Shown: in pieces, positions 1 to 64,000 of the stretch
Layout: the number at the start of each line of letters is the position of its first letter
Position numbering within the stretch: the first letter of the stretch is position 1
NCBI RefSeq assembly: GCF_964204645.1
Contig: NC_134025.1
Coordinates: forward strand, 620,001-684,000
DNA from: Tubulanus polymorphus
Taxonomy: Eukaryota > Nemertea > Palaeonemertea > Tubulaniformes > Tubulanidae
DNA: 64,000 bases
Direction of reading: 5' to 3'
Notes under the pieces: generated by a model
What the model saw: only the letters and a program-made list of their open reading frames with translations
The model's database searches: none
Told to the model about the DNA's origin: nothing
Translations under genes and position numbers: made by a program

Positions 1-300
1 CCAGATTTTGGCTGGTTTATTCCCAGATTTTTGCTGGTTCAGTTCCAGATTTTGGCTGGTTTATTCCCAGGTTTTTGCTGGTTCAGTTCCAGATTTTGGC
101 TGGTTTATTCCCAGATTTTTGCTGGTTCAGTTCCAGATTTTGGCTGGTTTATTCCCAGATTTTTGCTGGTTCAGTTCCAGATTTTTGCTGGTTCAGTTCC
201 AGATTTTGGCTGGTTCAGTTCCAGATTTTGGCTGGTTCAGTCCTTGGTTTTTTGCTGGTTTAGTCCCAGGTTTTTGCCAGTTTTATTATAAGGGCTTTTG
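1..300. repeat. minisatellite, ~22-bp unit
   Basis: A degenerate tandem array with the theme CCAGATTTTTGCTGGTTCAG, alternating between 'ggctggtttattc' and 'tgctggttcagtt' forms. It runs from the window edge to about position 290, so its true left end is not seen. The long overlapping open frames here are a by-product of a stop-free repeat unit and are not genes. Confidence 0.9.
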
Positions 301-919
301 CCGATTCCTTCATCAGAGGTCGATAATATTTTCCTGTTCTTAAATGATTAACTCGTTTCATTTGCTGAGGAGTTTATCTAGAATCAATCCATCCATGTTT
401 GTATGGATTTATTTGTATCAAAGAGTTTCTGTTTATTTTCATTAACCTCAATACTACTCGAAGGGTAAGTATTTGTACTTATCACTTATCAGCAAGGTAA
501 GTTACATAGCTGAATAGTTGGCATAGATAAAACATACTCCGTTGTTGTGTGAATAAACAGCTATAGTAATTAGTATCAATACCCAGATCTAATTACATCA
601 ATGATGCACTGAGTAAAACACATCAAACATCTTAAAAACAATGACAGTAAAACTTGCTTTTATTAAGAGGATCATTTTAAAAGTACGAATTGGAATGGAA
701 ATAAATATTGGGACAATAAAAATAGAGATGACTTCAGTAATGTGACGAATTATCTAAATGATGACTTCACTTAGTTTTAACTGAATTATACAAATACAAA
801 TTGGAACTCAAAACTAAGAGACTTAATGAGTGTTGACCTACAACAAATTTGCTTTTGATTACAATGAAACAATTTGTGTGAAAATGTCCACACAAATTGT
901 TACAATGTAAATCAAAAGC
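301..919. other. intergenic, AT-rich; likely 3' flank of the SAMD5-like gene
   Basis: No supported gene. The right part (about 780-919) lies just downstream of the minus-strand SAMD5-like stop codon and probably includes its 3' UTR. An imperfect inverted repeat is visible at about 845-925 (caaatttgcttttgattaca against tgtaaatcaaaagc). Confidence 0.5.
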
Positions 920-1456
920 TTATATATTTTGTGTTAAATTCACTGATTTCTCCTGGAGCGCGTGTCGCCTGTGTTTTATATTACTTACAGGGTTAGTATA
1001 AGGTAGTGTAGCCAGATCAACAAACTCCGAATTCAACTTATCACGAATCATTGTCAATAACTGAACCTTTGGATACAAAACTAACGCCTTTTTCCCTTCT
1101 TCGTATTCGTCTAATTTCTTCTTAGCGAAAGCTCCAGCCGAGAATGTAGCTATCCTTTCATGAACGGGAGTTTGAAAATAAGACGTCGTTTGAGAAGTGA
1201 CTTCGTCGTAATCGTCGTAATTTTTCGGTTCTTCCAAAGTAAAATAAACAGCAGTTCCTCCTAATTCTCTGAGATTTTTAACGGCTTGTAAAATATCCTT
1301 TCTATGTTTCGGAATAACCACACCGATCGCGTCCAGATCCGGCTGTCCGATCTGTTTACAAATCTCCAGGTCATCGTAACCGTTATCCAAGAAAGCTTGC
1401 GTATATTTGGCTAAAGTAAGAGAGCGTAGCCACTCTTCCACGATATTATCAGCCAT
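920..1456 (-). CDS. SAMD5: SAMD5-like SAM-domain protein, single coding exon
   Basis: The predicted protein is 178 aa if it starts at MADNIVEEW (position 1456). An in-frame ATG 7 codons upstream (1477) would give 185 aa; I prefer the inner one because it aligns with the vertebrate SAMD5 N-terminus. Residues about 1-65 form a sterile alpha motif domain with the hallmark NGYDDLEICKQIGQPDLDAIG, a protein-interaction fold. The middle is variable and acidic (YDDYDEV). The C-terminal block LVLYPKVQLLTMIRDKL resembles the conserved tail of SAMD5 (YPK...MIRDKL), which separates it from other SAM proteins. No intron is visible and the frame is intact. It lies tail-to-tail with nothing recognised on its left and is transcribed in the same direction as CTPS. 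The molecular role of SAMD5 is poorly known; family assignment is good, function is inferred only as protein binding. Confidence 0.85.
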   Translation of the reverse strand: MADNIVEEWLRSLTLAKYTQAFLDNGYDDLEICKQIGQPDLDAIGVVIPKHRKDILQAVKNLRELGGTAVYFTLEEPKNYDDYDEVTSQTTSYFQTPVHERIATFSAGAFAKKKLDEYEEGKKALVLYPKVQLLTMIRDKLNSEFVDLATLPYTNPVSNIKHRRHALQEKSVNLTQNI

Positions 1457-1477
1457 GTCTAAAAGACACGGACTCAT

Positions 1478-2538
1478 CCGATCTGTAAAATTAACACTTT
1501 ACATCGTAGATATTATACAAATAAACTATCGGCGAAAGTTAGAAACTTGTACGCCGCGGAAAAACGATGATATGAAGGTTTATTTGACAGCAACATGACA
1601 ATCGCGACTGTCTAAAACATCCATGATGTTTAGACTGAATTAGTGCTGCGCCCTATCGGCGTTTATCAGAACACAAATACAAACCTGTGTAGAGGGCGAC
1701 ACCTCCTGGTGGTAAAATACAAATCTCATTCATTGCGGGCTAGCAATCATCCGACGATAGAACCATCAGCTCGTGATGCCAAATGAATCATGCTCGTCTA
1801 TTCACAATACCGATATACTGATTTAAGACCCACCCATGAATCAACACAGCTGTCGTCGGGATCCTCAATTTGCTGTGGTCAATCAACGCTTTGTAACAGA
1901 TGGGATGTTAGTAACACTTTCACCTCCTCCTTCCACAAAGAAAATACTGACTCATTTTTCCATCCATCAATTTTTAATAAAAATATCAATATAATGCTAT
2001 TATATTCAGAATACATCAGAGCCTATCAAGCAGATACAATTTATATAGTAGACTCTGCTTACCCTGCAGTCAATTGCCTCAGATCCATGTGCCCCAGATA
2101 ATATATTCAACTGGTCCGGTATTTATTGGTCCGACGAGATCTAACACAATCAATAGTCTACTAAACATAGAATCAGTAAGAGCAAGAATAAGTAGTAAAC
2201 AGGGCTAAACATCTGAAAACTGTTATCGGTAACAAATTTTTATCAGGAACATTTCATTGAAATATGAAAGAAAATGTTTAAATTAATCAGTATCAATGGG
2301 GTTAGTTAGACCCTCAGTAAAATCTTTCATATTACTGTACACATCAAACAAATCAAATCATTATTTCTCAGGACAAAATGGATACAAAATATATAGGAAG
2401 TTAGGAACTAAATCATCATCAGGGATTGATTTCTCATTGTCAAACAGAACACATTCCGGTAGATTCTTTAAAAAATCCCTGAAACATATTTTCAAACATT
2501 TATAGATTCGAATTCCTAAGTGCCGCGAGAATTAAAGA
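1478..2538. other. intergenic: SAMD5-like upstream region and CTPS 3' flank
   Basis: No supported coding sequence. The part next to 1478 should hold the SAMD5-like promoter. The part next to 2538 should hold the CTPS 3' UTR: TTTATT (AATAAA on the minus strand) occurs near 2119. The short open frames here show no family signature. Confidence 0.45.
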
Positions 2539-5500
2539 TCATCGTGAATCAGTGGTTGATTTTAATGACCAGGTTGATGTGATGCTTGCTAGGTCTTCAT
2601 CATCCGATATATCTGAATCAGATAGTTGCCTAGGCGATAGACGACATTGTCGACTTAGGAACTGAGGAAGTTTTCCGCACGAAGCCATTAATAGTCCTAA
2701 GAACGGCGGAGATGGAGTCATAGGCCGCGACAGATATTCTGGATGATATTGGACTCCGACGAAATATGGATGACCTGTTGAAATAAAATACATTTCTTAA
2801 TCAATCTTCAGATGTAGCTTTAAGACACGTTCATACTATAATTCATGTCATCCTAGAAATTGAGGTGTTTTCAAGAAGTATTCATAACAAAATTTAGAGG
2901 TTGTGTGATAAATTATCCCCTTTTTAAAATCAACTTTCATATTTTTTCTTTAATGAACGAATTCAATACCTTCTAATTCTAATATTTCCATTCTTTCTCC
3001 ATCAACATCTTGGCCGACAAATTTCATTCCGTACTTTTCGAATTCAGGAACATATTTCGGATTCACCTGTGAAAATAAAATTCAAATTGCAATTTACATG
3101 AACTTTCCTGAACAAACAACGCAGAATAATCTGCTGAGATCAGTTGAGACCAAAGAGAGAAATCTGAATTAAGCATCACATTAACCCTAGTTTATCTGTA
3201 GATGGCGATATAAATTAAACTGATCTGAATTAAAGAGGTTTGACTGTGTTTATACCTCGTATCGATGCCTATGTCTCTCTTCTACAAATTCGGGATTTCC
3301 GTAAAGTTTTCCTAAAAATAAATTCAGACAAAAATTAAACTTTTCATCTCAGTGAATTATAGATTTATTTAGAGGATAGAAAGAACACTCACTAATAACA
3401 GAGTCGTCAGATTTAAATATAGTTTTACGTTTGCCTAATCTCATTGTTCCGCCCAAATCACCAGGATTGTGTTCAGGCATTTCTATCACCTACAAATAAA
3501 CAATCAATCCATCAGTAGTGGAAATACTCGTACAGTCAACTCATATACTTGTACAATCAATGTGGAGCGGTATGGCTGAGTGGAGAGAGTTCGGCTCTGG
3601 AAAGCCAGGTCGGGGGTTTGAACCCTGTACATTGCCTTAGTGTCCTCGGGCAAGACACTTATCCTCATCGCCTCTCTCCACCCAGGAGTTAGAGGGTACC
3701 TGGCCTCATAGATGACTCCTGAGCACTTTTTAGCAGCTTGGTGTTGTATCAAAATGACCGAAATAATGAATTCAAATAATACCGAAAAATGTAAAGCGCT
3801 CTGAGCAGCCTAGCTGGATTTAGCGCTATATATTACACATATCATATATTATAACTCATGATTACGCTTCAGTTTCGGTACCAGTAGCTTTTATACCCAG
3901 AAAACTGATGATGGCTGATAATGAAAGAGTAATAATGAACTTACAACAGGATGAGACGTATCTGGATCCATCTCGGTTGAATGAGCATCGCTCCAACCTA
4001 AAACATTCCTGGCGAACTCTATAACAGCACCTTGTAAACCTAAACACACTCCTAAAAACGGCATTTTCTGCGCTCGACACCAGGTTATAGCACTGATTTT
4101 ACCTTCCGTTCCACGCTGACCAAATCCACCAGGAACTATCACACCACTGATAAATAATCAATAGAATAACGTCAATTATAGTATCTCAAATCATCGAGCT
4201 GCAGGGATGAGATTGGTTATAACAACTCCCTATTGAAATTCATCACAAGGGTTCCTATAGGTCAGGGAATACAATATCCCAAACTTTTCACAGACACTCG
4301 TCAAGAAATTCACGGATTAAATTATAAGATATTCTCAGTGGGGGCTGAGGTTCCTTGTGCCATTCGTCACCAGCAAGAACAAGACACCAAAAATTCAAAT
4401 TCCCTGATTTATAAAGTAGAGTTGGAATTCCCTGATCTAATAGAACCCTGGATCCCGATAGGGGACACGAATTATGGAAACATACTTAGCACTACAGAGC
4501 TGCTGCCACGCCTCGTGATACCTGACTGCATCAACTTGCTGAGTTTCATTTTCTAAATCTGCAGCCTCTATACACTTAACACACGCAAAAATAATCTATT
4601 AATACTTCGACCGTTTATAGGCCTACGGGTGAGAGTCTTCAATAGGTAAGGGATAGATGATTACCTTGAGATTCAGCCTATGATTACATGCTAGCGCCGC
4701 GTGTTGAAGAGCTTTCATCACAGATGCGTATGAGTCATCGAGTTTCGTGTACTTTCCGACCAGAGCAATAGTTACTTCTTTCAACATACGATCGTATCTA
4801 AAATGGCATCACTGATCACATCACTGACAGATCACGGACTGATCACATCACTGACTGACCACATCACTGACTGATCACATCACTGACTGATCATGTGACT
4901 GATCACATCACCGACTGATCACATCATCGACTGATCAAAGGATGATCTGAAAACAAACCTGTCGGCTAAATCCCTCCATTTCGACAACATACGTTTCGGT
5001 TTAGTGACGTTTAAATGTAATCTTTCCGTTAAATATTGAACGATATTCTGTTCCGCCATCATTAATGGAACTCGATAAATAGACGAAACGTCGTGAACGC
5101 AGAGGACTTGTTCAGGACCGACGTGACAAAACATCGATACTTTCTCTTTCACTGGTTGTTGTAATTTAGATTGACTGCGACATACAATCTACAAATATAC
5201 ACAATACATTCTCAAACTCAACGTTAGATTTTAGAAAGAAAGACGCAAGAGCCGGACTTACTAAATCAGGAGATAACCCTAAACCACGCAATTCACGTAT
5301 ACTGTTCTGTGTCGGTTTAGTTTTCTGTTCTCCTGTCGCTTTAGGCTGAAATAGAAGAACATAATTCGAGGTAAATTCAATGTGTAACTGTTTTTATGCT
5401 CTATATAATATTTCACCCCTAATTTGTATCACATCTCAATCTGTTTGTTCTGTATTGTCTTTATTAGCACAATTAACCAAACATTCATAAGTATTTATGA

Positions 5501-7125
5501 AAGAACTTTAGATATCATATAATTTTGTCCACAAGATATGAGCCGAAGGAAACATTTTCAGACTCTATTTTTCTTTCTTATTGTAGGATTTTATACCATA
5601 TAACTCAGAGGTTCATTAATATTTGCTAACAGCAGACGTTCAGATTACTTACCTCTGGAACTAGACTGACGTGAAGGGAACAGAAATTTTCTTTTTTTAC
5701 TCGGAATTGAAATTGACGAAATGCTTCAACGAAACACATACCTTCGATATCACCGATTGTTCCTCCTAACTGTTAATTCACAAATAAAACGCATTCATTT
5801 CATTATAATAATTCACATGATTTCTCAATTTTTTTCTCCTGTCAATATTTACCTCGATAATACAAACATCCGGAGTCTCGTTCGTCCCATCTACTGGAAC
5901 TTTGGCTACTTTTTCAACCCATTCTTGAATAGCATTCGTAATATGAGGCACAACTATAGATATTCATCAACAAAATACATTTATTAGATTAAGTGTAATT
6001 TCTAAAGTTAAGGACAACGATATACATGTACATTGAACTGTACTCAAACATACATTGAACTGTACTGTTATGTACGATGAACTATTGATACAAACCTTGT
6101 ACTGTTTTACCCAGAAATTCACCCTTTCTTTCTTTGTTTATAACTTGTTGATAAATTTTTCCGGTCGTTATGTTGTTATCTCGCGTCAATTTAACGTCGA
6201 GAAATCGTTCGTAATTTCCTAAATCTAAATCGACTTCACCACCATCATCTAAAACATACGTCTCTCCTAAAAACAAAAACAAAATATAAAACACCCTTGA
6301 ATTCACGTAATAATGATAATATAATGAATAGTCATCTTCCTGAAGATAAACTATTAGTATCAGGAAATATTTCAGTAGTAGTTAAAGTCTTGTTGAAATA
6401 AATCATCAACTGACTTATTTTTTCTCTTGTGTGAAGGAATTTTATACCAGGAATTAATTTTAATATCGGAACAAATCCATATTGATTTCTGGTGTTAAGC
6501 ATCTGTTTTTTGTTTCGCAATAAATAACCAGTAACTGACTCTCAACAGAATTGATTGAAATTGGAAACTTCTCTTGTAAAATGCAAACTGATTTTACGCG
6601 AAGTAAATATCTGTACACAACACGATACAGTAACATGTGGCGCTTGTGAATTTCAGAATCGGGGACATTTACTCAGGAAAATAATAGAATAAAAAGAATT
6701 AACTATCAATGACAAAAGCGTTAATTTTCAATGATGTCCATTCATTTTCAATAATATGTAGTTTGACAGGGATAGTGCATGATCAAACATATAATGATTA
6801 ATTTCACTTTCACTATTCTTGATTAAGTTTTAATCTAGAATTTGAATTAATTCAACAATTTCTGATATTTTCAACTTAACAACAATCACACAAATTTTCC
6901 AACAGCCCGGAACTGGAACCTGTGTTTTAAAATGTATCTTTTTCAGGTGAAATACTAACCGTGTTCGTAAGGTGAGAAAGTTCCAGCATCGATATTAATA
7001 TACGGATCAATTTTAATAGATGTGACTCTAACTCCGCATGATTTTAATATAGTTCCGACACTACTGGCTATAACTCCTTTACCGATACCACTGATAACAC
7101 CTCCAGTTACCAGAACATACTTCAT
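2539..7125 (-). CDS. CTPS1: CTP synthase, complete, 13 coding exons
   Basis: Makes CTP from UTP, ATP and glutamine in the cytosol. Exons on the minus strand: 7125-6960, 6266-6096, 5953-5853, 5769-5653, 5345-5262, 5188-4959, 4797-4665, 4574-4486, 4146-3945, 3489-3393, 3311-3256, 3066-2970, 2774-2539. They join to 592 codons plus stop in one frame; human CTPS1 is 591 aa. The N-terminal synthase domain opens MKYVLVTGG with the P-loop SGIGKG (about residues 12-17) and has LGGTIGDIE near 147. The C-terminal class I glutaminase domain has PGGFG near 369, the nucleophile elbow FLGVCLG (Cys398) and QYHPE (His525, Glu527), so the Cys-His-Glu triad is intact. The Ser-rich tail ([10 protein letters not shown]) is typical of the regulated animal enzyme. 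An acceptor-like site at about 7156 suggests a 5' non-coding exon further upstream. It is divergent from SINHCAF. Confidence 0.96.
3563..3840 (+). repeat. tRNA-derived SINE in a CTPS intron (antisense)
   Basis: Starts with a tRNA-like head carrying an A-box-like TGGCTGAGTGGAGAG and a B-box-like GGGTTTGAACCC. A central block follows (GTGTCCTCGGGCAAGACACTT ... CCACCCAGGAGT ... GGGTACCTGG), of the kind shared by widespread SINE superfamilies with a conserved core. The tail AAAGCGCTCTGAGCA ... AGCGCTATATA resembles LINE-related SINE tails. It sits in the intron between CTPS exons 3945 and 3489, in opposite orientation to the gene. I cannot decide between the V-type and Meta-type superfamilies. 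Confidence 0.7.
4802..4935. repeat. tandem repeat of ~20 bp in a CTPS intron
   Basis: About six copies of a unit like 'gatcacatcactgactgatc' between CTPS exons 5188-4959 and 4797-4665. It ends close to the donor of the exon ending at 4959. Confidence 0.8.
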
Positions 7126-8420
7126 CTTACTGTTCAATATACTTCGCCAAGCCACACTACAAATATACAAATACATTTGATTCAGTTATTCATTCGTATA
7201 AACTTTGTCATTTATTGATTTTCACAGATGTTTGATTTATCATGAAATGAATTTAGGTCAAAAACTGAAAACGGCAGCATTTGTGACAGTTGCAACTTAT
7301 TACCTTTAAAACAATATTATAATAAGTAAAGTATGTCACACAACTGGCAATTGTCAGTTTGACTTAAATTGATTTAGAAACTCTTCGAGACAGTCTGAGA
7401 CTATATCCATCATAGAAAAGTGACCATCATACAAACTACAAATGCCTAAATCCAGAACTAACACTGAGTCCAAACTAACAATACAAAAACATAATTGTTC
7501 TAATTACTGCTGCTGGTGGGTGGCATTGACACTGACAGACCTCTGAATTAACTAGAAATAAATGCTCATTCATGTGGAAATATTGAAAAGATTTCCAGCA
7601 ACATCTGCTGGATGTTTTCATTATTAACTTTTTGTCTTCACAGCCGGTGGCAATTCCAGTCACAGTCCTAACTCGAGGTCTCTTGAAATAAGTTTGATGC
7701 GAGGGAGACACGAATCTGGGTACCCATTGCTTTCAGAATTGTTTGCGCGGTATCGTCACTTTCGACTCACACACACCACCACAGTAGTACACACGGGTGG
7801 CAAAAAGTAACATCTTTCGACGCGAAAACCAAGAATTTAAATATACGCAGATAAAAATCGGGCTAAAAATCATATTCAAATTATTGCATTTTCAATTAAC
7901 ATCAAATTTCTTATTTGTACTCGCCTGAATATGTTCTTAATGGATATTTTTTGGTAACTAATTGATTTCGCGGGAGCGCAAAAAACACATGGATTTCACT
8001 TCCGGCTTTTAGCGAAACTGCACATAGACTGGTTGTCGGATTTGTAGGTGGCGCGGAATACGATTGGCAACCAGTCTCCTAACGAGTGGCACGTCAATTT
8101 TCAATAATCCACGAAATATGTGCACAATGGATTCAAAAAAGCTTTAAATCGAATAAAGTAAATTTTGAAATAATGAGTATTTCATTGGTATCTGCAAAAT
8201 ATTTCACGAATGACTGAAAATGAAATTATGTTCCATCGGTTCAGCGACCCACAGTTTTTAATTTAGAATGAACTTAATTATGCACTTTTCGGCGACTCAT
8301 TTATGAGATATTTGTAAATTTGAAAACGAATAATACAATATTCATATCTTAGAATAAGCAAATATACATCGAAATAAGAAATATAAATCGTGATAAAACA
8401 GATGTCATCGTTTGTTTCAT
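7126..8420. promoter_or_regulatory. divergent promoter region of CTPS and SINHCAF
   Basis: The two genes face away from each other across about 1.3 kb. CTPS probably has a 5' non-coding exon here, because the sequence before its ATG contains an acceptor-like TTTGTAG at about 7157. An ETS-like CACTTCCGG occurs near 7997. A short inverted repeat AGACTGGTT/AACCAGTCT lies at 8026-8077. No TATA element is convincing. The open frame at 7475-7711 (-) shows no family signature. Confidence 0.5.
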
Positions 8421-8513
8421 CGTTTAATGTGTCTCTGTTTACATCTTACACCTCATTTACATATCCATATGATGCAGTGCGCATGCGTGCACACACTGCA
8501 CAAAGACTGCTCG
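8420..8513 (+). other. SINHCAF: likely SINHCAF 5' non-coding exon
   Basis: CTGCTCG followed by the strong donor GTAAGT at 8514 ends this exon. The next exon starts at 9556 after TATTTCAG, 59 nt before the SINHCAF ATG. The left boundary (transcription start) is a guess. Confidence 0.55.
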
Positions 8514-9614
8514 GTAAGTGAGTTTTACTTCTTTCTCGATATCGCTTCACATTTTCTATAATTTTATAAAATATCGACATTGAATTTCGATGACGTTCAG
8601 ATGAGTGGTTAGTCGAGATTTTGAAGAATGTTTCAGGCGGGTTTTGTAACGATCCATGTTGAATTAAGTGTTAAATCGGCGTTTTGAAACGCGCGTGTTC
8701 AGATCTGCGCAGATTGGACTCGGAAAATCGGGCTCGGTTCCAACTGAGTTCCTATCTCAATTTTACTCTCCTATTTGTCATATTTCTAGTAATTGTCATC
8801 GTTGAAATACGTATTAAGTTTGTAATTCGAAGTTTACTGATGATCTGTCAGCGAAAATAAATCGGTTATCTTTGATGAATTTAGAATCTGATCGATTTGA
8901 AGATCGAGTAAATTGGGAGCCGTGCCGGGTCGGTCGCGTTGGTTGCGATGTTCGTCGCTCCTTATTGTTTAGCTTAGAAACAAATGAGTTGAGGTCTTTG
9001 AATAGTGTTTGTTTTTGAGTGGTCTATTTAATTTGGACTCTCAATTCAGATAGGTCATTCCAGTGTATGGGTATAAGATATCAGCTGGGTTTATATTACA
9101 GCAAATATAAGAAACTGCTGGGCTGAGTGACTCAGGCTCTATTACATAAATTATGCATAATGAAGAGAGTAGTGAGTGAGAGAGAGTTTGCCTCTGAACT
9201 CTTAATAAAATACTGAATGAAATTGCCTTGTGTTTATAGTAAACATGAAATATTTGATAGTAACTGATAAGGTTATTCTACTGGTTTATTAGGACGAGTA
9301 CTTGTAGATTTAGACTCTGGTTTTATTCATAACAGTTTGAAGTCACTGTGTTAATAGGAAACGATGTCAAGAAAGCTATAAATAGATAGTAATATTATAT
9401 TAGGTCAGATCGCTGTCATCTACTGGTTCATTCACGGGTCATAGCACTGATTACCTGGAAACAGAGACATTCACCGGAATAAAGATGATTCTAGAATATT
9501 CCTGGCTTTTATATTTCCTGGAACATAGTTTGACATGAATCTATTTTTATTTCAGGTTTCTTGAAGGTTTTGATCTCAGCGTAGAATCAACATCTCCTCA
9601 CCCTCACTGTCAAC

Positions 9615-11598
9615 ATGTTCAGTTTCCATCGACCGAAGATCTATCGTAGTCATTACGGTTGTTGTATTTGTCGCGCGAAATCTTCTAGTTCACGATTCAC
9701 AGATAGTCTCAAATATGAGTCCGACTTTGTGAGATGTTTTAATATATCCGAACACAGAGCAGGTGAAATCTGTAACGCGTGCGTACTGTTAGTGAAACGC
9801 TGGAAGAAATTACCACCAGGATCAACAAGAAACTGGGAACATGTGAGTAATTACCCGTAGTTTGGAGATAACACCCCCTAAAATGTGAAGAGCCTCATTT
9901 ATGTCATTTTGGCCACTTTTGTCGACTGATGAAAGAGAGGACACTGTTTGAAATGTGATGTTTGAATTGTTTTAGGTCGTTGATGCAAGAGCCGGTCCCG
10001 GAACTAAATCAATGAGTAAAATACGTAACAATAACAACAGCAACAACAATGGGAACAATTTACCAAAACCGGAAACCTTTAAGAAACACGTGACTAAAAA
10101 ACGTAAACATAAACATGTGCGAAAAAGCCACAGTGAATTATCGGATGAAGTTCGTAAGTATCTGATATATCAATATCACGAATATCAATATCAGCAATTT
10201 TAACTCATTGAGATTCATGAAATATCGTAAATATCAGTTGTGATAGTGATACATGATAGTTGTCGAATAAACACTATAATCCGTGTATACTGTAGATAAA
10301 TGAAGAAATAGATCTTAGGAAGAGAGTTGGTTATTCGGATAAATGAAGAAATCCCACAATTCGAATTTAAAATTATACTATCAAATTTATTATTTTGAAA
10401 CCACAACGTTTCAGCTGTTGACTAACAGCCATCATCAGGTGGAATGATGATGACTGTTGACTTACAGCCATCATCAGGTGGAATGATGATGGCTGTTGAC
10501 TTACAGCCATCATCAGGTGGGATGATGATGGCTGTTGACTGACAGCCATCATCAGTTGGAATGACCAGAAAAACAAGTTACAAAACATAAACTCACAGGA
10601 TCTAAAATTTTTAAAACATGATGTTTGTATTTATATTAACAGAGATTGAATTAGGGATACGAGCTACGAGACAGTGTCAATATAGAGCACCTAGTCCTGT
10701 TTACAGCGATCTATCCGAGGACTCTAACGAACTGCCAGATTCAATGCAACAATTCAATCAATGTAGCTCATTTTTAGATCTATCTTACTGGAAGAGGTAA
10801 GTGTCATTTTATCAAACCAACTGTCAGTGTGGTTTTCAAATTGTGAATCACAAGTAATGATAAAACGTCCGCTGAATTGACCAAAAGTACAATTAAGTAA
10901 GAAATGAAAATCCACCAGTGGCGCTACCAGCTGGCAACATAGTTAACTATGAAACCAAAACCATGATCTACTGCCTGCCACAAAATTATAGCCAGTTGCA
11001 CAGTCGTGACTTAAGTCCACAAGTGGTCTTTAATCTTAAAACTGGTCTTAAATTGTTAGATTGGCTATAGAACAAAGTTGGTCTTAAGTCTATGCCATGA
11101 CTAGGCAACCGGCCCCAGATTTTGAAACTCTTCTGGAGACTTCTTTTCTACTCTCTCAGTGTTTGGTATTGTTTTCATTGAAGTGTAGAGAAAATCTCAA
11201 AACGAAGACTAACCACAAAGCGGTTGATGCTCACTTGCCGCAGTAGTAGCACTCATTGATTGTCAGTTGAATTGCCTCGGAACTGACTATAATTGTATGT
11301 TTTATTATGTAGGACGAAGATCTGTTGCGGTATAATTTTCACCGGACCTCACGGTGAGGTGATGGTCGACCCTAGTTTACTCAAACCGTGTAACTCGTGT
11401 AAGAAAGATGGCGCCACCGGGATCTCCGACCCGCAACAGAGCGATGGAGAAAGTAACCATAGCAACGATAAATCGATGCCGACAACGATAGAGGATGAAA
11501 TGATTGATGATGATCTGTTAGATGAAGATGAAGATGATGATGTTTATGATGATGACATGGAACAGTGTATAATAGACGAGGCAGTTATAGAATCTTAA
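9615..11598 (+). CDS. SINHCAF: SINHCAF (FAM60A), Sin3-HDAC complex subunit, 4 coding exons
   Basis: Nuclear subunit associated with the Sin3-histone deacetylase co-repressor. Coding exons: 9615-9842, 9976-10153, 10643-10796, 11313-11598, joining to 281 aa (human about 221). The first exon gives MFSFHRPKIYRS then GCCICRAKSSSSRFTDS and EICNACVLLVKRWKKLP, the cysteine-rich N-terminal GATA-like zinc finger that defines the family (CxxC pairs at about residues 16-19 and 53-56). VVDARAGPG follows. The conserved C-terminal block is FLDLSYWKR / TKICCGIIFTGPHGEV, split by the last intron. The extra length comes from an Asn-rich insert (NNNNSNNNGNN, about residues 88-98), a Lys/His basic stretch and a long acidic tail (DDDLLDEDEDDDVYDDD). 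It is head-to-head with CTPS. Confidence 0.95.
10412..10562. repeat. tandem repeat in SINHCAF intron
   Basis: About four copies of a ~40-bp unit with 'cagccatcatcaggtggaat' and 'gatgatggctgttgact'. Each unit contains its own short inverted repeat (GCCATCATC / GATGATGGC), so the array can fold into a series of hairpins. It lies in the intron between 10153 and 10643. Confidence 0.8.
10991..11116. repeat. palindromic MITE, family B, in SINHCAF intron
   Basis: An inverted repeat: 'cagttgcacagtcgtgactt' opens it and a degraded complement ('catgactaggcaacc ggcccc') closes it. The inner block GTCTTAAATTGTTAGATTGGC is shared, in the opposite orientation, with the copy at 22077-22229. Confidence 0.65.
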
Positions 11599-12110
11599 TG
11601 AAGGTTAATTTAGGTCAATTTAAAAGTGTTGAATTAGAGTGAATGTTGAGAGTGAGAGTCGTAAATTATTTGTATGTTTGTCGCGCGTGAGCTCCGTATT
11701 TATATACAAAACATTAACATCGTTTTATACAAGCACCACGGCGGGGTACTGGTGGTTAAATCACAGTCTGTACAGTCTACCGGGGGGTACTGGTGGTTAA
11801 ATCACGGTCTGTGGAGTACCGGCTACTGTACTGAATCAGGAAAATGAAGTCAGTAGTTTGATTGTATCGGATGTCACTGGTGGCTCCCTCTAGTGGTTAT
11901 TTTGGCACCACCACTGGCTCCCTCTATTGGTTTTATCAGTCACTGGTGGCTCCCTAGTGGTTATATTGGCTTCACTGGTGGCTCCCTCTACAGGCATTGT
12001 GTACGTTAACATCCCCTGAATGCCACCGAAATTGTAGCAAAATGTAACGATTGTTTTGAGTTGAACCAGTCTGTGATGGTGCGTTCAATAAATACCGGTA
12101 ATTAAACCAT
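11599..12110 (+). other. SINHCAF: SINHCAF 3' UTR with tandem repeats
   Basis: Follows the stop codon at 11598. It contains two copies of GGGGTACTGGTGGTTAAATC (about 11733 and 11785) and three to four copies of a ~40-bp 'cactggtggctccctctagtggtta' unit at about 11877-11998. AATAAA at 12087-12092 is a plausible poly(A) signal. A longer 3' UTR reaching the AATAAA at 16839 cannot be excluded. Confidence 0.6.
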
Positions 12111-13533
12111 CACTATTTCAGCTGATCTTATTAAAACCCGACTTGCATTTCAGTACGAAACAGAAAAATCAAACCCTTTAAAACTTAGTAAAAAAAAATG
12201 ATAGAAAAGTCAAATATTTTATCATTTATATTATTCACGTATACGACTAAGGGTTTTATACAGCATTTACTTTTTTACTTTTTTATTTAAAACGGACAAA
12301 AAATAGTTGATTCTACGTATTGTATGAGCGGGTATGGAATATCACTGGTGAATTCTCATCATACAATACATAGAAAACAACCTACTAATGATAAAATACA
12401 GGGTGGGAGGGGCTTCGTGAATGATTGACGTATTAAACAGGGTGTGGTGGAGTCTTTATTTGTTCCCTATTTATTGTTTTATCTTCTTTCTTCGTTAAAA
12501 TATAAATTATATTAAAACTATACAATTTTTCGCGCTCTCCAGAATTTACCTTAGCAGAAAATTCCCAACGAAATGAATTTTCATTGATGAACAAATTGAG
12601 ATAAGGGGGTTGGGTTGGGTCGGGGTGGGGAGCAAAACGAGTCTGAAATGTTTTTGAAGAAATTGATTTGATATCGGTTGAAAAAGTGTTTGTTTTTGTG
12701 TTGAGCTTCAAATTAGATTTAAATGAGTTTTTAATGTTTAGAATTTGTGACAGTTATTTTAAAAGTCAAACCAGTTTTGATGATTTCGTTGATGGTGGCT
12801 GTGATGATGATGATGATGACGATGACGACGATGATAATGATGATGATGATTTAGCTCAATGCAAAGATAATTTATGTCTTCTGTGTTTATTACTAATATT
12901 TATTAATTTACGATAATTTCTTCTTAAAAAGCGTAAATGATAAGTTTGTATGATGTTTTCTGTAATAGGTGTTATCAGTGGTTTAATTTATTCATGATTT
13001 TATATAGCTGAATGCTGTAGATATAAACTCTGTCTGCTGTCTGTCAGTCAGTCAGTCTGTCTGGCGTTTAGTTAAATTATCTCTGTAGATTTAATAAGTT
13101 TCCAAAAAAGAACAATTTGCTGAAATGCAAATATGATAAAATAAAAGAAAAGCAATAAAGCAATGCTTCTCGCGTTGTAAGGGATATTTTCCCCTCTCCC
13201 CTCATATGTACATAGGGTCAAGCGGCCGATGTAACACACTTTATGGATGGCCCCTTTGTCTTTTATTTCAATTGAGAAAGAAAAAAAACTAAATTATTTT
13301 CGTAACTTGAAGAAAAATCCATCCATTGCAGCTAACATAATTCACGAATATTTGGCAGTTATTTCGATTCATGTAAAACAATGCGTTTCATTTGGTAGCT
13401 AAAGTAAAGTGTGATGGATGATACTGATAACTGGTATAAGTCGTGATCTGATCGCTCTGGTGTTAGATAGATCCGTGCCTGTTTGACATAGGCCACATTT
13501 GGGCAAGTTATCGCTAGAAAATGCTAACTGTTT

Positions 13534-13647
13534 CTGGGGCCCAATTTCACAAAAAGGATTAAGGCCTAAATCGATTTAAGATAAACTGAATTAATGAAGA
13601 AATTAAATCGATTTAAGAGTTAAACCTGTTTGTGAAACTGGGCCCTG
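13534..13647. repeat. palindromic MITE, family C
   Basis: CTGGGGCCCAATTTCACAAA at the left and TTTGTGAAACTGGGCCCTG at the right, with an inner AAATCGATTTAAG on both arms. Related copies are at 21446-21570 and 57232-57344. Confidence 0.75.
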
Positions 13648-14356
13648 ACTTCTCTCCTCACTTGCCACAGTAGTTTTGATAGTATTTTAGTAGAGTGGGT
13701 GTTTTCTATGTGAACACTCGGACTAAAGTTGACTCAGGTCAGGTGCGGCCAGTCTGACCCGGGCCAAATCAATCTCTGCGTGATCGCGGCTATAATCTTT
13801 GAAATTGTTACAGTTTAAGTATCAATAACTCAGGCTAAACTAAACTACACTACACTGTTATTAGGAGCAGATCTGATAATATTTAGTGCAGATTTAAAGT
13901 TTGTTATTGATAGAAACGAAGAGAAAGTTATTATTATATTGAGTCTATAAAGGTATATAGCAGAGTTTAATATTGTGATCTAGAGAGTAAACTGACAACA
14001 GTTCAGTCAGTTATAGATCGTTAAACTCTGTACTTCCGGGATTTCTGTTGTAAAAAGATTTGAAGAACACTATTTTACTGATGTCGGTTATATGTGTATA
14101 ATATTATATGAAAGTAAGTTATATCTCAATTATTGTAAATTGTATCGAATATATTTGATATTTATATGTGTACAAACATACAAAAATACAGTCGCACAAT
14201 CTGCAGCCCTTCGATTAGAAATATCTCTGGTGAAGTGCGGGAACTGATACGAAACATGGATGATCAGTTTTGAAAGTTCGCTAGTTGTTTTAGAAATGTG
14301 TTTGATGAAGTATGAAATAGCTGCAGATTGAAACTGTATGAAATGATCGGAGAGAT

Positions 14357-14628
14357 TTAACCCTTTCAGTGCTGACTAATCAATACCCTATAGTGCTGGA
14401 CGTAATTTGAAAATTTAGAAAAATTCCACCCTAGTGTGTTGAATAACGGGAATACCACTGTAGTGCGTCTACACCGCGGTGCAGTGTATCGTTAGTTACT
14501 AGTATTTCACTATGTTTGACAGGTGATGCCATCTTTCAATAGAGATAAAACTTATTACATCAATACACCGCAGCGCGGTGTACTAGTAAAATCCATCACC
14601 GATTCATACACCGCATTGCAAGGGTTAA
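14357..14628. mobile_element. piggyBac-like MITE (TTAA-flanked)
   Basis: TTAA is followed by CCCTTTCAGTGCTGAC, and the right end is GCATTGCAAGGG followed by TTAA. The terminal CCCTTT.AGTGC motif flanked by TTAA is characteristic of piggyBac-derived non-autonomous elements. Inside, CACCGCGGTG-type short palindromes recur (about 14473 and 14571). It has no coding capacity. Confidence 0.65.
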
Positions 14629-17600
14629 TGATGTTTTCGGGTATGTTTGAACCTATATAACTATGTGTAATGTACTGTACTGTAATGTTAGTGATGTTAT
14701 TAATCTAACTCTAGTTATTGCTATTGTTGTTTGTGTGTGAATGAAACTCTAGTTTTTGCCGTTTTGTGAATCATATCATAAAATAATCTCAAACGTGTTT
14801 TTTGCATTCCAAATTTTTATCTCCGGTTTGAATTCTGAACGTGGCTTCCTCGGGAATTTTCATGCATTCTGTCTGTCGTTTTAAATAGTTTTCTCGTGAC
14901 TTGGGTTTGAAATAATTCGACTGTTCGCATTTAGAATTATAGATATTGTTATGTATGCCAGTTGTGTCACTAGGGGGCAGCGTCGTTCGACCTCAATTTT
15001 ACGAATTTTGCTCAAATTCATGTTCATTTGTTAGTGTAACACTGCGTAGCTTAATGAAACATGAAACGCTTGCAGCAACAGATTTCACTAAGTTTCCTGT
15101 TTTTTGTGGCTTGTTATGTGGTTCTCTGTAACTCTGTCTTGTGCACAAATTTTTTATAAAAAAAAGAATTTTTAACATCGTACAAAGTACAGAAACAGAG
15201 ACTGTTTAAAAAAAAACATGTAAAACTAGTTTATTTTTCAAGCGAAACAGAAAATAATTTTTGTAAGAAGTTAGCGTGGAATGTGACGCCACCTGGTGGA
15301 CAAATGTGTAAACAATGCATAATCTCTATAAATACATCACCTGCATGTCACTAGTGGAAACAAACTGGCATTAATTTAAACCCTGATTAACTATGATTAA
15401 TGATTGATTATATGTTGAGTATTTGACTAACTCGGTGTAGTTTTACTAGTCATAAATTACTTAAAAACAAGTTTTAAAACTGTATTAGAAAAAAGCGTGT
15501 TGCACGAGAAACGGAGAGAATGTGGTTTATATTATAATATTGTATGTTGTACGTTAATCGGCCCAATTTTAAATTCATTCTCAATTCTTGTTGATGTCTT
15601 AACTATGAATTCATGAGACCCGTGATTTGAAGAAACCCTGACCCGTGATTTAGAGAAACCCTGACCCGTGATTTAGAGAAACTCAGATCTGTGATTCGAG
15701 AACCAAAATTCTATTGAATTTGGTGGAACCAAGTTGTACTGTGATTCTGGATTCAGTTCCACGGTTGTGAGTTTGAGCTAACATTTAATTAGTTCATTTT
15801 CAATATTTTAACTCCAAATCGAATCCTAACTGTGAACTGTAATACCGGGCAGAGACCCCACAATTCTAAAGCTAATAAACTCTTTTTCCGATTCTGTATC
15901 TGTAGAATTTGATAGTAACTGGGTTTCGTGTGAAGCCGGTCTGTTTTGCGTCGGGTTTCAAACTCATGTTAAGAACTTGTGTCGACATGAATTGTAAAAC
16001 GTGTTAGGGGTAGATGATTTTTACTCAGTAGAAACTGTAGTTAATTCTATGAATATTGTATGAATATGAAATGAATGAAACTAAAAAAGGAAAATCTATT
16101 TATGAAAAACAAACAAACTTTATACAAAAACCAACTATTAGAGGTATGAAGTTCGTAATTTTTCCTATAGATGGCGTGTTATATCCAGTGGGTTTTTGTT
16201 CGGTGATTTGAATGTAATATTTGTTGAGTGTTCGGTATTTACAGATGACCCACACCTGCCAGGGCTAGAACCGGCATTCATTAAACAACTGATCCCAAAT
16301 AATGGTATTATATATGATACTCTATGTGTAACAATGTGTGGAGGACAATCTTTCAATAACTGCTATGCATTTTAAGCTGTAAGATACAGATCTGATTTAA
16401 CACCGAGAGTTTAGGCAGATTTTCTGGTATCCATATAGTTTTATTATGATCAAAACGACGTTTAAAAGTTTAAAATAACCGACAACTCAACTGTCAACTG
16501 TGTTGCGAGTTACTGAGAAGATTTATGCATTTGTAGCTGAAATTTAAACAGATGAGTTTAAAATACACAACGAATATGAATTCAATCTCCTATCACTCAT
16601 CTCAGGTATCAATTCATTTGTTTTTTAACTGTTGTATGAATTATTGTAATGATGATGTTTGTAGTAAGTATAGCCTGAGGCCTGTTTTTACAGTGTCTCA
16701 GTAGTTGAGGCCTGTTTGAATGGTTATAGAACAGTGTGTTTGTTTGTAAGCGCAGGAATGATAAAAATGCTGTTTCCTAATAGTTATTTTATGTCATATT
16801 ATTATTATTATTATTTATGGGCCATTTTTGTGTTGCCAAATAAATATCGTCTCATGAATTCATTGTATTCAGAGTTTATTTTTTGAGTTGATCTGAGAAG
16901 ATTTGGTCTCAAATTGTCAGGTGTTCGGTGGTAGTGAAGTTCTGATATCTGGATGATCAAAAACTGAAAGAATGGTGTGGGAGTTTAGAGTTTCCAGGCT
17001 CGAAGGACGCTGTAACTGTAGGGACTAAGTTGATGGAGAGAGGCCCACAGATTCGGGCTCAGAGATGTGCAGCGTCCATGCTGTGACATCGAGCGTACAA
17101 CCTCGTAAACGATCGGCTCGTTTACAGCTGTGACGGGCTGATTGTGACTATTAACACCTGCCTGCAATCGATACACTGATTGCGGTCCAGATTCCACTGA
17201 ATATGGTTCTGATTGTCTAATACTTCACAGAGTTACTTTTAATCTCAATCATTCGGATTCGTGATAACTGGGCCCTCGGTACAGTTTAAGCTGACCATGA
17301 AGTTAGCGATAATAGCGTGAAACTGGATCATCACGAATAAGATGTCCCCCGCCCTTAAATAGTTTTATCTGGCCATGGACGACAGTTTGAAATATGACCG
17401 CTCCACGAAAATATCTGGAATGATATACTGGTACGACCAGTAATCGAGGTTTATGAAGAGAGGGAGGAGGAGTGGTCTCTCCTCGGAGGTGTCCACCGAT
17501 AGCTCAGCCGGAATCAGGTTTCTTCTCCAAATTTGAAATATTAGATTTTCCCATTGGACATTACTTTTTTGACTACACAAAGCCGTTACCTTCAAATAAT

Positions 17601-17810
17601 AACCCACTCCAACACGAGTTCTATCGACCCCCGGTGGCCCTTAACAGAAGATGTTTCAAGGAATTAAAGATGATAAGAACAGGTCAGGTCAAGGGCGACC
17701 CGGCCCTATCGGCCAAAAGTTTGGAGGGTCCTTTTTAGGCTACAAAATAAAAAAATTGTAAAAAAATGGTGGACTGACTGTTTCTATTCACGTAAAATTA
17801 TAAACATCAG

Positions 17811-17900
17811 GGGCCGGACTGGTATTAACTTTAACCCGGGGGCTAACTTAATTCATTTTCAATTGAGTTAACCCCCGGGTTAAAGATGATACCAGTCTAC
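17811..17900. repeat. palindromic MITE, CCCGGG type
   Basis: GACTGGTATTAACTTTAACCC with GGGGG on the left mirrors CCCCCGGGTTAAAGATGATACCAGTC on the right, around a short AATTGA-type centre. About 35-bp arms with few mismatches; no coding content. Confidence 0.75.
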
Positions 17901-18734
17901 AAAACCTAATTTCTTCTGGTTCAGTTGACACCAATATTACACATGTATATATATATATATATAGTTATTCAGAAATCAACGTAATAAAACCTTAAAACCA
18001 CATTTTTCTCTTTATGCGGCTGGTGACTATAAGATAAGTCCTGAATGAAAATGGAATCTACTCGTAGGAGGCAGATCTACCTATAGGCTGAAAACGCAGC
18101 GAAAAACGTTGCAAATTTCGCTAGAAGTTGCTTTATAAAAGCGTGTACATATATGCTAAATTAAGAGAGAGAGTTTGTATGAAGGAAACTACAAGAGCTG
18201 TCGGTGGCTCTGTAGGAGAAATCCTTGGATGTGTGAAAGGAATAAAAAGTATATGGAATGGATGTGTGTGCGTGGTGTGGGTCGCTAGTAATATGAGAAA
18301 TGTCAGGAATAGATAGAGATCCATAACACGAGTATAAAATGACCAAACATTTTAATATTTGTCTCATGGGTAGTATTGGTAGGTATTGTTTTAGCGGTCT
18401 GTGCGTCGTCAAGTAGACCAGGCTGCTTCCTACTCGAGGATCCGGTGAAGATCACCTGCACACCGACCGCCGCTACAAACTTCAAAACTAACTCCCCCGT
18501 TATTTCGGTATCAAGTAATGAAAATGACGTAACGGGTAGAATTCAAGGCGGAGGTTTAACCGGGGTCTGATTACCCCCACCGCAACAAGCCCTCACTTAT
18601 CTATAAATATCAACATCAAACTGGACAAAATGGAATATTGAAGTTTAACTCCGGGTAGTGGAAACTTGTCTAATGATGTCACCAGGCTGCTGGAAGTTGT
18701 TTCTTTCGAAAATCTGGTAAGTTTTTGAAACATC

Positions 18735-18822
18735 CGGATCCAGTTTCACAGTTTAGAATTATAGATTTAGCTCGTTAAAAAAATTAACTGATTCTAAACT
18801 CTCAAACTGTGGAACTTAGATC
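18735..18822. repeat. degraded MITE, family A
   Basis: GGATCCAGTTTCACAGTTTAGA on the left and CTGTGGAACTTAGATCC on the right. Same terminal theme (GGGTCCAGTTCCACAGTT) as the cleaner copies at 20385, 33793 and 51201. Confidence 0.55.
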
Positions 18823-19373
18823 CACAGTTTGGTTATTTCGATTTGGAAAATACTTAACGAATATATCTCATACATCTTCGACATAGACATTCGTGTTTTC
18901 AATTCGAGCTTAACCGCTTTAAACTTAAACATTTTCATGAAACAGAGATGTCTGAATTTACTAGTAAGACATAAGTTTCGAAAAGTACGTTTAGTTTGCG
19001 CCGATCTGACAGAATGCTGGCACGTGCTTGAATCTACATTCGGATTTAATTTTAACATCGACAATTTCTAAAATAAGTTCAACCGCATAAATTTACATTC
19101 GAACTGGTAATTAATCGAGTTAATCCGATATCAATTATAAAACTGATCAATACGCGCATGCGTTGTTGAAGCGATGTTGATGTTGTAGTTTGGACAATCA
19201 GCTCATTCGTTATTTTAAACTCGATATGATAAAATGTTAAGTTACTGGTGAATAGGTAAATATCAGCAGGGCTTGCTTGGGATTGATGGTACAGTTTTGT
19301 CAGGTAAACTCAATCATTATTTCATCTTAATCATACTGATATATAGTGCTAATATGAAAGGGATGCGTATACC

Positions 19374-19425
19374 AGAAAATTACAGTTTTTTTCGATTAAA
19401 CTGTGAAAGAAAACTGTAATTTTCT
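19374..19425. repeat. perfect 16-bp inverted repeat
   Basis: AGAAAATTACAGTTTT at 19374-19389 and its exact complement AAAACTGTAATTTTCT at 19410-19425 with a 20-nt loop. Probably the remnant of a small fold-back element. Confidence 0.7.
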
Positions 19426-19848
19426 GTGACATGTCTAATATTCTTATTTCACAAACTTTTCATCAAAGTTGTTATTTTTCCATTTTCCATTTTCGACTTC
19501 TAAACACTCAAAGTGTTTATCAAATTCAGCCAAGTTTGAAACTAGTTTTAGCAAGAATCGCGTAGAGTCTTCATCTATACAGGCTATAACCGCTGGACCT
19601 GGATCTACATAGGCCAATAGGAAGTGTGGGCCAAATAGGAAGAGGGGCATTTCTTGGACAAAGCAGCCATGACTGAACAATGGGGCTCAATCGCTGCTAG
19701 GAATCATTGAAATACATGCGAAAATATACACTTTATGAGAGGATGAATCGGTCACGTTTAAAGCTTTCTATCTTGACACAAAAGGAGGAATCTCCAATCC
19801 CTTAGATCCACCACATCATGAAACGAATTGTTTTGTTATATTTACAGT

Positions 19849-22800
19849 ATGTACGCCAGTATATCAACGATCATTCTACTGTTAGTTACAGTAGAAGCTG
19901 AGAGATTATGCGGTAAACAGTTAGCCGATGTTTTAGATTTAATTTGTCATGATCGTGGATTTCATTGGGACGTCAGCAAAAAAGGTAAATTATTGCTTTA
20001 ACTAGCTTGCGTTATATATACCGGCATGTTTTAGTGTAGGAATTAGAAAAGTTACTAAAACTAAATTAAAAACTATTATCAATGACGATGTGGGCTGGTA
20101 AACCACGCTCTTCACTTCTGGACCAAGAGCGAAGCGCTGCAGGACTGCGTGACGTTTCGACGCGTTGATATAAAGAGAATTCCACAATAATAACGGAGAA
20201 ATATTTAGTCCGAAATGTTTCATTCAGCTAATTTAAAACTCAAAGAAACATTTTCGGACTTTACATCGTTATTATTGTGGGATTTTCTTTATATAAAAAA
20301 AAGCGGATATATTATCATTGGTTCAAAGAATACAGAATCTGAATCTGAATACAGAATCTGAATTTTGAATTTAAATTTGAAATTCTGGGTCCAGTTCCAC
20401 AGTTCGGAGTTAAGATTTGACCCTGAGTTAACTCATTGAAAATGAACTAATTTTAACTCCGAGTTAACTCTAACTCACAACTATGGAACTGGGTCCAGAA
20501 TGTTAAAATTCGGAGTTTCTATCATATACGTAACTATTTCGATCTTTTGGTGTTTTTGATTGCGGGACGCTAGTGTCAACAGTGCGACCTTTGTTAAACT
20601 TTGATATTTCTAATTTAGTCAAATTCCAATCGATTGATGTTGAAAAAATCTAGAAATAAGCAATGATTTGTGGTAAAATGTAACTGAATGGTTGTACAGA
20701 TGTAACCGTTATATTCAAATTTTGAATGGTTGTAACCGATTCGATTGAACTTTCCACCCGATTAATGACGTCATCCATTCATTCATACGATACCGTATTG
20801 AATTGAATGACTCGATGATTTAAATATATTTGTAGACTTTTACGCGACCCGACATCTGTAAATTATTGGCTACACCCAACATACATAAATCCGTTAAATC
20901 AGTTGATTTACCAAACGACAACAAATTCAAACGAAGCCAATTAATTATATAAGCGCTTGCGGATATGACGTCATATATAGACCATTGGCATTTCGGAGAT
21001 TTGCACAAAAATAACATAATATGATAGTCCTATATATAGGCCTATATAAAGATGGTTTAGTAATTACAGGCGCGGATCCAGGATTTTTTCAAGGAGGGGT
21101 TCATAAAGAATGTTTATGTTAAACCGCTGACTAAAATCTCTGATAGGGGGCCAATACGGCATATTGTTTGGCCAAACATAAGACGTTATGTTACCGATTA
21201 TGCAGAAGTACTGTCCGCCCGATTTGCCTTGAGCATATACATTCCTTCAAGATAACGATTTAAACATTTAAAACATTTTTGGTAGCTGAGCCCCCCCCCC
21301 CTGGATCCGCGCCTGAATTAGAAGAATTATAGAAATAGAAACAAATGTAGGATTTCGATCTATTCATCCATACTGCTATTTGCGTATGGATTATGATTCA
21401 TTAACAAAATGGTTGTAATGATTCATGAATTATCGTTTTCTAAGCTCCGGGTTCAGTTTCACAAAAAAAGATTAACTCTTCAATCGATTTAAGATGAATT
21501 AACTGAATTCATGGAGATTGAAAATCTGTTTAAAGGGTTAAATAAACCTTTTTGTGAATCTGGACCCAGAGGTGAATATAAAAAAGATAACTCTATCTAC
21601 TTAATCGTTGTAATTTTTCATTTTTGATCTTAAAATAGGGATTCATCCTTTTTATTTATTTAATTTCGTTTGATTTTAGTTTTTATTTGGTGTTCCTCGC
21701 AAACCCGTCACACCTGTCGGGAGCGAAACAGGTGGTTTTATTTTTATTTTTTGTTGTCATACTCTCTTCTTTTGAAATGAAAGTTTTTTTTTGTTTATGA
21801 TTTATTTTAGTTTGTAAATGTGTTTTTATATATTTCTGTGTATTCCTGCAGCTAGTGCCCCTGCTGTAATCAGTAAACGCCAGGCTGCATCATTTCTAAC
21901 CCGGAGAAGAAGAAGTGTGGTCGATGAGTGCTGCTTAAACGCTTGTACTTATGAGGTTTTAGAATCATATTGTGCAAGTCCTGCAGATTACGATTATAAA
22001 CTACAGATCGAGGATATTTTACCCAGACGATTGACTTTAAACGTATGTATTCTACTTGTCGATGGTTATAGACATGCTGGGGCCCAGGGGGCAGTTGCAT
22101 AGTCGTGGCTTAGACTTAAGACCAGTCTAAGACCAACTTAGTTCTATAGCCAATCTAACAACTTAAGACCAGTCTTAAGATTTAAGACCACCTTTAGACT
22201 TAAGTCACGACTGTGCAACTGGGCCCTGGTCCACAGTCCTGAGTTAAATCTAAGTTAACTTATTGAAAACTATTCAAACTTTAAAAGCAAAATTTAGCCA
22301 ACAACTGAGGAACTGGCCATGGGTTCTATGAGTTTTCTAACAAATGTTTATAGTTCAGAATTAGTAGCAGCAAATTTGGAGGAAAGTTCCAAAAAATGAT
22401 GCATCTTCAGGGAATAACGCAAACGCTAGCCCAAATCATCCTGGACACAAAACTCAGATCATCTGTAACCCTAACCCTAGGTGATTCCTAACCCTAGAAG
22501 GGTTTCGAACCTGCGACCTCCAATATACCAGACAGGCATGCTAACCACTAAACCATAGACCGATATACATTGTCATAAGTCGTCAGTTTGTCCGGTCAGT
22601 GTGGTGACCATTTGTCTGTGGTGACCAGTCAGGTGACTGGTGACCAGTCAGTGTGGTGGTGACTATTGCAGTTTTTATCAGGCCCATTGCCTGGAATTTT
22701 GATTTAGAAAAGGCAATCCTTCCCAACAAAAAGGCGAGCATCTTTCATAAACAAATTATAAAAAAAGGTTGAGATGCCATCACGTATTTTACTGCTTCCT

Positions 22801-23288
22801 ATATTTCAATGAACGATCTCCGTGACTCGACAGAGTTCTTCTCTTGCCTACGCGAATACATTTGTGTTTTTTGCGTATAACTTTCGAATATTCATTTTCA
22901 CAAACATCTTGCCTTTCAAGAATCGTTTGTTCTTATTGTTTCAGAGAATGTTTTGTTCTTATTGTTTCAGAGTACCGGTAACTTGCCGTCGGCTCCTGAA
23001 TCCGGGTACCTTCCTACTCGATCTCCACCCCAACCATCCATGGAACAAAATCCACATTCGACATTCGGAGTAGATAAAAACCAGGACGCTTTCTTCTACG
23101 TGGGTAAAACGAAACCGACGAATAAAAAACGGAATCATGATAATGATGACAATGAAAGATTGCGTTTACTACAGAAATTGAATTTACTTAGAATTTTGAG
23201 GCAAGACGAGTTTCGTAGTAAACAAAAGGCAGAAGTAAAAAGTATATCCGAAATTCTAGATGCGCTTATAGCATCGCTTTTCAAATAG
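19849..23288 (+). CDS. insulin-like peptide precursor, 3 coding exons
   Basis: A secreted hormone precursor of 214 aa; exons 19849-19984, 21852-22042 and 22971-23288 join in frame. Residues 1-17 (MYASISTIILLLVTVEA) are a signal peptide. The B chain follows almost at once: LCGKQLADVLDLICHDRGF with Cys21 and Cys33 eleven residues apart, as in insulin. A short connecting peptide contains KR (54-55) and RRRR (63-66) processing sites. The A chain is DECCLNACTYEVLESYC, with Cys72, 73, 77 and 86 in the canonical CC-x3-C-x8-C spacing. No extra cysteines appear, unlike some molluscan insulins. The exon break lies in the C peptide, as is usual. Unusually, about 125 residues follow the A chain, ending in a basic, Leu-rich segment (NERLRLLQKL, ILDALIASLF); this resembles an IGF-type E domain in position, not in sequence. 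AATAAA at 23363-23368 is a plausible poly(A) signal. Paralog identity cannot be set from here. Confidence 0.92.
20161..20296. repeat. long inverted repeat in insulin intron 1
   Basis: The left arm (about 20168-20222) reads ATATAAAGAGAATTCCACAA then TAATAACG ... AGTCCGAAATGTTTC. The right arm (about 20243-20293) is GAAACATTTTCGGACT ... CGTTATTATTGTGGGA then TTTTCTTTATAT. About 50-bp arms, a fold-back MITE. Similar half-arms (GAAACATTTTCAGACT ... GGATTTTATA) occur at about 5549 and 24862. Confidence 0.75.
20385..20498. repeat. palindromic MITE, family A, in insulin intron 1
   Basis: CTGGGTCCAGTTCCACAGTT at the left, and ACTATGGAACTGGGTCCAG at the right, with GAGTTAACTC and AAAATGAACTAATTTT in the centre. 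Confidence 0.75.
21067..21315. mobile_element. MITE with perfect 16-bp TIRs and AATTA duplication
   Basis: Left end CAGGCGCGGATCCAGG, right end CCTGGATCCGCGCCTG, an exact complement. Flanked by AATTA at 21062-21066 and 21316-21320, a 5-bp target duplication. A run of ten or more C residues lies next to the right terminus. The CAGG ends suggest hAT, but that superfamily normally makes 8-bp duplications, so the class is open. Confidence 0.8.
21446..21570. repeat. palindromic MITE, family C, in insulin intron 1
   Basis: CCGGGTTCAGTTTCACAAAA at the left and TTTTTGTGAATCTGGACCC at the right, with the family's AATCGATTTAAGATGAATTAA block inside. It lies about 280 bp before insulin exon 2. Confidence 0.7.
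22077..22229. repeat. palindromic MITE, family B, directly after insulin exon 2
   Basis: CTGGGGCCCAGGGGGCAGTTG at the left and CAACTGGGCCCTGG at the right; inner arms GTCGTGGCTTAGACTTAAGA and TTTAGACTTAAGTCACGAC. Begins only 35 nt past the exon 2 splice donor at 22043. Confidence 0.75.
22485..22568 (-). repeat. tRNA-like SINE head or tRNA relic
   Basis: On the minus strand it reads TGGTTTAGTGGTTAGCATGCC (A-box region) and, 30 nt later, GGTCGCAGGTTCGAAACCCT (B box). There is no matching acceptor stem, so it is not a functional tRNA. It lies in insulin intron 2, next to CCCTAACCCTAG motifs. Confidence 0.6.
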
Positions 23289-24085
23289 AACAAATTCAAA
23301 ATTCATTTCACTTCAATCCTCTTTAGTTGATGATTAAACCTTTTTTCGAAATGTTATCTAAAAATAAAGTTGGTTAGTTATTATGAAATTAAACGATTAT
23401 AATTAATGATGTGATCGAAAAACATACTGTAAGATTTTACCGAAGCGAAAGAAATCTTCATCTAAACTGGATCTGCGGACCAAAACTGACACTTTGAGTT
23501 TCGAAATAAAAACCCATGTTTTCATTTATCACGCAATTTTCTTTAGTTTGTAAGTTGAAACTGTACTCAGAATAGTATACGTAAAATGATAATCCATTGT
23601 CCCAATTTGACATTTCACATGAGAGGGGATGATAAATGTCAACTGATTCCATCTCCGCTGAAATGGCATTGAAATAAACGCGCCTTTCATTGACCACCTG
23701 CGTCAATACGGCGTAAGACGATAGATTCGAATCCCACTTATCTATTTACATCGAGCGGCGCGTCATTGACTTGTAAAGTCATAATGGCTTTATTGAAGTA
23801 TATATATTGAACCAGATAGTGAACACGACAGGAGGGAGAACTGTCGAAATAACCAATGACAATTCTTTCACTAAAATGTTTTCACACAGATTTTAAAAAC
23901 ATCGCAAAATAATGCGAATACAATTCTGTTGTTTCTTGAATTATCGGCTAATTCGATCAATAATCACTGGTCGAAAAAGAGTCTCATGTACATCAGACAT
24001 GGGATACCCAAAGATTTTTCAGGCACTATGGCCTCCACTTGTGAAAATAAAAACAAACTAATAAAAACATACAAATATATTTAGT

Positions 24086-24091
24086 TTTATT
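24086..24091 (-). terminator. GTF2E1: candidate GTF2E1 poly(A) signal
   Basis: TTTATT on the plus strand is AATAAA on the minus strand, about 850 nt past the GTF2E1 stop. Not proven. Confidence 0.45.
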
Positions 24092-24204
24092 TACAAGGTA
24101 TCATCAGGAGATTACAAATATATAATATATTCACATCTAACAAATGAATACATTTTAGGACACTTTCACTTCACAACACTTAACATACATGTTTAACAGG
24201 ATAC

Positions 24205-24300
24205 AGGACCCAGTTCCAGAGTTCTGTGCTAAGAGTTAACCAATTGAAAATCAACTAGTTTTATTTCTGAGTTAACTCACAACTGTGGAACTGGATCCAG
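24205..24300. repeat. palindromic MITE, family A
   Basis: CAGGACCCAGTTCCAGAGTT at the left and AACTGTGGAACTGGATCCAG at the right, with the shared GAAAATCAACTAGTTTTA centre. Confidence 0.7.
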
Positions 24301-24941
24301 ATCCACAGTTCTGAGTTAAAATCTTACCTATACATCTTAACTACAAACTAGCAAAATCATAATAATGTTATTGAAGTCGCTGAACTAGTTTTTGATTCCT
24401 AATCTATATTTCCAATTCATCTGAATGTGTGTAAGTCATCATTTCTATGATAAGTCATCAACTTAGTGATTGTCACAAATGCAATGACTTTGGCAAGTTT
24501 GACTGTGTACATGATGAGACCTGATTTTAAGAGTATCTCTCAGAACTGCGGAACCAGATTCTAGACATTCCTGTTATCAATGTTGAAATAATTCTCAGCT
24601 ACAGCTCACTACACAGATTAGAGGATTCACACCAGAACATTTCATTATCCAAAAATACATTAATAAAAAACTGAGATATTTCAGAGACAAACTGCGTAGA
24701 GTCATGTTATAATATATAATATCACAATAACATGGAAAAACGAGTGTGAAATGTTTCCTTGAGGAATATCATATTCGGTATTCCTCAAGGTGTATATAGT
24801 AAACAAAGATGACTATTAGGAGACAGTTGGAACACTGAGTCTATAAACTAATATCAGCTAAAAGAAACATTTCAGACTCTTTTCATTTTAAGTGAGGGAT
24901 TTTATATCATATTTACGACACAGACTCTCAGTGAGTGACTA

Positions 24942-26936
24942 TCAGTCATACATATGTTCATGTATTTCTTGTCCTATTCTGATATATTCAGCTTTTTCTT
25001 CTTTTGTCATCTGTTGAACATGTTCGGCCGTAACGTCGTTAAACGCAATCTTCTTATCACCGATAGCTACCAACATTTCATCTTCTCCGTCATCATCGTC
25101 ACTCTCCATTTCCTCTACATCGGCATCACGTGAAACTAAAAGAGTAAAAAGTAGAAACATTGTTAACAGTGAATCTCCTCCTTCCTCCCTACTCTCTCAT
25201 CCTTCCTCCCTACTCTCTCCTCTTTCGTCTCTCCTCCCTACTCTCTCCTCCCTTCTCTCTCATCCCTCCTCATAAACTCCCTACTCTCTCCACCCTCCTC
25301 TCTCCTCTCTGCTCTCTCCTCCCTACTCTCTCCTCCCTCCTCTCACCTCCCCACTCTCTCCACCCTCCTCTCTCCTCTCTGCTCTCTCCTCCCTCCCCGT
25401 AAACTTCCACTGTCGTGTATTACTCCTCCTCATATATCTATAATAGTTAGTCCGATATTTTACCTGTTGTTCGTAACGATGATTTCACTACAGCTTTCTC
25501 TATTTCATCTTCTGATTCACTCGTAGAACTATCATCCTCTCCACTACTAGCACCCCCTTGTGGCGCTGCTGGTACTAACGCCGGGGTAGCTAGCGCCGTC
25601 TGTTGACTGTTTTTCTTCTCATGAACGAGTAACGTGCGCATAATGTGATCGTCGTCCATTTTACGCGAGGAACTGCCACCAGGTGGAGCGGTCGAAGGTC
25701 CGGCCGGTTCGCTGGATATCTCAACCTGAAATATATAAATAAAACAACCCTATTGAGAGAGAAGAAATACCAAACATATGAAATCCAAAACTGGGCAGAT
25801 GAAAGTTGCCTTATCATTTTCTAATCAGATATGCATAATTTATAGAGAAATCATCAATACTTTAAGGCTCCTACCTTTGGACCTAAGACTGGTTCTAACA
25901 TAGCACCTTCTACTGTACTCTCAGTCATCCAGATTGGTCTGGCTTTCTCCGGTTTAGATTCGGTAATAATCGATTTATTATCGGTATCCATATTAACAGT
26001 AACAGTGTTCTCACGAACTTCAAATCCGATATTCTTCTTTATATCTCCGCTCCAGACAGAATGATCATTGGGATCTCTCTTAGACGCACCAGGGGCTCTG
26101 TAAACAAAACAATTACATTATACTCTCGATACTGAACAAGAGACAATCAGCCTTAATCTATAAATAAATACAACATTGACCAGATACAGAGTTGAGAATC
26201 AGGGAACTCTTAAATATGTTAAGGACTCCAGTGTATTACAGAAATACAATGATTTGTAAACTATGTGATGCTCGTACCTGCTGTTAATAGATTTAATATC
26301 GATCGGTTCCGGATCAAGAACTTCAGGCGCGAGTTTGATATCCTCACATTGTCTCAACAGATCATAAATTGGCTGCATTTGATTATTAAATTTAGCCATT
26401 AACGTGCGTGTATCGTGTACAGGATTCACCGGTTCATCTTCTATTACATCCAGATGACAGAAATAACATTGATACGTTCCGGTCATCGGATCAAATAAAC
26501 GATCGACTTCTAAATCGGTGAAAGATTTCTGACACGATGGACAGTGAAAACTGGCGCGATTCGTCGAATCACGTTCTTCCGTTTCGATCTTACGCCTCAT
26601 GTGATCTAATTTATACTTAACGACGTTAACGAACACTTTGTAATTAATGAAATAATAATTATGACGCGTTGTTTTTCCTTCGGCGTCGGTTTCGACTCGC
26701 ATTCGAATTTTTAAGAATTTATCGTTTTTTAACGTGTTGATCAATGTTCGAAGTTGTTTCCGTTCGAATTTTAATAATTCGACCAAATCGTCTTCTTTCA
26801 TACACGGATTACGAACTAATAAATCAATAACTATAGCGTGTTCCTGATCGTAGAATCCTCGTACGATATATCGAGCTAAACGTTTTAACGTTTCTGGAAC
26901 CTCCGTTAGAATATCCGGCTCTTTTATTTCACTCAT
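24942..26936 (-). CDS. GTF2E1: TFIIE alpha subunit, 4 coding exons
   Basis: Large subunit of the general transcription factor TFIIE, which recruits and regulates TFIIH at RNA polymerase II promoters. Exons: 26936-26278, 26097-25875, 25725-25464, 25135-24942, joining to 445 aa (human 439). The N-terminal winged-helix domain covers about residues 14-110 ([39 protein letters not shown]). The zinc ribbon follows, with CPSC at 132-135 and CYFC at 157-160. The middle is a Ser/Gly/Ala-rich linker ([15 protein letters not shown]). The acidic C-terminal block [12 protein letters not shown] followed by [15 protein letters not shown] is the TFIIH-contacting end. The start is the ATG at 26936 because an acceptor (TTTTGTAG) lies 20 nt upstream; the in-frame ATG at 26987 is intronic. 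Confidence 0.96.
25162..25396. repeat. pyrimidine-rich minisatellite in GTF2E1 intron
   Basis: Degenerate CTCCCTACTCTCTCCTCC units, almost pure C/T on the plus strand and therefore purine-rich on the transcribed minus strand. It fills most of the intron between 25464 and 25135. Confidence 0.85.
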
Positions 26937-27674
26937 TTTGCAGCTCGGCAAAATCTCTACAAAATAAGAAAAGAATCGTTCAATCATCTTTATTCATCAT
27001 TCTATTCGATTTAATGATTGTTATATCATCTTTACCACTGTATATAATTACATTCACTGGATTTAAAGGTAACAGCGTAAATGTTTTGGTGTGAATTAAC
27101 TTCTCAACTTTTTCAGGCATTCCCTTAATTTCTACATTTCTACATCTTTAGATATTTCTTCCACTACACTTAAAATATTATTGTCACTTTTCATTTCTTA
27201 TCCTCTTGACTTCTCATTGTCACCATTTCTTTTCTTATTTTCCTAATTCACCTTAAAGAGCTATGAGTTTGGCTAATGAACCCGACCTGATAAAAGTTAC
27301 GTCGTTGATATGTCGAGGTTTCAGGGAATGGCTGATACCAGTAATTGATAATGCTTTGATAAAACCAGTAATGATCAAGATTGAATTTCTGTTACAAAGT
27401 CTCAAAGATCTATTTTGATCTTTAAAAATCTTAACAGAAATTCAATCTTCATAACCTGAATATTCATTTTTACATACAAATAAGACAAAGAAGAGTTTTT
27501 AAATACTATTCAAACACCCACTTGAGGAGAAAGAGACTCTCACCACACACGGCGTGCACAATAGTTTCAGATAACTGGCAACTGTTGAAATTTCATACAT
27601 GACACAAGGTCAACAAGAAATATAATCTAAATCATGTTCTATTTTGAACAGCAGCCCCTAGGGTGAAGTATCCA

Positions 27675-27735
27675 GGATATGAGACAGACAGAGAGAGTGG
27701 GGGAGAGAGGGGAGAGTGGGGGAGAGAGGGAGGGA
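27675..27735. repeat. purine tract in GTF2E1 5' intron
   Basis: GAGAGAGTGGGGGAGAGAGG-type repeats, about 60 bp of G/A with few interruptions. Confidence 0.75.
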
Positions 27736-27939
27736 ACTGTCAATTGACCTGTATTATTGATATGTTTTTACATCTAGTTTTAATCCAAAGCTATCAGAAC
27801 AAAACTCTGTAAACTGAGTAGGAGTTTAAGGATCGATATTTATGTCACATGACTCAGGGTCAAGGCTTTGATTGGCTATGATATCACAGTGGTCCTCAGT
27901 CCAATTGTTTGATGGGGTCTGGTCCTCCCACTTAGTGAT

Positions 27940-28385
27940 GTCACAGGTCACCTGACCTAGGGTTAGGGTTAGCTGCTAGCCATGAATGACTGTGATATCA
28001 CTGGTCACCTGACCTAGGGTTAGGGTTAGCTGCTAGCAATGAATGACTGTGATATCACTGGTCACCTGACCTAGGGTTAGGGTTAGCTGCTAGCCATGAA
28101 TGACTGTGATATCACTGGTCACCTGACCTAGGGTTAGGGTTAGCTGCTAGCCATGAATGACTGTGATATCACTGGTCACCTGATCTAGGGTTAGGGTTAA
28201 CTGCTAGCCATGAATGACTGTGATATCACTGGTCACCTGACCTAGGGTTAGGGTTAGCTGCTAGCCATGGGTGACTGTGATGTCACCGCCACTGGTCACC
28301 TGACCTAGGGTTAGGGTTAACTGCTAGCCTTCAGTGGCTGTGACATCTCAATTCACCTGGCCTGGGGTTAGGGTTATGAATGGCA
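27940..28385. repeat. 57-bp minisatellite with telomere-like core
   Basis: About seven units of roughly 57 bp, each with GGTCACCTGACCTAGGGTTA followed by GGGTTAGCTGCTAGCCATGA and ATGACTGTGATATCACT. The core CTAGGGTTAGGGTTA contains two TTAGGG units. It lies within the 5' UTR intron of GTF2E1. The same core is found in a different minisatellite at 43795-43985. Confidence 0.9.
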
Positions 28386-28861
28386 GACCATACTCTATCA
28401 ATTCATTAAGTAGTGATGATTTGTTATGAGCAGTTCACTAAGAGTTATAAAGTACTCAGTAGCAATCATCAGTAGCACTAATTACCTATACAAACTTCTC
28501 AATTACACCAATTAGTAATGATCAAGTGACCCCCCCCCTGTGTGATGATAATGATATTTGATAGATTCAGTATTGATTGGATTGGAAGGGGCAGAGCAAG
28601 TGTCTGCTGTCACTGCTGAATTACACAATTCTAAAATAAATCTTGATGCTCAATAATGTGTAAGTGATTCATACAACGTGGAATCGGGATTGAAACAAGA
28701 AAGAAACCGAAAAAAGGATTCCAGGTCAGAGACAGAGAGGTTGAATTTAGGAAAAAAAAACTATTTTCAATCGGAAATATAAACATTCTAAAACAAAAAC
28801 GGTAGTTCACAGAATATTTAAACACCGACACATAGATTCATGAACGGCTGGTAATTCTTAC

Positions 28862-28950
28862 CTTGTTCAATTTAAAGAAAATAAGTTTAAACGGTATAAA
28901 AATTAATTTTCCATGGGCGCAGCCATATTGGATTAGTCGTACTAAATATC
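28862..28950 (-). other. GTF2E1: likely GTF2E1 5' non-coding exon
   Basis: On the minus strand TTGAACAAG is followed by the good donor GTAAGAA, ending the exon at 28862. The matching acceptor is at 26957, just before the ATG. The 5' edge is not defined. The intron so formed is about 1.9 kb. Confidence 0.5.
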
Positions 28951-29814
28951 ACATAAAACCGGTCACCATCAACAAGTAACAATAATGAAATTGTTACATT
29001 AGGAAGATTTACTTCATTGATTAGTGATTGTATATCTAATTACGCTCATATTCGGATAATAAAACATGGGCAAATCGGTATTGATGAATATTGTTGGTTG
29101 GCGGTAATTAGTACGTTAGTTACTGGTTTGTTATAAAATGGCGGATAATTCTCACTTGAATATAAAACCACTGACTAAACACTGATTAATAGGGCTTTTA
29201 GACCCGATTCCTATTTGTCAGGTTGGTGTTGATTACGAGGTTTATAACAGGGCGTGCATTATTTGAATTCCCTGCTTGATCAGTTAGAAATTAATCAGAA
29301 ATCATAGAAAAATAGAGCCAAGTGCCAGTGGCAGTGCAAACACCCTTTCTCAATTCAAGTTTTCTCCTTCCTCCCTCGATCGATAGTAGAACGGTACCTA
29401 TTACTTTCAAGTTTCGACCCCAAGGTTGAAATATGCACTAAATTTAGCTCTACAGTCTTTTAGTTTTGCCCGACCAAAAGTCAAGCTGCGTCCAAATGAA
29501 ATGTGAAAGTAGCCCTGACTATCTTCTGAGAGTAACCCCGACAATCTTGAGAGTAGCCCCGACAATCTTCTCTGAGAGTAGCCCCGACATTCTTCTCTGA
29601 GAGTAGCCCCGACAATCTTCTTAATCAATGACGCCTGACGGTCTACAGTAAATAGAAATGTATAATGATTGATGTAAAATTGCCTGCACTTTAAGCCAAC
29701 TGTGTCGAACCATACATCGCTCACTGTCACTTCGTCCTTCCTTCGACTTATTTATTTACGACTGATATTCTGATTTTTTTGGTACTTAATCTTCATTGAT
29801 TGAGCAGAACAAAA
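28951..29814. promoter_or_regulatory. divergent promoter region of GTF2E1 and CEP290
   Basis: Separates the two head-to-head genes. It holds a minisatellite of about four copies of 'agagtagccccgacaatctt' at 29512-29620. The sequence TTGATTGAGCAG just before the CEP290 ATG could be a 5' UTR acceptor. No TATA element stands out. The open frame at 29407-29730 (-) is repeat-derived. Confidence 0.5.
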
Positions 29815-32800
29815 ATGGCGCCGTTTGATTGGGACCGGGTGATGGGAATGGACCCGGAAAATCTGGAAGACGAAGCTGAGTCAATATTTGAACTATTAGC
29901 TGAGGTCAGTAACATCACTACAGTCTATAGTTGAATACAAGGGGTTCATGTTTTATTTATTGTATCATGTTTTATCAATGAACAGTTGGATGTCGGAGAT
30001 GAATCTAATTTAGATCGAGTTAAACAAGTTTTCCGTATCACTCAATCAGTGATGTTAGTTAAAGCTGCTGAAGCTGAGGTTGCTATGGAAGAGATGGAGA
30101 AGCAAGCGCAGACAGCTGGACGCTCGGATGCTAAAAAAGGTACTGAAATTAATCTCTAAATGTCGTCATTTGAATAAGTTATTGATCGCATCATTGAAAT
30201 TGTCTCTATTATTTTGAGTCTCAATTCGCGTGTCTTATTCTATTTACTAAGTGGAATAAGACATCAAATGGATAAGTCTTCAACATTATGATCGTCAGAA
30301 ACTATGACAACTTCAACAAGTTTCATTGTATTCAAATTCTGTTTTAAGATGATTCTCTGCGAATTTAATGTTTGAAACGTGTGTTTATTTCAGAACAAGA
30401 ATTGTTGGATCGAATTGCAGAATTAGAATCGGAAAACAAAGATTTACAGGTGAAAAATTCATCCTCTTAAATAAAGATGTATCCACATCAACAGTTTTTA
30501 CTTGAAATTTACTTTAAGATTTTAGATGATTATTTAACCATGAGAACTGTTGAACAGGTCCTGTATCTATTTAAATATATAAAACATTGATTCATTCATA
30601 AGATTGAGTAGAGATGCTGAAAGTTTTATGTTTTGAATATTGACAGAGATTTGGAGGCGGTGCTGAAAGTGGTCGAGATACGAAATTCCTACGCGGAGAA
30701 CTTCAGGATCTTGAAAGACAAAATAAAATTCTTCAGGAAGATCTAGGAAATCTCGAACGGGAGCTGGCTAATGAGAAAAAATCATCGGAACAGGTACAAA
30801 TTATCAATATCATCGGAAATATATCGATTAATATTTAGAATGTCACTTAGAAAATATTTTCAATAATCTTATATTTTAGATGGCAGCAAAAGTACAAGAG
30901 TTGGAAAAAGAAAAAGACAATTTGAGATCAGAGGTAAAAATTCAGTTGTATTCATAAAAACACTAAGGACGCAACAACATTTAACACAACATAGATGAAC
31001 CTATTGATTCGGTAATCTCGATAAAATCTGACATAACAACAGTGAAAATGAACTAGGAGTCTGATTTAATTGACAACTGTGGAACTGTGTCCTGGAATTA
31101 AAAACAGATTTGATTAAATGAATGATGTTTGTTAAAAGGCTGACGGCTACAAACGTGAAATAGATGCTCATGAAAGACAATTAGAATCACAAAGAGAAAG
31201 AATGATGATGAAAAGAGGAGAAGATGCAGAATATAAAGAGAAACTCAGTAAGAATAAACGTGAATTAGTGGAAGCACTTGAGGAAGTCAATGTAAGTGTA
31301 AACAGTGGATACAGTGGAAACTCTGTGTTACTCTAATCTTGTTACTATAGATAATTCACTGAATTGAACAGATACAGAGTTGACCAGAGTCCTTGGAGTT
31401 CATCAAAATAATACAAAAAATGTTGCCTTCATTTAACCAGAAATACATAACAAAATAAAGAAGGAAACTTCATGAATAAAGTTTATTTGAATATGATATA
31501 ATGATGAAAATATTTTGTGTGTGTTTAGAATTTGACTTTCGCGAACAACAAACTTCAAGAACAAGTTGATGATATGAGTAAAAAAATGAAAGACGCCAAA
31601 CAAGAAATGGATCGAATGACAACTGATTATATGAAACTAAAAACTGAATTGAATGAATATGATGGAGTTATGGATGGACTTCGTAAAGATAATGATTTAT
31701 TGAAAGCTCAGGTAATTTCACACTCATTTTGATTATACAGGTTCAGATCGGTCTCTACCGATTCCGTAATTATCTTCTGGCGCGTTCGTTTTGACCAGGA
31801 TATGCTCTATAATGCTCAGCCGGTCGAGAGTTTGTAATCCGGAATCGCTGTTCCTAAACCAGAATACTTTTAATCAAAGCCTCCCTTAATGTTATATGTA
31901 TTCATGAAATGTAGTAGTTTTAATCAATATTTTGTTGATTATTGTTGATATTTAGGTCAGTGATTTGATGGAACAAGTTCATTCTAAAGCAGACGCAGAT
32001 GATGAAATAATGGTTGCTGTTCATAATAAAGTTGAGGAATGGAAGGTAAATACATGAAACTCACTGCACTGTACTTTCAGATGGATTCATAGTTAATCAT
32101 GATTTTTTGTTTGTAGCAAATATTGGCAGAAAAAGACAGCGAAGTTGTTGAGTATCATTTACAAGTTCAGAAACTGAAGGAACAATTGTTAGCAGCGAAT
32201 ATGGACACAGAAAAAGCATCAGTTGCCGTTTTATCAAAGGTACAGCTGCATTATTTAGAATAGCTACGGAGCAGCTACCCGTGCCGAGCAGCTACCCATG
32301 CCGAGCAGCTACCTGTGTAGATACCTATTATTGATTGTAATTTGTTGTATTTTCAGGCTGTTGAGGAAAGAGATCGCCAGGTTGAAATATTAAAAGATAA
32401 ACTAGACCAAGCAACAAGTGAAATTCAAACGAGTACGGCAGTTATTGAAGACCTCAGAGATGAACTTTCTAAAAGTGAGTTTTTAGTTCAACACTTCTTT
32501 AAACTTCATTCAATGTTGTATAATATTGTTTTTGTGTTGTTTTTGTAGCTGGTCGAGGTCCGTCTGATAAAAACGTTCAACGCATTCGTGAATTACAATC
32601 TAAATTACTGCAAAGTGAAGAGAATTTTAAAGATGCAGAATACAGAAGAACTCAGGTTTGTTCCATCAGTAAAATCTGCGGAATTTAGGGATTCAGAGGT
32701 TTAGATATTTAATGGCTGAATCTATTTTTAGGCTGAAGACGATGCAGAAAAGAAAGACAGAGATTTGAGCGAAGCTTTAGAAAGAATGAGACAATATGAA

Positions 32801-35800
32801 CTGGTAAGTGTTTGTGTTATACAATCATTCAGTCAGTGTTTAGTGTTTATTCAGTCAGTCAGTTAAGGGACATTGTAATTGTTATATAGGGTGAATATGG
32901 TTTACCTGAAGCTGTGGCTGAAATTAAAGAACATAAAATGAATGTTAGCATCAGAGACAGGTAAGAAACACAACCCGGTTCCACAGTTCCCGGTTCCACA
33001 GTTCCCGGTTCCACAGTTCCCGGTTCCACAGTTCCCGGTTAAAGATTTTACTTGAGTTAAACAATTGAGACTCTATTCTACAGTTGCGAGTCTAGAGTTA
33101 AGTCATTGAAAATGGACTGATTACAACTGAAGCAACTATGGCATCAGATAAGAATTTAAATTTGTTAACTTCTAGGACCCAGTTCCACATTTCTTGGTTC
33201 AATTAGTTCATTTCTAATGTTTAATCTTAACTCACAACTGTGGAATAGTTCCACAGTGTTTTTAACCCTTATATCGACCTATGAATCCATTGTAACGTTC
33301 ACTAAATTGTTTTTTCCAGACAAATAGAAGATTTGACTCAACAAGTGAATAAATGTGAAATGCAGATAAATGATTTATACGATGAGAACGAGGAACTGAG
33401 GGCGCGTCTCGGTCTCGATCCTAAAGAACCGATCGATTTAGAGAAAGTTCGACATTCGAAAAATTCACAACATCAACAAGACCGCGCGTTAAATATGGTG
33501 CTTCAGAAAGAAGTGGAACGTTTAGAGGACGAGAGAATTAATCATAAAAAAACAATCAGACGATTAGCGCAACAATTAGGACAGAAGTATGTCACACGTA
33601 TTCTACTATCGGTAAACTCCGCTCAAGTCGGACCTCTTTCAATCAGAGAAAATCTGTCCTGTCTGAAAAAATCTGACTTGAGCAGAGTCTATTGTGTATT
33701 TATCAGTGTACAGTCTACCTTGATATTATACCTCATCTGATAAATCAACCAATATCACCCCCATCTAATGCCAGGTTTTTTCTGAGAAACATCTGGGTCC
33801 AGTTCCACAGTTGTGAGTTAAGATTTGACTCTGAGTTAACTCATTGAAAATGAACTAACTTTAACTCAGAGTTAATCTAACTCACAACTGTGGAACTGGG
33901 TCCTGAATATAATATCTTAACTATTTAAATAAATCCCGATATACTCCCTCCCATACTCTATACAGCCAAAATCATAAATCACTGATTCGGGTGCAGTTTA
34001 TCAGGGGTTGACTCTTTATACAAGTAACACTTTCTGATGTTTAGAACCTGTTTATTTCATTCGCTTCTTTTTAACTGAATGAAATATTGAATTTCAGGGC
34101 CGTGAATTTAGGAATCACTCACGATGATTTAATGATAGCAGATGGATTCTCAGACGATAAAATTCAAGCAGTCAGCGTTGCTCAGGTTGCCGGAGCAGCG
34201 CCATCTATGGGTTTAATGCGTAAAGATTTAGAATACGACGAACTCAAAATCAGAGTAAATAATGAAATTCTAATCGTGTGAATTTTACTGAATGACGATT
34301 GCGTAAAATTACGATTTTTTTAAATATTTTAGAATCAGCAACTGGAATCAGAATTGGATAAAAACAGTAAATTGTACGACGTGATGAGACAAGAGAATTC
34401 AGAATTCCGTTTAAAATGCACCGAATACGAGGATCAAAATAAAAACTTGGAGAAAGGAATGAGAGAAATATTAGAAAATCTGAAAGAGAATAATCGTTCT
34501 GAGGGCGGTACGAGCGGTCCTCAGATAATTGAGTGTCCAGCGTTAGAGAAAATATTAGCTGTAAGTTATTTCTCTGTGAAATCTTTGAAAAAGGAACTGA
34601 AATCATTGATTTGTATTAAATTTGAGTTTAGACAAATGGAATGTAATTCACATTCTGTTGTAAAATGTTTCTCAGATTTGTGTTCGAGAGGAGGCTCTCT
34701 ACTGTATTACACATAATCCCTGACATTATCGGGTAACAGTCCCTGAAAATGGTCCATTATTCCTGATTATACGTTCCTATTTCATCATACTGATAATTGA
34801 TTGACCTCTTTGTGAAACTAGTCTAATGATCGCCAGCACTTTTGGGTATTGTCAGCGCTGAAAGGGTCTTGTGTCACTGATAAGAAAAACTGATTTTGTC
34901 TTATTTGCTTTCATAGTTTCCTAAAAAGTTTGCCTTGTTCAGAAATTCATAGATTGCATTGGTAGTTCAGTTTTATATGAATATGTTGTAGGCAATGGAA
35001 GCTAAGAGTTACACAGGACAATACGATACCGGTTTACATCTGAAAGCTCGTTTAGATAATCTAGAAGGAAGAAATGATGAATTACGCAGAGAATTACGAG
35101 AAGCAAGAGTCGAATGTACGAAAACTAAAATGGAATCGGAGAAAAGTCAAGAAAAGGTAAAATGACTTACAATAATTTTACAGTTGAACATCATTACAAT
35201 AAACTTCAGGGCACCAGAAAATCTGGTAGAATTATTAGATTTTATTTATTTGCGACAAAATCCCAGGTTTGTAAAAACTGATCAATCGTCATAATGAGGA
35301 GGTTCCACTTTACATATTGAAGCAAAATAGATACAATATGTATGTAATGCTAATATTTTGTTACTTTGTAATCCGTTTATCGAAAATGTTTTTATAGTTG
35401 ACTAAATATGAAGAAGATTTGAAAGCATTGCGTGAATTAGGAGCTGGATCAATGACTGTACACGCTGTTCCGTTACCTGATAATATGGCTATCACTAGTG
35501 CTGAGGTTATTGCCAGTTTAAACGAACATTTAGTTCAAGTTTTACAGGTAATAAGTGAATTCATTTCTTCAAGCTGTTGTTGTTGTTGTTGTACGCGACA
35601 TCAGGAAATTTAAAATCAATATTTCATTGCTGTTGTTCAGGAAATGTCTCTGAAAGAAGAAACGATGAAGAAAATGGAAGCAGCTTTAGAAAATTACAAG
35701 CGTAAATTTGCGTTAGTTCGTCATCAACAAGGGCTGCTTTATAACGACTACATCACTGAAAAACAGGTCATTCATTACTTATAACTATCATTTTGGTTTT

Positions 35801-38800
35801 CCGTCGATAAATGATTGAAGAAAAAGAGATTTAGACTCAGTTCTATTTTCAAAAATGTTTGATTTCATAATTTCGGGTTTATCTTCAAATTACTTATTCT
35901 AATTCAAGATCAAATCGTTTGAAATGTGGAATAATTTTGATATTTCAGGAATGGGAAAACAGAGAGAAAAAACTGAAAGAAGATGCCAATAAAATGGAAG
36001 GAAAAGCTGAGGAAGATAAAGTGAGAATACAAGAGTTTGATCGATTATTGGATACATTAGAACAGGACGAGGTTGAAGTGAGAAGAAGAGTTTCAGAAAT
36101 GACTCGTAAAACGACTGTTTTAAGAGTAAATGAGAAAGCGTTAACTCGAAGATATAACGCTATCATTGAAATGGAAACCGCAATGAGACGGGTGAGTTAA
36201 TCAGACATCAGTTAACATATCACTTTAATTAGGTCATTCATGATTCAGTTCCACATTTCTCAGTTAAGAGAGTGAGATAAATTCATTTCTCACGTTGTAA
36301 GAGTCAAATCTAAACTGCAGACTGTTGAATTAGGTTAAGGAGTTGGAGGTTCTGGAGTTAACTGTTGAGTTAAGAAGATTGCCAGGTAGTTCATTTCCAA
36401 TCTTTTAACTCAGGAGCTAATTTGAAACTGCAAACTTTGGAACCTGAGTGGAATCTGACACACAACACTGAAACTGGATCCAGGAGTCAGTTTTACTAGT
36501 TTTTGATTTATATTATTTTGCTATTTTAGGAAAACAATCGCTTGAAAAATGATATGATTCAAATGGAGAAAGCAGTGACCGAAAGAATTGGTTACCTGAC
36601 AAGATACAAGGTCAGATCATTTATTCATTGAGATAATGTCGCCATTCTTGTAGATTTCATGAAATATACACTTTTTGGTAACGGTAATTTTTCAGGACAT
36701 GGCGACGTTTAAAATCGCGCATTTACAGAAAGCGTTGGACGAATCAGTTCCGTCTGGTGACCTTGACTACGCGAATAAACAATACAACGAACTGACGGAG
36801 AAATACCGAGATTTACTGGAACGCGGAAACAATCTGGTGTTAAAATCAGAGGAATTCGAAGGAATGGAAGTTGAAGTCAAACGATTGAGAGACGATAATG
36901 ACAATCTGAAAAAAATATTAGAAATTGAAAAAGAGAAAGGACATACGTTTGAGGCGGCTCTGGAACATTTGAGAAAACAAGGTATTTATACATAGTTTCA
37001 TCGGACACACCGGTTTAAAGTCGTCTAGTTGAATTTAGTTTACTGATGAATATTTGAGAAAACAAGGTATTAAAACATATTTTTAATGGAAAAACCGGTG
37101 TCAAGTTGACTGTATGATATTTACTGATGAATTATTTTGTGTAGGTGTAAAAGGAGACAGCGCTGTCAGTGATGGAGAAGTGATTTCAATATCTAAGAAA
37201 ATAACGATGTTAGAAATGAAAGAGATCAATGAAAGAGAACGAGCTGAACACGCACAAAGAATGTCGGAAAAATATAAACAAACCGTTCATGAGTTAGAGA
37301 ATCGTAATCTAGAATTGGAACAGAAATTCGCCGAGGTAAAATACAAGTATTCAGTGATAATTAGAGATCCTAGACTCAACAGTTCAACAGTTCATTGGTT
37401 GAGACTTTGAAAATGACCTAAATGATCTCTACATAATTGGTATTTATTGTCTTCTTTGGTGTTTTATAGTTGACACGAATGAATCTAGAAAATCAGAAAG
37501 TTGAAAGAGAACTTCGCGATGAACTATCGAGTAAGTTAGATTACGTTGGAACCCGACGTGCTGAATGTGCGTGTGTTTGAATGTTTAATTGTTGATTATT
37601 GTCTTTAAAATAGATTGCGTCACTAAGAAAGTGAGTGATGCAGATAGAAAGAGAATTACTGAATTGGAGACCATTGAGGCAAATATGAAAGTAGAAATAT
37701 CTAAACTAAAGGTAAAAACACAATTCTTTGATGTCAGAATCTTCATAAAACATGTGTCTTGAATTTTCATTTCATCTCTCAACCCGCTGAGCGCTGTTAT
37801 TAGCAGGGTTTATTCTTATTGATTAAGGGAGAGAGTTATGAGAAAAACCATCAACCGGGTAACTGTGCCTAGTTCAGGGTATTGTGGCTTCTGCTGGAGG
37901 GGAGAGAAGAACTCTGACTCTACGAGAATCCAAACCCATGAACCCTAGATGTTTTTGACGGTAGTTTTTTGATGTAATTATTTCAGGAAGTAGCTGAAGT
38001 TGGTGTAATGCAAGCTAAAGCTTTAGACGCTCAACAAGTTTCACGCGATAAAGAAGTTTTATCATTGAGACAACAATTGTTAGATATACAGGCTCAAAGT
38101 GATGAGAAAACTATCATAGGTTCGTTTTACCGCAGAACTCCCGGTTCCAACATCATTCGTTCAGAATTGACTCGTTTTAGAAACTGAGTCCAGATTCAAA
38201 GTAATTCGAAAAATGTCCAATAATGATTCTGATTTCATGTTTCAGGTAAATTACACAGACAGATCGTATTGTTACAAGTTAGCGAAGGAACCGCCGTCAG
38301 AAAATACGAAGACGCTCAGAAAAAGATCATCAAATTAGAAGCTCAAGTTTTACAAAGAGAACATAAATTAGACGAGAAAGATCAAGCTTTGTTTCACAAT
38401 CAGGTCGAGTCTCGTAGTAAATCGAAACACTTAAAACGTACGATTCATTCTCTGCGACGTCAGTTCAGCGGAGCCGTTCCGCTCGTCAGGCAGGAGAAAT
38501 TCGCTAAATCAATGGTTCAGCTACAAGAGGATAAAAAACTACTGACGCTCGAATTACGACAAGTTCACGAACAACGAACTCAGGTCGAAGATCAACTCGC
38601 CGAGATTCAATTAAAACATCAAGGTTTACAGGATTTGATGGTTACGTTGAAGGACGGACGCGGCGCGCAGAAAGTCGCTGAATGGCACGGCAAAATGGAA
38701 GCGTTACGACTCGAGGATCTTAAACAGAAACGACAGAATACAAACCTCGCTAAACAGGTCCGGTTTAAATCAGTGTTAATTCACCGTTTCATTAATGAAA

Positions 38801-41800
38801 GTTGGTTTTTACTGAATTTTTGCGTTGATTGAAATTTCAGCTGAAGTTCCAGGAAAGCGTAGTTAAAGATCATGAAAATGCTATTGTGAGATTGGAAGAG
38901 GAAAATGTTCGTTTGGCCAAGGTAAATAATAGTAAAACAAGGTTTCATTGTGTCAGGTTAAATTTTCCTCAGTTCAGTTCCAATGTTATAACTATTGAGT
39001 AAAATTTGTACTATGGCTATAAGACTGGTCTCTAAATTCTCTAATTTGTAAGTGAATCTGTTTCAGGATTATGAAGAAAGACAACTACAGTGGGAGCAGA
39101 GAGAGGTGGAATTGGAGAGAATTATAGCTAATATGGAACAGACTCAAGCTGAAATAGCAGGAGCAGCAGCTGAGTTTGAATCAGCTGCGGGATGTTTACC
39201 GGATCCAACTCTTTCACTCCCTAATCAACTCGATCAGGCTATACTAACTATCAAACGCAATGTGAAGACAATTCTAGAAGCTCAATCTGAATCTAAAGTT
39301 ATGAGAAAGGTTTGTTCTATATTCCTACGACAATTACAGGGGTCTGAGTACTTAGAAGAATAGTGATGATATGTAAAACATTCTAGAATATTTTGATCCA
39401 CTTTTTATACGATAAACCGCAGAGCTCAGAATGTCCTTTGCGATTTTAATAACAGGAGTTTGGTGAATGATTTTCTATCCGTATTTCCCCACAGAAATCC
39501 ACAGATTTAGAAGCTAAAGTGAAAGAATTGGATAAAGCGTTGACGACTAAAGATCGAGTAATAGCTGAATTGAGATTGAGAATGCCAGCGACTCCGGGAA
39601 GAGACGAGGTTATAATGAAAGCAATGCACAACGCTGAAAAACAAGTCACTCAGGAGGACGAATATGAGGCTCATCAGGCTTTGAAGATAGCTCAGTCAAC
39701 TGTTGGCAGTTTACAGGTAAAATATCAATTAGTCATTAAGATATTCTGAATTCAGTTCCACAGTTGTGACTTAGAGTTAACTCTGAACTCAGGATCCAGT
39801 TCCACTGTGAGTTATGGTTAACTCTTGAATTGGGATAAGTTTATTTTCATGAGTTGAGTCGAATCTGATAACAGTGGAACCAGGATACATTTCAACAGTG
39901 TTCTTTTGGCCGTTGTAGAAATATTTACATGAGTGAAAAATACTAATGACCAAAGTTTCCTTTGAAATCATCTCTTTGTTTGCGACAAATTAAATACAAG
40001 AATGTAGACATTTAGAAATTGCTGGAATGAATTTGTTGAAGGAATGAATTTATTGATGATTGTTTAATTGAAGGCTCGAATCGCCCAAAAAGATGAAACG
40101 ATCCAAAAATATCAAGATCTATTAAAACAAGCTCGTGAGGATATTCAAGAAATGAGCAGAAGACATTCCGAAGAGATGAATCTCATGCATAGTAAAGTAC
40201 AAACTAAAGCCGACCACGCGTTCAGTAAATTCAAACAGGTCGCCGTAGATTTAATCAATAAACCAGGAATCGATCAACCATCCAATCGTCAGTTAGCCAG
40301 ATTGAATGAACTGGAGGATATGGTCGCGGAGCAGGATAATTCGTTATCGGCTCTTACCGAGAAATTACGACAATCGAGATTAGAAACAGACTCATGGAAG
40401 GCGAAGCTCGATCAGATGATGAAATCAATGACTAGAGATAAAGACAAGTAAGGAACTGATTTCAAATATACCCAGTAGCTAGCTGCTGAAATCTATGATT
40501 TATTAGTGAATTATTTGTACCTCTGTCCTCAGGATCCACTTGTCTTCCACAGTCCTAGCCAATGTTTGACTCTAGTCAGAATTTGTTCATTCCAATGTTT
40601 TAATTCAAATCTTACCCATAACCTGTAGAACTGGATCCTGTGTTCTCCAGTCAAAATCAACAATAGTCTCTTAGTAAGGTAGTAAGTGCTGTAGGTGATT
40701 GCAGCAATTTTCAATATTTTGAGACCACCAACTAAAAGCCTCAAGAATGAATGCAGCACCTCTTAAAATTTAGCAAACACAGAATCGCTGTAGTTTGATA
40801 TTTTGCTTGATTTTAGTTTGTTGGCCGAACAAGCATCGGAGAAAGCAAAACTAAACGGAGTGATCGGACAAAGAGAGCAAGAAATCATCGGTTTGAACAA
40901 GAAAATCGACGGAATAAATATTGAATTAAAGAATCAAAAAGAAGCGAACGCTCGAGCTCCGACTTCAACGATGAAAAACCTCGTGGAAAAACTGAAAAAT
41001 CAGTTGTCAATGAAAGAGAAACAACATAAGGTAAAATGTCGAAAATTTTGAAAGCAAGATCTTATTTTATTCATGAAACTACCATTCTTTTAGCCATAGT
41101 ACAAATTTTACTCAATAGTTATAACATTGGAACTGAACTGAGGAAAATTTAACCTGACACTATGCAACCTTGTTTTACTATTATTTACTTTGGCCAAACG
41201 AACAATCTCACAATAGCATTTTCATGATTTTTAACTATGCTTTCCTGGAACTTCAGCTGAAATTTCAATCAATACAAATTCAGTCAAAACCATTTTGAAA
41301 ACAAGATCTTATTTTATTCGTTAAACTACCAGTGAAGCCCTTGAGGCACATATAAGAATTGCTTTAGTTTGTATTGCATTCTCTGTGTTCTGATTTTCAG
41401 GCATTAAGTAAAGCACTGATGGATCTAAGAGCTGATATGGTAACACAAGCTGAAGTAGCGGTCAAACAAACGGCTGAAGAAACTGCTGCAGAACAAAATG
41501 TACAGAAACTCGTGAATAAACATACTAAAGAATTACAGGTACAAATTACTAGTTACAATCCAGGTCTATAGTTCAATTCAATCCCTTAAATCAATCCATT
41601 TTCAATGAGTCAATTTTTAACTCACATCTGTGCAACTGGGTTCTCGAGTGATGAATGAAAGATTAGTTGATAAAATTGCTATTTGTTTAATTTTTCAGGA
41701 TGAGAACGAAGAATTAAGAGGACAAATCACTCGACATAAGAAAGAATTGAAGAAACGTAAAGATCAAGAGAATCTATTAACATCAGAAATGGAAGAGATT

Positions 41801-44800
41801 AAACATGACCTCAGTTAGTAACGCTTTCAATATTCAATTCTCATAAACAGTGAAATTTGTTTAACTTGTTTTGAATTGGAAATACAAATTGAGTTTGTCA
41901 GTGATTTCATAATTCTTTCTAATCTTCTGCTGCATTCTGAATGATTACATCTTAGACTCTTATTCCATTACACTTGACGAACATCCCATTCAGCTTGAGA
42001 GCTTCGAGGTTCTTGTACAAGTTTCTAATCTGAAATCCCATATTGTCAGAGATGTTGCTTTTGATGTGAAATAAAGAAAGGCTTTATTTTATTCACAGGT
42101 CGTAAAGAGACGACGATCACGAGATTAAAAACAGATAAACAAAAACTAGAACAAGAAATTGAAGAATTGGAGAAAAAGTTGGATCGATTGAGGAATATAA
42201 AACAACCGGCTCCGGGAGAAGCCGAGGCTAAAGAGATCGACGAACTTAAACGCAAAAATCGACTTCTCGAAGATGAGTTAAAACGCAAACAAATTCAGGC
42301 AGAAAAACCATTCGAACATAAAGAGACAAAGGTAAGAAAATGTTTTATTATTTGATGACTGTGCAGAGTTATAGTAATGGTTGCCGATTGACTGCGGTAG
42401 GTGTTTTTCCTGGCATCTGGTGGATTCTTAACTTTGTGAAACTACTGCAGTCACAAGGGACCCTGTTGATTGTGGATCTATCATAAGCAGGTTTTGATCG
42501 AGCTCTATCAATTCTCTTCTGGTAATCTGTAAACCTGATAGAAGCGGCCGGTAGAGAGTTAGTAATCTGTAAACCTGATAGAAGCGGCCGGTAGAGAGTT
42601 TGTAATCTGTAAACCTGATAGAAGCGGCCACGGTAGGGAGGTTTTAATCTGTAAACCTGATAGAAGCGGCCGGTAGAGAGTTAGTAATCTGTAAACCTGA
42701 TAGAAGCGGCCACGGTAGAGAGTTTGTAATCTGTAAACCCGATAGAAGCGGCCGGTAGAGAGTTTGTAATCTGTAAACCTGATAGAAGCGGCCACGGTAG
42801 GGAGGTTTTAATCTGTAAACCTGATAGAAGCGGCCGGTAGAGAGTTAGTAATCTGTAAACCTGATAGAAGCGGCCACGGTAGAGAGTTTGTAATCTGTAA
42901 ACCTGATAGAAGCGGCCGGTAGAGAGTTTGTAATCTGTAAACCTGATAGAAGCGGCCGGTAGAGAGTTTGTAATTTTGTTATTCAGCCTTTACATCTGTT
43001 TGTATGTATTGAAATTAACTTGAAGCTGGCTGTTTTTCAAACAGAATGAAAGTGAAACAGTTGCTCGATGGGAAGAGGGAAAACGATGGCAAAAAACAGT
43101 CGACCGTTTAAAACTAAGAATCAAAGATAAAGATCACGAACTGGAGAAAATTAGTAAACAATTAGAAATGGCACGAAATGGTTTAGAGAGGTACGAGACC
43201 CACAAAATTGAAGATTTAATAATCAATTTAATTACATGTTATCCACCTTTAAGTGGAAATTCTTGTTAACAATCGAGTCAGTTCAGTATTGTTTATTTGA
43301 AACAGGGCGAATAAAGACAAAGATCAGTTGGAAATGAAGTTAAAAGGGAAACCAGTAGAGGATAAAATCTCAGCTGTATCAGCAACAAGAGTCATGGGAA
43401 AACCTGCTCATAATATGCAAGATTTGAAAAAACAAAACTATGAATTAGAAGAAGAGGTATGTATATGTGTGAATATCACGAAAATAACAATCTCACAGAA
43501 ATTAGGGTAGATCTCAGTGAACCATGTCAGTGTTTTGAAGCTATAGTCAGTGTGGTGTAGTATAGTGTATACACTCACTGTGTTAGATAGAACAGTGTAA
43601 GATCAGTATGGATTTATATAATCGTTCTTATTACTGGAAATTGATTGATCAAGAGGTTTGTTTCATTATTACATCTTTATTCTACATCTCTCTGTCAGGT
43701 AAAATGTCACGTGTCAGGATAACACTGTGATTGGCAGTTAAGGTTGCATGTCACATGTGGCTGTGAGTGGCTTCAATACTCATGTCACATGTGGTCAGCT
43801 GACCCTAGGGTTAGGGTTTCATTGGCTGCTATCACAGGTAGTCAGCTGACCCTAGGGTTAGGGTTTGATTGGCTAGGGTTGTGATGTCACAGGTGATCAG
43901 CTGACCTAGGGTTAGGGTTTGATTGGCTGCTGGGGTTGTGATGTCACAGGTGGTCAGCTGACCTAGAGTTAGGGTTTGATTGGCTGGCTTTGGGTACACA
44001 TCTGTCTGCTATCAATGACAATACAATTTATCCTTGATAAATTTGTAAATAAGAATTTCATAAACTTATAAACAAGACTTATTGTAAATCAATATTATAT
44101 TATATCTAGACTTGATGTTTGATTAAGTGGTCACACAGTTGTCAGTTAGAATTAGTACGTTTTCGATTATTTAACTCTGTAGAACTTGGTTCTTATTAAT
44201 CTAAAATACAGATAGGCTTTTCACATTTAACAGTGAATTGATAAAACCAGTATCAATGGCCAAACTCAGTAGCCCTGACTCTGTTTAATAAATATAGAGA
44301 TATTAAGGTTGGTCCTGATACTACATGTTGTTTAATCCATTTATTATCAAATTTGACAAACCCCTGTGCTCTGGACTATACATGTAGACAAATAGTCCAC
44401 GGTGAAAGTTTTAGCATACGATAAACTAAATAACAACTGTTTGATTAGGTGTCCAATCTGAAGAGACAGTTGGCGCTAGGTCGTGACGGAGCATTCGAAG
44501 ATCTACAGAAAAAGAATCGTTTTCTGACGGAGAAATTGGAGGATTTGGAACGACAGACGGCGCGACGTGCTTTAAACGGAACTGCAGGGTCGGAGTCGGA
44601 GCAGGCGTACAGAGATTTATTAGAACGAGAACAGAAATTACATAAACAACTTCTAAAACAATCAGAAGAGAATATTGAACTGAAGTTTGAAGTTGAACAA
44701 GCGAATAAAGACATCCCTAGATTGAAAGTAAGTGATTCTAAATCCTTTAAAAGAACTACTGCACCTTAATACAAGTTTATTTCATGTGTTGATATGAAAT

Positions 44801-47323
44801 ATATTTCAGAGTCGAATTCAAGATTTACAAAATTACATCGATTTGATAAAAGCTGAAAATGCGAATCTACAGGGAACATCACGATCTTTGGGTTCATCAT
44901 CCGGAGGACTGCGAAGGGTAAGAATATATTGTTTCAGAATTCAGATTATTTGATTAATTCAAACATTTAGTCAGAATTATTGACGATGATGTTTTTCTAG
45001 TTGGGAGAAAGTGGAAAAAGTAATCGAGAATTGGAAAAAACGATCGCTTTATTGAAGAAAGTTGTAGAAAGAGTTCAACAAGAGAACGAGCGATTGAAGA
45101 AAGCGCCGGGTGTTGTTTCCAATGAAACATTACAACATTTACACGCTGAAAATGATGGACTCAAGGTAAGCATAATTCATCGATAATCATAATGATTAAA
45201 TTTCGTTTATTTCTAATAATAATGATAATGATAATAATTCATTTGCTAATATAGCTTATAGAAAAAATCTCTGCGCTTTACATCACAAGAGAAAATTATA
45301 AATCATTTTAAAACAAACCACACAATGAGCAAAAAATAGTTTAGAAATAAGCCAATTTATAAATATAGGTTTTAAGTTCGGATTTTAAACAATGAAATGA
45401 TGAACATACATTCTCTTAATTCACTGGGGAATGGAAGTCCATAGACTGGGTGCATAGAACCCTAGAGCCACAAACAAGCTCTAGGTAAAAGAAAGTTTTG
45501 TCACTTCTCATAGTTGAGAAAAAGAGTGAAAGTTTCCTGTGAATGGGTTTAATTTCAGACTCAGTTGACAGATCTGCGTCAGACGGTCGGTGCGTCTTTA
45601 ACCGAACGCTATGAGAGCACTCAACGTGGAACTGCTAAAATGATGTCCGATTACGAAAAACTTCGTAAAGATTATCAAAAAGAGGTTCACAACGCTGAGA
45701 AACTACAAGTGGAGAAACGACAGTTAGAAATAACGAAGGAACAGTTGGAGAAAGAGGTGTCGAATATGAAAGGGATGTTGGAAATACAGGATGCGAAACG
45801 CTCCACGAGTATGTCTGGATTAGATAGTAAAGGTTGGAGAACGGCGGTATCTACTCGGATGTACGAGGAAAAACTCAAATCTATCGAAGCCGATCTAGAA
45901 AAAAAGGTTCGTTCATCTTAAATCTACTAAGTGGAAACTAGCAACACTGTTGTGCCACGTGAAATTTCGATTGAACAAAAAAAAATTGAGATCAAAGTTT
46001 ATTGAAAATGAACTGATTTTGCATGTCTGATATCTCAGAGGCGCTCTATTTCTCGGGATAGCTGGTTGCCCATTCTCGCCTTATCGTATTCAGGACCCCT
46101 GGTTTCATAAATTGTAATTGATTCTCGTAACATTTTTTTTTAGACGTCACTTTTACAAGATTCTAAAGCTTTATTACGAGATTCGGCCGAAAGAGAACAA
46201 AAATTGATCCATGAAAATGAACAATTGAAGGATAAGGTATGTAAAGGTTGCCAGGGTTATGTCGTGGTCTAACAATGGGGTTTATTGATTATTTGTGCGT
46301 AATTGTATCTGTTTATTGATTGATTCCTCTCTAGGTGAATATATTGGAGAATTTCCCGTCTGGTACCATGGTTACGGATAATGATTTGATGAAACAATTT
46401 CAACAATCTCGATTAAAACTTGAGCGATTGGAAAACGAGAAACAGGAATTATTGTATGAAGTGACTCGTTTACAGCAACAAACAGGAGCTTCATCTACTG
46501 AAAAGGTACTGTCCTAATCATTCAACATGTTCACGTTAATCATGACATCCTTAACAAGGATCAGTGCTCTCTCTCTCTGGTCAATTCAATCTTCAAATCC
46601 AGGGGCTGCAGTTGCTGAAACTGTGGTTAAAGATAACCGATGGATAATTACCGTAGTAACAATGGACTTTTAATTATCACTATGTCAACTATCCACCGGT
46701 TACCTTTAACCAACTTTGAGCAACTGCCCGCTGGGCGTTAGCAGTCAGTCATTCATAATAAAGGGGTCTCATCATGTGTTAGAATCTTGGTCAGCAATCA
46801 GACAGTCTTATATCAATCCATGGTTTATGGGTCCAAATCCTGGTGGTAGCAGTATCTGCAGGTCAAAGTCTTTGGCCTCTCCCCCCTCTAGGAAAAGAAG
46901 TATATTCCTGTTAAAACTGATTGGCCCTCATTTGGTTTGGGGAATGGAAAACAACTTGTAATGAGTTAGAATTAGGTCCTGAGTTAACTTCCGGTAACTC
47001 TGTACTGATCAATAAGAGAGGTTTGTTTTATTTCTAATTTTTAGCCGACCGATGACATGCTTCACAGACTTCACGACGCTGACAAGATTTTCAAGGAAAA
47101 CGTAGATTTACGAGTTCAATTGAAATCGGTACAATTAGACTACAATAAATCAACGATCGAAATCGAGAAATTACGCAAAGAACTTTCAAACTTCGGTCCG
47201 GAATTCTTCGAAGAAATCGAAGATTTGAAATATAACTATCGAGAATCTGTGCAGAAAAATGTTCAATACGAAGATAGATTGTCTCAAATATCAGAACAAT
47301 TCGGTATTTCTATAAAACTATAA
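29815..47323 (+). CDS. CEP290: CEP290 centrosomal/ciliary transition-zone protein, complete, 44 coding exons
   Basis: Scaffold of the ciliary transition zone linking axoneme and membrane. Exons: 29815-29904, 29986-30139, 30394-30449, 30647-30793, 30880-30933, 31139-31291, 31529-31711, 31956-32045, 32117-32239, 32357-32474, 32549-32655, 32732-32803, 32890-32960, 33320-33586, 34098-34254, 34333-34560, 34992-35156, 35398-35547, 35641-35766, 35949-36191, 36530-36610, 36696-36981, 37145-37335, 37470-37530, 37614-37711, 37987-38119, 38246-38757, 38841-38921, 39067-39309, 39495-39716, 40074-40447, 40817-41030, 41401-41538, 41699-41813, 42099-42331, 43045-43190, 43306-43456, 44449-44727, 44810-44917, 45001-45165, 45559-45906, 46144-46236, 46335-46505, 47045-47323. 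They sum to 7476 nt, 2491 aa; human is 2479. Nearly all is coiled coil. Landmarks: start MAPFDWDRVMGMDPE, ISKKITMLEMKE, SLRRQFSGAVPLVRQEKF, LPDPTLSLPNQL, ANARAPTSTMKNLVEKLK, EFFEEIEDLKYNYRE near the end. No frame break was found. It is head-to-head with GTF2E1 and in the same direction as HSP90. Confidence 0.97.
32966..33030. repeat. short tandem repeat in CEP290 intron
   Basis: Four to five copies of the 15-bp unit GGTTCCACAGTTCCC directly after the donor at 32961. The unit equals the terminal motif of the family A MITE, so it probably grew from one end of such an element. Confidence 0.75.
33793..33905. repeat. palindromic MITE, family A, in CEP290 intron
   Basis: The cleanest copy: CTGGGTCCAGTTCCACAGTT then GTGAGTTAAG on the left, CTCACAACTGTGGAACTGGG then TCC on the right, with AAAATGAACTAACTTT in the centre. 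Confidence 0.8.
40530..40640. repeat. degraded MITE, family A, in CEP290 intron
   Basis: CAGGATCCACTTGTCTTCCA with CAGT at the left and CCTGTAGAACTGGATCCTG at the right. Further partial copies are at about 33173-33257, 36236-36485 and 39752-39800. Confidence 0.55.
42510..42975. repeat. ~38-bp minisatellite in CEP290 intron
   Basis: About twelve units of GTAATCTGTAAACCTGATAG followed by AAGCGGCCGGTAGAGAGTTT. Two variants alternate, one with CGGCCGG and one with CGGCCACGG, and a higher-order repeat of several units is visible. It lies in the intron between 42331 and 43045. Confidence 0.92.
43795..43985. repeat. minisatellite with telomere-like core in CEP290 intron
   Basis: Three to four units of about 57 bp with GTCAGCTGACCCTAGGGTTA, GGGTTTGATTGGCTGCTGGG and TTGTGATGTCACAGGTG. 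It shares the CTAGGGTTAGGGTT core and the flanking 'GGTCA..TGACC' and 'TGATRTCAC' pieces with the array at 27940-28385. Confidence 0.85.
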
Positions 47324-47663
47324 AAAAATCGGCTCTCAGAGTTAAAATTTCTTGGAGAGCTGATGGATACACTGGGAATCTTAAGTAGTTCAGGGAGGTA
47401 AAAGACTTTTAGGTTGTTAGGGATAAGATTTGTAGTAGTCAAGTAGTTTAGAATCTGTAAATGTAGAAATGTAGAACCTAATTTTTTTGAATTGGTGCAG
47501 ATCTCTTATCGGGATTCAGAAACTTTGTGGCTGGTCCATTAGGTTTGGCCAGCTGGATTGGTGAATGGTAATTTATGTTCCATCCATAAAGACAGAAATA
47601 CTTATAATCTTCGCATATATTTGTTTATCACATATTTACATTTCATGTAATTTCTTAGAAAAA

Positions 47664-47669
47664 AATAAA
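47664..47669 (+). terminator. CEP290: candidate CEP290 poly(A) signal
   Basis: AATAAA about 340 nt past the CEP290 stop codon, in an AT-rich stretch. Confidence 0.5.
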
Positions 47670-48226
47670 CTTTAAGTAATTTAAATATAAAAGTTGTGAC
47701 TTCTTAATTAGTCAAAGTGGGAAAAAGTGGATCCACAGACGCAAAAACCCCTATCTGCGAGCGGAACATTTTTTTCTGGTTTTGTTGCAAATTTTAATTC
47801 GCCATATAGGAGATTTAAACGATTAGTCAATGTCCTGGTATCTATTGATCACCAGGCGGGGTTCGAACTCACTGGAGCGGATATGACGTTCGGAAGAAAG
47901 AAGATCAAAGAAATTTCTGGAAGCGTCTAGCATATTGAGTAATACGGCTGTATTCGTACACTTCCACGATATAGTTCACAGTCTTTACTCATTACAATAC
48001 ATTCCACGTACAAATGAATACATCTAAATCATCGAATCGAAAAACAAACAATAGGAAACTAATTTTAAAAGCTTTTTAGGTTGTTTGCGTGATGTTTTTG
48101 GGTTCATGAATTATTAGTCATCGCGTAGGAGTAATCTAGAAAAACCCAGATCCCGGCCACTTCCTTTTCCGGTTGAACACGGCGTGGTTTCACATCAGAA
48201 AACTACGACGCTCCGATTAGGACGAC
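47670..48226 (+). promoter_or_regulatory. HSP90 promoter region
   Basis: Lies between the CEP290 3' end and the HSP90 5' exon. It includes a strong heat-shock element (listed separately). No TATA box is evident. The open frame at 47727-47930 has no family signature. Confidence 0.55.
47909..47928 (+). promoter_or_regulatory. heat-shock element upstream of HSP90
   Basis: The sequence GAAATTTCTGGAAGCGTC gives GAA-nn-TTC-nn-GAA-nn-gTC: three perfect inverted pentamers and a fourth with one mismatch. This is the HSF-binding arrangement. It lies roughly 300-350 bp upstream of the HSP90 first exon. Confidence 0.65.
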
Positions 48227-48272
48227 GAAATAAGGGCTTCTCTCCTAACCGATCAACTTAACCGAATACATG
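48227..48272 (+). other. likely HSP90 5' exon, ending in ATG
   Basis: GAATACATG is followed by the strong donor GTAAGTTTT at 48273. The next exon begins at 48827 with ATGCCAGAACC, so the spliced message would read ATG-ATG-CCA in one frame. Left edge not defined. Confidence 0.6.
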
Positions 48273-48826
48273 GTAAGTTTTCATAAATTCACATTAATCT
48301 TAAAACTTTATTTCAGTCTTCTGTAACTGGCATTCGATTTCACAATTTTTATTTCAATTTGGCCGGGCGCCGCGGGCCTCTTTTTGAGTCTTCAAATTTT
48401 ATTTCCACTTTCACTTTATTCAATGTTTTCACAGTTTCTACCTTTACCTTTTTGTCTCTTGTATAGAGGAAAGAACTTTGTATTTTTGAATTGCCTTTAA
48501 ATCGAATGAAAGGGGAAAATATTTCATAAAAAAGTATCATTATCACTTTAGTTCTATTGTCTGCTTTTGGCTTTGTGGTGCCGGTGGATGCAATGCACAA
48601 AAGGGAATCTAACCCTGCTAAATTAATACCACCACTCAGATTTTGAAGGTAATTCCAAACCCCAACCGCTGGATGGTTTGTGGACAGTACCCACCTTTAA
48701 ATATCAATTGATTTTACTCCTCAGATTTCAAATTGCAATAAGGCCTTATGCGCTAAATTCTTGATAATGACCAAATTAAGTGTGAACATTGTTAACACAT
48801 GATGTTGTAATTTCATTATATTCCAG

Positions 48827-51800
48827 ATGCCAGAACCAACTGTAGAAAACATGGAAGAAACTGAAGTAGAAACCTTTGCGTTTCAAGCTGAGATCGCTCA
48901 ATTAATGAGTTTGATCATCAACACATTTTACTCAAACAAAGAAATTTTCCTGCGAGAATTGATTTCAAATTCTTCCGATGCTTTGGATAAAATCCGCTAC
49001 CAGAGTTTGACCGACCCGGCAGTTCTGGACAGCGGCAAAGATCTGAAGATCGATATCATCCCCGACCCGGCCAACAATGTCCTGACTATCGAGGATTCTG
49101 GTATCGGAATGACGAAGGCTGATTTAGTGAACAATCTCGGAACGATCGCTAAATCTGGAACTAAAGCTTTCATGGAGGCTTTACAGGTAAATAACCCCTA
49201 ATTCATTAGGGGATCACCACATTCCCTGATCTATGAAAGAACAATGAAGTTTGGGTTTATTTCGAGAAAAGATGAAATAATTTGCTATTCTTATTGGCAA
49301 TGCAGTGGCTGCCCGATATCAGAGGCAATTAGTCAATCTCAAAATTATTTAAAATATCCGCTTAGCGTTGGTCTTGGATGTAATAGTCTCATAACTGGAT
49401 TCAATAACTAACTTCTAATTTTCATGATTAATTGAAATGAGAGTTTTCTGTTTTCTCTTCATATCTATTCTAAAATCATGGTTCCTACAGATCAGGGTAA
49501 TTGGGAAAAACTTGGGAATTTGAAAAATCGTCCTCAAATCAGGGAAATACTTGGGAAATTCATTACATTTTACATATATTGCATTTGCCAAGGGCAACTT
49601 TCTTCAGCGATTTTCCCTTGAAAATCACATTCATCGACCAGTCACCACTAAAATAACATGACGATATGTGTTCATTTCCATTTGGGAAAATTGAAAAATC
49701 ACCCATGAAGTACTTGGGAATTTTGAATTCATACAACTGTGGGAACCATGTAAAATGTATATGATGTATAATTTCAGTCTGGAGTTGACATATCTATGAT
49801 TGGTCAATTTGGTGTTGGTTTCTACTCTGCGTATCTCGTCGCTGATCGTGTAACAGTTCACACTAAACACAACGACGACGAACAGTACGTGTGGGAGTCC
49901 TCGGCCGGTGGATCGTTCACAGTCCGTAACGCTAACGCCTCGGACCCCGTCATCAAACGAGGAACGAGGATCATTCTTCACATCAAAGAGGATCAAAACG
50001 AATACATCGAGGAGAAACGCGTTAAGGAAGTCGTGAAGAAACACAGTCAATTCATCGGATACCCGATCACGCTGTTCGTCGAGAAAGAACGAGAAAAAGA
50101 GATCAGCGACGACGAAGAAGAGGAAGAAAAAGAAGAAAAGAAAGAGGGAGAGGAGGAAGAAGAGAAGGTAAAATTGAATCTCGTTTCCGTGGGAAATATT
50201 GAGAAAGTTATTGTCGCAAATGATGTTGAATTCTTTTCCCAGCTTATCCATATATGCTGATACAGCGCTAACTAAAGCCAATCATCTGATGCGACCAAAC
50301 TATAAACTTTCTGAATCCTGGCAGCTCTACAGTTCACAGTCAACTTCTGACTTCACAATTTGGAAGTGAAATGTCTCAGAATTGTTAAACTCTGTCCCAG
50401 ATTCAATGAGTGTGTAGTGTGTGTAAGTAATGCTTGGATGTATTTTAAGGCTGATGAAGACAAACCAAAGATAGAAGATCTGGATGAAGATGAGGACGCC
50501 GATAAGAAAACTGATAAGAAAAAGAAGAAGATTAAGGAGAAGTACATCGACTCTGAAGAGCTGAATAAAACTAAACCTCTGTGGACACGTAATCCTGACG
50601 ATATCACACAGGAAGAATACGGAGAGTTCTATAAATCATTGACCAACGATTGGGAAGAACATTTAGCTGTCAAGGTAGATATTTACGTTCTGGAAATAGG
50701 AACCAGTCCAACCTAGTTTAATCCTAATGATTACTTATTCTTAGCTAATTCCAATAAGGAATACAAATTAGGGGTCAGAAATTGAGATGACTTGAGTTGG
50801 CCGATTAATTGGCCACTTAACTGAATCAAACTGTATTTGATTCTTTTATAAGTTGCAAATGATGTTGAATTCTTTTCCCAGCTTATCCATAGATGCTGAT
50901 ACCGTGCTAACTAAGCCAATCATCTGATGCAACTTGAACATGATTATTTGGTGGTTCATCTATTTGAAATTGATGAAGTAAAATGATTTGAAATGTTTTT
51001 TTTTGCAGCATTTCTCAGTTGAAGGTCAACTGGAATTCCGTGCTCTGTTATTCATCCCAAAACGAGCTCCGTTCGATTTGTTTGAAAGCAAAAAGAAACG
51101 AAACAACATCAAACTGTACGTGAGACGTGTATTTATCATGGATAACTGTGAAGATCTTATTCCTGAATATCTCAGTAAGTTCTAACTATCCAACAAACTA
51201 CTGGACCCAGTTCCACAGTTCTGGGTTAAAGTGAGTTCATTTTCAGTGAGTTAAATCTTAACTCACAACTGTGGAACTGGACCCCGTCTTTTATGATTCC
51301 TAATTCACTATTAATCAATGTTTGAATATCATTTTTCTACTGAGGTTCATGTGACCTTTAAAGTTACTTGTCATAAATATAAATGAAGAGTCTCTTGATC
51401 GCAAATGATGTTGAATTCTTTTCCCAGCTTATCCATATATGCTGATACAGCGCTAACTAAAGCCAATTATCTGATGCAGTAATTCATTAGACTCTTACAA
51501 TTCAATTAAAAACTGATGTTCATTTCACCTCGTCAGGTGTCTGATTAGTGCCTGATTTTACAGATAGATGTCGCTAGTTGTACGCTCTAAATGATAAGTC
51601 TATTTTGCGTTACAGATTTCATCAAGGGTGTAGTTGACTCCGAAGATTTACCGTTAAACATTTCTCGTGAAATGTTGCAACAAAGCAAAATCCTGAAAGT
51701 CATCCGTAAAAATCTCGTGAAGAAGTGCATGGAATTGATCGAAAGCATCGCCGAAGATAAAGACAACTTTGCCAAGTTCTACGAGCATTTCGCCAAGAAC

Positions 51801-53375
51801 ATGAAACTCGGAATTCACGAGGATACGACCAACAGGAAGAAACTCGCTGATTTCCTCAGATATTATTCCTCTCAATCCGGAGACGAAATGACTTCATTGA
51901 AGGATTACGTGTCGAGAATGAAGGAGAACCAGAAATCCATCTATTTCATCACCGGTAAATATCTCATAAATTTATCTCTAGTTTCACTGATACAGGTATC
52001 AATCTGCTGCCTCGAATCGGGACCTCTGTCAAAGTCTTCTGTTGTTGATTTACAATTAAAAATTTCTCGGATGAAGTTCTGAACATATGTAATGCGTGAA
52101 TTCTTAAAAGTTGATCTAATATTGAATATTTGACGTGTAAGCAGATTGATACTTGAATTTGTAGATTTCTAGAGTCAAAATAATTCATTCTTTTCGCAAA
52201 TGATGTTGAATTCTTTTCCCAGCTTATCCATATATGCTGATACAGCGCTAACTAAAGCCAATCATCTGATGCAATGATCTGCGGTATAAATGACTGTATA
52301 AACTGAGTGTAGATTTGATCTGAATGCAGTGTTATTTAATTTCCGACAGGTGAAAGCCGTGAACACGTACAGAATTCAGCGTTTGTTGAAGGAGTAAAGA
52401 AGAGAGGATTTGAAGTGTTGTACATGATCGATCCTATCGACGAATACGCTACTCAACAATTGAAAGAATACGACGGTAAAACGCTCGTTTCCGTGACGAA
52501 AGAAGGATTAGAATTACCCGAGGACGAGGAAGAGAAGAAGAAGTTCGAAGAACAGAAAGCTCATTACGAGGGTCTGTGCAAAGTGATGAAGGAGATTCTC
52601 GATAAGAAAGTCGAAAAGGTAAGAAATCATCCCTTCATTACTTCACTTTAGGTCATTTAATTATCATTAATATGAAACTTAGGGTTTGAAAGAGTTACCT
52701 ATTAGAACTAATCAGTCTTGAGTCGCAAATGATGTTGAATTCTTTTCCCAGCTTATCCATATATGCTGATACAGCGCTAACTAAAGCCAATCATCTGATG
52801 CAGTAATTAAGACTGTTAGTTCTGAATATTGTCTTCAGTTAAATTAATCAAACATTCACTCTATCATTAAGGTGGGGTCTGTTATGTCATTGTAGTTAGT
52901 TTGAACTGTAATTAATTTTGTGTCTAATTTCTAGGTTGTTGTATCAAACCGTTTGATCACGTCGCCGTGTTGTATTGTCACAAGTCAATACGGTTGGTCC
53001 GCGAACATGGAACGCATCATGAAAGCACAAGCTCTCCGCGATACGTCCACGATGGGTTACATGGCCGCCAAGAAACACCTCGAAGTCAACCCCGATCATT
53101 CCATCGTGAAAACGCTTCGCGAGAAAGCCGAAACCGATAAAAACGATAAATCAGTTAAAGACTTAGTAATGTTATTATTCGAAACATCTCTTCTGTCGTC
53201 GGGATTTACTCTCGAGGAACCGCAGATTCACGCCGATAGAATTCATCGCATGATTAAACTAGGTTTAGGAGTCGAAGAGGACGAGATCGAAACCACGGAG
53301 ACGGCCGATGAATCGATGCCACCCCTGGAAGGTGAGGACGGAGACGATAGCACGCGTATGGAGGAAATCGATTAA
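48827..53375 (+). CDS. HSP90: cytosolic HSP90 chaperone, 7 coding exons
   Basis: ATP-dependent dimeric chaperone of the cytosol. Exons: 48827-49186, 49778-50167, 50450-50674, 51009-51174, 51616-51954, 52350-52618, 52935-53375, joining to 729 aa (human HSP90AB1 724). The N-domain GHKL ATPase shows [19 protein letters not shown] (catalytic Glu44, Asn48), EDSGIGMT (Asp90) and [14 protein letters not shown] near 129. The charged linker is [19 protein letters not shown] plus a Lys-rich second part. The middle domain has [13 protein letters not shown] and [21 protein letters not shown]; the dimerisation domain has [13 protein letters not shown]. It ends [14 protein letters not shown]. The absence of a signal peptide and of a KDEL end makes it the cytosolic form. 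The terminal pentapeptide is MEEID instead of the usual TPR-binding MEEVD. Introns 3 to 7 each carry a snoRNA-like element. It is tail-to-tail with WDR20 across about 4 kb. Confidence 0.97.
49477..49750. mobile_element. MITE in HSP90 intron 2
   Basis: Left end CATGGTTCCTACAG, right end CTGTGGGAACCATG, with TAAAAT repeated on both sides (49471-49476, 49751-49756) as a candidate target duplication. The interior has several copies of a 'ttgggaaaa..cttgggaattt' motif. No coding capacity. This is the only large intron of the gene without the snoRNA-like element, apart from the 5' UTR intron. Confidence 0.7.
50203..50311 (+). ncRNA. box C/D snoRNA copy 1, HSP90 intron 3
   Basis: Core 50213-50295. 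C-like box ATGATGT (50220-50226), D' CTGA (50257-50260), D CTGA (50286-50289). The ends GTCGCA and TGCGAC form a perfect 6-bp terminal stem. An outer stem GAAAGTTAT / ATAAACTTTC (50203-50211 with 50302-50311, one bulge) encloses it. The core ends 154 nt before the next exon. RNA target not assigned. Confidence 0.82.
50850..50935 (+). ncRNA. box C/D snoRNA copy 2, HSP90 intron 4
   Basis: The most diverged copy, with ATAGATG, ACCGTGC and one A lost in the ACTAAGCC segment. C-like box, D' CTGA and D CTGA are all kept. The terminal stem is AAGTTGCA / TGCAACTT, a perfect 8 bp. Compared with copy 1, the C-G pair has become T-A on both strands of the stem. The core ends about 75 nt before exon 5. 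Confidence 0.82.
51201..51284. repeat. palindromic MITE, family A, in HSP90 intron 5
   Basis: CTGGACCCAGTTCCACAGTT on the left and AACTGTGGAACTGGACCCC on the right. It lies upstream of snoRNA copy 3 in the same intron. Confidence 0.75.
51386..51496 (+). ncRNA. box C/D snoRNA copy 3, HSP90 intron 5
   Basis: Core 51401-51477, identical to copy 1 in the body apart from AATTAT for AATCAT before the D box. The inner stem is only GCA/TGC, but an outer perfect 8-bp stem AAGAGTCT / AGACTCTT (51386-51393 with 51489-51496) closes the element. The core ends 138 nt before the next exon. Confidence 0.8.
52185..52277 (+). ncRNA. box C/D snoRNA copy 4, HSP90 intron 6
   Basis: Core 52196-52272, body identical to copy 1, inner stem GCA/TGC. 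A weak outer pairing TCATT / AATGA with a 6-nt bulge is possible. The core ends 77 nt before exon 7. Confidence 0.8.
52704..52823 (+). ncRNA. box C/D snoRNA copy 5, HSP90 intron 7
   Basis: Core 52725-52801, body identical to copy 1. A long outer stem encloses it: AGAACTAATCAGTCTT (52704-52719) pairs with AAGACTGTTAGTTCT (52809-52823), 15 bp with one bulged T. The core ends 133 nt before the last exon. Confidence 0.82.
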
Positions 53376-53497
53376 ATCTTTAAACTCTTTAATTAGTATT
53401 TTTCAAGCGAAGATCAAATTCAAACTCATCAATGTTGTCTTTATGGACGTTGCCCTTATTGATGTCAGTCGTTAGTTAAATATTATCATTGTAATTA

Positions 53498-53564
53498 CAG
53501 TGGAACCTCGTTAAAATGAGGCAGATTATAATCTGATGCCTCCACCGACGATTGGGTTCCACTG
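53498..53564. mobile_element. 67-bp Tc1/mariner-pogo-type mini-MITE in the HSP90 3' UTR
   Basis: CAGTGGAACCTCGTT at the left and GGGTTCCACTG at the right, flanked by TA on both sides. The CAGTGGAACCTCGTTA end is typical of pogo/Tigger-like elements. Confidence 0.7.
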
Positions 53565-53679
53565 TAGTAATATTTATCATTAGGTTATCTTAGAATTATT
53601 GAAACTGGTTAAAACTGTACTAGTGGAATCTATTGTGTAACCTTATTGATTTATTCAATCAACGATGTTGAAAAGAGAC

Positions 53680-53685
53680 AATAAA
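53680..53685 (+). terminator. HSP90 poly(A) signal
   Basis: AATAAA 305 nt after the stop codon, followed by a T-rich stretch (TTCTTTTGTATT). Confidence 0.65.
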
Positions 53686-53893
53686 ATTCTTTTGTATTAA
53701 TTTAGTCCGTATTTAGTGGTAAATCTTTTTTTGAGGTGGTGAAATTGAGGATATTAGTGGTAGAACTTCATTATCTCAAATCCATAGAATGGTTGCCTGT
53801 GAATGCTATGCTGATCGTGTATTATCTTAATCGATATAGGATCGAAATTGGAGACATCCGGATAGAGTCGGCCCCCATGATGCGCATGACTTG

Positions 53894-54074
53894 GTGGCAG
53901 CACTGTACGGTCCCCTATAGGAATTTCTGTGAACTAATTAACGAGGACGGTTAGTGTATAGACTGGTTACCGGTCTCTAAGATATTGAATGGGACAGGCA
54001 ACCAGTCTAGGTTAGAGTACGGAAATAAAATTAGTTCACAGAAATTCCGCTTGGGGACCGTACAGTGCTGCCAC
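53894..54074. mobile_element. MITE with ~45-bp terminal inverted repeats
   Basis: Left arm GTGGCAGCACTGTACGGTCC then CC, TATAGGAATTTCTGTGAACT and AATT; right arm AATTAGTTCACAGAAATTCC, then GGGGACCGTACAGTGCTGCC and AC. The centre contains a smaller inverted repeat AGACTGGTT (53960-53968) / AACCAGTCT (54000-54008), also seen at 8026-8077. Confidence 0.8.
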
Positions 54075-54139
54075 AACTTTGATTGAAAAACAGATATTAA
54101 AATAGGATGTCCCCAGGGTTACTACGGTTAATGGCGATT

Positions 54140-54885
54140 CTGTTCTCTCGGTGAATGCTGTAACCTAGGCATCACGAGATTACTATCTGTGGATGCTGTA
54201 ACCTAGGCATCACGAGATTACTATCTGTGGATGCTGTAACCTAGGCATCACGAGATTACTATCTGTGTGATGCTGTAACCTAGGCATCACGAGATTACTA
54301 CTATCGGTGGATGCTGTAACCTAGGCATCACGAGATTACTATCGGTGGATGCTGTAACCTAGGCATCACGAGATTACTATCTGTGGATGCTGTTACCTAG
54401 AGGCATCACGAGATTACTATCTGTGGATGCTGTTACCTAGAGGCATCACGAGATTACTATCTGTGGATGCTGTAACCTAGGCATCACGAGATTACTATCT
54501 GTGGATGCTGTAACCTAGGCATCACAAGATTACTATCGGTGGATGCTGTAACCTAGGCATCACGAGATTACTACTATCGGTGGATGCTGTAACCTAGGCA
54601 TCACGAGATTACTATCGGTGGATGCTGTAACCTAGGCATCACGAGATTACTATCTGTGGATGCTGTAACCTAGGCATCACGAGATTACTATCAGTGGATG
54701 CTGTAACCTAGGCATCGCGAGATTACTATCTGTGGATGCTGTAACCTAGGAATCGCGAGATTACTATCTGTGGATGCTGTAACCTAGGCATCACGAGATT
54801 ACTATCTGTGGATGCTGTAACCTAGGCATCACGAGATTACTATCGGTGGATGCTGTAACCTAGGCATCACGAGACTACCTACTAT
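54140..54885. repeat. 38-bp minisatellite, ~19 copies
   Basis: Unit GTGGATGCTGTAACCTAGGC followed by ATCACGAGATTACTATCT. Variants are CTATCGGTGG, an ACTACTATC insertion and GTTACCTAGAGGC. The units are directly adjacent with no spacers. Confidence 0.95.
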
Positions 54886-55740
54886 TGTATCCTCCTATTC
54901 TATCCTTTTTAGGGGTTATCCCCCAGAAAACCAACTACATTCTCAGGATGTTGTATTTTAATTTTCCAGACAGACGTTCCGAAATACTACTTCAAAATAA
55001 ATCTTGCGTTCAATCCTGTTGAGACAAGAGATTTCCATTACAGCGACCAAAAGACAAACAACAAGTCAGATTTCTGCATTGATATTTGAATATATTTGTG
55101 ACTAATGAATATAGTTCACGCAGACCATCATCATACACAGCATCAGTCAGTCATACGGAATCAAGAGGCTCAGCCTCAAACAATAGTCCATTCGTTAAAG
55201 AATTTTGTGAGATACAGACCTAGAATTAATGTTTATTTAGGAGACAGTTAAAGTATCTGTGTAATTATTTCATATCACAGTTAACATACTGAAACAATTG
55301 AACATTAAATAAGAGTAGTGGACACAAGGGCTCGTTGTAGTTTAAGCTTAAAGTTTGAACCTCAGAAAATGATGGCAGGGTTCGTACTGTTTTATAGTCT
55401 GATTTTCCGTAAACTTGTCCAGGCTAAATATCCAAATATCTTTATCTACTGAATGAGCTTATACGTAATAAGGCAGAATGGAAAGTTTTTTAATTCAAAT
55501 ACTACCAGGCCTACGGTACAACAACCACCAAGAATTATCCCCACATTTCTAAAATATCATAGCATCAGAACAAACACTTAAAATTTCTTAACTTTATTCA
55601 GGACCTGTACGAACCCTGGGAGAAGCAGTTCTTTCTTATAGAGATAACACTGAGTTATACGGCTTATTTTCAAGATAAACCGAGTAGATTTGACTAGGCC
55701 TTCATCACTATACGCAGATGATAGATAATGGATAGTAAAG

Positions 55741-55826
55741 ACAATTGCCATTTGAGCAGTCGTGACTTAGCTCCAAAATTAGACTGGTCTGCAGTTTTCA
55801 AGTCATGACTGTATAACTGGCCTCAG
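55741..55826. repeat. degraded MITE, family B
   Basis: GAGCAGTCGTGACTTAG at the left and CAAGTCATGACTGTATAACTG at the right; shorter than the copies at 10991 and 22077. Confidence 0.55.
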
Positions 55827-56101
55827 AATTTGAAATTCAGTGAACCTCAGTAGATATTTTGGCACGGTTATATTTGTTCTCATGAAATAGTTTCACAATC
55901 ATTAATAAGACTGAAATGATGAAGGTTTATTCGAGCGTTGACTTCATCATTGATACCATAAAGTATTCATTTAATTATTGATGAATTTATTCAATTTTTG
56001 TGAACCTTAAACTAAAATAAATGACACCAAACAGAATCTTAACAGTCAAACTCGGCTTAAGTCGTCATCTCTAGTTTTGAGTCGCAATTTGTATGTCTTA
56101 T

Positions 56102-56346
56102 CAGGGTCCGATCTAAGGAATGAAAGCCACTTGCCCAGGGGGGGGGGGCAAGCATATCTGGAATTTCACTTGCCTCCTCCAAAAGCTACTTGCCCTACAC
56201 AGGCAGTCCGATTGGTGGCACTATCATCCATTTTATCGAGTGGGAAAAAAGCTTTGTGACATGAAACTGCACTAGGTTCATAATACTTGCCCTGATGAGA
56301 ATATACTTGTCCGCGGCAATCGGACAAGTGCTTAGATCGGACCCTG
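56102..56346. mobile_element. MITE family D, copy 1, with CTTAT duplication
   Basis: CAGGGTCCGATCTAAG at the left and CTTAGATCGGACCCTG at the right, a perfect 16-bp TIR. CTTAT flanks both sides (56097-56101, 56347-56351). The interior has ACTTGCCC / GGACAAGT motifs and a poly-G run. Confidence 0.85.
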
Positions 56347-57231
56347 CTTATTCAATTCATTAAGTAAAAGTCATCAACAAAATGATCATCACAACAACTT
56401 AAGCAAGTTTCAATGTATGGGGAAACTGCAACACCAACTTTCCCACCAGATGGCGCGACGAGCAATCAGTCTTACGTTTTCAAAATAAGTTCATTACCAA
56501 TCAATTCTGAACTAAATTGAGGTTATTCATTTTTCAAAATTCATTTTTCACTCCTTGATTGAGTTTTCATTAATAATTGATTCATTAAACAGAAAAGTGA
56601 GTTCACTCGATGTAAGAAATTGAACGCAGAAGACGGAGTAACTACTAGTGACACCTGGTGGATCCTCACTCGCCATAAGTGGAATGATTGCCTCAGTAGC
56701 GTTGGAGGTTCCCCATTTCATATAAAACATCTATTGCATAATCTAACATGCCAGGGTCTGTTTTTATAAATAGAGCGCGACCCCTTACACTGTGTTGAGA
56801 GAGAGAGGCAGTTATTGTTAGATTTCAGAAGCAAGCGAAAGATTATGTACAAATCTGTAGATAGTACGCAGGAGACACAATAGACGGCAGCACCATACGA
56901 TCACAAATAAACATCACAAAAACACGTCGTTTATAATTTTATCACACTTTGATGAGAAACACGGATTGAACCCGCGGTTTAAAATCCATTCTCTGGTTTA
57001 AAACATTCGGTGGATCATTCCACTTCCACTTCCACACACATCTAAAACATATCAGAAACATACAATTATACAATCGATCAGTTTATAGATCTCATTGTGG
57101 ATAATGATACAAAATTAAAACTGTGATGAACTGTCAGCAGCTGAGACATGTATTCTTCCACAATATCCCCTTAATTCAAAACACAATTTTAGAAATCCTT
57201 GATCTGTGTCAAGTAGCCATATACAGTAAAC

Positions 57232-57344
57232 CCTGGGCCCAGTTTAACACAACGGTTTCACTCTTAAATCTATTTAATTTCTTCATCAATTCAGTTTATC
57301 TTAAATCGAATTAGGCTTTAATCGTTTTTGTGAAACAGGGCCGT
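57232..57344. repeat. palindromic MITE, family C
   Basis: CCTGGGCCCAGTTTAACACAA at the left and TTTTGTGAAACAGGGCCGTGG at the right, with TCTTAAATCTATTTAATTTC inside. Just downstream of the WDR20 stop, so possibly in its 3' UTR. Confidence 0.7.
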
Positions 57345-57453
57345 GGAGTGATTTGATTGTTCCTCCGCGAAATCCGAGGCAAATGCTGAGTATACAGAGT
57401 GATTGAATGAATGGAGCTTACCTGACATGGTTGATTAATAATTATGACGAGTC

Positions 57454-60174
57454 TCATAATTCAGGAGATAATCCGTTATCTCGTCCGTTTACTAGAGTTG
57501 ATTCACAGCTGTGTGGAGATTGAGGTGAAGAGATATCACCTGAAATCAAACACAAATTATCCATCAGAGCCACAATGAATAAATAACTAACTCCATTTTC
57601 ATGCCATTTTGGTAAATTAGATTCTTAAGTCAGCTGAAAAATTTCTAATGCCCCATATTTCTGTACCGTCCAGAAAGATGCCATCTAGTTCAGTTGAACC
57701 AGGTCCTTTGAAAACCCCCCCCGGGTCTACCCCCCCTGAGGTTGGTGCCTTCTGTCACATTAACCCACTATTTACGAACTATCATCGTTAGCGTAGTATA
57801 GGACTGGCTCAATAGAGGGCGTTACTCACCACTAATAACACTACCGGGTCGAGCCCACGTACAAACGAATCCCTCCTGACACGCGGTAACTAAACATTCC
57901 TCTCTGAATACTAACGCTGTTAGACGTTCGTGAGCGATTTTCTTACAGACTAGCGGTTCTAATAACGGAACCTCGTCTAATCTCGGACACGCCGCCGTTC
58001 CCAGTATCTTCAACGTATCGTCTAACGGTTTCACGTGATTGTTTCTAAGCAACGACGATTTATCGTTATTTTTACTCGCCAAACTGAAATTACGTTTGTG
58101 TTCTTTTTTATCGTCTTTTCGATCGCCGATGGCGAGGGTCGCGAATTTCTGACTGAGAGACGACGAATTCGACGACGAACTGTCTCCTGTATTGTTCACC
58201 GCTGGGTTCATATCTTTAGGTATTGAGTTAGTATGAGAATGCGGGAGACTGTTACTACGCGGAGGTAACGTATAAACGACGCTAGTTCGCTGACGACCGA
58301 GCGGCAGTTTTAATATATCCTCCGTTAAATCCCATAAACACATCACCGTATCCTGACCGATCGAGCCGAATCTATACGTCGTTATTTTACCCTCGGTCGC
58401 CGAGTGACGTTTCGTATTGTTGAGTTTATTCGATCCTCGCGACGAGGAGTTGAACTCGTCGTCGGATCCTCCGCTGAAATCCGACCCCGGATCGACGTTC
58501 TCGCCGGCTGTGCTCGTCGTGTAACAATCGAACGTTACCGCGTTAACCCACGATTTATGCCCGGCTCCGCGACAAACGACGCGTCTCTCGTGGAACGACC
58601 AGACCGTCACTAAATCATCCTCGCCCCCCGTTACGATATACTTCCCGTCCGGAGACCAACAAACGCATAATAATCCTCCGAAATAACTCTTAGTCGTTCC
58701 GACGAGTTCCATAGAGTTATAATTAAACACTCGTAAATAACCGTCCTGACTGACGATCGTTAGATACTTAGAACACGGACTGAACGCAAACTCATTGATC
58801 GCTCCTTCTCCTATAACCCATCTATACAACGGGTTACGTGTACTCTTAGTTTTACACGTATAAACAGTGAATCCTTCGCCTTGTTTGAATAGCTGATAAT
58901 GAGGAGGTGTCGCCCCGCACAACAGTTCCTCGTTATAAACGTACATTTGACCGCTAGCGTGCGAGACGAGAAACTGATTCTGCGATCCCGGAATCCATCG
59001 GATACAAGTCACTTTAGTTCGATCGATCAATCGCTGAAAATATAACAAATAACATCAGTGAAACTTGAGCTGATTTCGGCGTAATTGTGACAATCATTTA
59101 GATCCTAAATAACGACTTGCAATTAGAAATTACGATTGGGACTCAAAATAGAAATCAATACTTCATGGAGAATTTTACCCCTCAGTCACAATTGTATTGA
59201 ACTGGTCAAAATGAACACTTTATATTTTCACAATCCTTAATAAACAGGCGTTGACTTGTCGAAATAGTTGCACATCTTTTTTACAATTAAGAATTTCAAC
59301 CAATAATTCACAGTTTCAACCGATTCTTACCTCTTCGTTATACAGTTTACTGAGTTCACGTTTAATCGGGTCAATCAGTTGAACCTGACCTGCTGTAAAC
59401 CCAACCAGTAACATCACACTATCGACTGTAGCTGTCAGTCTATTGAAGTCATGGCAAGTCGGTAATGTACCTTTATAAGTTCGCTTGTCAATCGGTTTAG
59501 TCAAATCAGCAGCCTACAAATAAAATACCGTATCAGCATTGATTGTTCACTTAGGACCAAATACAGTACTACCTCTTCTCCATTGTGACTACTAACACGC
59601 CCCCTAGTGGTTAATTAATGTTATGAACCAGCGAGCAATTCACTGGACTCGGTCAAACCACAAAGCAGTTGAGCCATCAACAAAATAGAGAAGTCTTAAT
59701 CATGAATCAATGAAATAACTTGCATAATGTGATCATAATCCTCATACGATTTGCAACCGACAATTCAGATTCAGATTTGCATTTTGACAGCTAACACACC
59801 ACACAATGCCTGAACGAACTGGGAGGATAGAGGAACAATTGAAGGTTTCAGGCCTCGGGTACGCACGGACGGGGATGTCTGTTAGAGAAGAAAAAGGAGG
59901 AAGCATTTCCTCGTACCTTTCTAACTCCTTTATAATTGTAGAAAAACAATTCTCGTCCGACATTGAAACAAATTCGTTCCCCGGATTTCGATGGATCGTT
60001 GTGATCCTGTAAACAGATGAATGATACTTTCACTGCTGTATTCGCCTGTCCGTTATACGCTACTCGATTCGGTCGAGAATATTCCGATAAACTCATTAAT
60101 TTGTAGGTTCCTTCACGAGTAATAAACTGTGTTTTAATTTCTGTCTCTTTCCCTCCTCCCTCACACGACGCCAT
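57454..60174 (-). CDS. WDR20: WDR20, WD-repeat cofactor of USP12/USP46, 4 coding exons
   Basis: WD40 protein that in vertebrates binds and activates the deubiquitinases USP12 and USP46 together with WDR48. Exons: 60174-59917, 59513-59331, 59033-57830, 57539-57454, joining to 576 aa (human about 569). It starts MASCEGGGKETEIKTQFITREG, then EYSRPNRVAYN and CFNVGRELFFYNYKGVRK. WD repeats follow, with NEFAFSPCSKYLTIVSQDGYLRVF, SYFGGLLCVCWSPDGKYIVT and GGEDDLVTVWSF, then the insertion-rich repeat before SIGQDTVMCLWDLTEDIL. The C-terminal CPRLDEVPLLEPLVCKKIAH and CLVTACQEGFVCTWARPG blocks are family signatures. The last small exon adds about 29 residues; I inferred it from a GTGAGT donor at 57829 and TTTCAG acceptor at 57540 in matching phase. 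Exon 3 is visibly more GC-rich than its surroundings. Confidence 0.95.
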
Positions 60175-60321
60175 ATTGGTTTCTAGCTGAATGTCCCGGA
60201 TGTTTAGAGGCCTGGATCTCGATGAGATCGATTAAACGACTGGGTGAATCACTCGACCGAGACTAAGCGCTCACTTCTCACTGCTGCCATCTATCGAGTA
60301 ACGTAGGAAGCTGACGCCAAC
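60175..60321. promoter_or_regulatory. bidirectional promoter of WDR20 and YIPF4
   Basis: Only 147 bp separate the two ATG codons. The GC content is higher than the surroundings. It includes the fold-back ATCTCGATGAGAT (about 60216-60228). No TATA box is seen on either strand. Confidence 0.75.
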
Positions 60322-61952
<1,631 letters not shown>

Positions 61953-61989
61953 TCACATGATACCCGAGAGGTGTGGTCACATGATACAT

Positions 61990-62235
61990 CAGGGTCCAAT
62001 CTAAAACTTGCCCGGGGGACAAGCATATCTGAAATTTTACTTACCCCCTCCAAAAGCTACTTGCCCTACACAGGCAGTCAGATTGGTGGCACTATCATCC
62101 GTTGTATCGAGTGGGAAATCAGCTTTGTGACATAAAATTGCACTAGCCCGGGGGACAAGTGATAATGATACCTACTTGCCCCTGATGAGATGTACTTGTC
62201 CCGGGCAATCGGACAAGTGCTTAGATCGGACCCTG
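61990..62235. mobile_element. MITE family D, copy 2, in the YIPF4 3' UTR
   Basis: CAGGGTCCAATCTAAA at the left and CTTAGATCGGACCCTG at the right; TACAT and TACCT flank it as an imperfect 5-bp duplication. The interior aligns over its whole length with the copy at 56102-56346. Confidence 0.85.
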
Positions 62236-62546
62236 TACCTAGGGGGTGTGGTCACATGATGCCTAGGGGGTGCGGTGTCACATTTCTATTGTGCGAGCAC
62301 ATTTATTCTGTAGAAGTATTTTGTATTTAAATGTTATCTTTGATATATTTTCTGGGGTTTAATTGGGAATTTGACAGCTCTGTTTGAATTCCTTGTAAAA
62401 CAGGTTTCATTCGGTCTTATGAACAAATCTTATTGTACATATTTTGTCATGATGGTTTGGAATAATTGTCATCAATGCTGCCCTCTAGTGGGTCCATAGA
62501 GTAACTAATAAATTGTAATCATTTGTTTACATTTATCATTGAACAT

Positions 62547-62552
62547 TTTATT
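62547..62552 (-). terminator. MED6: candidate MED6 poly(A) signal
   Basis: TTTATT on the plus strand, AATAAA on the minus strand, about 130 nt past the MED6 stop. It lies left of the YIPF4 signal, so the two 3' ends probably overlap. Confidence 0.5.
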
Positions 62553-62602
62553 ATTTGTATAAAATACAATACATTGTATTGAATATGATTCATTGTACAG
62601 TC

Positions 62603-62608
62603 AATAAA
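62603..62608 (+). terminator. YIPF4: candidate YIPF4 poly(A) signal
   Basis: AATAAA about 650 nt after the YIPF4 stop. Another AATAAA-like site lies near 62506. Confidence 0.5.
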
Positions 62609-62678
62609 TTATATATTTGTTATTATTGAAGTAGTTTTACGTTAATACACATTTGAGATCATCACTAATCCTGTGAGA

Positions 62679-64000
62679 TTATCGAGATATTTTAATCTTT
62701 TTCTCTGGCGGCATTTTGATACTCGATTGCGATGAAACTTGTGAATTTACGTCATCTTGTTTCTCCGTTTTAATCTCAGTCTTTATTTCTGACTTTGCGG
62801 CCGATTCTTCTAGAAAATAAAATAAACATAATTTCATAGAAGAAATTGATTTGAAACAAATTCTTCGTATAATTTATACATCAGAAACTCTTTACCTTTA
62901 TTTGCTTCTTGATGACCGGGAAATCTCGGAGGATATTTTCTCGCTAAAGCTTCCAAGAGAACATCGACTCTCTGTCTTTGAAATAAAGAACTCGGTTCCT
63001 CTTTCTTCGTCTTCTTTCCTTTATCCTTTTCTTTATCTAAATAGAATATTTACTGTAATAATGTTTTATTCGGAAGTTTTAAAATGGCCGAACTAAAAAA
63101 CGGTGTGAAATATTCGAGGAATTATACGAGCGCTCTGACCACAGAGACAACAGACAAGGAAGCAAATTAGATACCGCGTGAATGTAGTGAATATTTGTTT
63201 ACCAGTTTTATCTTTCTCTTTGAAATCCCACCAGTAAGATTTCGATGGATGATACTGTGAATACGATTGAACTGACAAAAAAAAAGATCGCAGTATTTAA
63301 TTCTATTCACAAACACAGATAGAAATTGTATATCGAATTCTACATATGAATTCATGCTGGTTTTCTAATTCAGTGATATCTGATTCTTTACCTTCATCAA
63401 ATGCAGAATGTAAATGAGCCACTGTATTTAACTGTAAATATATAAATACAATAGTAAACTGATACATGATGGCAGGGAGAGGCGTGAGGGGAGAGAGGTG
63501 TGAGGGGGAGAGAGGTGTGAGAGGGAGAGAGGTTTTAGGAGAGAGAGGTGTGAGAGGAGAGGTGTGAGAGGGAGAGGTGTGTGAGGGGGAGAGAGGCGTG
63601 AGGGGAGAGAGGTGAGGGGAGAGAGGTGTGAGGAGAAGGGTGTGAGGGGGAGAGAGGTGTGAGGAGAGAGGTGTGAGGAGAGAGAGGTGTGAGGGGAGAG
63701 GTGTGAGGGGGAGAGGTGTGAGGGGGAGAGGTGTGAGGGGGAGAGAGGTGTGAGGAGAGAGAGGTGTGAGGAGAGAGAGGTGTGAGGGGAGAGGTGTGAG
63801 GGGGAGAGGTGTGAGGAGAGAGGTGTGAGGAGAGAGAGGTGTGAGGGGAGAGGTGTGAGGGGGAGAGGTGTGAGGAGAGAGGAGTGAGGGGAGAGAGGTG
63901 TGAGGAGAGAGAGGTGTGAGGGGGAGAGGTGTGAGGGGGAGAGGTGTGAGGGGAGAGAGGTCACTGGTCATTACTTACTAATCTTGAGTTAATAACCGAA
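62679..64000 (-). CDS. MED6: MED6, Mediator head-module subunit, partial (C-terminal)
   Basis: Subunit of the Mediator head module, which bridges activators and RNA polymerase II. Visible exons: 64000-63979 (cut by the window edge), 63431-63392, 63271-63203, 63036-62896, 62809-62679, about 133 aa. The order is SVINSRL, LNTVAHLHSAFDEG, VQSYSQYHPSKSYWWDFKEK, then KKTKKEEPSSLFQRQRVDVLL and EALARKYPPRFP, and a Lys-rich tail ending PPEKKIKISR. The YHPSK-YWW, KEEPSSxFQRQRVD and PPEKK..-terminal motifs match MED6 closely. The N-terminal ~130 residues with the main conserved domain lie beyond the window. Splice phases agree across all five exons. It is convergent with YIPF4. Confidence 0.93.
63473..63962. 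repeat. purine-rich minisatellite in a MED6 intron
   Basis: About 490 bp of GAGAGAGGTGTGAGGGGAGA-type units, near-pure G/A/T on the plus strand and hence pyrimidine-rich on the transcribed strand. It fills the intron between 63979 and 63431. The long open frames on the minus strand are Ser/Leu/Pro/Thr repeats with no biological meaning. Confidence 0.93.

Follow-up and report, generated by a model that had tools for sequence, protein, structure and literature searches.

In yeasts the snR190 and U14 genes adjoin each other, and yeast snR190 acts as a ribosome-assembly chaperone; human SNORD12 has been tied to colorectal cancer through ZFAS1. Box C/D snoRNPs are assembled by HSP90 together with R2TP. 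Within their host introns, box C/D snoRNAs are usually placed some 50 nt 5′ of the branch point, and their internal D′ and C′ boxes are usually degenerate. SNORD12, snR190 and snR107 share one target, yeast G2395 or human G3878 (PMC11971394, PMC8536666, PMC7243338). Here we describe a short element in five introns of an HSP90 gene, found in a window of 64,000 nt from Tubulanus polymorphus (NC_134025.1, positions 620,001 to 684,000). Judged from its sequence, the element is most likely a box C/D snoRNA orthologous to SNORD12/snR190/snR107, in divergent form, and released from all five introns.

Five copies of one element in an HSP90 gene

The host gene is intact, as its spliced exons give an open translation without a break that terminates in MEEID. 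An earlier note on this DNA had described five nearly identical elements on the HSP90 strand, one apiece in introns 3-7, and mapping and alignment bear this out. The features are as follows, in positions of the window:

48827-53374, plus strand: HSP90 host gene, coding part
48273-48826, plus strand: HSP90 intron 1
48827-49186, 49778-50167, 50450-50674 and 51009-51174, plus strand: HSP90 coding exons 1-4, as listed
51616-51954, 52350-52618 and 52935-53374, plus strand: HSP90 coding exons 5-7, as listed
50216-50292, plus strand: copy 1, in intron 3 (50168-50449); C 50220-50226, ASE1 50231-50242, D′ CUUA 50243-50246, C′ 50254-50260, D 50286-50289; Rfam SNORD12 27.1 bits, sub-threshold
50855-50930, plus strand: copy 2, in intron 4 (50675-51008); C 50859-50865, ASE1 50870-50881, D′ 50882-50885, C′ 50893-50899, D 50924-50927
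51401-51477, plus strand: copy 3, in intron 5 (51175-51615); C 51405-51411, ASE1 51416-51427, D′ 51428-51431, C′ 51439-51445, D 51471-51474
52196-52272, plus strand: copy 4, in intron 6 (51955-52349); C 52200-52206, ASE1 52211-52222, D′ 52223-52226, C′ 52234-52240, D 52266-52269
52725-52801, plus strand: copy 5, in intron 7 (52619-52934); C 52729-52735, ASE1 52740-52751, D′ 52752-52755, C′ 52763-52769, D 52795-52798

Every copy is 76-77 nt long. Copies 1, 4 and 5 have one and the same sequence; relative to it, copy 3 shows a single base change and copy 2 three substitutions and one deletion. The segment running from box C through ASE1 to D′ is invariant in all five, and all variation is confined to positions 3′ of D′. 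HSP90 introns 1 and 2 and the remainder of the window hold no copy. A search of the whole genome (268 Mb), bearing on the transposon-like dispersal that the earlier note had raised, returned the five HSP90-intron copies and no sixth.

From 5′ to 3′, the element consists of box C (AUGAUGU), ASE1 (UUCUUUUCCCAG), box D′ (CUUA), a 7-nt spacer, box C′ (AUGCUGA), a second arm with GCCAAU, and box D (CUGA); UUCUUUUCCCAGCUUAUCC is a stretch of it. The criteria that we applied for box C/D RNAs were a box C (RUGAUGA) near the 5′ end, a box D (CUGA) near the 3′ end, and a length of 60-100 nt. Box C, which matches at six of seven positions, and box D occur in 5/5 copies, as does the internal pair of D′ (three of four positions) and C′ (six of seven), 7 nt apart. 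The D′ CUUA was picked after the SNORD12 lead, and the shuffles were allowed equal freedom. A minimal scan (RTGATGN, CTGA 50-85 nt downstream, 3-bp stem) found seven sites on the plus strand of the window, five of which are the element copies, against 0.25 in shuffled windows. The C-like box AATGATGT, the internal and terminal CTGA and the GCA/TGC pairing had all been described correctly, and the boxes, the flank stems (see below) and the shuffled-window scan support the accompanying reading of an intron-encoded box C/D snoRNA. Assignment of the internal CTGA as box D′, by contrast, is probably wrong: it fits better as the end of C′, with CUUA as D′. We regard the element as a well-supported candidate box C/D snoRNA, and we infer its expression, its binding of the core proteins and the methylation of its target.

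Flank stems and distance to the 3′ splice site

Intron flanks show no relationship from one copy to the next, but within each copy the two flanks tend to pair with each other into putative processing stems:

50200-50315, plus strand: copy 1 with external stem, 5′ flank GAAAGTT and 3′ flank AACTTTC; terminal stem GUCGCA/UGCGAC
Copy 2: terminal stem of 8 bp, AAGUUGCA/UGCAACUU
51385-51498, plus strand: copy 3 with external stem, AAGAGTCT / AGACTCTT
52704-52824, plus strand: copy 5 with long external stem, AGAACTAA-t-CAGTCTT / AAGACTGTTAGTTCT; fold z = -4.4

Summed over the copies, the flank pairing energy is -64 kcal/mol, compared with -37.5 +/- 5.7 kcal/mol in shuffles, none of which (0/300) reaches it, and the matched flanks rank second among 120 flank pairings. 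Taken singly, the stems are significant in copies 1, 2, 3 and 5 (p 0.000-0.027) and not in copy 4 (p 0.23), whose stem is weak. In copies 2 and 4 the distance between the end of box D and the 3′ splice site is 81 and 80 nt, respectively; in copies 1, 3 and 5, all three of which have flank stems, it is 136-160 nt. Three of the U14 copies in the HSC70 gene of this genome show distances of 81, 82 and 86 nt. Copies positioned 136-178 nt from the 3′ splice site have the stronger stems (Mann-Whitney p = 0.016, n = 9).

These arrangements bear on whether the elements could be a short repeat, snoRNA-derived or other, that yields no product: either pseudogenes of a snoRNA or a small mobile element inserted into the introns of HSP90. 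In keeping with such an origin, the terminal stem is just 3 bp long in copies 3 and 4, and copy 4 is the one without a significant flank stem. Against it stand the lack of copies found elsewhere in the 268 Mb, the placement of all five on the transcribed strand with one per intron, the building of flank stems from unrelated sequence, the spacing to the 3′ splice site shared with the U14 copies, and a near-perfect conservation that gives way to flanks that cannot be aligned. We consider a productless repeat very improbable.

For a functional snoRNA, the layout suggests how the element would be made. HSP90 pre-mRNA would be transcribed and spliced, and each of the five introns would release one element; the core snoRNP proteins would shield it within the intron while exonucleases trim the remainder. 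Copies 2 and 4, at 80-81 nt, occupy the position expected for splicing-coupled assembly. In copies 1, 3 and 5, which lie farther from the 3′ splice site, the flank stems could hold the ends together instead. With their differing flanks, the five copies offer a natural experiment, within one transcript, that sets splicing-coupled against stem-dependent processing of snoRNAs.

The proposed guide arm and helix H73 of 28S rRNA

ASE1, directly 5′ of D′ CUUA, forms 10 bp with helix H73 of 28S rRNA (GGGGAAAGAA). The helix spans positions -3 to -12 and places position -5 opposite yeast G2395 (human G3878), the third G of GGGGAAAGAAGACC. Under the D+5 rule, G2395 is the top 25S site for the element, and 3 of 20,000 shuffles equal its value at G2395; the large-subunit reference is yeast 25S, checked only in parts, rather than the host species' 28S. 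This genome's assembly yielded no rDNA and the species' own 28S was not recovered; the single 5.8S match in the genome looks like a pseudogene. A yeast-like 18S and 28S 5′ end traced to a contaminant contig (L016), and a viral contig matched the 28S pattern by chance.

Among 4227 Rfam families, SNORD12 ranks best (27.1 bits), followed by plant Z103 (25.4 bits). Both scores are sub-threshold: no family matches the element at its gathering score, which for SNORD12 (RF00581) is 43 bits. Because that threshold is a curator's choice and not a biological definition, the element is probably to be filed as a divergent member of SNORD12. The SNORD12 and Z103 consensus sequences both pair with G2395 in the element's register, and the two guide differences from the SNORD12 consensus that fall inside the helix both preserve pairing. 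Elsewhere in this genome the SNORD12 search gave no higher score, the best being 23.7 bits. Since the stretch UUUUCCC is common to the Rfam similarity and the complementarity, these two lines of evidence are not independent. The second arm pairs through GCCAAU with AUUGGC at 25S 327-332 (6 bp), near the reported ASE2 region; human SNORD12 is likewise said to have a small ASE2 (PMC11971394). No pairing was found between the element and CAUUGUC at about 2594 of 25S.

The two arms previously proposed as guides, one before the internal CTGA and one before box D, had been reported to match none of the rRNA or snRNA regions considered, and they score at best 8-8.5 points (p 0.19-0.69) against 18S, 5.8S, 25S and the genome's own U1 and U2, nothing above chance; U4, U5, U6 and U12 were compared as provisional sequences only. 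A sense similarity to human U1 (UUUUCCCAG, GCUUAUCCAU) was dropped because the genome's own U1 genes lack that sequence. A two-arm pairing of 7 + 8 bp with 28S H63 (GGAUAAG-GAUUGGCU) gives the D arm a score of 21, less than the 22.5 that shuffles average; the H63 sequence itself is real in earthworm 28S (PMC5327576). The 28S 5′ end GGAAAAGAA as a target is within chance.

The element could instead be a genuine box C/D snoRNA of identical biogenesis outside SNORD12, a lineage-specific or orphan guide to another rRNA stretch, an snRNA or another RNA. The sub-threshold Rfam score is in line with this, as is the blind search, in which the H73 helix (9.5 points) is ordinary (p = 0.98). Likewise, the element's D arm matches nothing above chance, whereas the D arms of U14 and SNORD24 from the same genome were recovered with 15 bp (p < 0.005). 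Yet the best D+5 site is exactly the nucleotide targeted by the Rfam family that scores highest, and the segment from C to D′ that contains ASE1 is invariant in all copies, which makes such a guide unlikely. The lineage-specific or orphan guide suggested earlier is probably wrong: it appeared because box C′ had been taken as box D′, and reassigning the internal boxes removes it, the arm upstream of CUUA fitting the conserved SNORD12/snR190 target in H73.

The element might also act on its host, and not in trans, as an intronic regulatory signal, for example one that controls splicing by base pairing with RNA of HSP90. Its D arm pairs over 9 nt from position -1 with exon sequence AUGAUUGGU at 49796 (p = 0.02, uncorrected), but under a canonical-helix score this self-targeting falls to chance (mRNA p = 0.11, pre-mRNA p = 0.30), and we find the idea scarcely credible. 

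On the SNORD12 reading, which we favour, the element would pair its ASE1 with H73 over 10 bp and direct fibrillarin to 2′-O-methylate the G equivalent to human G3878. Alternatively or additionally, it may shield the H73 site during 60S assembly, as snR190 does.

Chaperone genes as snoRNA hosts

The HSC70 introns of this genome contain four copies of U14, so that the U14-in-HSC70 parallel drawn earlier is literal and both chaperone genes act as snoRNA hosts. Near-identical C/D copies, one per intron of a cytosolic chaperone gene, are common to the two loci, and three of the HSC70 copies share the 3′-splice-site spacing of element copies 2 and 4. U14 differs from the element in its guide and target (18S), its greater length and its host gene. 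Five SNORD12-type copies in HSP90 might reflect a regulatory coupling of snoRNA supply, with U14 from HSC70, to chaperone demand, for example in heat stress. We regard this coupling as quite doubtful; if it held, snR190 and U14 would have reached the two main cytosolic chaperone genes by separate moves, and every HSP90 transcript would supply the chaperone together with RNA cargo, given the part of HSP90 and R2TP in C/D snoRNP assembly. SNORD86 in NOP56 (PMC7277114) resembles the element in HSP90 in that the host product is needed for C/D snoRNP formation, there NOP56 and here HSP90 with R2TP; SNORD86 regulates NOP56 splicing, whereas the element shows no sign of host-gene feedback.

Closest to the element are human SNORD12/12B/12C, S. 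cerevisiae snR190 and S. pombe snR107, to which plant Z103 probably belongs. They share with it the box order, a degenerate D′ followed by C′, a guide with a U-run and CCC in the -3 register, the predicted target G2395/G3878 in H73, and GCCA in the second arm. The element departs from SNORD12 in its score below the Rfam threshold, its two guide substitutions with pairing kept, and a second arm that pairs over only 6 bp near the reported ASE2 site. It also occurs in five copies and its host is the protein-coding HSP90 rather than a lncRNA or snoRNA transcript; we found no earlier report of HSP90 as host for a snoRNA of this type. This suggests that SNORD12/snR190 uses very different hosts by lineage, here the gene of a chaperone that helps to assemble C/D snoRNPs. 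The HSP90 locus resembles ZFAS1, the host of human SNORD12/12B/12C, in that a single gene carries several copies in successive introns.

Five related elements in the HSP90 introns

From 48827 onward, the HSP90 host gene has seven exons that splice into one uninterrupted protein with an MEEID C-terminus. An earlier note on this DNA had claimed one near-identical box C/D element in each of introns 3 to 7 on the HSP90 strand, and we located all five, three of which (copies 1, 4 and 5) share the same sequence.

Putative box C/D snoRNA copies in HSP90
50216-50292, + (HSP90 strand), snoRNA copy 1, HSP90 intron 3
50855-50930, + (HSP90 strand), snoRNA copy 2, HSP90 intron 4
51401-51477, + (HSP90 strand), snoRNA copy 3, HSP90 intron 5
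52196-52272, + (HSP90 strand), snoRNA copy 4, HSP90 intron 6
52725-52801, + (HSP90 strand), snoRNA copy 5, HSP90 intron 7

All copies are 76-77 nt long; copy 3 carries one change, and copy 2 three changes and one deletion. The earlier note would have counted dispersal through the genome against a snoRNA; we found no further copy in HSP90 introns 1 and 2, the remaining window, or the remainder of the 268-Mb genome. On the + strand, the window holds seven C/D layouts, versus 0.25 in shuffled windows, indicating that the five did not arise by chance, although, because the copies are related, this count does not represent five independent events. The two additional layouts, both minimal (29839-29903 and 37169-37247), may be chance.

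Several repeats lie nearby. Intron 5 contains an inverted repeat (51195-51292; 35-nt arms, GGACCCAGTTCCACAGTT...), which may be a dispersed hairpin element because a similar motif, AGAACTGGGTCC, occurs in another locus, L006. A short way 3' of HSP90 lies a minisatellite (54145-54880; ~19 copies of a 38-40-bp unit, GATGCTGTAACCTAGGCATCACGAGATTACTATCTGTG), immediately preceded by an inverted repeat, possibly a small transposable element (53894-54074; 46-nt arms, 93% complementary, 89 nt between). Elsewhere in the genome, ~20 U2 snRNA genes form a tandem array with a period near 1804 bp (C7:13975223-14013011).

U14 as an internal control, and intronic context

As an internal control, we searched the same genome for U14 (SNORD14). 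Four copies (C6:6097066-6099693) score 49.6-56.9 bits (E 1.9e-9 to 1.9e-7), narrowly below the Rfam cut-off, and lie one per intron of an HSC70 gene whose product reads MSKNAVGIDLGTTYSCVG...GGPTIEEVD; in vertebrates the number is three. The parallel with U14 in HSC70 drawn earlier thus holds within this genome: like the HSP90 element, U14 occurs in multiple copies, one per intron, a known arrangement (PMC7277114).

The flanks of the five HSP90 copies are mutually unrelated (local scores 5-13 over 60 nt). Summed over copies, 5'/3' flank pairing reaches -64 kcal/mol, versus -37.5 +/- 5.7 for dinucleotide shuffles (0/300), and the matched flank combination ranks second of 120 possible pairings. 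The stem of copy 5 runs to 15 bp with one bulge and that of copy 3 to 8 bp; the terminal stem measures 8 bp in copy 2 and 6 bp in copy 1, which has an additional stem as well; the stem of copy 4 is weak. Among the HSP90 elements, box D of copies 2 and 4 lies 81 and 80 nt from the 3' splice site; for U14 the spacing is 82 nt (copy 2), 81 nt (copy 3) and 86 nt (copy 4). The others are more distant (160, 141 and 136 nt in HSP90; 178 nt in U14 copy 1), and their stems are stronger (Mann-Whitney p = 0.016, n = 9, with groups set after the distances were seen). This pattern agrees with the published optimum for C/D snoRNAs, some 50 nt 5' of the branch point (Hirose et al. 2003, cited in PMC8162545), and with the more stable terminal stems of expressed C/D snoRNAs (PMC10234308). 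Judged by these sequence features, the HSP90 element behaves like a processed C/D snoRNA.

Guide and predicted target

The guides as drawn in the earlier note gave no above-chance match in a test that finds the 18S site of U14 and the 25S site of SNORD24 (15 bp each, p < 0.005), and no Rfam family reached its gathering score. Among sub-threshold families, SNORD12 scored highest (27.1 bits, E 0.014), followed by the plant family Z103 (25.4 bits, E 0.069). SNORD12 is orthologous to snR190 and snR107; in all three, the first guide precedes a degenerate D' and shows complementarity to LSU helix H73. The position is G2395 in S. cerevisiae, G2483 in S. pombe and G3878 in human (PMC11971394, PMC8536666, PMC7243338).

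The Rfam result prompted a test of this target. With alternative inner boxes, D' = CUUA and C' = AUGCUGA, spaced by 7 nt, the internal CTGA previously taken as D' becomes the end of C'. Directly before CUUA, UUCUUUUCCCAG pairs at -3 to -12 (counted upstream from D') with 25S GGGGAAAGAA over 10 bp, one of them G-U, placing -5 exactly opposite G2395 of yeast 25S, which stands in here for the species' own rRNA. With any D'-like box allowed, G2395 is the top 25S site by this rule and is matched there by 3/20,000 shuffles; in a blind search, a 10-bp helix is ordinary. G2395 is also paired, in the identical register, by the consensus sequences of SNORD12 and Z103; the element differs from SNORD12 within the helix at -6 and -10, with pairing kept at both. 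Rfam similarity and H73 complementarity are not independent, because both draw partly on the UUUUCCC stretch. C, guide and D' are unchanged in 5/5 copies, every variable column lying 3' of D'.

Site numbering at H73 rests on this 25S sequence, which was checked in parts. Its first 400 nt match a contaminant yeast-like rDNA at 400/400 positions, it matches earthworm 28S at 112/115 nt, and the published identities C2392 and G2395 coincide with its correct letters. The string GGGGAAAGAAGACC is printed as a microsporidium LSU primer (PMC8303212) and forms part of a primer directed at a wheat repeat (PMC4938433).

The search of the species' assembly yielded no rDNA repeat. L006 (1501-1639; C8:6271837) has a lone 5.8S-like sequence (91.5 bits) without adjoining 28S, probably a pseudogene. 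Four loci (L013-L016) are eukaryotic rDNA contigs within bacterial records (Chlamydiae MAG, cyanobacterium, Phycisphaerales MAG and Planomonospora), evidently contamination; that of L014 contains two group I introns.

Proposed function and known systems

The H73 site lies at the root of the peptidyl-transferase domain. HSP90 transcription and splicing would most likely release up to five snoRNAs per pre-mRNA, and the resulting RNP may methylate the H73 site or shield H73 during 60S assembly, as yeast snR190 does. Both modes have precedents: S. pombe snR107 methylates its target (PMC11971394), and in S. cerevisiae G2395 is unmethylated and snR190 is a placeholder (PMC8536666).

We found no report of HSP90 as a snoRNA host in the open-access papers searched. 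HSP90 itself assembles C/D snoRNPs with R2TP (PMC8162545, PMC7277114), and a functional coupling between the HSP90/HSC70 hosts and their snoRNAs is speculation. Housekeeping or lncRNA genes with copies of a single C/D snoRNA in successive introns are known, with U14 in HSC70 (PMC7277114) and SNORD12/B/C in ZFAS1 (PMC11971394) as examples; in the latter the host is a lncRNA rather than HSP90. In yeasts, snR190 and U14 adjoin (PMC11971394), whereas here the element resides in HSP90 and U14 in HSC70.
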